Shown here piece by piece: positions 1 to 64,000 of a stretch of DNA of 64,000 nt. Source of the DNA: Branchiostoma floridae (Eukaryota; Chordata; Leptocardii; Amphioxiformes; Branchiostomatidae); NCBI RefSeq assembly GCF_000003815.2, contig NC_049988.1, positions 23,529,926 to 23,593,925 on the forward strand, given 5' to 3'. The first letter of the stretch is position 1; each line of letters opens with the position of its first letter. The notes under the pieces are model-generated. The model was not told where the DNA came from. It did no database searches and saw only the letters and a list, made by a program, of their open reading frames with translations. The translations under genes were made by a program, and so were the position numbers.

Positions 1-1629
1 ATGATGGATATAAGTTATCTGGTTGCGGCCCAGCTCCAAATGTTGTAGCCGGAACAGATTTGCAAATGTACCTGGCGAGATCTTGGTTATTTGATTGTAG
101 CATAGATACAACATTTGTAGCTTCGGTAGATGTGCAAGTGCACCCGACTGAATTATTTTTATCTGGTTTCTCTTTAGCCAAAGTATTTTGAGGTGGGTTA
201 GGTTTGCAAATGAATCAAGCTGAATCTCTGTAATGTTGTTGAAGGACAGGTGCAAATTTGGTAGCCGATGTTGATTTGCGAATAATCCAGGCTGAATCAC
301 TGTTATTTCGTTTTCGGACAAACACAACGCTTCGACCCGGTCTAAATCTGCAAATGTTCCAGTCTGAATTTTTTCTATCTTGTTGGAGTACAGGAACAAT
401 TGTTGGAGCTGGGTTAGATTTGCAAACGTACGAGAATTGATCGTCGTTATCTTGTTGTGGGCCAGATTTAACTTTTGTAGCTGGGTTGAATTAAAAAATG
501 TATCTGGCAGAATAATCGTTATAATGTTCCCATACAACACCAACTCTTCGAGCCGTGGTAGATTTGCAAATGCACCAGGAAGAATCGTTGTAATCTGGTT
601 GTTACCCAGGCTCAAAACTTTAATCCGGGGCAGATATGCAAATAAACCCTCCGGCACTGTTGTTATATTGTTGCCGTCCAGGTTCAACTTTTGTATTTGG
701 GATTGATTTGCAAATATGTCAGGCTGCATCATTGCTATTTGGTTGTTGGGCAGGTACAACTCTTTAAGACTGGTTACATTTGCAAATGCACCCGGTTGAA
801 TCATTGATATCTGATTCTTAGACAGCTGAAAGAATTCGAGCCGTGGCAGATTTACAAATGTACCTGCCTGAATTGTTGTTATCTGGTTGGAGGACAGCTG
901 TAACGTATGTAGCTGGGGTAGATTTCCAATCGTACCAAACTGAATATTGGTTATCTGGTTGAAGAAAAGGCACAAGTGTCCGAGTCGGGGTAGATTTGCA
1001 AATGTGCCAGGCATAATCATTGTTATTTTGTTATGGTTCAGCCACAATTGTTCCAGGGAGATTAAATCGGAGAATAGATCCGACTGAATCCCTGTCATCT
1101 GGTTGAAGCACAGATCCAAAAATCTTAGCCGGGGTAGATTTGCAAATGCACCAGACTGAATCATTGTTATCTTGTTGTGGGACAGACATAACTGTTGTAG
1201 CTGCGGTAGATTCGCAAATGTACCTGACTGAATGTTTCTTATCTGGTTGAAGGAGAGTGACAACCTTGCGAGACGGGATAGAGAAAATGTACAGTGATGG
1301 ATGTTAGTAATTTTGTTCTTGCTTAAGTCAAAGCTTATGAGCTTGGGTAAATTTGGTAAACAATCAAGAGTTGTGATGCAATTTCCCAAGTACAACGCAA
1401 ACAAATCCTTATACAATACCAACTCGGACCGGTTTAAAGTTGCTATAAAATTACGTCTCAAATCTAAGGTCTTAATGGATGGTGGGAGGTTCTGAGGGAT
1501 GCTGGTGAGGGCCCGCCCACTGCAGTTGCATCTTGATAATGGTCGGCATCTGCAGTCGGCTTCCGGGATGATGGGCTCCTTCAGGATTATGAGAAGGAAC
1601 ATCAGCAGGTGTCGCAGCTTTCTTCCCAT
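1..1629 (-). CDS. Secreted or membrane leucine-rich-repeat protein, partial (C-terminus off window)
   Basis: I read this frame directly: from the ATG at 1629 down to base 1 there is no stop, giving 543 codons without an intron. Residues 1-24 form a signal peptide (basic MGRK, then a Leu/Ile/Phe core). Next comes a cysteine-rich LRR N-cap with the pattern DCRC...CNC, followed by SIPQNLPPSIKTLDL, the usual entry into the first repeat. About 21 repeats follow, nearly all exactly 24 residues (72 bases), with consensus LxxLxLxxNQITxIxxGxFANLPx. This is the extracellular LRR type found in Toll-like receptors, Slit and many amphioxus LRR proteins, so the product probably acts at or outside the cell surface in recognition or adhesion. 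The C-cap and any transmembrane, TIR or Ig part would lie left of base 1, so the subfamily cannot be decided. A TAG stop lies in frame just upstream of the ATG. The repeats are unusually uniform, which suggests recent expansion. Confidence 0.9.
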   Translation of the reverse strand, partial: MGRKLRHLLMFLLIILKEPIIPEADCRCRPLSRCNCSGRALTSIPQNLPPSIKTLDLRRNFIATLNRSELVLYKDLFALYLGNCITTLDCLPNLPKLISFDLSKNKITNIHHCTFSLSRLARLSLSFNQIRNIQSGTFANLPQLQQLCLSHNKITMIQSGAFANLPRLRFLDLCFNQMTGIQSDLFSDLISLEQLWLNHNKITMIMPGTFANLPRLGHLCLFFNQITNIQFGTIGNLPQLHTLQLSSNQITTIQAGTFVNLPRLEFFQLSKNQISMIQPGAFANVTSLKELYLPNNQIAMMQPDIFANQSQIQKLNLDGNNITTVPEGLFAYLPRIKVLSLGNNQITTILPGAFANLPRLEELVLYGNIITIILPDTFFNSTQLQKLNLAHNKITTINSRTFANLTQLQQLFLYSNKIEKIQTGTFADLDRVEALCLSENEITVIQPGLFANQHRLPNLHLSFNNITEIQLDSFANLTHLKILWLKRNQIKIIQSGALAHLPKLQMLYLCYNQITKISPGTFANLFRLQHLELGRNQITYIHH

Positions 1630-2372
1630 GATTCCCTGCAACCTAAACAGAACATGAAGCTCCTATGTGAAACCACGCCAGATTTGTAAAAATACAACTT
1701 GAGCCCAAACGTACAGTACTTGCTCTCTGGCCCAAGAGCTATCTACCAATAAGAAATCACGACGATTGCAGGTGTAGATCTGGAGATGGCAAAACCGCAC
1801 TTTCCGCTGCAGTACAATCAAAACAAGCCACTGTGAGCGGTTGGGTGGGGAGGGTTGGGGGGGAGGTTTGGGGGCAAATCCAATTATTTTATTAAGACCT
1901 ACTCACACACAAAGTATCAATGCAATCCATCCAAGACTGTTTTGAGGTATGCTGTTCACACACAAATACACAAACGCTACAGAAAACATTGCCTTCTTGG
2001 GGAAGGCAATAATGCTTTTCTGAAAAATCACTGACTAAAAAGAGTTGTTGGTTTAAGTCTTGGCTCGCACAGGAGAAATATAATACGCCTTTAATTGTCC
2101 CTCCCAGAACTTTGGTTTCCTTCTAACCTCTTGCTAAATGCATTACTCTGAAATAACAAAAGAATCAAAATATCAAAAATTGGAATATTTTCCGAACATC
2201 ATATGTTCTTTTCGGATATTTGAGGGTTAAGGCAGAAAACTCCTTTTGTCGCCTGTTTCCTGCTTGTATGTTACGTGTAATCAATGGCTGTTCCTTTGTA
2301 GTGAAACAATATGTTTTGGATTACAGGGATTTCATGATACTGTTGGGTTTATTGTCTGGAGCCGTTTTGGAC
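1630..2372. other. Intergenic, with one degraded copy of the octamer-repeat family 3' end
   Basis: No gene seen. About 1705-1995 resembles the 3' third of the dispersed repeat at 12037-13378: the shared order is a 'ctctctg..gagggctatctacca' type stretch, a CTGCAGTAC word, a run rich in ACACAC, then a terminal hairpin (GCCTTC ttgg GGAAGGC) followed by AATAA. Bases about 2340-2372 match the tandem unit found again at 8.5-9.4 kb, so this stretch is the left flank of the LINE insertion. Confidence 0.5.
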
Positions 2373-3361
2373 CTGTCACAGTTCTGGGAGCGCAACCTCA
2401 GGGCAAGGGCAGAACACACTGGCGTCTGTACCCACGCACCAACCAAGACCGCCTGAGCTTAATCCAAGCAGGTACAATCACACTCAGGGAACAAGAGGCC
2501 TCACTGCTACAGAAGAACCCCTTCGTCGTGAGGCCAGGGACTGCAACTACCAGAGTGATTGTGAGTAACGTACCATTATCGTATGAGAACGAAGAAATAG
2601 GGAAAACTCTCAGCACAAGAGGCTACAAGCTACTGAGCCGCGTCATTGATGAGAGAGCTTGGAATAAGGAGGGTAAGCTAACACGCTTTCTGACGGGCAG
2701 AAGATTTGTCTATATCGAGAAGCCTAGCATACCTCTCCCTCCCAAGATGTCCGTAGGACTTTTTGTGGCTGAGTTCTACCACAGAGAGCAGAAAGAAGCC
2801 GGTCGTACTAGAGCACAAAAATGCAGCAACTGCCTACTGGAAGGGCACCACAGAAGCACCTGTGAAAATGAGGTAGTCTGTCTGCAATGTAGGAAGCCTG
2901 GTCACAGGACAGGTGACCAAACTTGTGATTTGGATGGAGAAGTCACCGACACTACAAGTCTGCCAGACACACGCACTGACAACACAAGAAAGAACACTGC
3001 TGTACCAGGGCAGGAACCTGAGCAGGAGCAAGACAGTGATACAGGAGACGAGACCTCTGACATGGACGAGACAAATGGAGAACTTGTTCCGGACAGTCAG
3101 AACAGTCAACCAGGACGAGCAGACACCAGGTCGCAGGGAAGAAAGGAGTACCCTACAAGGAGCAGAAGCCACAGCCGTGTCAACAACCGGCAAGTAGAGC
3201 AACACACCGAACAGGACAAAGTGGACAATAACTCTAGCAACAACTCCCTTGAACGTGACTCAGCACAGCCATCAATCGAGATGTGGCTAAAAGAACAGAG
3301 AAAAACTGAAAGAAAACAAAGTGCAAAGAGTAAGTCATCAAAGAGGAGAAAAAACGCATAA
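2373..3361 (+). pseudogene. LINE ORF1 remnant (RNA-binding, two zinc knuckles)
   Basis: An open frame runs to a TAA at 3359-3361. It encodes a gag-like ORF1 protein that would coat LINE RNA. A globular, RRM-like stretch (around TRVIVSNVPLSYENEEIGK) is followed by two CCHC knuckles (CSNCLLEGHHRSTC and CLQCRKPGHRTGDQTC). A long acidic and polar tail ends in a lysine-rich stretch. The nearest upstream ATG (2246) lies in flanking repeat DNA, so the first 40 or so codons of that open frame are not LINE sequence and the natural ORF1 start is missing. ORF1 and ORF2 are separated by about 120 bases. Family assignment rests on the knuckles plus linkage to ORF2. Confidence 0.75.
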
Positions 3362-3478
3362 GTGTACTTTATATCTTATACATGTACATGAATCTCATAT
3401 GAGTATGCTTTATATCTTGTCAGATACTTCCCTCTCAAATCCACACAATCCCTCGCTTAGATGATGACACACAGAAAC

Positions 3479-6400
3479 ATGAAGCTGATCTCCTTCAATT
3501 GTAGAGGAATCAGATAATACAATAAAAGACTAAAAATTTTAACTTGGTTAAAAAAGAAGAAGACTGACATATGCCTTTTACAGGAAACTTATCTGACAAA
3601 GGATATAATACATACTATAGATAAACAATGGGGTGGTAAAACCATCCACTCTTTTGGTACAAACCATAGTAGGGGTGTAAGCATTCTATTTGACAGTAAA
3701 CTGCCTGTAGAAATTCTAGAACAAAAAAATGAAACTGAAGGAAGGAAAATTGTTGTGAATTTCAAATTGTACCAGGAAAAATATACCCTACTATGTTTAT
3801 ATGCACCAAACGATCAAAGACAGAGAAGAACTTTCTTCTATGACATTCAAGAATGGTTACGTGACTGGAATTTATACACAATGTTGGTTGGAGGTGATTT
3901 CAACTCCATACTTGACCAAAATATGGACCTTCTTGGTGGGTCCCTGGCGACAATTGACAAAAATCAGGCCGTAAGGGACCTTTGTGCCCATTTCAACCTA
4001 CAAGATATATTTCGGCACATGCATCCCACACTGAAAAGTTTCACTTGGAGAAGAAAAGCAACTGCACGAAGGCTAGATTACTGGTTGGTTGAAAACACCT
4101 TGACTGATGTTATGGAAGCTGGCCATTATGCCAGTATTTGCAGTGATCACAATGCTGTGTTTATAGATATGCATGTTAAGGAAACACCAAGAGGAAATGG
4201 ATTCTGGAAACTAAATGTTAATCTTTTCAACGATCCAAACTATAAACACGAAATAGAAACGCTTATTGAAGATACCAAAATAGAATTCAAACAGTGTAAA
4301 CCAGAACTTATATGGGAAATATGCAAAATGAAGATCAAAGAGCTGTCTATAGCATGGTCAAAGTTTAAAACTAAAGAGAGAAACACCTTAGAAAAAGAAA
4401 TAACAAATAAATTGGAAACTCTACAAGAGAAAATAGATAAGGATTTAAATCCTCAAACTCTTGCTGAATATGAATGTGTTAAGATGCAGCTGGAGAGTAT
4501 TCTCCTAGAAAAGGCCAAAGGTCAACAAATCAGAGCAAAAGCAAGATATATTGCAGAAGGTGAAAGACCATCCAAGTACTTTTTGAGCTTAGAAAACAAG
4601 AAGCAAAGTCAAAATTGTATAACCTCGCTAGTGAGAGACAATGAAAAAATACATGACCAAGCAGAGATATTAAAAGAGTGTAGAAGCTTTTATCAAACTC
4701 CATACTCCTCTAAAAAGGTTCCCGAAGACAAAATTGAAGACTTCCTGAGATCTATGAATATTCCAAACATACTATCTGAACAAGAAAAGCAGGAGTGTGA
4801 CAAACCAATCACATTACAAGAATTTGAAGAAGCTGTAACAAGCATTAAACAAGGTGAAACACCTGGCCCTGATGGACTTCCATCTGAGTTTTACAAATTG
4901 TTCTGGCCTTCAATTGGAGTTTTAGTGCACTCTGTTATTTGCAATGCACTCAGTGAAGGAAAACTACCACCCTCCTTCAGAAAGGCCCTACTTAGATTGA
5001 TACACAAAAATGGAGACATGGAATCACTTAGCAATTGGAGACCTATAAGCCTCTTAAATACCGATTATAAGATACTTGCTTTTGTCATGGCAAATAGAAT
5101 TAAACCTCTCCTGAAAGATCTAATAAATAAGGACCAGTGTGCTTACATAAAAGGACGTTTCGTAGGACAAAATGTTAGATTAATTCAAGATATAATTAAC
5201 TTCTGTGACTCCAAAAATAAGACAGGTATTGTACTATTCATAGATTTTGAGAAAGCGTTTGATTGTGTGGAGCACAATTTTATGTTTAGGGTATTAGAGA
5301 AATTTAACTTTGGCCCAAATTTTGTAAACTGGGTAAAGATCATGTATTCTGACTGGCTGGCCTCAGTCATCAACAATGGCTGGAAAGCCGCTAGTATACA
5401 ACTGCAGCGGGGTATAAGACAAGGATGCCCATTAAGTGCGCTACTGTTTCTTCTTGTAGCAGAGATCCTATTTTATAGCATACAAAATAACCAAAATATC
5501 AAAGGTGTCACAGTAGACGAATCAGAAATTAAGATGTGCCAGGTGGCAGATGATACCACTGTTTTCTTGTCCACTGAAGACTCACTGTATGAAACACTTG
5601 AGTGCCTTAGCTCATTCTCTAATGTGGCTGGACCCAACTTAAACAAAGCTAAAACAAAAGGACTGTGGCTAGGTATATGGAAACACAGAAAAGATGAAAT
5701 AGCAGGTATCCAATGGCCTTCTGTAATTAAGTCACTTGGTGTAAATTTTGGTCATAGCAAGGAACAATTAATGAAATTAAACTGGGATGACAAGGTAAAA
5801 TAAGTTAAAACAGTTCTCAATACATGGTGCCAAAGGAATCTTACTTTATTTGGGAAAATAACCATTGTAAAGGCATTGGCAGCTGCAAAGGTAACATATG
5901 TAATGAACATTCTTCCAACACCAACAATAGTGTTAAAGGAGCTAAATGCTGCCTTTTTTAATTTTGTGTGGAGTGGAAAAAATGACAAAATTAAACGGAA
6001 AACTCTTATTGGCAACTATGAACAGGGAGGTTTAAAAATGCTAGACATACGAGGGGTGATCAATATGTTCTCGGCCTAACCCAGAAATAATAAGCACAAC
6101 TCAAATTTTGAGGCACAACTTTATAGTATGAAGTCTTTTATCAATATCCTCCAAATTACAAATCATTGGAGTCATTACTTTCCAGGCATTCGTTTTATGC
6201 AAATTAGAAGGTAAGTGGCGAGAAAAAGAAGGGTGAAGTGTGATCAGACAATTTGACCCGCACACCTCAGGTTTCAGATCAATTGTCCACTTTTTTTTCG
6301 TTATCCCTTACCTAACGTTACTGGGTGTCGCCTGCAACGTAATGATCACAATAATTTGAATTTTGGTACACATTTATATAAGATTTTATACAAGTACGTG

Positions 6401-7883
6401 GGATTATCAATAAGTCCTCGGTTTTGCGGAGGAACAATAAGCACAGCTCAGATTTCGAAGCATAGATGTCAAGTATAACGTCTTATATAAATCTGTACCA
6501 AACTTCAAATTATTGTGATCATAACTTTGCAGGCGACACCCAGTAACGTTACGTAAGCACTAAGGACAAAAACGTGGACAATTGACCTGACCTGATGTGG
6601 CGGGTCATCTTGCGCTGCTGGAAGTCTGACACCCAATTTTTTTTGCTTGAAATAGGAGGAGAATCATTATCAAACATTTTGACAATGTCTTTTGTTAATT
6701 TACGGCATGGGGAACTCGACCCACACATGTCTGATCACAATTCACACCACTTTTTTCTCGCCACTTACCTTCTAATTTGCATAAAACGAATGCCTGGAAA
6801 GTAATGACTCCAATGATTTGTAATTTGGAGGATATTGATAAAAGGCTTCATACTATAAAGTTGTGCCTCAAAATTTGAGTTGTGCTTATTATTTCTGAGT
6901 TAGGCCGAGAACTTATTGATCACCCCTCGTACATAGTGTGAAAGACGCTCTCTTGGCGTCTTGGGTTAAACGTTTGCTTAATGGTAAGGGTTCTTGGAGA
7001 CATATCCCTTTACACTACTTATCTTCCTTAGATATAGACTTGAATTTGTTGTTTCAAATGAGTTGCATTGAAGACAAATACCTTTATAATGTACCCCTCT
7101 TTTATAAGCAAGTTATTCATGCATGGTACAAAGCTAAAAGCAATTGTGACACAAACCAAATTATCTGGGGAAACAAGCACATTGTATCAGGGGGGGGAAA
7201 CACTCTTGTACCCACATTGGATTAACTCTGGTTTTGTTTATATACAGGATATTTTACAAAATGGTACTTTTATAAGTGACAGAGAGGTGTTCCGAAAACT
7301 TACCAAGAAACATAACTGGATGTGTGAATTGCTCATTGTAAAAAGAGCCATACGTAAAAATTGTTGTATCGAAAGAGAAACGTTAGAAATACCAGCCTTA
7401 GATTTTCCAAAAACTTCTGTGATATACCGAAACCTTATGTTACAAATATTTATAGTTCCAAACTGCCAAAAGAAATGGCAGACACATTTTGATATATACT
7501 CACTTAATTGGAAGAAGATTTGGAAAATGCTAGGCACAACCTCATGTAAAGAAACACAAATAGCAGAGCTTAATTACAAACTACTTCATCAAATTTTACC
7601 ATGTGGTGAGAAATTAAACAAATGGAGAATACAAGATGAAGATGGTCAAGTAGTTGATCCTGTATGTAGATTATGTGACAGTGGTCATGTTGACAATTAT
7701 AAACATATCTTCCTGGAATGTAAAAGGCTAACTAACCTGTGGAACTTGGTACATACTTCTGTACCATTTAGCCCCGGTAACCCTTATATTGATGATACTG
7801 GGAAAGGTAAACCAGCCAATAAACGAAAATATTCTGAAGAGAAGAATACGAATTATATCTATAGCAAAGTGGGTTATCTTTAA
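3479..7883 (+). pseudogene. LINE ORF2 remnant: endonuclease, reverse transcriptase, C-terminal CCHC
   Basis: ORF2 would nick target DNA and prime cDNA synthesis. It begins at ATG 3479 with MKLISFNCRGIR, the start of an APE endonuclease, and is stopped by TAA at 3515-3517. It reopens through the endonuclease signatures LYAPNDQ, GGDFNS, RRLDYWLV and CSDHNAV. Reverse-transcriptase blocks follow: NWRPISLLNTDYKI, FIDFEKAFD (motif A), GIRQGCPLSALLF (motif B) and QVADDTTVF (motif C). In motif C the usual aromatic residue before ADD is Val. A second TAA sits at 5801-5803, although the same frame continues beyond it. A MITE splits the gene at 6048-6931. A frame change occurs at the G8 run near 7191-7198. 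The far end carries CRLC...HVDNYKHIFLEC, the C-terminal knuckle, and the stop is at 7881-7883. Confidence 0.85.
6048..6931. mobile_element. TA-flanked long inverted-repeat element (Tc1/mariner-type MITE)
   Basis: The ends are mirror images: TACGAGGGGTGATCAAT at 6048 and its complement ending at 6931, flanked by a duplicated TA. The inverted arms extend for roughly 200 bases. Inside lies a second inverted repeat (about 6307-6391 against 6474-6558) whose centre resembles the outer terminus, so one element may be nested in a related one. Removing the element with one TA restores an open LINE reading frame (..MLDI then HSVKDALLASW), which shows the insertion came after the LINE. No transposase frame is seen. 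Confidence 0.85.
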
Positions 7884-8489
7884 AACATGGATTTTTTCTA
7901 GGAAGTGCCCACTGCCAATTTCAGGCCATAACTTATCTAACATCTTCAATTGTGAACTCAAAAACAGGCTTCATGTTCTGTAATGTTTACTTCTATGTAC
8001 TTAAATAATGATTTTTAAGCTCATAAAAAGCAACAACAACTGTTAAACCCATAGTATGTAAACTATAGTTCTAGTCCAGTCTAGATCTACTGTGTTATTA
8101 CATACTGTAAACTATCCATTGTTATGAAAGAAAAAGTCATGAATGTTAAAAATAACTTGTTGTTTTTGGTAACCATCTACATGTATCATAATTATTCCAT
8201 GACAATTGTGGCAATCGTGTGGTGTATAGTGGTTATACATAATAGCCTGTATAAGTACATGAGAGAAATGCTTATATAGACAAAGATACTTTTTCCATGC
8301 GCATTACCTATTGTGTCTAAGAAAGGTACTCTTACTTATACGACAGCGGACACTAGTACTTCGAATTACTCCATGTACAATAGTAGCTTAGATACTCTGT
8401 TTTTGACAAATGTATTATTTGTTTTACTAATAAAGCCTTGAAAAAAAAAGTTGTTAACTTTAAAAAAAAACGTTTTAGTGATGGTATTT

Positions 8490-9440
8490 GAATACTCATT
8501 TTTATACTGTTATTTGCAAACCGTGTTTTAATGACACGGTTTGCAAATAAAAGAAATCATCAAATGGATAGAATGATGCATCTTCCTTTTTCTGAATTAT
8601 CGTTACAGGACTGGGTTCTTGCATACAACGTTAGCAAGGATATCATATATATTATTAAGGTTAACACGACCGAGAAAACCTGCAAGATTGTTGGATTGAT
8701 TGTCTGAAGCCCGTCTTTTGACTTTTGATATTAACTTGTTTACTAATTTTTTACTTTTGTAAGGGCACAATTTGCATCTTGCTAATAAAGAAAATCAGCA
8801 CAAGAACAGAAAATTTAACACTTAAAGATGTTACACTTGATACATCTGCCTTTTTCTAAAATATTAACAAATAGATTTTACAGGACTGGATTCTTGCATA
8901 TATCGTTAGTAAGGATACCATATGATGTCCTTTAACTTATATACAAGCTCGAAACGCAATTTGATATTAATAATATTGTTCAATTGAGTGTCTGGAGCTG
9001 TCTTTTGAATATTGATATTTAGTTGTTTACTCATTTTTATACTGTTTTATTGACGCTATTTGCACCTTGCAAATAAAAGAAATCAGCAAATGGATAGAAT
9101 GATACATCTCCCTTTTTCTCAAATATCGTTACAGGACTGGGTTCTTGTATACAGCATAGCAAGGATACCGAATATCATGAAGATTAACACGACCGAGAAA
9201 ACCTGCAAGATTGTTGCGTTGATTGTCTGAAGCCGTCTTTTGGACATTGATTTTACTCATTTTTGTTTACTCACTTTTATAACGTTGTAATGATGATATT
9301 TGCACCTTGCAAATAAACGACCTACAGAAGAATAGAATAGAAAATTTAACACTTCTCTAAAAATGATGCATCTGCCTCTTTCTGAAAATATCGGTACAAA
9401 CCAGGGTTCTTACATATAGCAAGGATATCATATAATGTTA
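8490..9440. repeat. Tandem repeat, about 230-290 bp unit, 3-4 degenerate copies
   Basis: Recurrent blocks include 'acaggactgggttcttg', 'gattgtctgaagcc', 'tttactcatttttatac' and 'ttgcaccttgcaaataaa', at about 8.5, 8.75, 9.03 and 9.26 kb. A fragment of the same unit lies left of the LINE (2340-2372) and another near 10065. The first unit contains a perfect 15-bp hairpin (8511-8525 with 8535-8549, 9-nt loop). No coding potential. Confidence 0.75.
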
Positions 9441-9447
9441 TGGCTTG

Positions 9448-9800
9448 TGTGTTACGCCGAAGGGTGGTTATACTGGCTAATACAGATACACAAGTCATGC
9501 AGAAGCTGGTGTGTTACACCGTAGGGCGGTTGTCCGTGTTATGCAGATACAGATACAGAAGCTGATGTGTTACGCCGTAGGGCGGTTGTCCTTGTCATGT
9601 AGATACAGATACAGAAGCCGATGTGTTCCACGGAAGGGCGGTTGTACCCGCTATATAGATAGACATTCAGAAGCTGGTGTGTTACACCGAAGGGCGGTTG
9701 TATCGGCTATACAGTTATGGATACAGAAGCTGATGTGTTACACCGAAAGACAGTTGTCCCTATCGCACAGGTACCGATACATGTACAGAAAAGCCGGTGA
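9448..9800. repeat. Minisatellite, 56-bp unit, about 6 copies
   Basis: The motif 'gaagctgatgtgttac..cgaagggcggttgt' starts at 9502, 9558, 9614, 9670 and 9726, a regular 56-bp step, with a decayed copy on each side. The unit is not a multiple of three, so the 133-codon frame through it (9511-9912) changes phrase in every copy and is not taken as a gene. Confidence 0.85.
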
Positions 9801-11655
9801 TCATGCGTTAGAGTGGATATGCCCCGAAGAGTGGTTATGCGAATATGCCGGCTGCATAGATAGAGATACAGACTTACCTTTAATGTTCAGATACTGGCAG
9901 AAACAGCTCTAAGCTTGTCGGGATGGCTTGAGTTGTAAATGTCTGGGCAAGAACTTTTGCAGAATGCCTCCGACACCGGTTGCTGCTGCTCTCGTAAGGT
10001 GCGGCCGTCGGTAGCTGGACCGTAATACCGTGTGACAAACAACCCAAGCTTATTCTTATGAGGGGTCTTGATTGTCTGGAGCTGGTTATTTGAATAATAT
10101 TAATATTTATATTACCTTCAAGGAACATGTTGTTTTTCCTCTGTTTCTTCATTTTCTTCTCTCCGTACACCTCAAAAATATGAATATCTCCACAACTAGA
10201 CCTTGGAATAACTTGAAATTTAGCAAGCTGGTAGGTCTCACACAAGACACTGCACCTTGGTCATTAGGTCCCCTAAAGATACCAAAAATAATTTTATGGG
10301 GCAAAAAGGGGTCTTACCGTCAGAAGTGGAGAACCTTTGTGGACAGACAGACTGCCCATGTGGCTGGTAGCTATGGGACTGAGATGAGATGATGATGAGA
10401 AACCTTGTTTGTAACAAAATTATAATCGTACTCGATATTCTGTATGCACATATAATTAGTTAATCTTTGTATGTTAGAATTTAGATGATTTACCCGTTTT
10501 CAATGACTCCATATATTTGATTTTGTTCACTTGCAATTAGCCCCATGGGCATGAATTGCAATAAAACATTTAATTATTCAAGATACATAACGTTGCTGAT
10601 TGAAAAAAGATATCAAAATTAATTCGTCCTTTCTTGACTTATCCTGTGTCAACTACCCTTCCAGGTAGAAATGCTAGAGCTAGACTGTGTGAAGGTAACA
10701 TTCTGTATTTGCTTGCTAATGTTACCTTTCTAAATATTATCCAAATTATTACCATACAGGTCACGAAATGCATGCTGTTTTCGCCAATTTCTACATCCTT
10801 GCAGCCTTGCATTCCATAGGAAAAGTAGTTTTTTCTTAAAGTCCGGGAGAAGATTCTCAGAAGAGGTCTAAAAGAAAGGGAGAAACATAGCCCACCTTGT
10901 TCACAATTGTTTGTTTGTTTATTTTTATTTATCCAGGGGTACATATCGCCTATCCGGCGTTTTTCAAAGATCCCTGGGGGGGAACCCCGTACATACATAA
11001 CAATAAATGATAACAATATAAAATCAAATAAATGGTGACACAGCAAGAATCGGCAAATAATAGCGTAATCCAACTAACACAAAATAAGGCAAATCAATTG
11101 TACAACGTTAATCCTAATATAACTCGAAATCATAAATGAAATCATGTAAGTAATGGGTATTTGCATACCAAAGTGAACAGAAAAAAAATGACAGATTACA
11201 TATCAGACCATGTGGTATTCAGTTGTGTAGATGGTTTTGAAATGGCCCGACACCATAGAATGATAGCATGATGTCTCCCAATTATTTTAAAGACAAGTAT
11301 AATGTTTTTTGATCGAGATTGTACATTATGGTTGTACGGCTTTTCATGCATGTTTGTGCAAATAATGTAATTATAAATCTAGGACTTTGCTCAATGTAGA
11401 AACCCCACATCCACAGGAAGTAAACGGATTGTTGGGAAACGGATGGATAGGAAACAAAATCTATAGTAGGAACAATAATGGTAGGCAAAATTGTAATATA
11501 TCATTTCGGATTGTTGAATTTATATCACTATTTGTTACACGTAGCTTTGTTGGGGTTAGAATAGAAATAAAATCCCTACCACATATTTACCTCTATACAC
11601 TCTATATTATTTCAATTGATTTCAAAATTTGTGAACAAATTTGATGGATTATTCA
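9801..11655. other. Intergenic, no supported gene
   Basis: No exon with recognisable protein similarity and credible splice sites was seen. Bases about 10905-11010 ('tttatttatccaggggtacatatcgcc..ccggcg' type) look like part of a dispersed repeat or LINE tail rather than unique sequence. Bases 10200-10400 may likewise be repeat-derived. Both calls are weak. Confidence 0.4.
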
Positions 11656-13760
11656 GACAGTAGAAACAGAGTAATTTATTGTAATATGAAGGACAAGGGT
11701 AGCATCAATAGTGTGAACTGCAGAGACAAGTGCTGCCATGTGAATAGCATTCAGGACTTCATTCAGGACATCATCAGGAAAGTGAAGTCACAGACAATCA
11801 TTGTAATATGAATGCCATTTAGCACCTGTGGCAGCATAAATAGTTGATACATTAATGGCAGAGACAACTGCTCTAGTGTGAATGTCACTGTAGCATTGAC
11901 AGTGTGTACAGTAACAGTAGTACCTAGTGCTCTAGTGTGAATGTTATTCAGAACAAGGGAAAGGCATCAGTAGTGTAAACGACAAAAGCAGAGGTTGGTG
12001 TTGTGATGCAAAATACATTTAGCGCCAGTGACAGCTTCAATAACTAGAGTTCCACGAACACATACCTTTGCCAAATAAACCAGGTTTGTTATGTAGAATG
12101 ATGTCTTTAGACAAATGCATTACTCATTTCATTTTCTTTATAATTAAATGCTTGGAGTTGGTTTATAAAATTTCGGCATTTATTATGCAAATTAGATCCC
12201 AATTTACAATCAATTGATATCAAATTGTATCAAGCATTACTTAAGCTATCAGCATACCAAAAATCATGATGATCCTTTGATCCATTCTTGACTTATTCTC
12301 TTTCAAAGTCTTAAAATACACCTCTCACTCTCTTCCCTCTTTCTCAGTTACATATGTGACAACTTTGATGAAAGTACTATAATGGAATGCAGTGGATTTA
12401 TGAACTTTTCCTAATCAATTATGCAAATTAGCTGTTAACTTGCATAATAAGTATCACATTATATAAGTCTTCATTTAGGCTATCTACATGCCGAAAATCA
12501 TGACGATCCGTCAACACGTTAATATTTTCTCATTAATTATGCAAATGAGATCATCATTTGCATGATAAATATGTATTGACATGTCTCTCTTTCTCAGCTA
12601 CATATGTGACAAGTTTTAAAGCCCTATCATGGGATGTAGTGAATTTATAAGATATCCTCATTAATTATGCAAATTAGCTGTTGATTTGCATAATTGTTAT
12701 CTCATTATGTAGGTCTTCACTTACGCTACCTACATACAAAAAAACATGATGATCCGTCAACATGTTCATATTTTCTCATTAATTATGCAAATGAGGCCAT
12801 CATTTGCATAATTGATATCTGTCGACATTTCTCTCCTTCCCAGCTACATATGTGACAAGTTTGAAAGTCCTATCATGGAATGTAGTGGATTTATAATTTT
12901 TCCTCATTAATTATGCAAATTAGCTGCTGATTTGCATAATTAGTATACCATTATGTAAGTCATCACTCATTCTATCTACATACCAAAAATCATGACGATC
13001 CGTCAACACGTTGTAGAGTTATTCTCATCCAAAGTTTGAAAGGAATCCGGCGCCTGCAGTTCAAAAAAAGCCGCTAGGGGGCCCAAACTCACAGCACTTA
13101 CTCTCTGCCTCGAGGGCTATCTACCACTCAAAAATCATGATCACAGCATGTCCAGAACACGAGATATCAAAAATTGATGTTCTGCTGCAGTACCTTAGCA
13201 AGCCGCTAGGGGGCCCATTATCGAACTTGACCTTCGTTTTCCCGACCCCTACCCACCTACCAAATATTATCGGGATACATCCAAGGCTTCTCGAGTTATG
13301 CTGTTAACAGACACACAGACACACACACAGACTCACAAGCCCAAAACATAACCTTAGCCATTCTGGCAAAGGTAATAACGTAGTTGCAGTGTTACAGTGT
13401 GAATATCATTCAGGAGGTACGACATTATCAGTAAAGTCACAGACATGCATTGTAATGCGAATGACAGTCAGTGCCTATAACAGCACGAATAGTTTACTCA
13501 GTAATGGCGAGGACAATTTTTGAACGTTATTAAGGCAAAGGACAACACTGCCAGTGTGAATAGTAACAGCAGTGACTATTTCTATTGCGGTGTCTAGTAC
13601 GTGGATGTCATTCGGAACAAGGGAACGGCAAAAGCAGACGTAAGTGCTGTCATATGAATGGCATTCAGCACCAAGGATAGCTCAATAATGTGAACAGTAA
13701 CGGCAGAAATGATTGTTGTAGTGTAAAAGGCTTTTAGCATCTGAAGTGTAAACAGAATCA
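11656..13760. repeat. Degenerate minisatellite interrupted by the 12037-13378 element
   Basis: From 11656 to 12036 and again from 13379 to 13760 the same loose unit of about 65-70 bp recurs. It contains words such as 'agtgtgaat', 'cattcag', 'acagtaac', 'ggcagagac' and 'attgtaatatgaat'. The two halves read as one array split by the repeat element described separately. Confidence 0.65.
12037..13378 (+). repeat. Dispersed 1.3-kb repeat with ~120-bp internal units carrying octamer hairpins
   Basis: It starts with 'tcaataactagagttccacg', identical to the copy at 63182. The middle holds five units, about 120 bp apart (near 12417, 12535, 12664, 12782, 12910), each with ATTATGCAAAT facing its complement ATTTGCATAAT across a short loop. 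The end contains a near-perfect hairpin, ACCTTAGCCA ttc TGGCAAAGGT, and the same ACCTTTGCCA word lies near the 5' end. The ends are thus inverted repeats of about 10 bp. Related 3' parts lie at about 1705-1995 and 34260-35280. It is probably a non-autonomous mobile element; class not determined. Confidence 0.7.
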
Positions 13761-14126
13761 ATTATGTTACTATTTGTTACCATTTACTATCATTATCTTT
13801 CTCTGATCATATGACATTTTTCTAAATGTTATCATTTAGTATTGTTAGTATTCTTTCGTTTGTTTAATTTACATGCTTGTTAACTTTAGTGGGATAGTAG
13901 CACTTTTTCTCCCCCTAACACGTGTTCAGTTTTGTTTCATGTTTTGTAAATTGATTTCAAAATGTGGGAAGAAATGTAGTGAAATCAAGACCAAGTAGTG
14001 AAAAACAGAAATAAATGTCGTAGTGTTCAGGATTTTTCGTCTAGTCTCTCCCTGTATCTCCGCTTCTTCTTGCCTCATGAACAGAACGTTTCTACAAAGG
14101 TTGGCTCTGAAGAAGTACATATAAAC

Positions 14127-14545
14127 TAGGGGTGGGTACCGGTACAGAAAATTCAGGTTCAGGTCCGAGTCCTGACCTGACTCAGTATGTGTAAACTTGT
14201 GAATGGACGATACTCAAAACAATGGTCCATTTCGCTACAAAGAAATCTGCTTTGTGGAGTATTCGACTCCCACAGACGTTATAAAATCCTACAAGGCTAC
14301 CTGCCTCTGTACTATTGACAGTAAAACTTGGTAAAAAATGACTATAGACTCTACTCTACTTCGCTCTTGTTACTTTCTTCGACCGGTAAGCATCAAAACG
14401 TGTGATTGCCTGATGGTATAATCTGTTCATCTTCCAATAGGTCCATCATCCGGTCTACCGAATTTTTTCAGGTGCAATTTTTCTGGACCGGTCCAATAAG
14501 AAAAACCGGTTTTGTACCAGTACACCGTACCGGTACCCGCCCCTA
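14127..14545 (-). mobile_element. Non-autonomous hAT-type element (MITE), copy 1
   Basis: The termini are TAGGGGTGGGTACCGGTAC and its near complement GTACCGGTACCCGCCCCTA. The flanking 8-mers ATATAAAC and ACCCAAAC are only partly alike, so the target duplication has decayed. It is the inverse of the copy at 40431-40893, sharing about 105 bp at one end and about 190 bp at the other, both full of CCGGT and GGACCTG words. No transposase. Confidence 0.8.
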
Positions 14546-17021
14546 ACCCAAACGTAACATCAGGTACAGGAATCGGTTACAGGGATTTTGACCTGTACTT
14601 GAAATATTTGCTATGATGACAGAAACAGTAATCAGGGCTCGAAATTAATTTTGGGATTTAGGCGGACTGGGCGAACAGGAGTGGACATGCCAGCATACAG
14701 ATACTACAGGCATCAACATATCTAATTGTTGACCTTGATAATCAATATTTTCTTTGTTTGTCACTGTCTATAACTAGATATAGTAAAGGTGTGTTATGCA
14801 AAGTGTGGGAGTTCTATATACATGTATGCAACTTGATTGATACAGCAACTTTTCTTGTCCCTCAGGATGTTTTGCTAGTGTTGTCAGCAGTTGTCTGTCA
14901 TCAAGACATGGCATTTGTGTTCTGTATGGAGAAAAAAATTTACAGTGAAATTGGTGATTTGTATTGAGTAAAATGTTTTTGACAGTGGGACTTTGTGGCC
15001 CACTCTATGCAACCAACAACAAAGATACACTGAAGAAATGGTATCAACAACAGTGTGAGAATATGGTATAAAGAAATAACTATTGCACCAGTCGAAGCAA
15101 TGTAAAGGCTCAAACCTTTGGGCGGTAGGTCCACTCACTGCCCATACCTGCAGTTTTCATTATCCAGTTATGCAGGGTGTAAGTTTATAGCCAAATTTAT
15201 GGTAAATTCTTATCATGATGATACATATAGCCTTGAAAGTTTAAAAAAAACTCTACAAAACAGTTACTATACATGAAGAGATAGCATATCTAGATGGTCA
15301 TGTCTCTCAACATGTCCACTCAGTATACAGGTATGAGAACTGTCCTGACAGCAAAGTTGGCTTAGATTCTTTTCAACTCTACTTGACAAGTATTGCAGTA
15401 TAGCATGTATATGACAACATGATAACTAGGTGATTCTAGTGTAAATTTGTTATTGGAATTTAATCATCTGCTAGAAGTTTTAACTTCTGGCATCATGTGT
15501 ATCCAGAGTGTTACATGAACTAGTGAAGTGTCTTTGCACTTACAGTAGCTACAGTTGCTCCTTGTGGCCATATGTGTTCAAATAAGTGAGTTTTATCTGC
15601 ACGTTGCACATATTTCCTTTTTCTAATGTTGGCATTTTTCTAGCATTTGTCTTTTTTAAAATTAAGAGTTAATTCCAACTCACAGAGAGGGTTTTCACAT
15701 GATATTTGTGATAATTTTGAAATATTTCAGATGAATCCATATTTCAGTCACCATATTTGTAAATCATTCAAACAATTGTAAATGAAAGTTTGAACATGTT
15801 TAAACATAAACTACACAAATATCTCCATACTTGGAACAATTTTCAAACATCAGCATAATTTTCAAATTTGTATATTTGGGTTGCATCCCCATAAAAGTAT
15901 GTAGTATTGTCAGGGTTCTAGTACATTATTATATTAGACAGCTGGAGATTGGTGGATATTTTGTGGTGAGCCGCCTGTGCATGACACCCGCCACATATTT
16001 TCCATAAATGTTCCCAGCTAACCAACCTATTTACTGGTGAATCCATGCTGAAGCCGTTTAGAAACTTATGAAAATAACGTTAATGTTGAAATGTATGTAA
16101 CATGATGGGATATAGTGTTATGTGAAAATCTCAGATTGTTACAAAGATTTCATAAGTTTGGTTGCATGTACACTCGGTTTGCCACATGCAACTTCTTATC
16201 TAAAAAGGCACAAGAAGTCTTGTAAATATGCCCATCCTTACATATCAAGATCGTAATAAGTCTGAAGCAAATGACGGTACAGCAACCTGATGATGTTGAA
16301 CCATGCATAATCACGTACATGTACGTAACCGGGCCGGCTGTCAGTCATGAAGTCACTGCTTACAAAGAACAAACTGCAGCCGCATTACACTTTGCTTGCT
16401 ATAGTTTTGATGGAGTCATGAATTACACTTTACTTTTACTTTACTATTAATGTTAGTATTAACTAATTAGTTATTACCTCAATCACTGATGCCGTGATGG
16501 CGGAATTGCGATTCCAATGGCGGTCGCACAGTGTACTTGCGTTGAAATACCCCTTCCGCGTTTACTGACGTACTGAGTTCGACAGAAAGACTGAGACTGC
16601 TGTGAAATTTGAGTAAAACAGGTTAGTTATGACGATACTGATTTCCTTTGACATCTTGCTGACACTGACAATTGAAATGCTGTAGTCTTGTCTTCCAGCA
16701 CGCAAAAATATTGGCGCCCTTCGAAGTCGCCGTCAGCTGTTCATGGACGTGCACTGTGACCCTTCACCTTCACCCCAAAAGTGCGACACCACACTTATTT
16801 AGACACTCTCAGACCTCAGAGTTTTCAAAGTTTAGTTACACCTATATCATTCGCCCGGGAAGTTACTTTACTTAATTGTAGATATTCACAACTAATGTCA
16901 GACACCTTTGTTTATAAGCATGCTTACTAAACAAGCAGAAATACTTACCGATGCGTTGAATTTCGCGTCTTTGGAGTGTGGTCTCAGGCAGTGACTGTAG
17001 TACGCTGAGCATTGTAAGGTT
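14546..17021. other. Intergenic, nothing recognised
   Basis: I found no exon, RNA gene or clear repeat here. Short frames around 14758-15138 and 16672-16875 have no recognisable domain and no convincing splice context. The phrase 'gggctcgaaattaattttggg' near 14637 may be the edge of a dispersed repeat. Confidence 0.4.
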
Positions 17022-17946
17022 GGGTTTACGGAAAAGGCTGGCCTGTCTACCTGGGCTATCTACCTGGGCTGTCTACCTGGGCTGGCTATCACGTCAGGCT
17101 ACTTGGACCTACGAAAGCCAATTGGGACAAAAGCTGTTTTGGCAGTAGGGGTTGTTTGTGCTCAGCGAAGAAGCTGTGTCTGAAGGATCTGTGTGTTATT
17201 ATGTGAATGAGCTGTGTGAAGTGGCAGTGTGTGAAGGAGCTGTGTCTGAAGGGGCTGTGTGTGAAGCAACTGTGTTTGAATCAGTTGATATGCCACCAAT
17301 CTTGTGCGCTTGGGAAGGGCTCTTACCACGACTTTCCTCCCTTCACTAGGGTAGAGAAAAGAGTATCTTTGTAGCTTTGGTAAGGGCCCTCCCTCAGATA
17401 GGGCATAGAACCCACTCTTATGGAATGGACTAAGGGCCCTTCCTTCCCAGTGTATTAGCGGTTCAAAACTTAAGTCCTATGGTCACACCTGGGGTAATTG
17501 CTGTCGTATTGAGGTCACCTTAGTTAGCACCAAATGGCAGTTCCAGACCCTTGCACTTTAGCAACGCTTATTTTAAGCTCCTCACAATTCAACTCTCGAT
17601 CCTAATGTATGGCACAGAAGCCGGGACCCTGACAGCCACTAAAGAACGGCTCCCGGACACCTTTGACCAACTAGCCACCAGTCTTAAGACTAATCCAATC
17701 AGCCCGATAAGTTGTGTTAACATCGGTGACATATCAACTGATTTGAACCCAGAACCTCTGGGTTATGTAACACACACAATAGCTTCACACACAGCTTCTT
17801 CGCTGAGCACAAACAACCCCTACTGCCAAAACAGCTTTTGTCCCAATGGGCTTTCGTAGGTCCAAGTAGCCTGACGTGATAGTCAGCCCAGGTAGACAGC
17901 CCAGGTAGACAGCCCAGGTAGACAGCCCAGCCTTTTCCGTAAACCC
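17022..17946. mobile_element. Foldback element with expanded arms
   Basis: The left arm (17022-17293) and right arm (about 17733-17946) are inverted copies. Both run GGGTTTACGGAAAAGGCTGG, then 13-bp steps of the GTCTACCTGGGCT kind, then CACGTCAGGCTACTTGGACC, CAAAAGCTGTTTTGGCAG and GCTCAGCGAAGAAGC, down to a word around ATCAGTTGAT. The left arm has extra copies of a GAAGGAGCTGTGTCT-like motif. The core (17294-17732) contains a fragment matching the 3' body of the tRNA-type SINE at 18713. No transposase frame is evident. Confidence 0.75.
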
Positions 17947-18587
17947 TTGTAGGGTTACCTCCTTTACCATATCAGTTGAAACAAGCAATGCCGGGGAAAG
18001 TGCCCGTTTGATCTTTCTCACAAACTCATGGGTCTTACTTTTGCATGTATAATAACCCATCACGTTCGACGAAGTAATTTGCGTCGTAAATCTACTCCAT
18101 ATATTATAGTCTATGCCAGGTACGTAGTACCCGGATAGCATACGGCACGTAAATCGTATGAAATAATAAAATGACTCCCTTTATTTAGCACTGATCATAA
18201 TGATTACATTATAAAACACTCCCCCAAAGTGTAGGATATGTGATATATCGTAATGCAGGAGAATGACAACGGATTTGCGGGAGCGCATTTGCCGTGCGTC
18301 CGTCTCTCACGGCGTCCCGAGCACAACTGAGCGGACCCGGAACCGGCGCGCTCTTTTACGTTGTACTATGTTTGATAGAATATATAGTCCAGGTTCCCGT
18401 TTAAACACATTGTGTGTTTCTACTAACGTCTTTGGAAAATACTTGAATTGACTTTGTGTATTTCGATAGAGGCGTTCAGAAGAAGAAAAAAAACTGAGTC
18501 AGATTTTTCTGCATAGTCAAAACTGTCCAGAAAGACCACTCGTTATTCAACGGTTATCCTTAAAAAAAAAAAAAAAAAAAAACGAGT

Positions 18588-18640
18588 TTCCTTGTTTCCA
18601 GACTAAGATGATCAGTACCCATCAGCAGCTTAAGGCTGGA
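18588..18640 (+). pseudogene. Decayed partial copy of the prefoldin-1 exon
   Basis: Bases 18588-18634 repeat, with a few changes, the acceptor and first 33 coding bases of the exon at 18931 (ttccttgttt(c)ccag, then codons for TKMISTxQQLK). After that the copy diverges and shows no donor. It sits immediately after an A tract (about 18562-18582) and 330 bases before the better copy, so it looks like a local duplication or a stray second allele. Confidence 0.7.
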
Positions 18641-18712
18641 TACAGCCCTGTGTGTTCGATTGATCTACCAACCTGATGAAACTATATATATTAAGGGTTT
18701 CTATATATATTG

Positions 18713-18865
18713 TGGGGCCGCGTGGCGCAATCGTCAGCACGTTTGACTCAGGTCCAGAAGGTCCTGAGTTCAAACCCCGACGTGTCACCAGTCTTGTGCC
18801 CTTGGGAAAGGCACTTTACATGACTTTCCTATATAGGCTACAAAAGTCTAAAGCAAATTGAAGTT
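18713..18865 (+). mobile_element. tRNA-derived SINE
   Basis: The first 75 bases are tRNA-like: GGGGCCGCGTGGCGCAATCG includes an A-box (TGGCGCAATCG) and GAGTTCAAACCCC is a B-box, properly spaced. The acceptor ends do not pair, so this is not a working tRNA gene. A non-tRNA body follows ('cttgtgcccttgggaaaggc' then 'actttacatgactttcct'). The same body occurs in the core of the foldback element at about 17296-17345. Confidence 0.75.
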
Positions 18866-18930
18866 GGTAGCCTCAAAAACGGAAGAAAAGGAAGAAAAGT
18901 TTATTCTAAAACAATTTTCCTTGTTCCCAG

Positions 18931-18991
18931 ACTAAGATGATCAGCACCCAGCAGCAGCTGAAGGTGGCTGACGCTCAGATCGAGGCTCAGC
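18931..18991 (+). CDS. PFDN1: Prefoldin subunit 1, one internal exon (cut by gap)
   Basis: After the acceptor ttccttgttcccag, the exon reads TKMISTQQQLKVADAQIEAQ. From knowledge of the family, vertebrate prefoldin 1 has a very similar stretch in its first coiled coil (LQ.K.IDTQQ.VK.ADIQIE). Prefoldin 1 is a beta-type subunit of the cytosolic hexamer that hands unfolded actin and tubulin to the CCT chaperonin. The exon runs into the gap at 18992, so its donor and the remaining exons are not seen. No first exon was found upstream. The opposite-strand gene at 19.2-21.6 kb may lie in an intron of this gene, or the scaffold join may be wrong. Confidence 0.75.
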
Positions 18992-19091
18992 NNNNNNNNN
19001 NNNNNNNNNNNNNNNNNNNNNNNNNNNNNNNNNNNNNNNNNNNNNNNNNNNNNNNNNNNNNNNNNNNNNNNNNNNNNNNNNNNNNNNNNNN
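18992..19091. other. Assembly gaps (first of sixteen)
   Basis: Runs of N at 18992-19091, 21649-21748, 23338-23437, 25157-25256, 29805-29904, 32506-32605, 39068-39167, 41322-41421, 43645-43744, 45332-45431, 53606-53705, 55244-55343, 59164-59263 and 62717-62816 are all 100 long, a placeholder size. 48429-48940 (512) and 50495-50671 (177) may be estimated sizes. Many sit beside microsatellites or repeats, the usual reason for a break. Confidence 0.95.
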
Positions 19092-19238
19092 TTTGCAATG
19101 CAAGAGAGAGACTGAATTCAGGGAAGGTACAAAAAAGACTTCCTATTTGTACAGCTTTAAAGACATGGGTTCGAAACTTACAAAAGGTAAGCAAAGTGAA
19201 ATGACTTGCAGTTGAATATAGCGTATCAATAAAAATAC

Positions 19239-21648
19239 CTGTTGATGTCTATCTTGGAGAGGTCATGGGGCACACGGTGCCAGGGCATCAGCTCGTCTAG
19301 AATGGCATCCATCATGCGCTTGTTTTTTTCTTTCCTTTGTTGTTCTGATATGCCTCTGCCATCTGCAGCCTCGTGCCATCCTGCCACTGTTTCAATGTAG
19401 TTGGCTTCCCGTGTGTAGCCTCTGTGATGGAGGAAAGTTGCAACATGCTGTGACAGTAGTGCCTCTGCATCTTTCACTGACTGCTTTCGCAATCCAAACA
19501 GAGCAGCCTCTCTGTAAGTCCAGTTTTTGGCTCACCCACGCCTGGATGTAGTGCATCCTCCAGGGCATGGTGGTTAAACCAGAGGGGGGTGGGGGGGGGT
19601 CTGACCGCAAGTGAGAAGCGATCCGCTTCAGCACATGGCAATGGTCTTCTCTGCGGTGTACATAGACCCCCTCCTCCTGCTCTGGCACATACATGTTCTC
19701 TTTCAGGTTTACACCCTGGGCATAGTACTCATTCAACGTATGTCGATACCTGTAGGTGGCAAGGATAGACTTCAGTCTATCAAGGTGGCTTTCAGGAGAG
19801 TTGACCCTAAATGAGGCTGGGCTGTACCCTGGAGGAACAAGCTGCCCCCTAAGCCTCATGATGGCGTCCTCCTCCGTCATCCCCTCCACAGCAGTCAGTT
19901 GGTGCAATTCTTGGATAACTTGCTCTGGGATGGACATCTCTTTGAGTTCGGTTAGGGGTTTGCCATTATCATCCTCTGTACAGGAAAGTTGAATGAAATT
20001 ATCAAACAAGTTGGTCGATGCAAAATTTTCCTAGCCTATGATTGATATTGTAAATTTGGTTTTATAATACATCTACTTCTTCACACATACACTTCAAATA
20101 TGTACTTGCCCCAGATAAGAATGACCAAAAATAAACACATTTACCCATGTATGACTGGTTATAGATGAAGGATGAATTAATGCATGATGGATGACAGGCT
20201 ACCGCGGTGATATGTGGTGATGGTGATGACCAGGGGTGATGACGATGCACAATGGGTGTATACCTATAAGTTGTGTCACACAAGAGTAAATTTATCACCA
20301 CGAACAGCCTTTGAAGCCACAAAAGGATGGAGACAAATCAAATGACGCTTAGCATATTAGCTAAATGAGTTAATACTCCCGTGAAAAATCAAACCACTTA
20401 CGTCCAACTTTCCGAAGAAACTTCAAAATGGTGGCAGCGCTAGTGTTTCTTACGCTGTCCTTGACCTGCCGGATGACCTCGTAGATGTGGATAGGACGCT
20501 GGTTTCCCAGCGTCCTCAGGGAGTTAAACTCCCCATCTGTAACATCACCTGAAGCGGCAAAACAAAAAAATTTATGTTTAATTGCTAGATACTGACATCA
20601 AATAACCCTCTCTTAAAAACTGAAGCTGACAGTTGAGTTTGACTTCCATGATCAACTTTGAACACTACTTCTTAAAGTTTGTAATGTAAAGGTGTTGTAA
20701 AGTAAAATTGAGACCAGAAAATTATATAATTTTTTCATTCAATGAAAGAAACTTACCAACAGGTACCAATCCAGCCTTCCTCGCCTCTACGTGGCATTCA
20801 TCCAGCAGGTCTTGGAGCTGTTGATCACGTATACTGTGATACGGTACAAGCTGTACCGGCACAGCATACGGTTTGTGTTGTCGACGTTCATCAGCCATCA
20901 TGATGACGAGGGCGTGGTCAGCTGGTTGCCTCTTCTTCTTAAACACGTTTGTAAGATATGTCTCACTATCTGACTTCAGTTCAGCGAGACATTTCATCAC
21001 ATCACGAGTTGCAGGGGCGGATGGGTTTAGATTGGCCAACAGTCCTTCATATCTAAGTAAAGCAAGAGAACCAAGTTAACATGTTAAGTTAACAAAGAAG
21101 CACATCAAAGCGCATAGTGCCTTGTGACTCAAACCCATATAGATAATCGATATACATTTCCCCAAATTTTCCCTACTTTAACTTATATCACAGTAAAGCT
21201 GAATGCCATCATCCTGCATCCTAAAAGGTACCATCACAAAGTTAGAAATCATGCCATAGAATACAAACATAAAAGAGTATTTATTCTAAAACATCACCTC
21301 ACCTGTCACGGAATGCCTTTGCCTGCTCCAGAAGAGTGTGATACTCAATCCTGTCCCAGGCAAGGCTTTTGAGGAGCTCAACAGAGGAGTTCCTCTGCCT
21401 GAACTTAGCCTCGTACTTCTCATGGGCAGCCTTCTGGCCACGATCAAGCATTGAGACATCCTCCTCAATGTCCACTAAAAGTGTTCGGAGGCATGCCTCA
21501 AGTCGATCGCGGCCTGAAAGCTTACCCGCCTCCTTCACGAGCTCCATCCTCCGTGTGCTTTCTGCGAACATTCTCTGGAGTCCCCCATCCCCCAGGTCTG
21601 CATCACCATTCCATTTTCCCTTCATGGAAGTCTGGAGGGCAACCTTCA
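19239..21648 (-). CDS. Multi-exon gene of unrecognised family, partial, with two frame breaks
   Basis: Exons by splice sites and frame: 21303-21648 (continues into the gap), 20757-21052, 20402-20548 and 19239-19975. Donors are GTGAGG, GTAAGT, GTAAGT and GTATTT; acceptors end TTACTTAG, CGCTTCAG and CTGTACAG. Phases agree at every join (RDR-YEGLLANLNP, LVPVG-DVTDGEFNSLR, VG-QDDNGKPL). The protein is hydrophilic and helical with no membrane segment. Noteworthy phrases are MKGKWN, WDRIEYHTLLEQAKAFRDR, HALVIMMADERR, RKQSVKDAEALLS and WHEAADGRG. I cannot name the family. The last exon has two frame breaks: a G-rich run at 19583-19600 and a shift near 19520-19535. These could be sequencing errors or signs of a pseudogene. 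The 5' end lies in the gap, and the final donor implies more exons to the left. Confidence 0.7.
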
Positions 21649-21759
21649 NNNNNNNNNNNNNNNNNNNNNNNNNNNNNNNNNNNNNNNNNNNNNNNNNNNN
21701 NNNNNNNNNNNNNNNNNNNNNNNNNNNNNNNNNNNNNNNNNNNNNNNNGTGTGTATGCG

Positions 21760-21905
21760 TGAGAGTATATTAGTGTCTCTCCCGTACAAGATGAAGGTGA
21801 TACGCCACCGTGTCTCCCCTAAAGCAGGCTCTCATGGTGAGGAATTTTTTTTGTGTGTGTGTATGAGTGTGTGTGTGTGAGTGTGCATGTATGTGTGTGT
21901 TTGTT

Positions 21906-21938
<33 letters not shown>

Positions 21939-22061
21939 ATGTTTGTGTATGTGTGTGTGTGTGTGTGTGTGTGTCGCTCCCGTACAAGACCAAGGTGCCG
22001 TGGCCCAGGATCTGTCCTAAAGCAGACTCACATGGTGAGCCCTGTGTGTGTGTGTGTGTCT

Positions 22062-22092
<31 letters not shown>

Positions 22093-22270
22093 GCTGTTTG
22101 TGTGAGTGTGTGTGTGTGTGTGTGTCGCTCCCGTACAAGGCCAAGGTGCCGTGGCCCAGGATCTGTCCTAAAGCAGACTCACATGGTGAGCGCCTTGTGT
22201 GTGTGTATGTGTGGTGTGTGTGTGTGTGTGTCTGAGTGCCTGTGTGTGTGTGACTGTGTGTGTTTGTGTA

Positions 22271-22307
<37 letters not shown>

Positions 22308-22353
22308 CTGTGTGTGTGTGTGTGTGTGTGTGTTTGTGCGTGTGTGAGTGTCT

Positions 22354-22384
<31 letters not shown>

Positions 22385-22452
22385 GCTCCCGTACAAGGCT
22401 AAGGTGCCGTGGCCCAGGATCTGTCCTAAAGCAGACTCACATGGTGAGGAAC

Positions 22453-22485
<33 letters not shown>

Positions 22486-22730
22486 TAGTGTGTGTGTGTG
22501 TTTGTGTGTGTCTGCGTGTGTGTATGTGTTTGCGTGTCTGTGTTAATGTGTTTGTATTTGTGTGTGTGTGTATGTGTGTGCCTGTGTGGGTATGTGTGTG
22601 TGCGCATGTGTGTGTGTGTGTCTGCGTGTGTGTATGTGTCTGCGTGTCTCTGTGTTGGTGTGTGTCCATGCATTTTTGTGTGTGCATTTGTGTTTTTGTC
22701 TTTCTGTGTTTGCATGTCTGTGATTGTAAT
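21760..22730 (+). repeat. GT-rich array with four partial copies of an ERK exon and its splice donor
   Basis: Four 61-bp blocks (21776-21836, 21974-22034, 22125-22185, 22383-22443) encode [20 protein letters not shown] plus one base and are followed each time by GTGAG, a splice donor. They are separated by imperfect GT repeats (100-200 bp each). The peptide matches the end of ERK exon 6 ([22 protein letters not shown] in vertebrates). Copy 1 has many changes (KMKVIRHRVSPKAGSH). None has an AG acceptor in front, only GT repeats. Copy 4, joined to the exon at 22851, gives [13 protein letters not shown] in phase. Confidence 0.85.
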
Positions 22731-22850
22731 ACATACCCAGGGATACAATTGTATCTGTGGCATTGGCAGTGTCACAAAGCAGTATGGGTAAGAGGGTGAA
22801 GTCTGCCATCTTGTTTCCTTGCTGACACTTTCTTTTGTTGTTTTTCCCAG

Positions 22851-22960
22851 CTCTGAACCTCCTGGACAGAATGTTGACCTTTAACCCCCACAAGCGCATC
22901 ACAGTGGAGGAGGCACTCGCCCACGAGTACCTGTCCCAGTACTACGACCCGGACGACGAG
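22851..22960 (+). CDS. ERK1/2-type MAP kinase, one internal exon
   Basis: A 110-bp exon lies between the acceptor tttttcccag and the donor GAG-gtttgt. It encodes [20 protein letters not shown] and continues [16 protein letters not shown]. This is kinase subdomain XI and the following helix of ERK1/2: the HKRI arginine is the conserved subdomain XI residue, and vertebrate ERK2 has [20 protein letters not shown] here. ERK is the last kinase of the Ras-Raf-MEK cascade and phosphorylates Ser/Thr-Pro sites in cytoplasm and nucleus. The upstream exon is represented only by the partial copies at 21.8-22.4 kb; its full form may be in the gap at 21649-21748. The final exon is not seen and may lie beyond the gap at 23338. 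Confidence 0.9.
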
Positions 22961-23437
22961 GTTTGTTTGTTTGTTTATTTGTTTGTTTGTTTGCTTCAAC
23001 CTTCAGGGTTCGAAAATACCACCTGCATATGCAGGTTAGTGCAGGGGAAATTGGAGCTGTGCAGGGATTTCTGGGGGCTATCTGCACCTGACCTGGCCTG
23101 GTCCATGTACTGGGTTTTAAAACATAATGTCATATTAAAATAATTATTTTTACCCCGCGAACCGCAAGGTACGGTCGGGAGAAAAAAAAATGGTTTTCCA
23201 TACTGGTTCCTTCTTTCCCCTGGTCGCGGACGGTTAAAGTGAATCATCTCCCGTCGTTCCTGCACCGAAAAGACCTGAAAATTTGGCCCCAAAGGGTAGA
23301 GGTGGGCCAAATACCCAGAGAGGTTTTTTCCCCCCTTNNNNNNNNNNNNNNNNNNNNNNNNNNNNNNNNNNNNNNNNNNNNNNNNNNNNNNNNNNNNNNN
23401 NNNNNNNNNNNNNNNNNNNNNNNNNNNNNNNNNNNNN

Positions 23438-26400
23438 GTAGCCAAACGTTTATAACTGTGATCAAGAGGACAATGGGGTGCTGAAGCCATTTATAGGCGA
23501 ACTCGAGGTATTGTAAATTTTATGAAACGTACAGAGAGGTCCTCGGTCGGTATTTGCGCTAAAATGGCGAGCCGCAGTTAACTTGTAATGTTGTGCGGGC
23601 ATATCGAAATAAATAATCGTTACCGATTCAGTCAAGTTGTGATTAGCCCACTGTTTGGATGTTTTCTGGTCGTTTTGAGATTTTTTTTCTTTTTACGAAC
23701 AACATGAAGAGGCATAGGGTCACTTTGAAATCTGTGTAGCCAGCTTGTCTTCATTTTAGGACCGGTTTAGAGTGTGATGTTGATAGCCGCAGCCTCCAAT
23801 GGCCCTCCACACGCCCATCTGCCTCGTTCTTTTTCGCTTCGCCGTCTTCGTTACTGATCATAAATTCACTAGGGCGCAGTCAGTATAGATTTCATTTTTC
23901 TGAACGTCTTGGACTGTTTTCCTTTTTTCAAGTAAGATGCATGTAGAGGACTGTATACGTCACCTAGAAATCTATGTAATTACTTCTTCTTTGATTTGAC
24001 CATTGTGTCTTTATTGAAATCCCCTATTATCACCGGGCGTAGATTTTTAGATTTTGTTGTATTGCTGTGTTGGTTGTTGTTTTTCGGCTATGTCATTCCT
24101 TGGCGTGTTAAGAATATTCCTGATACATAGGACGAAACATCTGTAGATTAACATACAAGTACTATTTAAAATTTGTTAGTGAGGGCCTTGTGGAAAAATA
24201 CCTCGTTTACCAGTACACGTCATCATAGTGTCTAAAATACTTCACTTTACTGTACTGTTGTATATTCAAAGAGCGGGTATAAAGTTTCAGACTGTATAGA
24301 CAATACTGGGAAATTAGTAGGCCCGGAATACTTTGCAAACTGTGAAGTTGCTGCTCTTCTATCTACTTCGTGAGATGTTTAGCGCCACAATTATCAATTT
24401 GTGTAAAGATAAAGCTATAGAATTACGTAAAAATTCTAAAGGTTGGTTACTGAGTCCGTCAGAGAGTGGTCAAACCTCATTTAATATGTTTTTCTAGCCA
24501 TCCTGATTTTTCTTCTGTTATAAGTAGGGCATGTGATAGCCCGGGGTTACCTTGTGAGCTGTGGTTCTTGTTGCTGCATTTGTGGACTTGTTCAGGGTGT
24601 GATGTGTGGCATTTTCTGGGTCGGTTTTTGAGATAAAATTGTGATCCGAAATTAACTTGTAAACATTGTGATGGCATATGGAAATAATCGTTACCGATTC
24701 AGTCAAGTTGTGATCAGCCCACTTTTCAGAGGTTTTTTGGTCGTCTTGATATATTCCTTCTTTTTACGTACCACATGAAGAGGCACGGGGTCATTTTGAA
24801 ATCCGTGTAGCCAGCTTGTCTTCATTATTCAGACCTGTTCAGAGTGTAATGTTGATAGCCGCAATTAATAATAGCTGTAAAATGTTGATTTAATCAATTT
24901 TCTAGCTTGATTGTGTCCGTTACTGATTTCATTATGGCGCGATATACTTTTCAATTCACTTCATAGTGTTTGATGCCACAGTTAACGTTACTTATGTTAC
25001 CAATGGGTAAAATGGCGATGAATCGATTTCTTCCGACTTTTTTGTATGAGTGCTTGGTCAGTACGTAATTTCTAAGTTATTTTCTAAGCTTCTATAGCTT
25101 GTTTCTTTCTTAAAGTAAGTCACAGTTAGAGACAAGCTTCTATAGCTGTTTTCTTTNNNNNNNNNNNNNNNNNNNNNNNNNNNNNNNNNNNNNNNNNNNN
25201 NNNNNNNNNNNNNNNNNNNNNNNNNNNNNNNNNNNNNNNNNNNNNNNNNNNNNNNNTCTTTACTGTTGACTATTGTACCCTTATTAGAATCCCTGATTAT
25301 TTTTATCCTTCGCCGTAGATTTTTAAATATTGTTGTTAATATGTGTGGGTTGTTTTTGTTCGGCCACGTCAGTCCATAGTGCGTCATAAGTATCTATATT
25401 AACCCTCAAACACCCGAGTGGGGTCCATTTGGACCCCAGGCGTAAATTTTTAAGTACCATTTGAACATTTTTTATCTGACGAAAAAATCCTTCCGTGACT
25501 TTGTCAACCAATATCTTTTATACCTTCTACTAAGTTTTTATGAAGATTGGTATAATACTGTGGAAGCTATAAAGAAAGTCCGTGATCAGTCCGTCTGGGG
25601 TCCAAACGGACCCCAGCCAAAAAGTGCAGGTTTTGAAACAAACTTTTGAGTCTAACTCCTTAACTCCTTATCCTATCACCACCAAACTTTCAGAGAATAG
25701 TAAACATGTAAAACTTAATCCTCCTAAAAACTTCTGTGTCATCACCATATAATATGGCGATATCATGACGTCATTTAGCTTATAAGGGCGGCCATCTTGG
25801 ATTTTGACTAATGACGTCATGAAATTAGCATAAATTATAAATTTTGAATCATGAAAATAGCATTAAACTTCATAGAATTTTATTGTTTGTAAGAAAACAA
25901 GCATGGTTTACCAAAAAACCTTGTTTGAATCGAAATTGGAAATTTTTTGCAAAAATATGCCTGTCAGATATCCGTTGCCATGGCAACCCTAAATAATGAT
26001 AAATTTACTTTATGGACAAAAATATTTTGCTAACAATATTTTGTGATATATCACCAAGTTTCGTAGCTTTAGCACTAACTGTTCATGAGTTATGCGACAT
26101 AAAGCTTGCTGAGGGCCTCAAAATTCCCCTCTCTGGTCAGAATGGGTTTAGTGCAAAACATGGTCCCTCTGATCTTTTGCATAAATTATGATAATGAGGA
26201 GAAATTAGCAACACCTTAACATGTCAATATATTCCTCTTACATTGACGAAGCAATGTATGCACAATGATCACCGATAGGGATTGGAACTGAGATTTTATG
26301 AACAAAACATTTTGGGGTCCGTTTGGACCCCACTCGGTCATTTTAGTCGCAAAAAAAGGTCGGGTGCTTGAGGGTTAAATAGAGTAAAACATCAGTCAAC

Positions 26401-29400
26401 TACACATTTATGTACTACTCGACATTTGTTGGTGAGAGCAATGTGGAAAAATACCTCGTTTACTAGTACATGTGATCACAATCTCTGAAATATTTCATTT
26501 TACTGTACTGCTGTATATTTAAAGAGTAGGTATAAAGTATCGGACTGTTTAGACTACAGTGGGAAATGAATTGGCCCGGGATAGGCAAACTGTGAAGCTA
26601 GTTGCTGTCCTTCTCTCTAGTTAGTGAGATGTTTAGTACCACAATCATCAATTTGTGTAAAGATAAAGCTGTGGATTACGCACAAATTCTAAAGGTTGGT
26701 TACTGTTTCCGTCAGGGTGTGGTGAACATGCATTTCCTTTTCATTGTAGCTTCCTATTTTGATTTCTGTTAAAAGTAGGGCATGTGAAGGCCCGGGGTCA
26801 CTTTGTAAGCTGCCGTTTTTGTTTCTGCTTTTCTGGACTTGTTCAGAATGTGATTTGTGGCGCGACTTAAACAATGGTGGTAAAGATGGTGCTTACGGGT
26901 GTGAAACATATTTACTGATTCCTTCGGCCTGATCAGTCTTTATTTCGAAGGTTTTTTTCTACAATTTTGAGATTAAGCCACATATATAGGGTCCTCTTCA
27001 AATCTGTATATTCTGTTGCTGTTCTTTTGTGCTAGGTTCGTTTCATATAACCATTTCCATCACATGGACTAAAAACGTGGGACCATGACACGTGTACTGG
27101 TCGGCTCTTGTTGGTCGCTTCCAAGAACAGAGCTACCCAAACAGCAATCTTGGTATTCAGGCTACGTGGTCGGTCATATCTATGGCGTGAAAGGCAGAAG
27201 GACACAGATATATTTTCATTTTATCCATAATTTGTTTGTCGATTGTCTCAAGATAAGACGCGTTTCTAGAAGCACCCTTTTATCTAGTTCGATACGTACC
27301 GGTTGATTAAGTATAAGTGTTGCCTGCTGTTTAAGATAGTGTTCTGTTCAATTTAAGTTTTGGTATAGCCAATAAGTTAAAGCCTGTAATGTTGGGAGGA
27401 GACGGAAGCGTGTTTTTGTTCTGGAAGTTGGGAGAATCAGTTACTACAATCGTGTCTATTTTATCATGGTTGTAAATCGGAGGGCAATGCCAAAAATGTT
27501 GCAGTTGTCGGTTGAGGAAATGGAATATTTTTCGAGGTAGCCAATTTAAACGTTTATAACTGTAATCAAGAGGACAATGGGGTGCTGAAGCCATTTATAG
27601 GCGAACTCGAGGTATTGTAAATTTTGTGAAACGTACAGAGAGGTCCTCGGTCGGTATTTGCGCTAAAATGGCGAGCCGCAGTTAACTTGTAATGTTGTGC
27701 GGGCATATCGAAATAAATAATCGTTACCGATTCAGTCAAGTTGTGATTAGCCCACTGTTTGGATGTTTTCTGGTCGTTTTGAGATTTTTTTTCTTTTTAC
27801 GAACAACATGAAGAGGCATAGGGTCACTTTGAAATCTGTGTAGCCAGCTTGTCTTCATTTTAGGACCGGTTTAGAGTGTGATGTTGATAGCCGCAGTTTA
27901 AAATGGCCGGAAAATGGTGATTGAATGTTTTTTTTCGCTTCGTCGTTTTCGTTACTGATCATAAATTCACTAGGGCGCAGTCAGTATAGATTTCATTTTT
28001 CTGAACGTCTTGGACTGTTTTCCTTTTTTCAAGTAAGATGCATGTAGAGGACTGTATACGTCACCTAGAAATCTATGTAATTACTTCTTCTTTGATTTGA
28101 CCATTGTGTCTTTATTGAAATCCCCTATTATCACCGGGCGTAGATTTTTAGATTTTGTTGTATTGCTGTGTTGGTTGTTGTTTTTCGGCTATGTCATTCC
28201 TTGGCGTGTTAAGAATATTCCTGATACATAGGACGAAACATCTGTAGATTAACATACAAGTACTATTTAAAATTTGTTAGTGAGGGCCTTGTGGAAAAAT
28301 ACCTCGTTTACCAGTACACGTCATCATAGTGTCTAAAATACTTCACTTTACTGTACTGTTGTATATCCAAAGAGCGGGTATAAAGTTTCAGACTGTATAG
28401 ACAATACTGGGAAATGAGTAGGCCCGGAATACTTTGCAAACTGTGAAGTTGCTGCTCTTCTATCTACTTCGTGAGATGTTTAGCGCCACAATTATCAATT
28501 TGTGTAAAGATAAAGCTATAAAATTACGTAAAAATTCTAAAGGTTGGTTACTGAGTCCGTCAGAGAGTGGTGAAACCCAATGTGATATGTCTTTCTAGCC
28601 ATCCTGATTTTTCTTCTGTTATAAGTAGGGCATGTGATAGCCCGGGGTTACCTTGTGAGCTGTGGTTCTTGTTGCTGCATTTGTGGACTTGTTCAGGGTG
28701 TGATGTGTGGCATTTTCTGGGTCGGTTTTTGAGATAAAATTGTGATCCGGAATTAACTTGTAAAAAATGTGGTGGCATATGGAAATAATCGTTACCGATT
28801 CAGTCAAGTTGTGATCAGCCCACTTTTCAGAGGTTTTCTGGTCGTCTTGATATTTTCCTTCTTTTTGCGTACAACATGAAGAGGCACGGGTCACTTTGAA
28901 ATCTGTGTAGCCAGCTTGTCTTCACTTTGTTACCAGTTTAGATTGTGATGTTGATAGCCGCAATTAATAATGGTTAACGTTACTAGTGTTACCAATTGTT
29001 AAAATGGCAATGAATCGATTTCTTCCGATTTTATTCATGAGTGCTTGGTCAGTACGTAATTTATAAGTTATTTTCTGAGCTTTTCTTTCTTAAAGTAAGT
29101 CACAGTTAGAGACATGTAGTTACCTTGAAATCAAAGTAATCACTTGTTCTTTACTGTTGACTATTGTACCCTTATTAGAATCCCTGATTATTTTTATCCT
29201 TCGCCGTAGATTTTTAAATATTGTTGTGAATTTGTGTGGATTGTTCTTGTTCGGCCACGTCAGTCCATAGTGCGTCATAAGTATCTATATTAAATAGAGT
29301 GAAACATCAGTCAACTACACATGTATGTACTACTCGACATTTGTTGGTGAGGGCAAACTGGAAAAAATACCTCGTTTACCAGTATATGTGATCACAGTTT

Positions 29401-29804
29401 CTAAAATGTTTCACTTTACTGTACTGCTGTATATTTAAAGAGCAGGTATAAAGTTTCAGACTGTATAGACGACGATGGGAAATGAGGCGGCCTTTGCAAA
29501 CTGTAAAGCTAGTTTCTGCTTTTCTGTCTTGTTAGTGAGATGTTTAGCGCCCAAATCATCAATTTGTGTAAAGATAAAGCTGCGCATTACGTACAAATTC
29601 TACCGGTTTGTTGCTGTTTCCGTCAGTGGTCAACCTGCATTTCAATTTTATTGTAGCCTGTTGTTTTTACTTATGTTATTTTAAAGTAGGGCATGCATGC
29701 GAAGGCACGGGGTCACCTTGTTAGCTGTGGTTCTGCTGCATTTCTGGACTTGTTCAGAGTGTGATGTGTGACACTTAACACTGTATACAATGGTGCTAAT
29801 CGTG
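23438..29804. repeat. Complex ~1.07-kb repeat in several copies, two blocks nearly identical
   Basis: The marker 'gttaccgattcagtcaagttgtga' appears near 23620, 24690, 27725 and 28793, a step of about 1070 bp within each pair, with a diverged trace at about 26920. 23450-24660 and 27550-28756 are nearly identical over 1.2 kb, except around 23790-23840 and 27893-27945. The second units (24660-26900 and 28757-29804) are alike but more diverged, and one holds the piggyBac-type insertion. No gene is recognised. A short conserved open frame beginning MASAPHCPLDYSYKRL (minus strand, ATG at 27594, also at 23490) is present in both blocks and could be a first exon, but this is unproven. Confidence 0.8.
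25399..26378. mobile_element. Non-autonomous piggyBac-type element with TTAA target duplication
   Basis: The ends are TTAA-CCCTCAAACACCCGA and TCGGGTGCTTGAGGG-TTAA (element 25403-26374, 972 bp), the standard piggyBac TTAA plus CCC...GGG signature. The sister repeat copy has the intact empty site CTATATTAAATAGAG (TTAA at 29290-29293). Three near-identical palindromes GGGGTCC-N4-GGACCCC lie at 25420, about 25597 and 26314. The interior has two perfect TGACGTCA sites (25766, 25812) and a GTTGCCATGGCAAC palindrome near 25974. No transposase frame. Confidence 0.9.
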
Positions 29805-29904
29805 NNNNNNNNNNNNNNNNNNNNNNNNNNNNNNNNNNNNNNNNNNNNNNNNNNNNNNNNNNNNNNNNNNNNNNNNNNNNNNNNNNNNNNNNNNNNNNNN
29901 NNNN

Positions 29905-31909
29905 TTGATTGACTTCTCTACATTCGTTGTTGTATCTATTACAATGTAGATGTTTACAAGAATGAGACTGATAGCTCAGATTATGATACTTTTTTTATAC
30001 AACATAGATAGAGGTTTGTTACACTGCTTGAAAACATCAGTGTAACAAGGACACAAGCAGTAATAGCATAATACATTGTACATCAAATCAGGTTAAACAA
30101 TAATGGTATTGGAATTTAAATATTACAAAAATGGTTAATATGATACAAATGTACAAGTAAGGAATTAATAACAATAATAATGATAAGTACATAATACAAA
30201 GTAATAATTTTACAAATGAGTTGCAGAATATACACTGCTGGGTTAAATGTTACTATAAACTAATCATTAAAACCATGCTCACATTTCTGTGATGTTTGAG
30301 TATCATCAGATCAACACAGTAAGTTATAGTAAGAGTTCCTGCCACCAAAGGCTATCAAATCAAATTCTATGACTATTGGCATATATTTCTACAATTACAG
30401 TAGAATGTTGCAACCTAAATATCATGTGAATGTACATGAATGTGTGCAGTGGAATGCATGTTTGGATATTCCAAAAGCGTACGATGACCACAAGAAATAT
30501 ACTACAAATTCTATCAACCTAACAGCAATTTTCATTTTCCCGCTAAAGCTTTTCCTAATACTAGGCTGCAAGCAATGGAAAAAAAAAATTGAGATGAAAA
30601 CAAAAGTTGAGTTTCCCTAATTCAAACGTAGACTAAGCTCACCATATATTTGAGTGTGTCTGACTCTGAGGTTCATTTGTAGAGATTAGAGAAATACTCT
30701 ATCAACTGACTGAAACTAAAATTTTGTTAAATTATGCTATTGATGATGGAAAAAAATAGAAGGCTTTAGCCTCAAGATCATGTCATGTAATAAATGTTCA
30801 CTTATTGCACAAGGAATCCTTTAAATCAGGTTCAGCTGCCAAATCAAGATATCACACGAAACAATCCAGCTCCTGATTCAAGTAATGTTCTTACAAATGG
30901 ACAGATTTCAGTAGTCTTATGCCAGTGTTTTAGTTGCAGATGATGACAGTTTTGGGAAGGGAGATTAATTTTTACTTTTTTGCTATCAAATTGTGCAGAT
31001 AGACCTTTGTACATGTAGGTGGTTATTGGTGTGCTACTCTGAGGCAAGCACTCATTTCAAAACAGAATAAATTTTTCCAAAATAACGAAAATGTAGTGCT
31101 TCCAAAGTACATAATACCAAGGTGTGACTTGTAGAAACACCATTTCATCAAGGTCAATACAGGACAGTCCCACATATCTGTTCATGACTTCCTTCGACTA
31201 TCCTGACATGACCCCAAAACACAGGCGACTCAAGACTTGTTGATAAATGTATATATAAACAACCATTTACATTTCTTAGCTGGTATCACACAGTATGCAG
31301 AAACTCAAACTTGCTTCTAATTTGTTTAAGTCAGTGAGGCATTGCATACATGTGAATCATGTCAAACTTAAGCCATATTCAGTTATTGGAAAATACATAA
31401 TATGTATAGATATGTGTGAACATCATTATTTGAAAACTACTCCTTCTCAATCCTACTGGCTGATGAACCTTTGGCATCTTTTGTATTTAACACAGAGTTA
31501 TTTGACTGTTATCAGACATTGTTGTCATTAATGATATAATGTGTAGTACATGTAGTACATATAATAGTCATGTAGCAACCCCTATCAAGCTGCCTGTCTC
31601 TCTCACAAAGCTATGGGAGAAGTTTCCACGTTGTGTAGCGTCACATTTTCCTGCAGAAAATACAGAAGAGTTAAAAGTGAACTTGATGTTACAATTTCTA
31701 TGTATCGTAATTAATTCAGATATGGCAACTATTTGTTGTCCTTCTTGTACTGCTCAAAATGCTTCCGTACAACTACATAAAATCCACATAAACTATTCTA
31801 AATGTGATAAATTGTAGTAGAAACAAAAATTCTCCAATGGTTCACTTGAAAGGAATACAATTAGGAATTTCAGGAAATACAAATAGCAATCACACGTCAA
31901 CCAACATAC
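29905..31909. other. Mostly non-coding, AT-rich; possible LINE/SINE tail and one doubtful exon
   Basis: 29930-30250 is AT-rich with AATAATAATGATAA-like runs and resembles a retroelement 3' region. On the minus strand, 30643-30698 could be a 56-bp exon (AG at its left, donor GTGAGC) of the gene described at 31910-34092, but the acceptor is weak. Elsewhere only short frames without features. Confidence 0.35.
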
Positions 31910-34092
31910 CTTTTCAGCAAGCTGCTGAGCCTGGGAAAATGCTGTTGGAATCATAGTTTTCTTGGTTGGAGTGGGAGTGTCCTGTACATGACGAGGGATA
32001 GGTAACAACACATTACTTTATGCTTGAAGTAAAAATAAACTTGAAAGTATATTGTGCAGAAATCATATAAAAAATTTTTTTTACACAAAAGTAAACATAA
32101 GTCTGCATCTTTAGGGGTATGACATACAAAGGCTGCTAAACCTTTGTTATTCCTTGCTATTTACACAAAAACTTGAGACCTTTTCACAATCCTCAACAGC
32201 AATGTCCCACATGTAAGAACTTATTACATGTTGTTTCATCTACTGAATGCAGAGCATAGAAACAACACTACCTTCTCTTGAGTTATATTCTTCTTTGGAC
32301 AAAAGTTAAAACTGAAGTCAGCACAGTTGAGCTTGAGAATCCTTTCTTCTTGTTGAATGAAAGCATGAATGGATATCTACCAGCACAGATGACACATTCT
32401 GCTATACGAAGCCTCACTGGAGGCTTATACAACATATCACATATATACTGCTGAGAAGACCGGAATCCTTACCTGAGTTTTTTTGGTGCTCCTACAGATG
32501 CCCCCNNNNNNNNNNNNNNNNNNNNNNNNNNNNNNNNNNNNNNNNNNNNNNNNNNNNNNNNNNNNNNNNNNNNNNNNNNNNNNNNNNNNNNNNNNNNNNN
32601 NNNNNACATAATGCAGTTTGTGTAGTTTTGGTTCCTTTGCGTTGGCAGAATTTATGCAAAACTATGCCAATTACTTCTACATTCACAAGACTTGTGCATG
32701 ATGACGTACATTTTTAACTTATTAAATTCTCATCATTTACCGCAAAGGAACCATGGTACTTTGACACACTACACACTATGCCCTAATCTGCATAATTGGT
32801 ACCTGCCATATATGTATTGCCATGAAAAACACATATAGATTTCATGATTTGATCCAAATTCTTATTTGCATCTCAATAATGTACTTCGCTGTCTAAACTA
32901 CCAGGATTCTGAAAATATTGCCGGCGTTCCCTTGTTCCGTTATCCTCCTTGAAAGGTTTTAACTAAAATGACCCTGCAGTTCCAGAACAAGCTTCTGGTA
33001 GAACTTCCAAACTAACACCAAACAAGAGTTCGTAGACCTCAGGCCTGCATGAAATGTATTGGGTTTCTGTAGACCTATTGTGTATTTTTGCCTTTTTGTC
33101 TGTGGTACGTGGTTGGAAAAATGAGCTTTTTACTGTGTTGGTTGTGCACCATGCAAAAGTCTGACTCTGAAATTCCATTTTCTGAATTTGTAAGTTTGGA
33201 CAGGGATGAACATTACTTATTTTGGATTTCTTAAGTATGTAACCAACCACAGTACTTTGAAGTTGTTGAGACGCTACCTTTTTTTGTCTCAGATGGCCCA
33301 TGCACATGTAGTTACTCTGTCACATGATATACTAATATCTTCCTATTTCAATGTACTGACCTAATGCAGCTGCTAAGTCTCCTTGGTTTGTGTCCTTCCA
33401 ATGATATTCATTAAAGATTTATTTCTGGGGTGTTATTCACTTGACATCGGAATGTTACTCGCATAATTTGACCAATGATACTTTTATCTGTAGTTCCATA
33501 GACATTAGACAACATGAATAGTGGTAGCCCCCATGCAGCAGCAACAGTTAGTCCCCAGGGTGGTATGATATTTTCATTCAATCCATCCAACCCAAACCTA
33601 AATCTCCTGTAGTATCTAAGCCAAATTTAACAGCATAATTTACTATGAAAAATGTCCTTGTCAATCCCATTTATAGATGGCAAGCTGCTGGCAATGGAAG
33701 CTTTGAAAAGTTCAGAAGCTGTTGTAGTCAAAGCAAACACCCAGCAAACATCCCCGCAAACCAATGAGCAGTTGCTTAGAAGGGGAATTTCATCATATAT
33801 TTGCCGCGACAAAATGCAACAAACGATACTGAATTTAAAACAGAACAAAGCTAAGCCTCCACCACTTAACCCTGCCTGTACCATAGATTAAGCAGGCCCA
33901 AAAACCAAGCGAATATGACTAGCCCAAAACAACAAATTACATGTATACAGTATGGAAATGGCATTACCAAAGAAACAAAAAGAAACACAGGACAAATCAT
34001 ACACATACCTTTCTCTTATGCCCACACTCTATACAGTTCTCCTCCACATTAGAAAATTGCATCTTCTTCTGTTTAAGTTCAAGTTCAACCAT
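31910..34092 (-). CDS. Unrecognised gene, at least four candidate exons
   Basis: I infer a gene from open blocks bounded by good splice sites, all in phase 0. First, 34009-34092: ATG in a good context (AATCATGG), encoding MVELELKQKKMQFSNVEENC then IECGHKRK, donor GTATGT. Second, 32473-32505, cut by the gap, ending STKKTQ, donor GTAAGG. Third, 32272-32376 (35 codons), ISIHAFIQQEERILKLNCAD and onward, donor GTAGTG. Fourth, 31910-31981 (24 codons), DTPTPTKKTMIPTAFSQAQQ and LAEK, acceptor atgtacag, donor GTATGT. The product is polar with a CxxCGH motif near the N-terminus and a Thr/Pro/Lys stretch. I do not recognise the family. Intermediate exons may be in the gap at 32506-32605. The matching phases are the main support; transcript evidence is lacking. 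Confidence 0.5.
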
Positions 34093-34259
34093 GATTGCCA
34101 ACAGGGTAAAGGAACTTGTACCGGAACTTAAAACTCAGTACTATACAGCTCTAGAAACACCACAAAGAGTAATAAGCAAACTTCAATTATACCTGACCAA
34201 CAGATATATATTCTTGTACACTCCCGTCATCTGGCAAACTGTCAGTGCCACTAAGTAAC

Positions 34260-35285
34260 CTGATACATTGAAGGTGGCCCAGGCCAGATGATGGTTCTAC
34301 ACCCAACCATAATCTGTTTTTAAAACCAAGCAGATATTGGGAGGATGCCCCAACCACACTAAAACAGGGTCAACCTATACAGTATCAAGTTCAAGCACTA
34401 GGAGGCCCAAAATCAAACCTGACCACCAGGACACCACAAACAACTCACGTACCAAATGGCAACACAATGGCACCTTGCGTTCCGGAGATACAGCGCACGC
34501 CCCGTACCCGCACAAAAGGTAACCTAAAATGTCAAGTTCAAGCACCAAGGGCGCCAAAATCAAAATTGAGCATTATTCAGCCACCGCCGACACATGTGCC
34601 AAATATCATCGCGCCAGCACCAGCCGTTCAGAAGATATAACTCCGGAAACACCCCTCCCGGACACAAAATTCGACGTGCCGGGTCAAGTTCAAACGCGAC
34701 AAGGCCCAAAGTCAATCCTAGGCAACAGGCAAGAACCCCCCACCCATGCACCAAAAATCGTCGCAATCGCGCGTATCGTTCCGGACACACAGCGCCAAAA
34801 GTGCCCCAAAAACACAAAAAATGCCACCTTCAATGTCAAGGTCAAGCGCTAGGAGGCCCAAAATCACACCTGAGTGTCAGGCTACCATCCCCAACCTACG
34901 TACCAAAAATCGTCGTGCTCGCACCATCCGTTCACGAGATACAGCGCCCTACATCCCCGGCTACCGAAAAGTTCCCACCAGCATCAAAACCATACCTGCA
35001 TACATGCAGGTAATGATCCTTATATCAAAAGCTCATAATCTGTCCCCAAAAATTCAAGACCATGTCTTTGTTCAGAAGTCAGTTCTGCTGCAGTACCAAG
35101 GTCACACACCAGGTCGCCCACAATTGACCTTTACATTTGTTTTCACAAGGCCTTCCCACATACCAAATATCATCACAATCCATCCATTGGTCCTTAAGTA
35201 ATGCTGACCGCAAATGTTAGATAACACATACTTGCAGACACACACAAAATGTAAACATGCCAAAAACTATAACGTTACCTCCATT
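34260..35285. repeat. Tandem ~150-bp repeat, related at its end to the octamer-repeat family
   Basis: The word 'tcaagttcaagcactaggaggcccaa' recurs at 34385, 34532, 34684 and 34836 (steps 147, 152, 152). Each unit also has 'accaaa.atcgtcg..' and 'ccg..cgagatacagcgc'. The last 250 bases match the 3' part of the 12037-13378 repeat (CTGCAGTACC, 'ccatc.a.gg', ACACACAC, 'gttacc'). The open frames of 100-150 codons here (34529-35201, both strands) follow the repeat and are not genes. Confidence 0.75.
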
Positions 35286-35870
35286 TTTCATTGAGATAAC
35301 ATTAGCAATAAAAGCGCAGGCTGCAGAAATATTCTAAAGCACAAAATAAAAAAGAGGGACAATGTCGATTCTTTTCACAGTTATTTGGAATAGAATAGTT
35401 TCGGTTCCCGTAGCATAATTAGATCTAACCTTCTTTCATTTGATTTTGACAGTCAAATTATTCTCAAAACATTTCTCATACGTTCAGTCTGTTTACAATT
35501 TCAACACACATATTCAAGAAGTATCGTCTTACTGAAATGATATATGTACCTGCATAATGTAGAAAACTAAGATGATCGTCTTTCACTGCTTCCAAGGATG
35601 GAGTTGTATACAACATTCAGTAATCCCTCGGTAATGAGAATCAACCTAGCATAGAGAAGCCATTTTTATTTCACAATTCGGCAGTACAGTATCATTAAGT
35701 TAATGAACTAGAAAGGCCGACATTTGCTTGAGAGCAAATACAGCATATTTCAGCCATACCCCTCCTCATGCAACAGTAGACTATTTCAAAATCACCCATT
35801 TGAAAAATCACTTTTACTAATGACGGTTTAACCCAAAAATGAATCTAACAAAATTCCCCCGTTCAAGAAT
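35286..35870. other. Non-coding, nothing recognised
   Basis: AT-rich sequence without an exon, repeat unit or RNA gene that I can support. Confidence 0.4.
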
Positions 35871-37190
35871 GGACTCCAGTGCACCCTATGTGAATTTGCA
35901 CAATAGACCAGTCCAAAAATACTCCCACTGAAACCTTGGCCTTTTGACCCTATCTAGACCAGGGGGGGGGCTAAAAGTGCCCGCGTCGAATTTGACGTCG
36001 TATAACTAGTGAACGACGTGTGCTAGGACTACGAAACTTGGTGACTTTTCCTAAAATATTGTTGGCAATAATTCTGCGAAAAAAGTTTTTGTTTGTGATT
36101 TTTCGTGTTGCCATGGCAACGGGTTTCTGACAGGCATATTTTCCCAAATTTACTAATTTCAGTTTGAATTATGGGATATCATGGTTTAATTGCATGATCA
36201 AACTTGTTTATTTATATAATTAACATCCTGTGTAATTTTAAGTAATATTTTCATTTAGATATTTATAATTTATGCTAATTTGATGACGTCATGGGTCAAA
36301 ATCCAAGATGGCGGACATTGTCATTTTCAACGAAAAATACATGTAATTTTTACTCAAATACCGTCAAAATCTTTTATTTTGTTACAAAACACAATCACTT
36401 GATCATTTTCAGTCCATCTCTATTGGGTTTTGGGGTTATATGTGGAAAAAGTCGTATTTTAGAAAATTCACGGTTGTCGATCCAAGATGGCGGACAAATG
36501 ACGTCATTTTGTGACGTCACATAGACGTCAGTGTCGACGCCATTGGCAACATAAGACTTGGCAGACTTAGACACCAATAAGATAAGCTTTATTGTCATCA
36601 TTTTGCTCAATAAATTTAGATATAGCGGAAATTTAATATTTTGACGATTTTAGCCCAAAATATGACATTATGACGTCATAATTACGTCATATTACGTCAT
36701 AACGATACCAAAATTACAGAAAATCTAAAACTCTACTAGAACATCACCCCCTCCAAATTTGATGATCGTAACTCAAGCCGTTTTGAAAATACGACGGGGG
36801 GGGGTCAAAAGAGCCCCCCCTTGGTCCCAGGGATCCCAAAAAAGCCTGGTCTAGAAAGGGTTTGAATAAGAAACCAAATCCAAAATTGAATTTAGCAAAA
36901 AAGGTCCCAGTGAATGAAAAGGTAATTAGACACTTCCACTAAAAATTGAATTTTGAATCATCACCCGTCCAAAACTGAATTTGAAAAAATCCCCCTTCCG
37001 TGTGCAAAAATGGATTCTTCCATGTAAAGTAGAGCAGTCCAAAAATACATCCGCTTAAATAGGACTTTGACATAATCACTGAAGTCCAAAAAAATGGATT
37101 TTTAAAAACCATGCAAGAATGGACTCTTCCAGGACAACCATGTAAAATTGCAAATTAGACCAGTCCAAAAATAACACTACTGAAAGACTT
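35871..37190. repeat. Degenerate ~120-130 bp tandem array split by a piggyBac-like element
   Basis: The unit contains 'aatggactcttcca', 'agaccagtccaaaaatac' and 'aggactttgac'. It is seen at about 35870-35947, 36990-37085 and 37110-37195. The element at 35948-36860 sits after the TTTGA of the first unit. Confidence 0.65.
35948..36860. mobile_element. Second piggyBac-like non-autonomous element
   Basis: The termini are CCCTATCTAGACCAGG and CCTGGTCTAGAAAGGG, flanked on both sides by TTTGA. It is 913 bp long. Its interior is an inverted relative of 25403-26374: both carry 'tttataatttatgctaattt' next to TGACGTCA, a GTTGCCATGGCAAC palindrome, CCAAGATGGCGG and 'acgaaacttggtga'. Four perfect TGACGTCA sites lie at 36284, 36499, 36512 and 36671. 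The flank is TTTGA rather than TTAA, so either the target rule is relaxed or the site has mutated. Confidence 0.75.
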
Positions 37191-37199
37191 TGACAAACT

Positions 37200-37960
37200 A
37201 GAAGTCACCTTAAGGTCAATGACCCCTCTGGCTATTGGAAAATGACAAAAAGATCCCCAAATATATCATTTTGAAGTAGTTTATGCCAAAAATTATACAT
37301 GTGCCATTTGAATAAATATCTAGTGCACCCTTTTACCGAAATTTAGGTCATTTGGTTTTAAAACCAGAGCACAAGAGTCAAAAGTGTACGATTTTGGTCA
37401 TAAAATGGCCAGATAATCGCAGAATTAAGCATTTTGTTGTACTGTATGCCTCAAGTGTTAATGAATCCATGTGCGCATATGTCTAGGGCACTCCTATACT
37501 AAATTTCAGGTCATCCGGTTCTAAAACCAGGGTACAGGAGCCAAAAGTGTCCTTTTTTGGTCAAAAAATGACCAAAAAATCGCAAAAATAAGCATTTTGT
37601 TATACTGTACACCAAAAGTGATATTGAATTTATATGGGGGAATTATCAAGGCACATCTGTGCCAAATTTCAGCTCATTTTGTTATAATACCAGGGTACAG
37701 GGGGCTAAAATATACAGTTTTGGTCTTAAGATGACCAAAAAAAAAATAAAATCATTTTAAAGGCAGATATGAAAAAGGAAAAAAATCTGGGAGTATTGCC
37801 CCACTCTACCCTTGTGCCAAATTTCAAGTCATTCGGTTCAGGAACAACGGAGATACCGTGTTTTGAAGATTTGACAGGAGAAAGAAAGAAGAAACATTAC
37901 GAATACAATATCTTTCACCATACCTATGATATGGCTGAAATATAACAACTGCACAGAAGG
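37200..37960. repeat. Tandem ~160-bp repeat, four degenerate units
   Basis: The unit core 'aggtcatccggttctaaaac' followed by 'cagggtacaggagccaaaag' recurs at about 37346, 37509, 37672 and 37826 (steps 163, 163, 154), each preceded by 'tgccaaatttc'. It ends with 'acaatatctttcaccatacc'. This resembles dispersed repeats common in marine invertebrates. No coding potential. Confidence 0.7.
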
Positions 37961-39793
37961 ATGCAATAAGAAGTTATCATTAAACAATTAAACATAATTA
38001 TTTCTAAAAAAAATAACAGACAGGTTTGATATCACCGTCACGTCTGGATTTGCAACGTAGGTTGCATATATTGCCAAGTGTTTTATTTGCCCAGGGCAAT
38101 TCTAAGTTAACGTTACCAATCAAAGACAATGTCTTTGCTCAAATGACTCATACACCCTTTATCTTTGACATGTAAGTTATGGACCTCACCATTTTCTGAC
38201 AAAAGTCGGAAGCTCATGAGAGTGAAGAAGTCACAAGTATCTGAAAAATTAGAACTCACTCACGAAAAAATGGCTCTGGCGTTTGACACCCTTCCCCTTC
38301 GTTGGCAGTCTACTCTGGGTGACGCACAGCCTGGTTGATGTGACGAGTAAAATAGAGCCGACCAATCGAGGTTGTCGGTTGTTTTCAGACTTTGTCCAGT
38401 TGGTCAACTGTTTATCAATTGATCTATTTGAAGTGTGGTACTAAAGCTATGCGGAGCAGTGGGCGACACACGCTCCTTGTGAACTTTACTTGGGCCACGC
38501 TTTTTAATTCATTGGTTCGTCAATTTTTATTTTAAAAAGAAATATAAACTGACAAAGGCTTACACTTAGGCCATGTTGAGTTGATTATATGGATAATGCG
38601 TGTGAATAAAAAGAAATTTGACAAAAACAAAGATGCCCTCATTATGAAATCTAAGTGGTCCGAAGAAGGTTGAACAAATGACTGAACACAGAATAAAGTA
38701 TAACTGTTACCAATAAAGTATTTTTTTTTACATGACCTTTGACCTTGGAATATTCTATAACGCTTTCCAATATTTGTTTTTGCCATCCACGGCATATATT
38801 TGTACGATCTACAATGTGTTTTTTGTTTTTGTTTTTGGAAATGGCCAAATCTTGATGCCCGCGCGGATCTCATCCATTTAATCAAATAAACATGGCCATA
38901 GAGAAATAAAAAAAGAACAAATAAATTCTCACAGGTGGCTTACTCCCCATTCTTAAAACATGTCTAAGCCACTTTTCTTAAGTATAAAAACTGCGAGTTG
39001 GATGTGCATTGAATATACATGTAATTGGTAGTCTTGTGATTTTTATCAGGTTGTAATTATAAGAAACNNNNNNNNNNNNNNNNNNNNNNNNNNNNNNNNN
39101 NNNNNNNNNNNNNNNNNNNNNNNNNNNNNNNNNNNNNNNNNNNNNNNNNNNNNNNNNNNNNNNNNNNTTTCGCAATAAAGTTATTCTATGATATACATGT
39201 AGTCAAGATTTAAAAACAACTCCCTTCTACAAACTGCAGTGCGAAGTAGAACCACTTAGAATCGCCGTTGGGAGGTTACAGACTTTCACTCGAACGCTGG
39301 CTATGTAGATAATATTCAGTTATGTATAAAGAACTTTGTTTTCCGTGTTTTGCCATCCAGATAGAACTATTAACGAATCATAGTCTGTTTATATTGAACA
39401 ATCCCAACCCCACTTTCCCATATTTGGATCTACAGCTTCACTCACTCGGTGGCGTATTACAATGGACGTTGTTAGGAATGTGTTTTACTAACCAGGTGAA
39501 ACTATGAACAGATCATATAGTCCGGCTGTCTTGACCAATACCAAACCCGCATTCCCGTATTTGGGCTTCGCTCACTCGGAGATCCTCGGAGGTTTATTCG
39601 CTAGATTTTGATTACTAGCCATGCATTGTAGTCTGACATTTTTATCCCCATTGTAAATAAAACACGTTTTGCCAAGAATCGGTACCTACAGGATCCATGT
39701 CCTTGAAACGGGGATATGTTTTGAACTCAACATTTCTCACATCAGCTATGGACGTATTAACCTTTGAACCATAACCCCTGACCCCGAGCGTAC
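37961..39793. other. Intergenic or intron, nothing recognised
   Basis: No exon was recognised, including the next AASS exons expected on the minus strand to the left of 39794; they may be in the gap at 39068-39167 or outside the window. Confidence 0.35.
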
Positions 39794-41252
39794 CATTTCC
39801 CAGACGTAGGGCAGCAGCTGGTTCCCAAAGATGTCCGTAGCCTCTCGCGGCAGCTGCGCTGGGAGGTTGTCCACCGAGCAGACCACAACACCACCCCCCA
39901 TGATCCTTTGGGGGAACAACACATGTGTATTAGCGTTACGTAGAAAATACCTCTTAGTACCGAAATAAACATGACAATAAAAAAAAATGGGCTGAATGGA
40001 CTCCACATAATTTTGAGGTTGACATCTTAGCAAAAGCAGGGCGGTTTAGGTTTCTACCGCCAGGGGTCGCCTTTGCATGGACACGACAAATCAGCGTTCA
40101 GCAAAAGTGGAAGTCCCGGTACTGAGAGGTATACATATAAGAAACACGTGCGCATAATAGTCTGTAATACTGGGCTAATCCCAGTATCTTTATCTTATGG
40201 TTATCATATTTATCTTCTGATTTTTAGTCGCACTTTATCCAAAACTACTAATTTATAACGGACACATGGCGTTTAACTTTGCAATCCTACCTGTATATAT
40301 TTCTACCGGTCCATATATAAATTGAGTACAATGCTAAACTTTCTTCAAACACAAAAGTACACATGGATCAAATTTACAAAGACCACTTTAGCCTTTGCAG
40401 GATCAATACTGATGACTAATCACTTCAGAATAGGGCTGGGTATCGGTACAGCGTACCGGTACAAAACCGGTTTTTCTTATTGGACCGGTCCAGAAAAACC
40501 GGACCTGAAAAGATTAGGTGGACCGGATGTTGGACCGATTAGAAAATTAACATCATCATCATCATCATCATCGGTCGACGTGATCAAATGTAGACATGTT
40601 CGCACATGTCTACACACGACGGGGTAATACCGCCCCTTACGGGCGGGGTGACATACCCTTTCGTAGGCTAATTACAAGACGGGGATGCGCCAGGTCTCCC
40701 GCAGTTAGCGTTGAAGGATTTTAAAAGGCCAGTGTAAGTCTAATACTCCACCAAACAGATCTCTTTGTAGTGAAATGGACCATTGGTATGAGTCATACTG
40801 CATTAGGTCCAGGTTCAGGTCCGGACCTGGACCTGATCCTTTGGACCTGAACCGGACCTGGACCTGAATTTTCTGTACCGGTACCCAGCCCTACTTCAGA
40901 ACATAAACTCGAAGTCCCTAAAATCAGCTATATCAATAAATGACTTTATCTCCAATAAATTTTTGTCATTACTGATACTAATAACATGCACGATGGTACA
41001 CAAAAAATGGAGGAAAGGAACACGTGCGCATAATAGTCTGTAATGTTCAACGCAGTTGGTCAACAGACATTTGCATAGAGAAGCACAAACTGTTTCAATG
41101 CATGTCTTAAAAATTTCAAACTGATGACCGTACCCTGGTTCAGATTTTGTACCGTCAGACACTTCAAACGGGCTGTCCATGGAGGTGCATCGGGTCATGA
41201 ACTCCAGCGACCCGCCTTCGTCTGCCGAGATGTCGCTCACAGCGATCAGCCG
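39794..41252 (-). CDS. AASS: Alpha-aminoadipic semialdehyde synthase (LKR half), two exons
   Basis: Exon 41134-41252 (acceptor cttgccccag, donor GTACGG) encodes RLIAVSDISADEGGSLEFMT and continues to KSEP. Exon 39794-39905 (acceptor ttccccCAAAG, donor GTACGC) encodes MGGGVVVCSVDNLPAQLPRE and continues ATDIFGNQLLPYVWEM. They join in phase, completing one Gly codon. The phrases DISAD.GGS.EFMT and VDNLPAQLPREAT belong to the lysine-ketoglutarate reductase half of AASS (known for the family). AASS is the bifunctional mitochondrial enzyme that condenses lysine with 2-oxoglutarate to saccharopine and then splits saccharopine in the first two steps of lysine breakdown. The 1.2-kb intron contains a hAT MITE. 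Other exons are not in view; the upstream side meets a minisatellite and a gap. Confidence 0.9.
40431..40893 (+). mobile_element. Non-autonomous hAT-type element (MITE), copy 2, with perfect 8-bp target duplication
   Basis: The termini are TAGGGCTGGGTATCGGTAC and GTACCGGTACCCAGCCCTA. Flanks are CTTCAGAA on both sides (40423-40430 and 40894-40901), the 8-bp duplication that marks the hAT superfamily. Its middle (about 40550-40725) differs from copy 1 and holds (ATC)n plus a segment related to 52578-52665. It lies inside the AASS intron. Confidence 0.9.
40550..40725 (+). repeat. ATC microsatellite plus dispersed repeat segment inside the hAT element
   Basis: Seven ATC steps are followed by 'acatgttcgcacatgt' and a 'cgacggggtaataccgcccc' stretch ending in 'ttacgggcggggtgacata'. 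The last parts recur as the reverse complement at about 52578-52665. Two locations with the same segment suggest a small mobile repeat of unknown type. Confidence 0.6.
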
Positions 41253-41255
41253 CTG

Positions 41256-41321
41256 GGGCAAGCGGGGATATCCGGGAACTTCGTTGGGACATCCGGGACC
41301 TTCGTTGGGACATCCGGGAAC
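41256..41321. repeat. 21-bp minisatellite next to the AASS splice acceptor
   Basis: Three steps of 'cttcgttgggacatccggga' type, each 21 bp, run into the gap at 41322. On the gene strand they end only a few bases before the acceptor of the 41134-41252 exon. Confidence 0.75.
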
Positions 41322-41421
41322 NNNNNNNNNNNNNNNNNNNNNNNNNNNNNNNNNNNNNNNNNNNNNNNNNNNNNNNNNNNNNNNNNNNNNNNNNNNNNNN
41401 NNNNNNNNNNNNNNNNNNNNN

Positions 41422-42746
41422 CAATCAAATTAATGGCTTGATAGTGACAGTCGCAGATACGGAGGTAGTAACGTGAAGTTTTACTCAAACGTCGTTTTGT
41501 TTTATGGTAACGGTACCGTTCATATACGTACATAGTATGCATATGTACAAGAAAGCGACACAGAACTAAACATGGGCATGATAACTTTTGAGAGACCTTA
41601 AAGTACAATAACATTTATGGACCATCTAAGGTAAAAAAAAGTAACTTTAGCCTATTAGAAAAATAGGGTAGCTGTTGCCTTTTTTGAAAATAAAATGGCA
41701 AGAATTTATCTAGCAATAGAGATGCCTTATGCGACATTTACAGATGAGCAAGAAGAAGGGATAGGAAGTAGTGTGGAATATCGGTGAAAACCTGCGAGAC
41801 CTGTGTGATATTTTGCCTTAATTATGGGCACAGGCCTCTGCAGACTTCTTTCGGAAGGACGTCATTTTCTATATTTTATATTCCATTGTTTTTTTATATT
41901 GCGCAATGATACATGTTTGAAATCATGTGGACAATGAATAAGAAGATAGCGCGCAAATCAACACAAAAAGAACAACATTGGAAATCACCAGTCTCCCATA
42001 AGGTCTGCGCAAGAGGATGCAATAGACAGTAGCACGACACCTTTTCGGGCGCACATTTGGTCACAGAGGAATTATTCAAGTGATCCTTTTTTCGGTCGAT
42101 GTCATCAAAACTTAACTGCTTCTTTTCTATACGATCAACTTCACCAAGACACAGACAAACGCTAAATTTTGAAAAATGTACCTTTTCAGTCCTAATCGAA
42201 GAATTTGTCAGAAACGCAAAGAATGATTTTCAATACTGTAATGCAAGCTAATAATGCAATGAAGTCTTGTTTATAATTACGCACAACTCAGAAATTGATA
42301 AAGGAGGCATAGTTAACAATGGTAAAAATTCTACAACAATTCAATTGAATTTATACACCATTGACCGATGACAATGAATTACATAAATCATTAGCATGAT
42401 CGTTTATAAGTCACTTCAAAGTGTTTTAAGTTTACACATTTGTAACATACAGCTATCTGAAATAGCCTTTAGTATCGATATAATGCAATCTACTTTTTAC
42501 CGCTAATTGAAACGAAATCAAGCAGTTAAACTGTTTTCCAATTCTTACCTTTCTACTGAGGGAAAGCTGCTGATGTGCACAGAATTCTACAGATCTACAA
42601 AATCTCAATCTAACTTACGAATGAATCCAGGTTTGAAGCTTTCACTTATGCAGTCAGTCAACATAGATCGAACAGATACGGTGTCTCTCTTCATTGGACA
42701 TGCTGTTTGCGCAAGAAGAAGTTGTCGTCAACAAGGCGGAGGCGCC
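41422..42746. other. Non-coding, nothing recognised
   Basis: I see no exon or repeat that I can support. The sequence is AT-rich with a few short frames. Confidence 0.35.
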
Positions 42747-42782
42747 ATGGGATCGGGCCTGAGTAAATCCGCGCCTGGGTGA
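42747..42782 (+). CDS. Candidate first coding exon with N-myristoylation signal (weak)
   Basis: The ATG at 42747 has a perfect vertebrate-style context (GGCGCCATGG) and begins MGSGLSKSAPG. MGxxxS is the N-myristoyl-transferase recognition pattern. The frame meets TGA at 42780, so if real it must splice before that, for example at CTGG-GTGATA or CTGA-GTAAAT; neither donor is strong. No partner exon was found. The surrounding GC-rich stretch in an AT-rich region is the other support. Confidence 0.25.
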   Translation: MGSGLSKSAPG

Positions 42783-44342
42783 TACATGAATGTGCTTGTA
42801 TGTAAGTCTGGGGTGCTTTTCTGCTGCAATTTTTCTTATTCCATGTCGACTGTCATAGCTCTCTAAGTCGACATTCTATAATGACCACAGCGTTGTCCAG
42901 CACCCGCCTACGACACAGTGTTATAAAATACTTTGTTTCTTTATAACGCTTTATCCACGTTAAATAACGATATCATAAGGCCACACCACCTGGCAAGTTA
43001 CCTCTAGTCACAAATAACATTAAAACAGTCCAGTCTATTTCAACATCTTTAACCCCACCTTGTCCTGAGAAACCGAAGCCTTGTCCTTTTTTCCTAGGCC
43101 TGTTGCTGAATCTAGGTTTTACTGTATTTGCGAATATTTGTGACGAAAAAAAACCGAACATTCCTGTCGTAATTCCAACTTCGAATTCTTTCTTGTCTTT
43201 AATCCACAAAGTATATGGCAGTGTTGTGGTTAAAGTGTGGTGTATCAAGGTGTACTCGGTTTTTAGAGTGTATCATACAATGGGATGTGCGCGGCAGCCC
43301 ATGATAAGGATAAATCAGTCTAGTTCAGTTCGTCCTCAGTGAGATGACACAAAAATAAAGGCAAACTTAGACTGGGCAGTCTTTATCCTGAATATTGGAT
43401 GTAATGACCATTTACAAGCCTAGGACTATTATGCTGTAGATAAACATAACATACACCCACAAGTAATTAGGTTATAATTACCAATACATAATACATGTCC
43501 CATACATGTAAAAAAATCAGTAAAAAATTGAGAAGAACGAAACATATCTACATGTAATATTTCTTAGTCGATAAATATGCTACCATTTGTAGCATAAGCA
43601 TGAATGTTTGTAAATGTACTTTTACGAAACAAGCTATCATTCCANNNNNNNNNNNNNNNNNNNNNNNNNNNNNNNNNNNNNNNNNNNNNNNNNNNNNNNN
43701 NNNNNNNNNNNNNNNNNNNNNNNNNNNNNNNNNNNNNNNNNNNNTGTACTGGGTCATAGTTCAGAGGTATGACATCCATCAAATCACACTTGTGCCAGGC
43801 TTTAATACAATATAAAACTTACATGCACATAGTACCAGTATATATTACATAATGCTATCATTCCCTGATGATCAACTGCAATTTACTATCATATGAACAC
43901 TGTAAAATGCCATCATTGAAAAGTCATACAAAATATCCATCACAATTAACACATTCACCTTTTCTATCATGCTATATTTCAGATGCAATTCCTTCTTATC
44001 TCTTTGTCAATAATTTATAACATTTCATAACAATGTGATTATGTAATGTATACTAAATACTCTTCTATTATCATTTTCTGCACTCATATTTGGTAGGACA
44101 GATATGGCCAACAATTAATGCAACTTCAGAAGGCACCCATGGTATATGGCACATAATTTCAAATTATGACCATTACAGCAGAAACTTACTTTTTAATGAC
44201 ATATATATTACACATTTGTTATGTCCTGTCTTAAACATCTAGCTTCCTGTCATTTTTCCTTTAGTGAAATACATATACAATACATATGATAACCCTGTAG
44301 TTCATTTATGGTAGAAACTGGTGCTGTATTGTGACTAAAAGC
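42783..44342. other. Non-coding, nothing recognised
   Basis: No gene or repeat recognised on either side of the gap at 43645-43744. Confidence 0.35.
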
Positions 44343-44558
44343 TACTGCAGTAAATGCGGAAGCTTTCATGGTGGTTTGATATTCGCGTTTTTGTGCGGTG
44401 GCCGCTTCACCGCGAAATTAAAACCACTGCAAACATTTTTCCATGGCAGTAAGAGACTATAGTGCATGGTGCTGCCGCAAACTTAAAACCACCGCGAAAA
44501 GTCATTTTTCCCGCTACTGCGAAATAAAATCCCTGCGAAATTAAATGTAGTTACAGTA
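44343..44558. mobile_element. Short TA-flanked MITE, copy 1 (TACTGTAAATGC family)
   Basis: A 216-bp element bounded by TACTGCAGTAAATGC and ATGTAGTTACAGTA. The interior has inverted words of the CACCGCGAA / TTCGCGGTG type. It is about 75 percent like the copy at 50105-50316 by eye. The TA termini suggest Tc1/mariner-type mobilisation. Confidence 0.75.
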
Positions 44559-45289
44559 TTTGCCATGGCAAAAATGAATAGGAGAGATTGCAGAAAACAT
44601 TTTATGCAAGTAAGGACATAGAGATATACACATAATGCCATTATTTGTACCTTGTACAATTGTTCTGCAAGAAAGTTATTTTTCATTTATTTATAATGTC
44701 TATTGAGTCAATTTTTTCTTCAAAATGACTAGCTTAGTATGTTAGTACTGCAATACATAGAAAGCTCATAAGGGTGTTATTTTTCCCCCTCATCTGTCTC
44801 AAGTCCTGCGCACTATTAATAAATCACCCCACCCTCTACCATCCCTCAAGAGTCAACCACTAGTGGTCTATTTCATAAGGAAGGTAGTGCTACAGCTTAT
44901 GCAGAAAGACCCAACAGAAGGCTTTTATTGACAGCTTTGTGTTACATGTACAGGGTCCAACAGCAGTAGACTTGCACTACAGCCCTTTGTTGTAGATAAC
45001 AGTTAACTCCTGGGTAGCCGCCTGAATCTCAGGTTCAAGTTTGGAAGTAGATATCTGTAAATGTGGACAAATACATTTTATTAAAGCTTGATTCAAAGCA
45101 AGTTTATCATCATCATCATCATCATCACCATGTGAGGTAGTCTGCCCAGACAAAATCTACTCTACTTCATCATCTTTCATATTCAGGCCCTGCTTTGCAA
45201 ATTCATAAAACATCAGGCGGGACTGTCAGTAATTTGAACTATTTGGTTATCTTTGTAAGTGCACAAAATGCACCACTTGCACTCACCTT
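44559..45289. other. Non-coding, with an ATC microsatellite
   Basis: Contains (ATC)n at about 45104-45126. No gene recognised. Confidence 0.4.
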
Positions 45290-45431
45290 TTAGTGTATTC
45301 CTTGATTATTATGAACTTCACCAATCGTAAGNNNNNNNNNNNNNNNNNNNNNNNNNNNNNNNNNNNNNNNNNNNNNNNNNNNNNNNNNNNNNNNNNNNNN
45401 NNNNNNNNNNNNNNNNNNNNNNNNNNNNNNN

Positions 45432-47780
45432 TTTTGTGTTGTTGATGTGACTGGTATACGTGAGTCTATCATCTAGTGTGATGCCTACTAGCTTTATTTC
45501 CGGGAGAACTTCGATTCTTTTCCCATTGACTCTGATATGGTTGACCCGTGTGTCTGCTTGGTGGTTTGCTTGGAATATGAGTGCCTTAGTCTTTGATTCT
45601 TCCACCTTCATATTCCATCTCGGGCACCACTGGCTTATGAGTTTTGCAATTTGAAGCTCCACATGTGTGATCAGATCTCTTAAGTTTGGACCTGTCTTCC
45701 AAGCTGCCCCATCGTCTGCGTATTGAAAGTTGCTGAGGTCAATGTCACTGTACGCATCAGATGTATATATGTTGCATAACGTAGTAGACAATACTGCACC
45801 TTGTGGCACTCCCACCTTGCTTAGGGTTGGTTTTGTTGTTACTGAGTTTACTCTGAAGGAGATCTCTCTGTCTCTCAGAAAGCCACTCAGATAGCATAGC
45901 ATTCTCCCCTTAATCCCATGTTTCATCAGCTTGTAGAGGAGGCCTTCTTGCCAGATTCTATCAAAGCAGCCTTCATAGTCTGCGAACACTGCAACTGTGG
46001 ATTCCCTTCTCTTCCAACCTTCGTTGATATGTTGTATCATCCTTAGCACCCCATGTGTGGCTGTTCTGTTCTTCCTATAGGCCTCTTGGTAGGGAGATAT
46101 GATGCTGTTCACTTCTGTCCACCATGTGAGACGGTTGTTTATTATTCTTTCCAGTATCTTCCCTATAACGCTTGACAGAGTGATGGGTCTGTAACTACGT
46201 ACTTGGTTGTAGTCTTCTTTCCCTGGTTTCTTTATCAGTATCTTGCAGTCCTGTTTCATTTGCTTGGGAACATGACCTGTTATCCACACTCTGTTCAACA
46301 TATGGTGTAGTGCTATCAACATCCCTTCTCCACCTTTCTTGAGCATGATTGGTAGAATTCCCTCTAGCGGACTGGGTGAAGATCGTGAGTCCATCTTATG
46401 CACCGCTGCTTCAACTTCTTGTAGTGTTATGTCCATGTTGAGGCTATCTTCATGGGAGGTTTCTTCCAGTGTGTCTGCTTCCTGGAGTCTGTGCATCTCA
46501 TGTGTTACCACTGCTTTTACTGCGTGTGTGATGCTCTGTTTCCAGTGTTCTAATTCATCTGGCATATCCACTCCTCCTGGTGCATATTCTTTGCTCACCA
46601 CCTGTGCTATTTGTTCATCTGTTGTGGCTCTCTCCCCATTCTGCTGCTTTAGAGGTTGAATCGTGGGCTTGGCATTTCGTCCTAGCTGGTTCTTAATTGC
46701 TCTCCAAAATTTCTGAGGGTTGTTTGGGTTCATAGCTTTGAGCTGTTCATTCCAATATGTGTTTCGTGCCTCTTCCTCCATTTTGTTGAGAGTTTGTTTC
46801 TCATTCAGGTACTTTCTCAGGTTGTTGAGGTCTCTCCTCCTTCTGAACTTCCTTAGTGCTCTTTTGGTGTTTTTCATCTGCTCTTCCAGGGTTTTATTCC
46901 AGTGCCCTTTACTGTGTTGTGTTACTGTCTTCTTTTGGATGAGCTCTTCGGCACATTCCATTACCCTTTCTTTAAAGGTGTCATAGATTTTTTCTGTGTT
47001 GTCGTCGTAGTTGTCACGTGAACTGTTGGTTTCTTCGGCCAACTTCTGGAAAGCTGTGTCTGTCTTTCTTTCCCATTCTTGCCTGTCCAACTTACGCAGG
47101 TTCCATCTTTGCTGCTTCTCTATCTTCTCTTTGGTTCCCACTATCATGGTGATGAGGTTATGATCTGTTTGTAGCGGCACCTCTGGCTCCACTCTCCAGT
47201 TGCTTATGTGGTTTTGTGTATCTCTGTTTACTATGGTCAAATCGATGATGCTCTCCTCTCTTGTGGGAGTGTTGTTGTTGATAATTCTAGTCCTACTTGC
47301 TTCCATCATAGTGCTTAGCATTTGGCCCAGTTTGTTATCTTTCCTATCTCCCCAGGATGTATGTCTGGCGTTCAAGTCGCCACATACCACAAGATGCTTC
47401 CTTTTTGTGCTTTGATTGTTGATTATGTTCATTACTTCCTGCATGGCTAGTTTGTCGTCTGGAGGCACGTATGCAGATATCAAGAGGAAGTTCAAGGTAT
47501 TTGTGTATATGTTGAGCGCTACAACATCTGCATGTGTAGTCTGATCTAGTGGTTCTTCCATTACTTTAATGCTTTCTCTAGTTGCTATTGCGACTCCACC
47601 TCCTCTTCTTCCAGTTCTATTTCTTTGTACCCATTTCCAGGATTTTAAGCATACTGGTTGCTCACTTTTGTTCCAAAGTTCTGATAGACAGATTGCGTCG
47701 ATGTTCTTTTGTTCGCACATTCTCTCGACCAGAGCCGACGAGGTATTGATTGATCTTATATTAATTTGTGCGATCTTCAT
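45432..47780 (-). CDS. LINE ORF2: APE endonuclease and reverse transcriptase, C-terminus in gap
   Basis: The best start is ATG 47780 (MKIAQINIRSINTSSALVER), the usual beginning of an APE-type endonuclease; the frame is open further upstream but lacks ATG. Endonuclease signatures follow: LSELWNK, RRGGGVAIATR, AYVPPDD, VVCGDLNARHTSWG and LQTDHNLI. RT motifs: YRPITLSSVIGKILERIINN, FADYEGCFDRIW (motif A), GVPQGAVLSTTLCNIYTSD (motif B) and NFQYADDGAAW (motif C, intact YADD). The frame continues into the thumb region (KLVGITLDDRLTYTSHINN) and enters the gap at 45431. The enzyme would nick a chromosomal target and reverse-transcribe the element RNA there. The catalytic Asp residues of motifs A and C are present, so it may be functional. 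Confidence 0.9.
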
Positions 47781-48069
47781 TTTCCTGGTATGTATGTTTC
47801 TTGTTGGAAGATGCTGCAATGCTTTTGTAGTCACTGCTGTAGGTCTTTTGTAGATGTTAACTATTGTATCTTCGTAGACTATTGCTTTTGCCGTTTCTCG
47901 TGTGGGTGATCTTATTTTCTTCTTATGTGAGAGTCTTATTCCTCTTTTCCGTATGTGAGTTATCAATTATGTATAGTCTCTTTGTTGTTGCAATGTGCTT
48001 TTGTTTCCTTGTTTTTATGGTCTTTGCAAATGAGTATGTCTGTTCGATATTTCTTCCCCTTTTGCAGGT

Positions 48070-49477
48070 TTAGACTCTGTTTTCAAGCTTTTGCTTCCAG
48101 GAGTGGAAAGCTTTACATCTGTTGTCGTTAGCACTGTGTTTCCCTCCACAGTTAATGCACCTTGGTTTGCAGCTTAGGGTGTGGTTTCTTGCTTCTCCAC
48201 ACCTGGCGCAGGTGGCGTCTTGCTCACACAATTTGGCGATATGTCCGAAACGATGGCAATTGAAACACCTGATCGGTGTCTGAGTCTTTGTTCTGTATGG
48301 TTCAATGTTAACCGTAGCACCGTTTATTATTACGTTCTGTGTGAAGATGCTTGACAGCTGTCCTTCTGTTGTCTCAATCAGGACAACTTTTAGCGGCTTC
48401 CCGGTATCTTGGTATCGGTATCTGTGTGCTNNNNNNNNNNNNNNNNNNNNNNNNNNNNNNNNNNNNNNNNNNNNNNNNNNNNNNNNNNNNNNNNNNNNNN
48501 NNNNNNNNNNNNNNNNNNNNNNNNNNNNNNNNNNNNNNNNNNNNNNNNNNNNNNNNNNNNNNNNNNNNNNNNNNNNNNNNNNNNNNNNNNNNNNNNNNNN
48601 NNNNNNNNNNNNNNNNNNNNNNNNNNNNNNNNNNNNNNNNNNNNNNNNNNNNNNNNNNNNNNNNNNNNNNNNNNNNNNNNNNNNNNNNNNNNNNNNNNNN
48701 NNNNNNNNNNNNNNNNNNNNNNNNNNNNNNNNNNNNNNNNNNNNNNNNNNNNNNNNNNNNNNNNNNNNNNNNNNNNNNNNNNNNNNNNNNNNNNNNNNNN
48801 NNNNNNNNNNNNNNNNNNNNNNNNNNNNNNNNNNNNNNNNNNNNNNNNNNNNNNNNNNNNNNNNNNNNNNNNNNNNNNNNNNNNNNNNNNNNNNNNNNNN
48901 NNNNNNNNNNNNNNNNNNNNNNNNNNNNNNNNNNNNNNNNATGATGCAGTATGCACATGTGTATCCTCTCGGGTTTCACAAAGAAGTCAATTGACTGTTT
49001 GGTTAACTTTGCACATGTACTGTGCCACCATGAATTGCAGATGTCACAGCAGATCCAATTCCCTCCCTCTATATGTTCATCCCCACATATGCACCGATCT
49101 TCTTCGTTACTTAGCTGAGTCTGTTGGTTGTTTCTTTCTTGGTCATGTGTGGTGATTGTTACAGATTGTGTACTCACGGTTTCTGAGCTTTCCGTACCCC
49201 TTGTATGTTGTGCTTTCCCTTTCTTTCCTTCTTCCGTTTCTGTTTGCCTGTATCCTTCCTCTTGCTTTTTTGACTGCTGCTGAGTTCGTCTTTTGGTTGT
49301 TGTTGTTTGTTTCTTGGGCCCTTGTAATCTCTTCCGCTTCTGGTTTGTGTCTTGTTCATCTGCTTCTTGTTCCGGACTTGTTTTTTCTACCTTTTTTTCC
49401 TGGTTGGTCCGCTGTCTTGACTTGTCTGGGTTCACCTCTTGTGCTTGTATTTTTGCTTGTGCTCTCGTACTAGGCAT
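48070..49477 (-). CDS. LINE ORF1: basic domain, PHD finger, three zinc knuckles (gap inside)
   Basis: The first ATG is at 49477 (MPSTRAQAKIQAQEVNPDKS). The N-terminal third is very rich in Lys, Arg, Gln and Thr. A PHD finger follows (CICGDEHIEGGNWICCDICN, then SWWHSTC and, further on, CILHH). After the 512-base gap the protein resumes with LKVVLIETTEGQLSSIFTQN and three knuckles: CFNCHRFGHIAKLC, CARCGEARNHTLSC and CINCGGKHSANDNRC. It stops at TAA 48072-48070. Such ORF1 proteins bind the LINE RNA; PHD fingers usually read histone H3 tails and may guide insertion, but that is inference. The frame across the gap is not verifiable. Confidence 0.8.
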
Positions 49478-49640
49478 CTCTCTGTGGACTGGGGGCTTTT
49501 CCCACCCCGGGAAATCTGTCAGCGATAGCTCGCCCTTTGTGTTACTTGACCGCTTTGCTCTTGTCCTCTGGGTTTTTCCCACCCTAGGAATGGTTGTTGT
49601 GATGTGGGGATTGGTCCCTCTTGACACTACTGCAGAAAAT

Positions 49641-50104
49641 CCTTCAGAAGCCCTCGCCAGGTACGATTAAAATCTTGACCCAAGTTCCGTAAATGCCGAG
49701 AGTCAGGAAATCCAAGATGGCGGCGCCCTATTCAGCACATGGCCGATAAAAAACTAATACAAATCACACTAAAAATTTGGACTTTTCAACTAAAAACTAA
49801 TAAAAAGGTTTTCCTGGTTACTTGTAAGACTCTAAAATACTAGATTGGTCAAAAATTGCTTAAAAAACGTATGAAAAAATCAGCTTAGACTAGGCTGTCG
49901 CTCAGAACAGTTCCAGGCACGTCCTTCCAGTACACACATTTTTGCGAAACTCGTAAGATCTGGTGGTGCTTTACCTCATGCTGGCTATTGCGTATTATAT
50001 CAAGACATAGATGTGACGGCGGCAGTGTCCATGGAGAGATATTTCTGCCGAAAACTAGAGATATTTTTTGTGGGAGGGGGGTTAAAAAAACAACTTGTTA
50101 AAGC
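49641..50104. other. Non-coding, nothing recognised
   Basis: The left part may be LINE 5' UTR (CCAAGATGGCGGCGCC at about 49708). No exon recognised. Confidence 0.35.
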
Positions 50105-50316
50105 TACTGTAAATGCAGAAATGTTCGCGGTGGATTAATGTTCGCGGTTTTCGCGGTGACCACTTCACCGCGAACTTAAATCCACCGCGAACATTTTTCT
50201 ATAATGGTATTAGATTGCAGTCTATGGTGTTACCGCGAACTTAAATCCACCGCGAAAAGTCCTTTTTCCTGCTACCGCGAAATTAAATCCCCGCGAACTT
50301 TAATGCATTTACAGTA
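50105..50316. mobile_element. Short TA-flanked MITE, copy 2 (TACTGTAAATGC family)
   Basis: The ends are TACTGTAAATGCAG and TGCATTTACAGTA, near-perfect inverted repeats. Inside are repeated TTCGCGGT and CACCGCGAA words facing each other, so the single strand folds into a long hairpin. It is 212 bp long, without coding capacity, and shares its structure with 44343-44558. Confidence 0.85.
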
Positions 50317-51583
50317 TGCTACGTAATATTTGGACAATACAAAAAGTAGATTTTCCTGCCATTTCTTTACATAGTAAGCTAAGTCTACCCTTTAGCATTG
50401 AATATCAAGGCTCAGTGAGAGAAGTTACAACATCAGTGCATCATAGTTTTCATACAAACATGTCTACAAACTGTGATCTTCCTACATGTACCTCNNNNNN
50501 NNNNNNNNNNNNNNNNNNNNNNNNNNNNNNNNNNNNNNNNNNNNNNNNNNNNNNNNNNNNNNNNNNNNNNNNNNNNNNNNNNNNNNNNNNNNNNNNNNNN
50601 NNNNNNNNNNNNNNNNNNNNNNNNNNNNNNNNNNNNNNNNNNNNNNNNNNNNNNNNNNNNNNNNNNNNNNNCTAAGTGCATGATTATATCCTATTCTGAA
50701 GTGAAAAAAAAATTAGTGTTTGAAAAGAAGAAGATCTTCCCCTGTAGCCAGCTGGAGTGTGATAAACTCATTAGCCCACCCCCTAGGGTGCCTACTGGAG
50801 GCCTGGAAGTTGTTACTTACAGCCAAGAGGGTCTAACTTGGGAGGACACAAAGATAATTACGTAGCATACCTTTAAGGTAGCAGAACACAGTTTTCGGCC
50901 TATGGGGATTTCTATAGTTAAGGGCCTCAAGGTGACTGGCTTCGACGCATTAAAAAATATAGTAGGGTGCACTTTGGAATACCAAAAACGGATATGTTTG
51001 AGTTGAAGGTACAAGCCACAAAATATTAATAAACAAAAAAATCCTGTTGGCGTATCGTCTTCTCACGCCCTCTTTGAAATGCCCCTCTGCGGAGGTCACG
51101 AAACTGCAGCCGGCTCACAGTAGAAAGGCAGTTGCGTAATGGGGCGCATTTAGACACGAAATAGAAAACTTTCATAATCCAAACCATAAAGTCTCAAAGT
51201 GGACACCTTCTTTGACCACGTAGCACAGGTTATATCTGGCTGCCTCTCAAATAAGGCTGTTTACCTCTCCTTCAACAGTTTTATATTTACTACTTTATCT
51301 ACCCGTGTCATAGACGGGGTTTGCGGATAAATACCATGTTCTGCTACCTTAACTGATGGTAACGCGGAAAAAAAGGACCAAGTCTCAGCGATATAGCGAC
51401 AACGGAGTATTGATAAATAGAATATTGAATTATATTAAGATTGAACGCGTAACGCTTAAAAAAGGTTAATAATCGCCTTAGTTTGGTAAGAAAAGACTGA
51501 TGCATATTTGTTGTTATTATTTTTTCTGGTGATAATCTAAACCTTCTTGTAAAATGTATATCATTCTACCCAGTTTGACACAG
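50317..51583. other. Probably intron or upstream region of NAA38
   Basis: No exon could be supported. The first exon(s) of NAA38 must lie upstream, possibly in the gap at 50495-50671. Confidence 0.35.
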
Positions 51584-52905
51584 ATACATCCACACAAGAG
51601 AGCGAGGGTCGGCAGAAGCTGCGCAGCTGGCTGAACAAGAGCCTGCGTGTGAGCATGACGGACGGGCGGACGCTCATCGGGGTGTTCCTCTGTACAGACA
51701 GGGATAAAAATGTCATTCTGGGGTCATGTCAGGAGTATATACAGGATCCAGGTAATGTTGGTTTTATAATTGGTTAACCGTTTCAAGTACATGTAGGGCA
51801 ATGACCCTAATTGACACAGCCGCAGAAGGCCTAAAACGAGTCCATACAGTATTTTAGCATATTTTCTACTTATAGTAGGAAAATGTAAGAAATATTTCAT
51901 ATTGGTGAGACAGTGTAGGGTGCAGATGTTCAGATTAGGCAAAAAAACAGGGTTTTGGTTTATTTTTTTAGCCTGTGCTGACCCCTAATTTGAAGTGGTC
52001 AGTCCCTAACTTGAGGTCATGTGATGCCAAGATGGCGGCAAACTTGAGGGCTGCGGGACCTTCTGCTTGCCGAAATTTTAAAAAATCAGACTTTGAGACA
52101 CTTGAGATAGCAGGCTGCTGTGTGGGGTGAGTTCTTATGACCTGGAATGTTCACGGATGAGATTATGGCACCCTGAACTATTTTTACATTATCGCCAATA
52201 CAGATTTCCATTGGTGTTCACTGGCCTGTATGTATGTGCAGGGACAGGTATTATGTTATAGGGTACTATGTCAAACGTGAAGGCCTCTGAGACATAAAGA
52301 AATCACATATGGACATAATACACAAATCCAAGCAATGGTAGAGACAATAACTGTTTAGTCAGGGGCCCTCACCTTTGACATATTACCTGCAAGTCTTGTT
52401 GCTAACTGCCTCGATATGATTGACTGTAAAACTTGGTAGCAATTGCAATAATCTACCGTACTTAGTTAGATGTGCCTAACTGAAGCTAGGTGCTCAAATT
52501 CAGAATGTATTTTTTATTAGATCCATCACCCAGATGGAGGCCTGGCGACCTCTGTCTTGTATCAGCCACATGGTGATCTACATCATTCACCCGGACGGGT
52601 GTGTCACCCCGTAAGGGCGGTATAACCCGTCGTTGTGTGAACATGTGCGAACATGTATATAGGGCTCCCTTGGAAATCAGTTACTACGTTAACTGAATGG
52701 ACTACCCTAAAAAAAGATCAATAAATAAATAAATAAATAAATGTCATCAACACCATCTCAAACCTGCAGCTGACTGAAAATCTTACCATTCCTTCCAGAT
52801 AACACATCAGGTGAGGACCCTCGGGTACTGGGACTAGCCATGGTTCCTGGTCACCACATCCTCAAAATAGAATATGATGACATCACGGCCAACCAGATCA
52901 TGTGA
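51584..52905 (+). CDS. NAA38: N-alpha-acetyltransferase 38, NatC auxiliary subunit (Lsm fold), last two exons
   Basis: Exon 51584-51751 (acceptor gtttgacacag, donor CCAG-GTAATG) encodes LRVSMTDGRTLIGVFLCTDR and DKNVILGSCQEYIQDP, the Sm1 motif. Exon 52799-52905 (acceptor cattccttccag) encodes NTSGEDPRVLGLAMVPGHHI and LKIEYDDITANQIM, the Sm2 strand pair, and stops at TGA 52903. Phases agree (GAT split across the intron). The phrases RMTDGRTLVG.FLCTDRD and EPRVLGLAMVPGHHI are hallmarks of NAA38/LSMD1. With NAA30 and NAA35 it forms the ribosome-bound NatC complex that acetylates N-terminal Met before hydrophobic residues. The 5' exon is missing. The 1.05-kb intron contains a dispersed repeat fragment. 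Confidence 0.92.
52578..52665 (-). repeat. Dispersed repeat fragment in the NAA38 intron
   Basis: The reverse complement contains 'acatgttcgcacatgttcac' and a stretch like 'cgggttataccgcccttacg', as inside the hAT element at about 40583-40665. A matching segment at two unrelated sites implies a mobile or amplified unit. Confidence 0.65.
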
Positions 52906-53362
52906 TCTAGCTACCCAGCATTCCATACTACTGTCCACACCACTCTGAGTATGTCCAAGAAGAGAGATTTCAGGGGATTTTTTTCTAGTTCTGTAAAAGA
53001 ACTGAAAATTGACTTAAGTGGAGGTAGCTTATGAGCTGACATTCTTCTATGAATGCTGAAAGCGCTGTGCTGCTTATCCAGAGCGTTGCAAGTCCTGTGT
53101 GTTTTGGGACAAGAAAAGGATGAAAGTGATGGTGACATCGGCTTGATTGTCCTGATCATCGTGGGAGCAAATAAGGACTGTAGAAAAGACTGATATTTAT
53201 GTATTATTTTACACCATCTGAGACCAAATAAGCACAAGATCTCCTGATGCTGAACACCAGTATTTTTACTTGTCAGAGGTGACAACAATGCATGGAACAG
53301 ATTCCAGTATGTGCTGTTAGTTTCTGACTTGGTGCGAGGTCATTGTGCCGAAGAATCATGTC

Positions 53363-53390
53363 AATAAAACATTATGTTTTATCCATGGTT
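53363..53390 (+). terminator. NAA38 polyadenylation signal
   Basis: AATAAA at 53363-53368 lies about 460 bases after the NAA38 stop and is followed by a T/GT-rich stretch ('atggtttgtcctgtttgcc'), as expected for cleavage near 53385. Confidence 0.75.
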
Positions 53391-54479
53391 TGTCCTGTTT
53401 GCCTTACTGTCTCATGCATTGCTTAAAGAATCATATATTTAGTTAATGAAAAGTACATGTATCATTTGTTGATAGATTAGTGATTATATGTGTTACTTTT
53501 TGTCACGAGGTGACAGCATGACAACACCCGTGGAGTGGGGAGTGTCATCCGGGTAATGGGGGAGCAGTATGTAGAAGGGTTGGAGAAGTGACACGTATGA
53601 GGATANNNNNNNNNNNNNNNNNNNNNNNNNNNNNNNNNNNNNNNNNNNNNNNNNNNNNNNNNNNNNNNNNNNNNNNNNNNNNNNNNNNNNNNNNNNNNNN
53701 NNNNNGTTATTTTTCACTTACTTTTTCCAGAGGTGATGTTGAAATTAGCTGTTTGTGGTGGACTACTCCTATGTCTGTACCTCCCCTTGTTGATCAATAA
53801 AACAATCAGCAAACATTAAGATTTGCAGTAAGTTACTTCTTTTATCCCTAGTTTTTTTTCCAGTAAAACGCTCTTTTTCGCTAAAATTTGCAAATCGTTA
53901 ATTAGATTTAAAGTATTTTTCAGGCAAACCTACTTTATCTACGTCACATTTTAGGAGTGGAATCCCACCTGTGTCTTTAGGTCTTCCAGGTCATCTTCTA
54001 CCTCTGTTCATTTGCATATTCGTGATTGAATAAATGCGACACTGTCAACCTACAGTGTCTACCTGCGTTCTGTACCAATGTTGAAGAAAAGCTACCCTTT
54101 CTGTTTGTATTTTGTGATCATCGTACTGTAGGGAAGGGAGAACCATATTTGGCACTATTTGTTCACAATGTAGAAAAGTTCCGGCCTCCTCCCGGCTCTC
54201 CAAAGTCCCTGCTAAGCCTTTCGAACATAATCTATTGTTTGTACCTATCTTTTAACCTGATGTCCTCATAGGCAACTGGCATATTTTCAAAACCGAGGTT
54301 AGTTGACAGATGTTGTAAACAAGTTGTAAGCGTCATATATGCTAATTACATTTTCAGCCCCCCTCCCCACAGTCGTATCAAGTTAAATACTGCTTTAGTT
54401 GATAAAATCAAACTCAAACTAAGCAAGCTCCATTCGAAGCAATGATACATATCAAGAATGGAGCAGACTATACACTTAC
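53391..54479. other. Intergenic, nothing recognised
   Basis: No exon or repeat was supported on either side of the gap at 53606-53705. Confidence 0.35.
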
Positions 54480-54606
54480 GGGGGTTCACAGTGCATGTTG
54501 AGGCCACCACCTGTGCCAAATTGTGTAGGCGCCGGTGTTGACAAATGTTGTCATTGCAAGTCGGAACCCTGCAGCCGACGAAAATCCATCCTGTTGATGA
54601 CGTCAT
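54480..54606 (-). CDS. Candidate first coding exon of an unknown gene
   Basis: From ATG 54606 a 42-codon frame (MTSSTGWIFVGCRVPTCNDN and onward) leads to a strong donor, CCCC-GTAAGTG, at 54480. It is Cys- and His-rich with no recognised domain. A perfect CRE overlaps the ATG and an E2F-type site lies just upstream, a promoter-like arrangement. No second exon was identified to the left. It may be a short-lived open frame; the donor and promoter context are the reason for listing it. Confidence 0.3.
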
Positions 54607-54622
54607 GATTTTCCCGCCAAAA
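54598..54622 (-). promoter_or_regulatory. Adjacent CRE and E2F-type sites
   Basis: TGACGTCA at 54598-54605 is a perfect CREB/ATF palindrome. TTTTCCCGCCAAAA at 54609-54622 matches the E2F consensus on both strands. They are 3 bases apart and just upstream of, or overlapping, a candidate start codon. Confidence 0.4.
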
Positions 54623-55764
54623 ACTGGCGAGTCAGGTTTTGAGGAAACCTTTTATTTCTCGCTTTCTGACCAAATTATATTCGTTTATGATAAGAATTTT
54701 TGTCAGAATATTCACAAATAACCATTATAGTGACGCTGGCAATATAATCACGTCAGATTTGATCCAAGATTGGATTAAAAACCACAATATCTGTCTTCGC
54801 CATGCCACTAAACAGTGTATGATCCTTGCATTTTGTAGATGATTCGATTATATCGAGTATTTCTCGAGTGTTTCTATGAAGTCTTGGAAATCTTACAGTG
54901 AAGTCTTATTACCTTTTAGCTGCTTGAAAGAGTATCACACACAACTGATAAGAGGTAATCGCGGTTTAGACTGTAAAAACTAAGAGGTATTTGCTCAAAA
55001 TCTGCCCGTAAAGTCTATTTTCAATCTTCTTAGTGTTATCATCTTTGTCTAATACCACAACACAGCAGATATCAAATCGGTGCACACCGTGTAATTGATA
55101 GATATTCCGGTTATTGACCTAAAGATTGTCAAAATTTTGAGATCATGACAGGATTATGGTTTTATGTAGCATACTTAAAACATTAATAGATGGGTAAGAC
55201 TGTGAGCGTCTTATGGCAAGACTAAGCTTAAGGCGCTGTCAAANNNNNNNNNNNNNNNNNNNNNNNNNNNNNNNNNNNNNNNNNNNNNNNNNNNNNNNNN
55301 NNNNNNNNNNNNNNNNNNNNNNNNNNNNNNNNNNNNNNNNNNNTTTTGCAGATGTATATATATCAAAGGTAGGTAGAGGTAGAGGTAAATAATTCTATGG
55401 CCTTCTTGAGGCCGTAGGGGTAGTCGGTTGTTGTCCGCCCATCCCTCTCTTCCCACAAATGTACATAACTAATACAAACGTTTCCTGACAACATACATTC
55501 AAAACTGCACTAAAGTTGAACTCTCACTGCACTTGGGGCACAGATGCGGCGCTGCGGGTATCGTTTACTAACGTAAAGGTGCTGTTTTGCTATTTTCGCA
55601 ATTTTTAATGATTCAGATATTGTGTAATACGTTAAAGTATGACTTAAAAGACAACAAAATACACTAAACGGAAGAAAATGTGTTCTTTATCTCTGAAATA
55701 CGATGAGTCACCTACAAACCCCACAGTGCCGCACCGGTGCCCCAAGTGCAGTGAACAACTTCAC
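54623..55764. other. Intergenic, nothing recognised
   Basis: No exon supported. The stretch from 55344 to 55450 next to the gap contains AGGTAGAGGT steps and looks repetitive. Confidence 0.35.
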
Positions 55765-56093
55765 TCCAGGTCGACCAACTCGCGTATTTTTAGAACGAGC
55801 TTCCGTAAGGCCTTCCGGTAGATCTTGTACGGAAGGTGAAGACCACTGAACTTTTATATGACCAACTTCACTCAATGACAATGTCTAGCAGTTCGCGTAT
55901 TTTCAGAACGAGCTTCCGTAAGGCCTTCCGGTAGATCTTGTACGGAAGGTGAAGACCACTTAACTTTTATATGACCAACTTCACTCAATGACAATGTCTA
56001 GCAGTTAGCGTATTTTTAGGACGAGCTTCTGTAAGGCCTTTCGGTAGATCTTGTACCGGAAGACGAAGACCACTAAACTTTTACGTAACCACG
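55765..56093 (-). repeat. Three tandem copies of the GPCR last-exon tail
   Basis: The unit (about 106-118 bp) repeats the end of the GPCR coding sequence plus its 3' flank: 'cgtaaggccttccggtagat', 'cttgtacggaaggtgaagac', 'tcactcaatgacaatgtct' and 'agttcgcgtattttcag'. Copies lie at about 55770-55860, 55876-55975 and 55995-56085; the fourth is the real exon end (56094-56190). On the gene strand each would encode something like YKIYRKALRKLVLKIRELL and, in at least the two nearest copies, end DIVIE-stop. Confidence 0.85.
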
Positions 56094-58557
56094 TCACTCA
56101 ATGACAATGTCTATCAGTTCGCGCATTTTCAGGACAAGCTTCCGTAAGGCCTTCCGGTAGATCTTGTATCGGAAGGCGAAGACCACCGAGTCTAAGAAGG
56201 TGGAGGTTTGGTTGACCATCCAGAAGACGTCTAGCCAGACGGATCCGCCGTTCTCCAGTGTGAGCACCCCGGAGGTGAGCAGGCCGCCGATGGTGAGGAT
56301 GGGGACCCAGGTGAGGCTGTTGATGGCCACGGTGATGAGGTGAGTGTAGACCGCCTTCATCTGAACCTTCCAGGCGTCAGCTTGCTCCGCGTGTATTGGT
56401 GCCTGGGAACAAACAAACAATGAAATGAGAAGAACACAACGATTCTACATTATTTTCATCATTCAGTTGTGAAATATGTCTCCTTGCCGGCGCTAGCGGT
56501 TCACGCACAAAAGCTAAGATCGGTATGTATTCTACTAAATATTGATGATTTTTCTGTAATTACTTTTTATATTGGATAAGTATGTGTTCTAGTCTATATT
56601 GCAATACTTTCATGTAGTTTATGTAAGCATGTTCGTCTGTATTTTTGTGTCAGTCGTTACCAGCACAAGCTGCCAAGGCTGACCCAGTGTAATGATCTTG
56701 TTTCATTGCTAAATACAAAATACAAGTACACCGGAAACAACATTTTTCCAATGCCCGTTACCTGGTTAGCGATCTGAATACGGTGCCTCCGGGCCTCCAG
56801 AAGCACGCGGACGATGGAGAACGTGCAGACACCGTACAGGAAGATGTCGATGATCAGGTTAACTGAACGCTCTGGGCCCACCACGCCGCATGGGATGGTC
56901 AAACCGGAGGGGTAGGCTAGGCTGATGGGGGTAGGAGCCTGGGAAACGCTGTACCGGAGCACGTAGATGGCGGGAGGGAGGAAACTCACGACGGTACTCA
57001 GCACCATAGCCACAGCGATGCGTGTCCCGGTAACGGTAGTGTCGTAGGAGAACGGGTAGACGATGTAGCGATAGCGGCAGTACCACAGGCCGGTCATGAC
57101 GCTTAGGGAGAGGTTGAAGCCGCCAGGAGACAGGAAGGCCTGCAGTTTGCACCAGGTTTCGGTCATCACCCGACCGGACGCCAGCGAAGCAATGGAGGCC
57201 GGAGCGTGCACCACTGCGAGCAGGATGTCAGCTACCGCCATGCCGCCTAGGAAGTAGTTTCCACGTTCCTGTGTTACACATCACATGGATAGGACAAGGA
57301 ATCCGTCAATTTTGTACCCCAAACACAGTAAAAGATGAAGTGCACTTCGTCGAAGATCATGTGTAGTACGTGTTTAGTACGATGGAAATATTCAGCTTAG
57401 TTATGTAGAAAGTAGCTTCCTTCACTTTATAAGAGCAGCACTGAAAACTTGATAATCCTCATGAGTTTGGCTATAAAACCGGCAAACGGATAGGATAAAG
57501 AATATGTCAATTTTGTACCCCAGACACAGTAGTACATGTATATCAAGTGCAATTCGTTGTACTATGTGTGTTAACTAATGATTGTACTTGTATGTTAATG
57601 ATGGAAATGCCCTATCTAGTTATATATGAAGAAAGTAGATTACCTCACTTTCTACATATGAGCAGCACTTTATGCCCCTCATGAGACTAAACGTGTATAT
57701 TGTATATATACATTGTCATCCTTACCAAGAGGCGAGAAGCCGAATAGATCTATGATGCTCTTACGTGTATGTTTTGTCTCTGTTGTGACGTGTACTTAGC
57801 TCGGCTGGGCAAAAGTACAATAAATGTCTTCAATCATCAAATGGATACTTCCTTCTGATGCTGTGATAGGTTTTAAGCTACCCTTTGAATCTGCTTCGTT
57901 TTGCTGTTTATAAATTGTATCGGGGTTGTTTCTTACAAATCATTTCATTAGAAAGGCATGCTACAAACTCGAGGAAGAATAGTGAAACGATATGGAATAC
58001 TATTAACTAATGAAGGTGACAGATTGTCGTCGAAACGTCTCCGGAAGAATTAAAAGAAGTTTGTGTAACGAAGAAGACTTTGTTCAAAGGATATGGAATA
58101 CTAATGGAGATAGAAAACAAACAAACTCCCCCACCTCCATATCCAATGTGGTACTGACCGCTGCCTATTAACTAATGAAGGTGACAGATTGTCGTCGAAA
58201 CGTCTCCGGAAGAATTAAAAGAAGTTTGTGTAACGAAGAAGACTTTGTTCAAAGGATATGGAATACTAATGGAGATAGAAAACAAACAAACTCCCCCACC
58301 TCCATATCCAATGTGGTACTGACCGCTGCCAGTAGACAGCCGTTACCGAACAGCGCCCAGAACAAAATCATCAGCCACACGATGATCAGCAGTGGCTGTA
58401 GGGACGGCACGGCCCCGTAAATACCGCAGTGGGTGGGCTCGGTCCGAGTGCAACCAACGGGCGACGGGAGACCATCCGTCGGGAGGGGGGTCGCTGACAT
58501 CCCGAGGAACCATCCGACTGCGTCCGTTGCCTCGGTGAAAACTTCTGTCACGTTCAT
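56094..58557 (-). CDS. Rhodopsin-type G-protein-coupled receptor, three exons, 357 aa
   Basis: Exon 1 is 58557-58300 (86 codons), exon 2 is 57268-56762 (169 codons), exon 3 is 56402-56094 with TGA. Donors are GTGGGG and GTAACG; acceptors end taacacag and ttcccag; all joins are phase 0. The N-terminus has an N-glycosylation site (NVT). TM1 has the GN pair, and exactly 17 residues later comes NYFLGGMAVADILLAV (TM2), the standard spacing, which is why I chose this donor. TM3 starts at WCKLQ (disulfide Cys) and ends with CRYRYIVYP: the DRY motif is CRY. The second disulfide Cys is in TIPCGVV. TM6 has LTWVPI, where family A usually has CWxP. TM7 ends LDSVVFAFRY in place of NPxxY. The ligand cannot be deduced. 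Altered DRY and NPxxY motifs suggest unusual activation. The short basic tail ends DIVIE. Confidence 0.88.
58000..58329. repeat. 165-bp direct tandem duplication across the GPCR exon 1 border
   Basis: 58000-58164 and 58165-58329 are identical as far as I can read. The unit holds the last 30 coding bases of GPCR exon 1, its donor and the first 135 bases of the intron. The copy nearer exon 1 (58165-58329) supplies the working donor at 58300; the other gives a second donor 165 bp further on. Confidence 0.9.
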
Positions 58558-58867
58558 AGCAGTTTTCGTTTTCTACGCTTCTGGAGAACTAACTCCTGCG
58601 TTTAGTATCATCACAGCGTTTTAAATCCTAAGCAGAGTGATAACAATATAAATCCCACCGCATCACGTTTAAGACTGAGTCGTTAAGTACACGGTCTATG
58701 TGCTTAGACCTACTTTGACAGACACACTGAGCTAGAGCGCCACCACGCGGAAAAAAAAATATTGCAAGCTGATAAGGTAGGATGTAGTGGCAACGCCATC
58801 TATAAACAGTTTATATAGGAGTGCATGAGGGGGTAGGAACTTTGAAGCTGTTTGCTTTGGTCTTTTC

Positions 58868-58966
58868 ATTAAGAGAGATAAAGAGAGAGAGAGAGAGATA
58901 GAGAGAGAGAGGGGGAGGGAGGGATGGAGGGAGAGTTAGAAAGAGAGAGAGAGAGAGAGAGAGAGT
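58868..58966. repeat. GA microsatellite
   Basis: A run of GAGAGA steps interrupted by GGGAGGGAGGGATGG. Confidence 0.9.
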
Positions 58967-59263
58967 TATGTCAGCTGCAGGTACACACCATAACTTCTCA
59001 TCAAGAAATAGATTTGAATATTCAGCCAGTTCGTCCTTTGCCTATCTTGAAAGTTGATGACCCCATGTGCACATGCATAGATTACCTATAACAAAGTCTG
59101 GCTCTACACAAAAGTAAACAAGACCAATCAGCGATGCAATCAACGTTTACGACCCACGTGACCNNNNNNNNNNNNNNNNNNNNNNNNNNNNNNNNNNNNN
59201 NNNNNNNNNNNNNNNNNNNNNNNNNNNNNNNNNNNNNNNNNNNNNNNNNNNNNNNNNNNNNNN

Positions 59264-59775
59264 CTAGTATGGCCTGGCCTGTGTGTTGAAACTATTATAC
59301 AGCTGCACTATGATCTATTGTATAGTCTGGTGTGTGTAGTAATACTAGTATAGTCTGGCCTGTGTGTAGAAACTATTATACATCACTTTGATCTATTTTA
59401 TAGTCTGTAATGTGTGTAGTAATACTAGTATAGCCTGGCCTGTGTTTAGAAACTATTATACATCACTTTGATCTAGTTTATAGTCTGTAATGTGTGTAGT
59501 AATACTAGTATGGCCTGGTCTGTGTGTAGAAAATATTATATAGCTGCACTATGATCTAGTTTATAGTCTGTAATGTGTGTAGTAATACTAGTATGGCCTG
59601 GTCTGTGTGTAGAAAATATTATATAGCTGCACTATGATCTATTGTATAGTATGGTGTGTGTAGTAATACTAGTATAGTCTGGCATGTGTGTAGAAACTAT
59701 TATATAGCTGCACTATGATCTATTGTATAGTCTGGTGTGTGTAGTAATACTTATAGAATCTGGCATATGTGCAGC
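59264..59775. repeat. Minisatellite, ~80-83 bp unit, about 6 copies; AT microsatellite beyond
   Basis: The unit is 'actagtatagtctggcctgt', 'gtgtagaaactattata', 'tgatctattgtatagtctg' and 'gtgtgtgtagtaat', with starts near 59264, 59344, 59423, 59503, 59585 and 59667. It begins at the gap 59164-59263, so its true length is unknown. (TA)n follows at about 59848-59872. Confidence 0.85.
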
Positions 59776-60129
59776 AATATTTCAAAGCACTTTATTACAT
59801 ATATATTATGTAGCAATGCGGTACATATATAGCGCAACAATACAATATATATATATATATATATATATATCAACAATCTAGTTTGTGTTTGAGTGTAGAA
59901 TTGCGCATGTAGAATAATACACCACGTAGAATAGTCTATACCGTCCTTAACATAAAAAATTATACAATAATGTAGTGGACGGTAAAGGTTTGTATGTTCA
60001 ATCAGGCAGAGAACTTAATTCCGGCCTAGTGCGTGTGGTGTTGTCAACAGTAGTGAAGTTTACACAGTGCCCTTAAGCTTCCGAAATGTAGAATTGTCAA
60101 AACATGTACGTTACCGTTTTAGTTTTTAC

Positions 60130-60775
60130 ATATTTTTAGCTTGATAAGTTGTTATTGACGCGTCTGTCGACCAAAGAAAAGGGTTATTTTGGAGATTGCA
60201 GCAAAATAAAAGTGGTGAAAGGTTATCTTGTTTGTTCCTCTTCATTTAACGTTACCCAAACATAACGAAGGTTAAAGGTGATGCAGCTGTCACAATAACA
60301 ACGTAAACACGGGAGTCAGATGCAATACAAGCTGTAGTTGTCAAATATCCAACTTGGCCGGGATATTTTCTCATACTCAGGGGAGTTAATATCTGCCTTG
60401 TTTGATTATTCGCAAATTGATAAATTTTGAAAACAGTCACATGTCAGAATGTAGCATTCAATATCTTTCCTCGTTGACTGAAGTCTAACAGATATCTAAC
60501 CCAAAACTATGAATTAATTATGTGATGAACTATAATATAATAAGATGTTATGGACGCGTCTATCGACAAAAGTCAAATGTTGTTTTGGAGTTTTCAGTAA
60601 ATCAAACGAGTGGTGAAAGGTTACCCTGTTTGTTCCTCTCCATTTAACGTTACCCAAACAGAACGAAGGTTAAAGGTGAGTTGAAACCTGTTTTTCAGTT
60701 ACATGTACCACTAAGAACTCACAATAACAACGTGAACACGGGAGTCAGATGCAATACACATACAAGATTGATAGA
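60130..60775. repeat. Direct duplication, ~200 bp, ~400 bp apart
   Basis: 60140-60340 and 60540-60765 share 'gacgcgtct.tcgac.aaag', 'agtggtgaaaggtta', 'tgtttgttcctct.catttaa', 'cgttacccaaaca.aacgaag' and 'cacgggagtcagatgcaata'. They diverge by 10-15 percent with indels. No coding potential. Confidence 0.75.
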
Positions 60776-62154
60776 TTCTCTAGCCAAACCTTGTTCAATT
60801 TTACTCAAAATCAGTAGAGTAAACGTCTCTTTCCTGTTGAGAATGGGAATCTGTCTCAGCTGCTTCTACATACAAAAGTTGGCCATGCATGAAAACTAAA
60901 ACGTGACAGTACAAAAATCGCTTGTTTCTTTACAAAGAGCCAAACGATGGGTCCTACGACAATTATCAATATTCTCATTGCTGTCGTTGAACCCACATTT
61001 TGCATTGCTTCATACATTGCCTCGATAACACTGCGTTCGAACCAACGTGGTTTACGATATAGGATATCGTTGGATTTGAGATTAAAAGAGCGTCTTTGCT
61101 TAACGATTGCATTTTAGCTGTTTGGTTCCCTCAACTGAACTCGGCAAGGAATCTGTAAAAATGGTGAGGGTAGTCTTTTTTCTTGTTAAATGTTGTTGGG
61201 TGGGCCGACTACTCTCTCTTCGCAGCCAGGGACTGAAAATGAAAAACTGCGATAGAACCAGCTCACACCCGCCCATCCTTCTTCACTGCAATGACGTCAA
61301 AACTTGTCCGACGGGTGAAACTTCAATCTTCAAAACCTTCTGTCGATTTTCTCGCAAGCATATTTTGGCCGTTGAAATTACCCACCTAGTACGTGTCTTG
61401 TGCCTATCTCACTTCTGTGGGTCTGAACACACCAGATTTAACAATCATTGTGACATGTAGTCTACAAACTCAGGAGGATGTGATGTGTATACAGCTGGTA
61501 TCACAAACAGATGATAACACATTTCAAGTTCTAACGAGGATTTAGGCAAGTCTATTAGAAAATTAGTTGCCAATAACCTCTAGGATATCTTAAGAAACCA
61601 GTATTTACTTGTGCTTGATAGAATAGAGAAAAAAAGATTCGTTGTTAAAGGCTGTGAATCAAGCAAACATTACGTCGACTCAAGGTTTATCCAATGAAAA
61701 CATTTCGAAGGTTAACGTTTATATGCAAATCTGTTTTACACGTTAGTAAAACACAATAGTAATACGGGCACAAAATCTAAAGGGCAGTGCGGCTGTCACG
61801 TGTGCCGTGTGAGCTAACTACAGAGTTTGGGGCCTGGATCCCAGAGGTCCTCGGTTAGAATCAATGATAAAACCTTGGTGAATATTCTTCACGTGATATT
61901 CCTCACTTTAATCAGGTAAAATTACTGCAAGCTTAGGTTAGTGACGTCCCTCGGATGAGACGGTAAATCACACATCGAGTACGTTAAGAATAGAATACTA
62001 ATAAAAACAATCATTCCTGCCTAAATGGGGCAGGGAATTTGCTGTGTGGCCTTTTAACCGCCGCTTCACTAATTTCTTTGATAATTCTGACTCGGGGAGA
62101 AATAATGCTGCAACACTTAGTATTAGAGCAGTTCAGTGACCAGATGTGGCTTTT
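60776..62154. other. Intergenic; one degraded tRNA-like SINE fragment
   Basis: At about 61790-61865 the order 'gtgccgtgtgagctaacta' then 'gaggtcctcggttagaatca' resembles the A- and B-boxes of a tRNA-derived SINE with mutations. The 117-codon frame at 61107-61460 has no recognisable domain and I do not call it a gene. Confidence 0.35.
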
Positions 62155-62174
62155 TATCCATCAACACCCCGACC

Positions 62175-62342
62175 AATCGAATGGGGACATCCCTCGCGAA
62201 TGTGCACACTCCTCTAGAAAATAGGACACTCCTCGACTTTTAAGGGGGCGCTCCTCTTGGAAAGGGGATGTTTCTCCCTCAATTAGGGGACGCTCCTCCG
62301 GAAATGGTATGGTCATCGGGCATAGGGGACGTCCCTCCAACA
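62175..62342. repeat. Degenerate ~30-bp minisatellite
   Basis: The motif 'ggggacgctcctccggaaa' recurs about six times with changes ('aggacactcctcgacttt', 'gggcgctcctcttggaaa', 'gggatgtttctccctcaa', 'ggggacgtccctccaac'). Confidence 0.7.
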
Positions 62343-62872
62343 CCCCCGCCGGCCCGTGGAATCGGCCGCTAACCCGACAAATCCCTTTCTAGTTCATCTA
62401 AATCACAACATCCAAAACTTTAACCCCGTCAGTGCTCTCGACAAACGTCATACCTCGCCAGGTAATAATAGTTTTTTATTAAAAATTGAGGCATGTTGGA
62501 AAAAAAGCCGCCCGCGCGGCAGAACATCACCAGTCTTCAGTGTTGAAAAGGCGGCGTACCGCACGCCCGGCAAGCAAAACATCGAGTTTTAGCTTGAATA
62601 TCCGTGTGCTTGTCGAGTTTTAAGGCCTCCCTCCCTAACACACGTACATGGAAGAAGTTTCTAACACGATGTCAGGCGTAGTTATCTGTTATGGCTTGTG
62701 AAAGGCCGCGGTTTACNNNNNNNNNNNNNNNNNNNNNNNNNNNNNNNNNNNNNNNNNNNNNNNNNNNNNNNNNNNNNNNNNNNNNNNNNNNNNNNNNNNN
62801 NNNNNNNNNNNNNNNNACTTTTCAACACTGTAAGGTGGTAGTACAGGTAGACAGTATAAAGGAGTGCTGTAC

Positions 62873-62969
62873 CTGTGATACTGGACACGTGGTGCTGTTG
62901 ATCACCTAACACAGGAAATTGTGCGGTTGTTATGCCGCTCAGGAACAGAAGTAGCACTCCACGAAACAT
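62873..62969 (-). CDS. Candidate first exon of a secreted protein
   Basis: From ATG 62969 the peptide MFRGVLLLFLSGITTAQFPV has the form of a signal peptide (short basic start, Leu-rich core, small residues before a likely cut after TTA). The frame continues LGDQQHHVSSIT to a donor (CACAG-GTACAG) at 62873, or reads through about 20 more codons into the gap at 62816. An unrelated family cannot be named from this little. Without the next exon it remains a candidate. Confidence 0.4.
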
Positions 62970-63181
62970 CTTGTTTCTTCTGAACCTGTTGTGTTCTTGA
63001 ACCGCGTACGGATATGTTTCTCAGCTTTATGACTATTGAATGTTGTATTATTGACTAAGCATAACTGCGTATTGATACAGCTGAAGAAAACAAACGCGAT
63101 CCCATACAAGCGATTGCTGTTTTGTTAACATCCGGGGTTTTCGATGACCGGTAGACAAACTCGCATTAGCAGATAGGATTA

Positions 63182-64000
63182 TCAATAACTAGAGTTCCAC
63201 GAACACATACCTTTGCCAAATAAACCAGGTTTGTTATGTAGAATGATGTCTGTAGACATAAATGTGTTACTCATTACATTTTATTTTATATGCCCGGAGT
63301 TTTTTCATAACATTTCGCCATTGCTTATACAAATTAGATCCCTATTTACATAATGATAGTAAATTGTATCAAGCATCACTTAAGCTATCAGCATACCAAA
63401 AATCATGATGATCCTTTCATCCCTTCGTGACTTATTCTCTTTCAAAGTAGGAAACTAAACCGGCTCCTGCAGTTCAAGAAAAGACGTTACCGGACCCAAA
63501 CATACACCTCTTACTCTCTGCCATCTTTCTCAGTTCCATATGTGTCAAGTTTGAAAGTCCTATCACGGAATGCAGTGGATTTGTCAACTTTCCACATTAT
63601 GCAAATTAGCTGTTAATCTATATAATTAGTATCTCATTATGTACGTTTTAACTTAGGATATCAAAATACCAAAAACATGACGATCCGTCAACATGTTCAT
63701 ATTTTGCCATTAATTATGCAAATGAGATCATCATCTGCATAATCAATATGTATAGATATTTCTTTCTCAGCTACAAATGTGACATGTTTGAAAGTCCTAT
63801 GAAGGAATGCAGTGCATTAACAAACTTTCCTCATTAATTATGCAAATTAGCTGCCGATTTGCATAATTAGAATTCCATCATGTAAGTCTTCCCTTTGGCT
63901 ATCTACATGCCAAAAATCATGACGATCCGTCAACACGTTTATATTTTCTCATTAATTATGCAAATGAGGTCGTCATTTGCATAATTAATATGCATTGATA
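63182..64000 (+). repeat. Octamer-hairpin dispersed repeat, second copy (right end off window)
   Basis: It begins 'tcaataactagagttccacg' and follows the 12037 copy closely for the first 80 bases, then with indels. Units carrying ATTATGCAAAT facing ATTTGCATAAT occur near 63595, 63715, 63836 and 63955, again about 120 bp apart. Confidence 0.8.

Follow-up and report, generated by a model that had tools for sequence, protein, structure and literature searches.

An array in the genome of Branchiostoma floridae, in which four pieces of one exon end of the ERK gene (MAPK1), each with its splice donor, alternate with GT microsatellites, is probably a mirage-type array that lies in an intron of this gene and was built by steps through the GT tracts. 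Passages of PMC3087553 and PMC3902484 describe mirages as tandem duplications of exon/intron boundaries in lancelet genes, namely those for Adh3, globins, troponin C and PGBD5. The array reported herein was found in a window of 64,000 nucleotides (the whole stretch of DNA that was analysed, positions 23529926-23593925 of its scaffold) and consists of tandem copies across an exon/intron boundary, that is, four pieces of exon end followed by GTGAG, with a donor present in all of them (4/4). It belongs to a cephalochordate protein-coding gene, as judged from its B. floridae ERK residues and the exon that follows, the rest of the gene not having been located. It has been proposed that mirages give rise to new introns, and they allow one to test how the splicing machinery disregards decoy sites. 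The ERK case concerns a highly conserved signalling kinase, and the GT tract contained in its repeated block offers a concrete, testable mechanism. At a practical level, lancelet gene models and assemblies can break or be misread at such arrays.

Exon-end copies, GT tracts and the ERK intron

The array lies in a contig that comprises 21749-23337 only (1,589 bp) and is bordered on each side by a 100-N gap (21649-21748 and 23338-23437 in the gap list); all of its elements are read on the forward strand. Copy 1 (21776-21836) reads SLPYKMKVIRHRVSPKAGSH and is followed by a donor at 21837 and by GT tract 1 (21842-21973; 132 bp, 91% G+T). Copy 2 (21974-22034; donor at 22035) leads into GT tract 2 (22040-22124; 85 bp, 92% G+T), copy 3 (22125-22185; donor at 22186) into GT tract 3 (22191-22382; 192 bp, 92% G+T), and copy 4 (22383-22443; donor at 22444) into the remainder of the intron (22449-22850), which is GT-rich to about 22727 and then passes through other sequence and a pyrimidine tract to an acceptor AG at 22849-22850. 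The next ERK exon (22851-22960) starts in phase 1, its split codon giving A, followed by 36 residues. The donor of this exon opens straight into (GTTT)8 (22961-22993), making this a second ERK intron that begins in a G/T repeat.

Each of the four pieces is 61 nt long and is directly followed by GTGAG, so that every unit of exon end plus GTGAG measures 66 nt. While the exonic part is constant at 61 nt, the steps between pieces range from 151 to 258 bp because the length of the GT tract varies. An earlier sequence-only reading of this DNA had described four 61-bp ERK exon ends with donors, devoid of acceptors and alternating with GT repeats, and its steps of 198, 151 and 258 bp were reproduced. 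It had also described three near-identical in-frame copies and a drifted first one, which agrees with the counts obtained over 66 nt: copies 2 and 3 differ at 1 position, 2 and 4 at 3, and 3 and 4 at 2, whereas copy 1 differs from copies 2, 3 and 4 at 16, 17 and 18 positions, respectively (24-27% of sites). Copies 2-4 are near-identical (1-3/66) and copy 1 is divergent (16-18/66); the contig ends near copy 1, which is perhaps not the outermost unit. In copy 1 the differences show some clustering, 11 of 17 falling within one 21-nt stretch (0.02 by permutation; 20,000 permutations). When up to three mismatches were allowed, the 66-mer had 3 matches in the window versus 0 in 100 shuffles of the window.

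That the repeated unit is an exon end together with its donor and GT tract, as had also been proposed, is borne out by a 151-bp period recovered by TRF (87% matches, 21892-22273) and by a common left junction, the four pieces beginning at the same exon position within ~2 nt, beside GT sequence. The three spacers are 91-92% G+T and contain uninterrupted GT stretches of 24, 26 and 30 nt, and the bases right after GTGAG differ among copies 2, 3 and 4. Upstream of the common junction, copy 1 reads S-I-L-V versus S-Y-L-Q, a stretch too short to claim homology.

The MAP-kinase (ERK) identity given to these pieces from the letters alone held up in protein comparisons. In a PDB sequence search, the joined translation had MAPK1 as its best match (E 4e-24). 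In a protein search in which 268 of 280 candidates scored at E 0.001 or better and the best 120 were listed, B. floridae MAPK1 (P0001) ranked first, followed by models from B. belcheri (P0002 and P0003) and B. lanceolatum (P0004), a ranking tilted towards lancelets because the query contained exon translation from the window itself. The translation of copy 3 is exactly residues 265-284 of P0001, and the exon at 22851-22960 with its split codon is 100% identical to residues 285-321. Copies 2-4 are open and keep the frame; copy 4 departs from P0001 at one residue, the first (W for S), and copy 2 likewise at one (T for A).

Copies 2-4 and P0001 share PWPRIC, where P0002, P0003 and P0004 have PWNRIF (PWNRIFPKADSH in the longer segment), a difference that assigns the window to B. 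floridae. At these positions, PRIC in copy 3 (22155-22166) and P0001 stands against NRIF in the B. belcheri and B. lanceolatum models and NRLF in solved MAPK1 chains. As PRIC is common to copies 2-4 and P0001, gene conversion may connect this change with the array. The idea that the older NRIF state survives in copy 1 is weak, as inspection of the two deciding codons revealed that each is one change away from either residue.

With respect to splicing, each of the donors of copies 1-4 matches 7 of the 9 positions of the donor consensus, that of the drifted copy 1 included. AGs lie at -14, -12 and -4 upstream of copy 1 and at -50, -20 and -36 upstream of copies 2, 3 and 4, respectively; no normal-looking acceptor was found upstream of any of the four pieces, where the preceding 30 nt are only 37-53% pyrimidine (the stretch before copy 1 including 3 N). 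The acceptor for the exon at 22851-22960 is located downstream of all four pieces and in the correct phase. Since this acceptor is 3' of all four and the pieces are devoid of the first part of the exon, we infer that they are intronic rather than complete exons, and that they lie 3' of an authentic exon that is missing from the assembly. The sequence-only reading had placed the extra donors upstream of the ERK intron, but the pieces are inside the intron.

All three forward frames stop between 21749 and 21880 (ends at 21762, 21773 and 21880), so a read-through mRNA spliced at donor 2, 3 or 4 would hold a stop codon; no stop interrupts the coding frame in copy 1, and what lies 5' of the contig is missing, so this statement applies to donors 2-4 only. 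When continued from copies 1, 2, 3 and 4, the coding frame ends at 21880, 22105, 22235 and 22799, respectively. As each copy keeps a donor and lacks a normal acceptor, the copies would be expected to leave with the intron. In view of published splicing results on other mirages, they are most likely intronic decoys in the transcript, carried along as silent passengers.

Splicing and assembly as alternative explanations

Two other roles in splicing can be weighed against that of silent passengers. In one, ERK splicing would be controlled by functional decoys, either the additional donors or the RNA's UG repeats, which might for example sequester U1 or UG-binding proteins. The equal scores of all four donors (7/9), even that of drifted copy 1, are in line with such a function; however, recency alone explains the preservation of donors in copies 2-4, which leaves copy 1 as a single case, and for other mirages RT-PCR points to normal splicing (according to passages of PMC3087553). 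A regulatory role is accordingly very improbable. In the other, the pieces would be a series of alternative exons, each of them included in the mRNA to give a variant ERK segment. Although copies 2-4 have open frames with the expected residues, and an AG precedes copy 1 by 4 nt, this explanation is close to untenable, for the first part of the exon is missing, normal-looking acceptors are lacking, and no exact internal 8-residue repeat occurs in P0001 or in the two B. belcheri models. Complete alternative exons were rejected outright, with both the exon start and a normal acceptor absent.

A more serious objection to a mirage is that the array might be an effect of assembly, alleles strung together or Sanger reads mis-ordered in GT repeats showing one or two true copies as four. 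The B. floridae assembly derives from one diploid individual whose two haplotypes diverge strongly, and was built with ARACHNE, followed by HaploMerger2 and HiRise (according to passages of PMC7269912; the window appears to come from this assembly), and one haplotype of a globin mirage (BflGb6, haplotype 1) looked aberrantly assembled in the draft genome (passages of PMC3087553). In addition, the ERK contig is just 1,589 bp long and has a 100-N gap on either side. Nearby, 23444-24872, which begins directly behind a 100-N gap, and 27548-28971 share 96.4% identity across 1.4 kb, and this pair could represent leftover alleles or a recent duplication. Against such an effect, copy 1 differs at 24-27% of sites, which we take to exceed the allelic difference in this species; at least two tandem units are therefore real if the contig is contiguous. 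Moreover, the first bases past GTGAG differ among copies 2, 3 and 4, and DNA searches returned no second near-identical place for these exons in the 513-Mb assembly. On balance, we regard an assembly effect as unlikely. The worry about assembly voiced in the sequence-only reading is fair as far as copy number and surroundings are concerned, but stringing of alleles does not by itself give a copy as divergent as copy 1. Copies 2-4 may be partly allelic, their 1-3 differences over 66 nt being presumably within the allelic range for this species.

The searches covered an assembly of 513,431,437 bases in 431 contigs. By DNA search, the 66-nt piece had only 3 matches in the whole assembly, which are copies 2-4, with no near-identical copy elsewhere, and the exon at 22851-22960 had a single match, itself. 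A stray copy of the exon assembled elsewhere is unlikely, since these searches, whose reach is below ~25% divergence, returned only this place; an exon copy about 25% divergent could be overlooked, because the genome DNA search missed copy 1. No other ERK exons were found by tblastn with P0001 within 144 kb (the window plus 40 kb on each side). The complete exon, which is neither in the contig, nor in these 144 kb, nor among the matches from the DNA search of the assembly, seems to be unassembled, and may be missing in the gap at 21649-21748. Because the array begins near that gap, more copies may be unassembled to the left. The record of P0001 is placed on a contig of 24,376,856 bases, a size unlike the 23,931,428 of this scaffold, so the ERK contig may be misplaced in the scaffold. 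Copy number, which rests on one draft contig, and neighbourhood are unsafe.

The GT tract and a possible origin of the array

In the origin proposed here for the mirage, slippage or unequal exchange would at the outset have linked a point inside the real exon to the GT tract behind its donor, yielding a single block composed of exon end, donor and GT tract. One founding junction is the simplest reading, given that the pieces begin at the same exon position within ~2 nt. The GT tracts that flank this block would then have paired out of register and multiplied it, a step suggested by the common left junction and by spacers of unequal length; these spacers, taken together with pure GT runs of 24-30 nt, likewise argue for out-of-register GT pairing at this later stage. 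The outcome of these steps would be the present state, in which copies 2-4 are near-identical and encode the annotated residues (with one change each in copies 2 and 4) and copy 1 has drifted.

Whether the GT microsatellite was itself the cause is a separate matter. That a donor opening into a GT tract seeds mirages, the tract first pairing with GT-like exon sequence and later multiplying the block through pairing out of register, is a tentative and on the whole doubtful proposal. If true, it would explain how this class arises, the origin of which passages of PMC3087553 call unclear, and intron starts with long GT tracts would be hot spots, identifiable in advance, of exon-edge duplication and perhaps of intron gain. 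A search of the species' own genome with the GT tract gave at least 54 other matches among those listed (40 of 4124 candidates being scored), and two exact exon anchors were absent from the 7 other GT-tract loci inspected. GT tracts are common in this genome, and since these 7 loci held neither exon anchor, a tract alone is not sufficient and is at most a condition.

Comparison with other boundary repeats and published mirages

A related repeat is found in the MAPK1 model of B. lanceolatum (P0004), where RDLKPSNLLLNTTCDLK occurs three times, at residues 147, 195 and 227 (repeat span 147-243), and a linker, SNPPTYCSTPPVIL, precedes the second and third occurrences. From vertebrate gene structure, we take RDLKPSNLLLNTTCDLK to end an exon. 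The triple segment suggests another mirage, at a different ERK exon and probably read through by gene prediction; in comparison with the ERK array, it concerns the same gene but another exon and another species, and is known from a predicted protein only. Among the 120 ERK proteins listed, an exact internal 10-residue repeat is present in 2, P0004 and the partial Clarias magur model P0028.

Elsewhere in the window, a 113-bp tandem repeat of 3.6 copies (55780-56186, reverse strand) overlaps an ORF at 56097-56444 and repeats the end of its coding sequence together with the stop codon, forming a coding-edge minisatellite. This ORF has no Pfam match and follows a 7tm_1 ORF at 56663-57280, with which it may form one GPCR-like gene. 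Judging from the ERK cases and the end of this GPCR-like gene, tandem copying of coding edges may be usual in lancelets. The window also contains LINE-like ORFs with endonuclease and reverse transcriptase domains at 3518-5800 (forward strand) and 45432-47966 (reverse strand), and a leucine-rich-repeat ORF of 554 aa at 1-1662 (reverse strand) that overlaps a 72-bp tandem repeat at 37-1254.

In the open-licence literature searched, mostly by titles and abstract openings, no ERK mirage was found in print, nor was any amphioxus paper that joins a microsatellite with exon duplication. As to published mirages, 5' and 3' boundaries are both open to duplication, and the units quoted range from 10 to 160 bp (passages of PMC3087553). 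The closest cases are two B. floridae globin genes, BflGb6 and BflGb9, in which, as in the ERK array, an exon/intron boundary is duplicated with its splice signals. BflGb9 shares with the ERK array the duplication of a 3' exon boundary (that of exon 2, in a unit of 157 bp), and BflGb6 has units of 150-160 bp, with 6 and 3 units on its two haplotypes; the boundary units of the globin mirages escape homogenisation (passages of PMC3087553). While these globin units measure 150-160 bp, the ERK steps are 151-258 bp and include a long GT tract, and the globin passages mention no microsatellite.

The mirages of Adh3, known from B. floridae and B. lanceolatum, are like the ERK array in that the repeats extend over exon-intron boundaries, but their units are 10-72 bp; somatic length instability was reported for them and regular splicing suggested (as cited in passages of PMC3087553 and PMC3902484). 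A troponin C mirage is cited in a passage of PMC3902484. The same source reports 60-bp and 108-bp imperfect tandem repeats at splice sites of B. floridae PGBD5, whose copy number depends on the sequence version (2 versus 7, and 3 versus 6) and which were upheld after Sanger and Illumina data were re-examined. Being imperfect tandem repeats at splice sites, they resemble the ERK array, while no microsatellite is mentioned for PGBD5 in the passages on it. The mirage class is already published, and the ERK case adds to it a GT microsatellite inside the repeated block.
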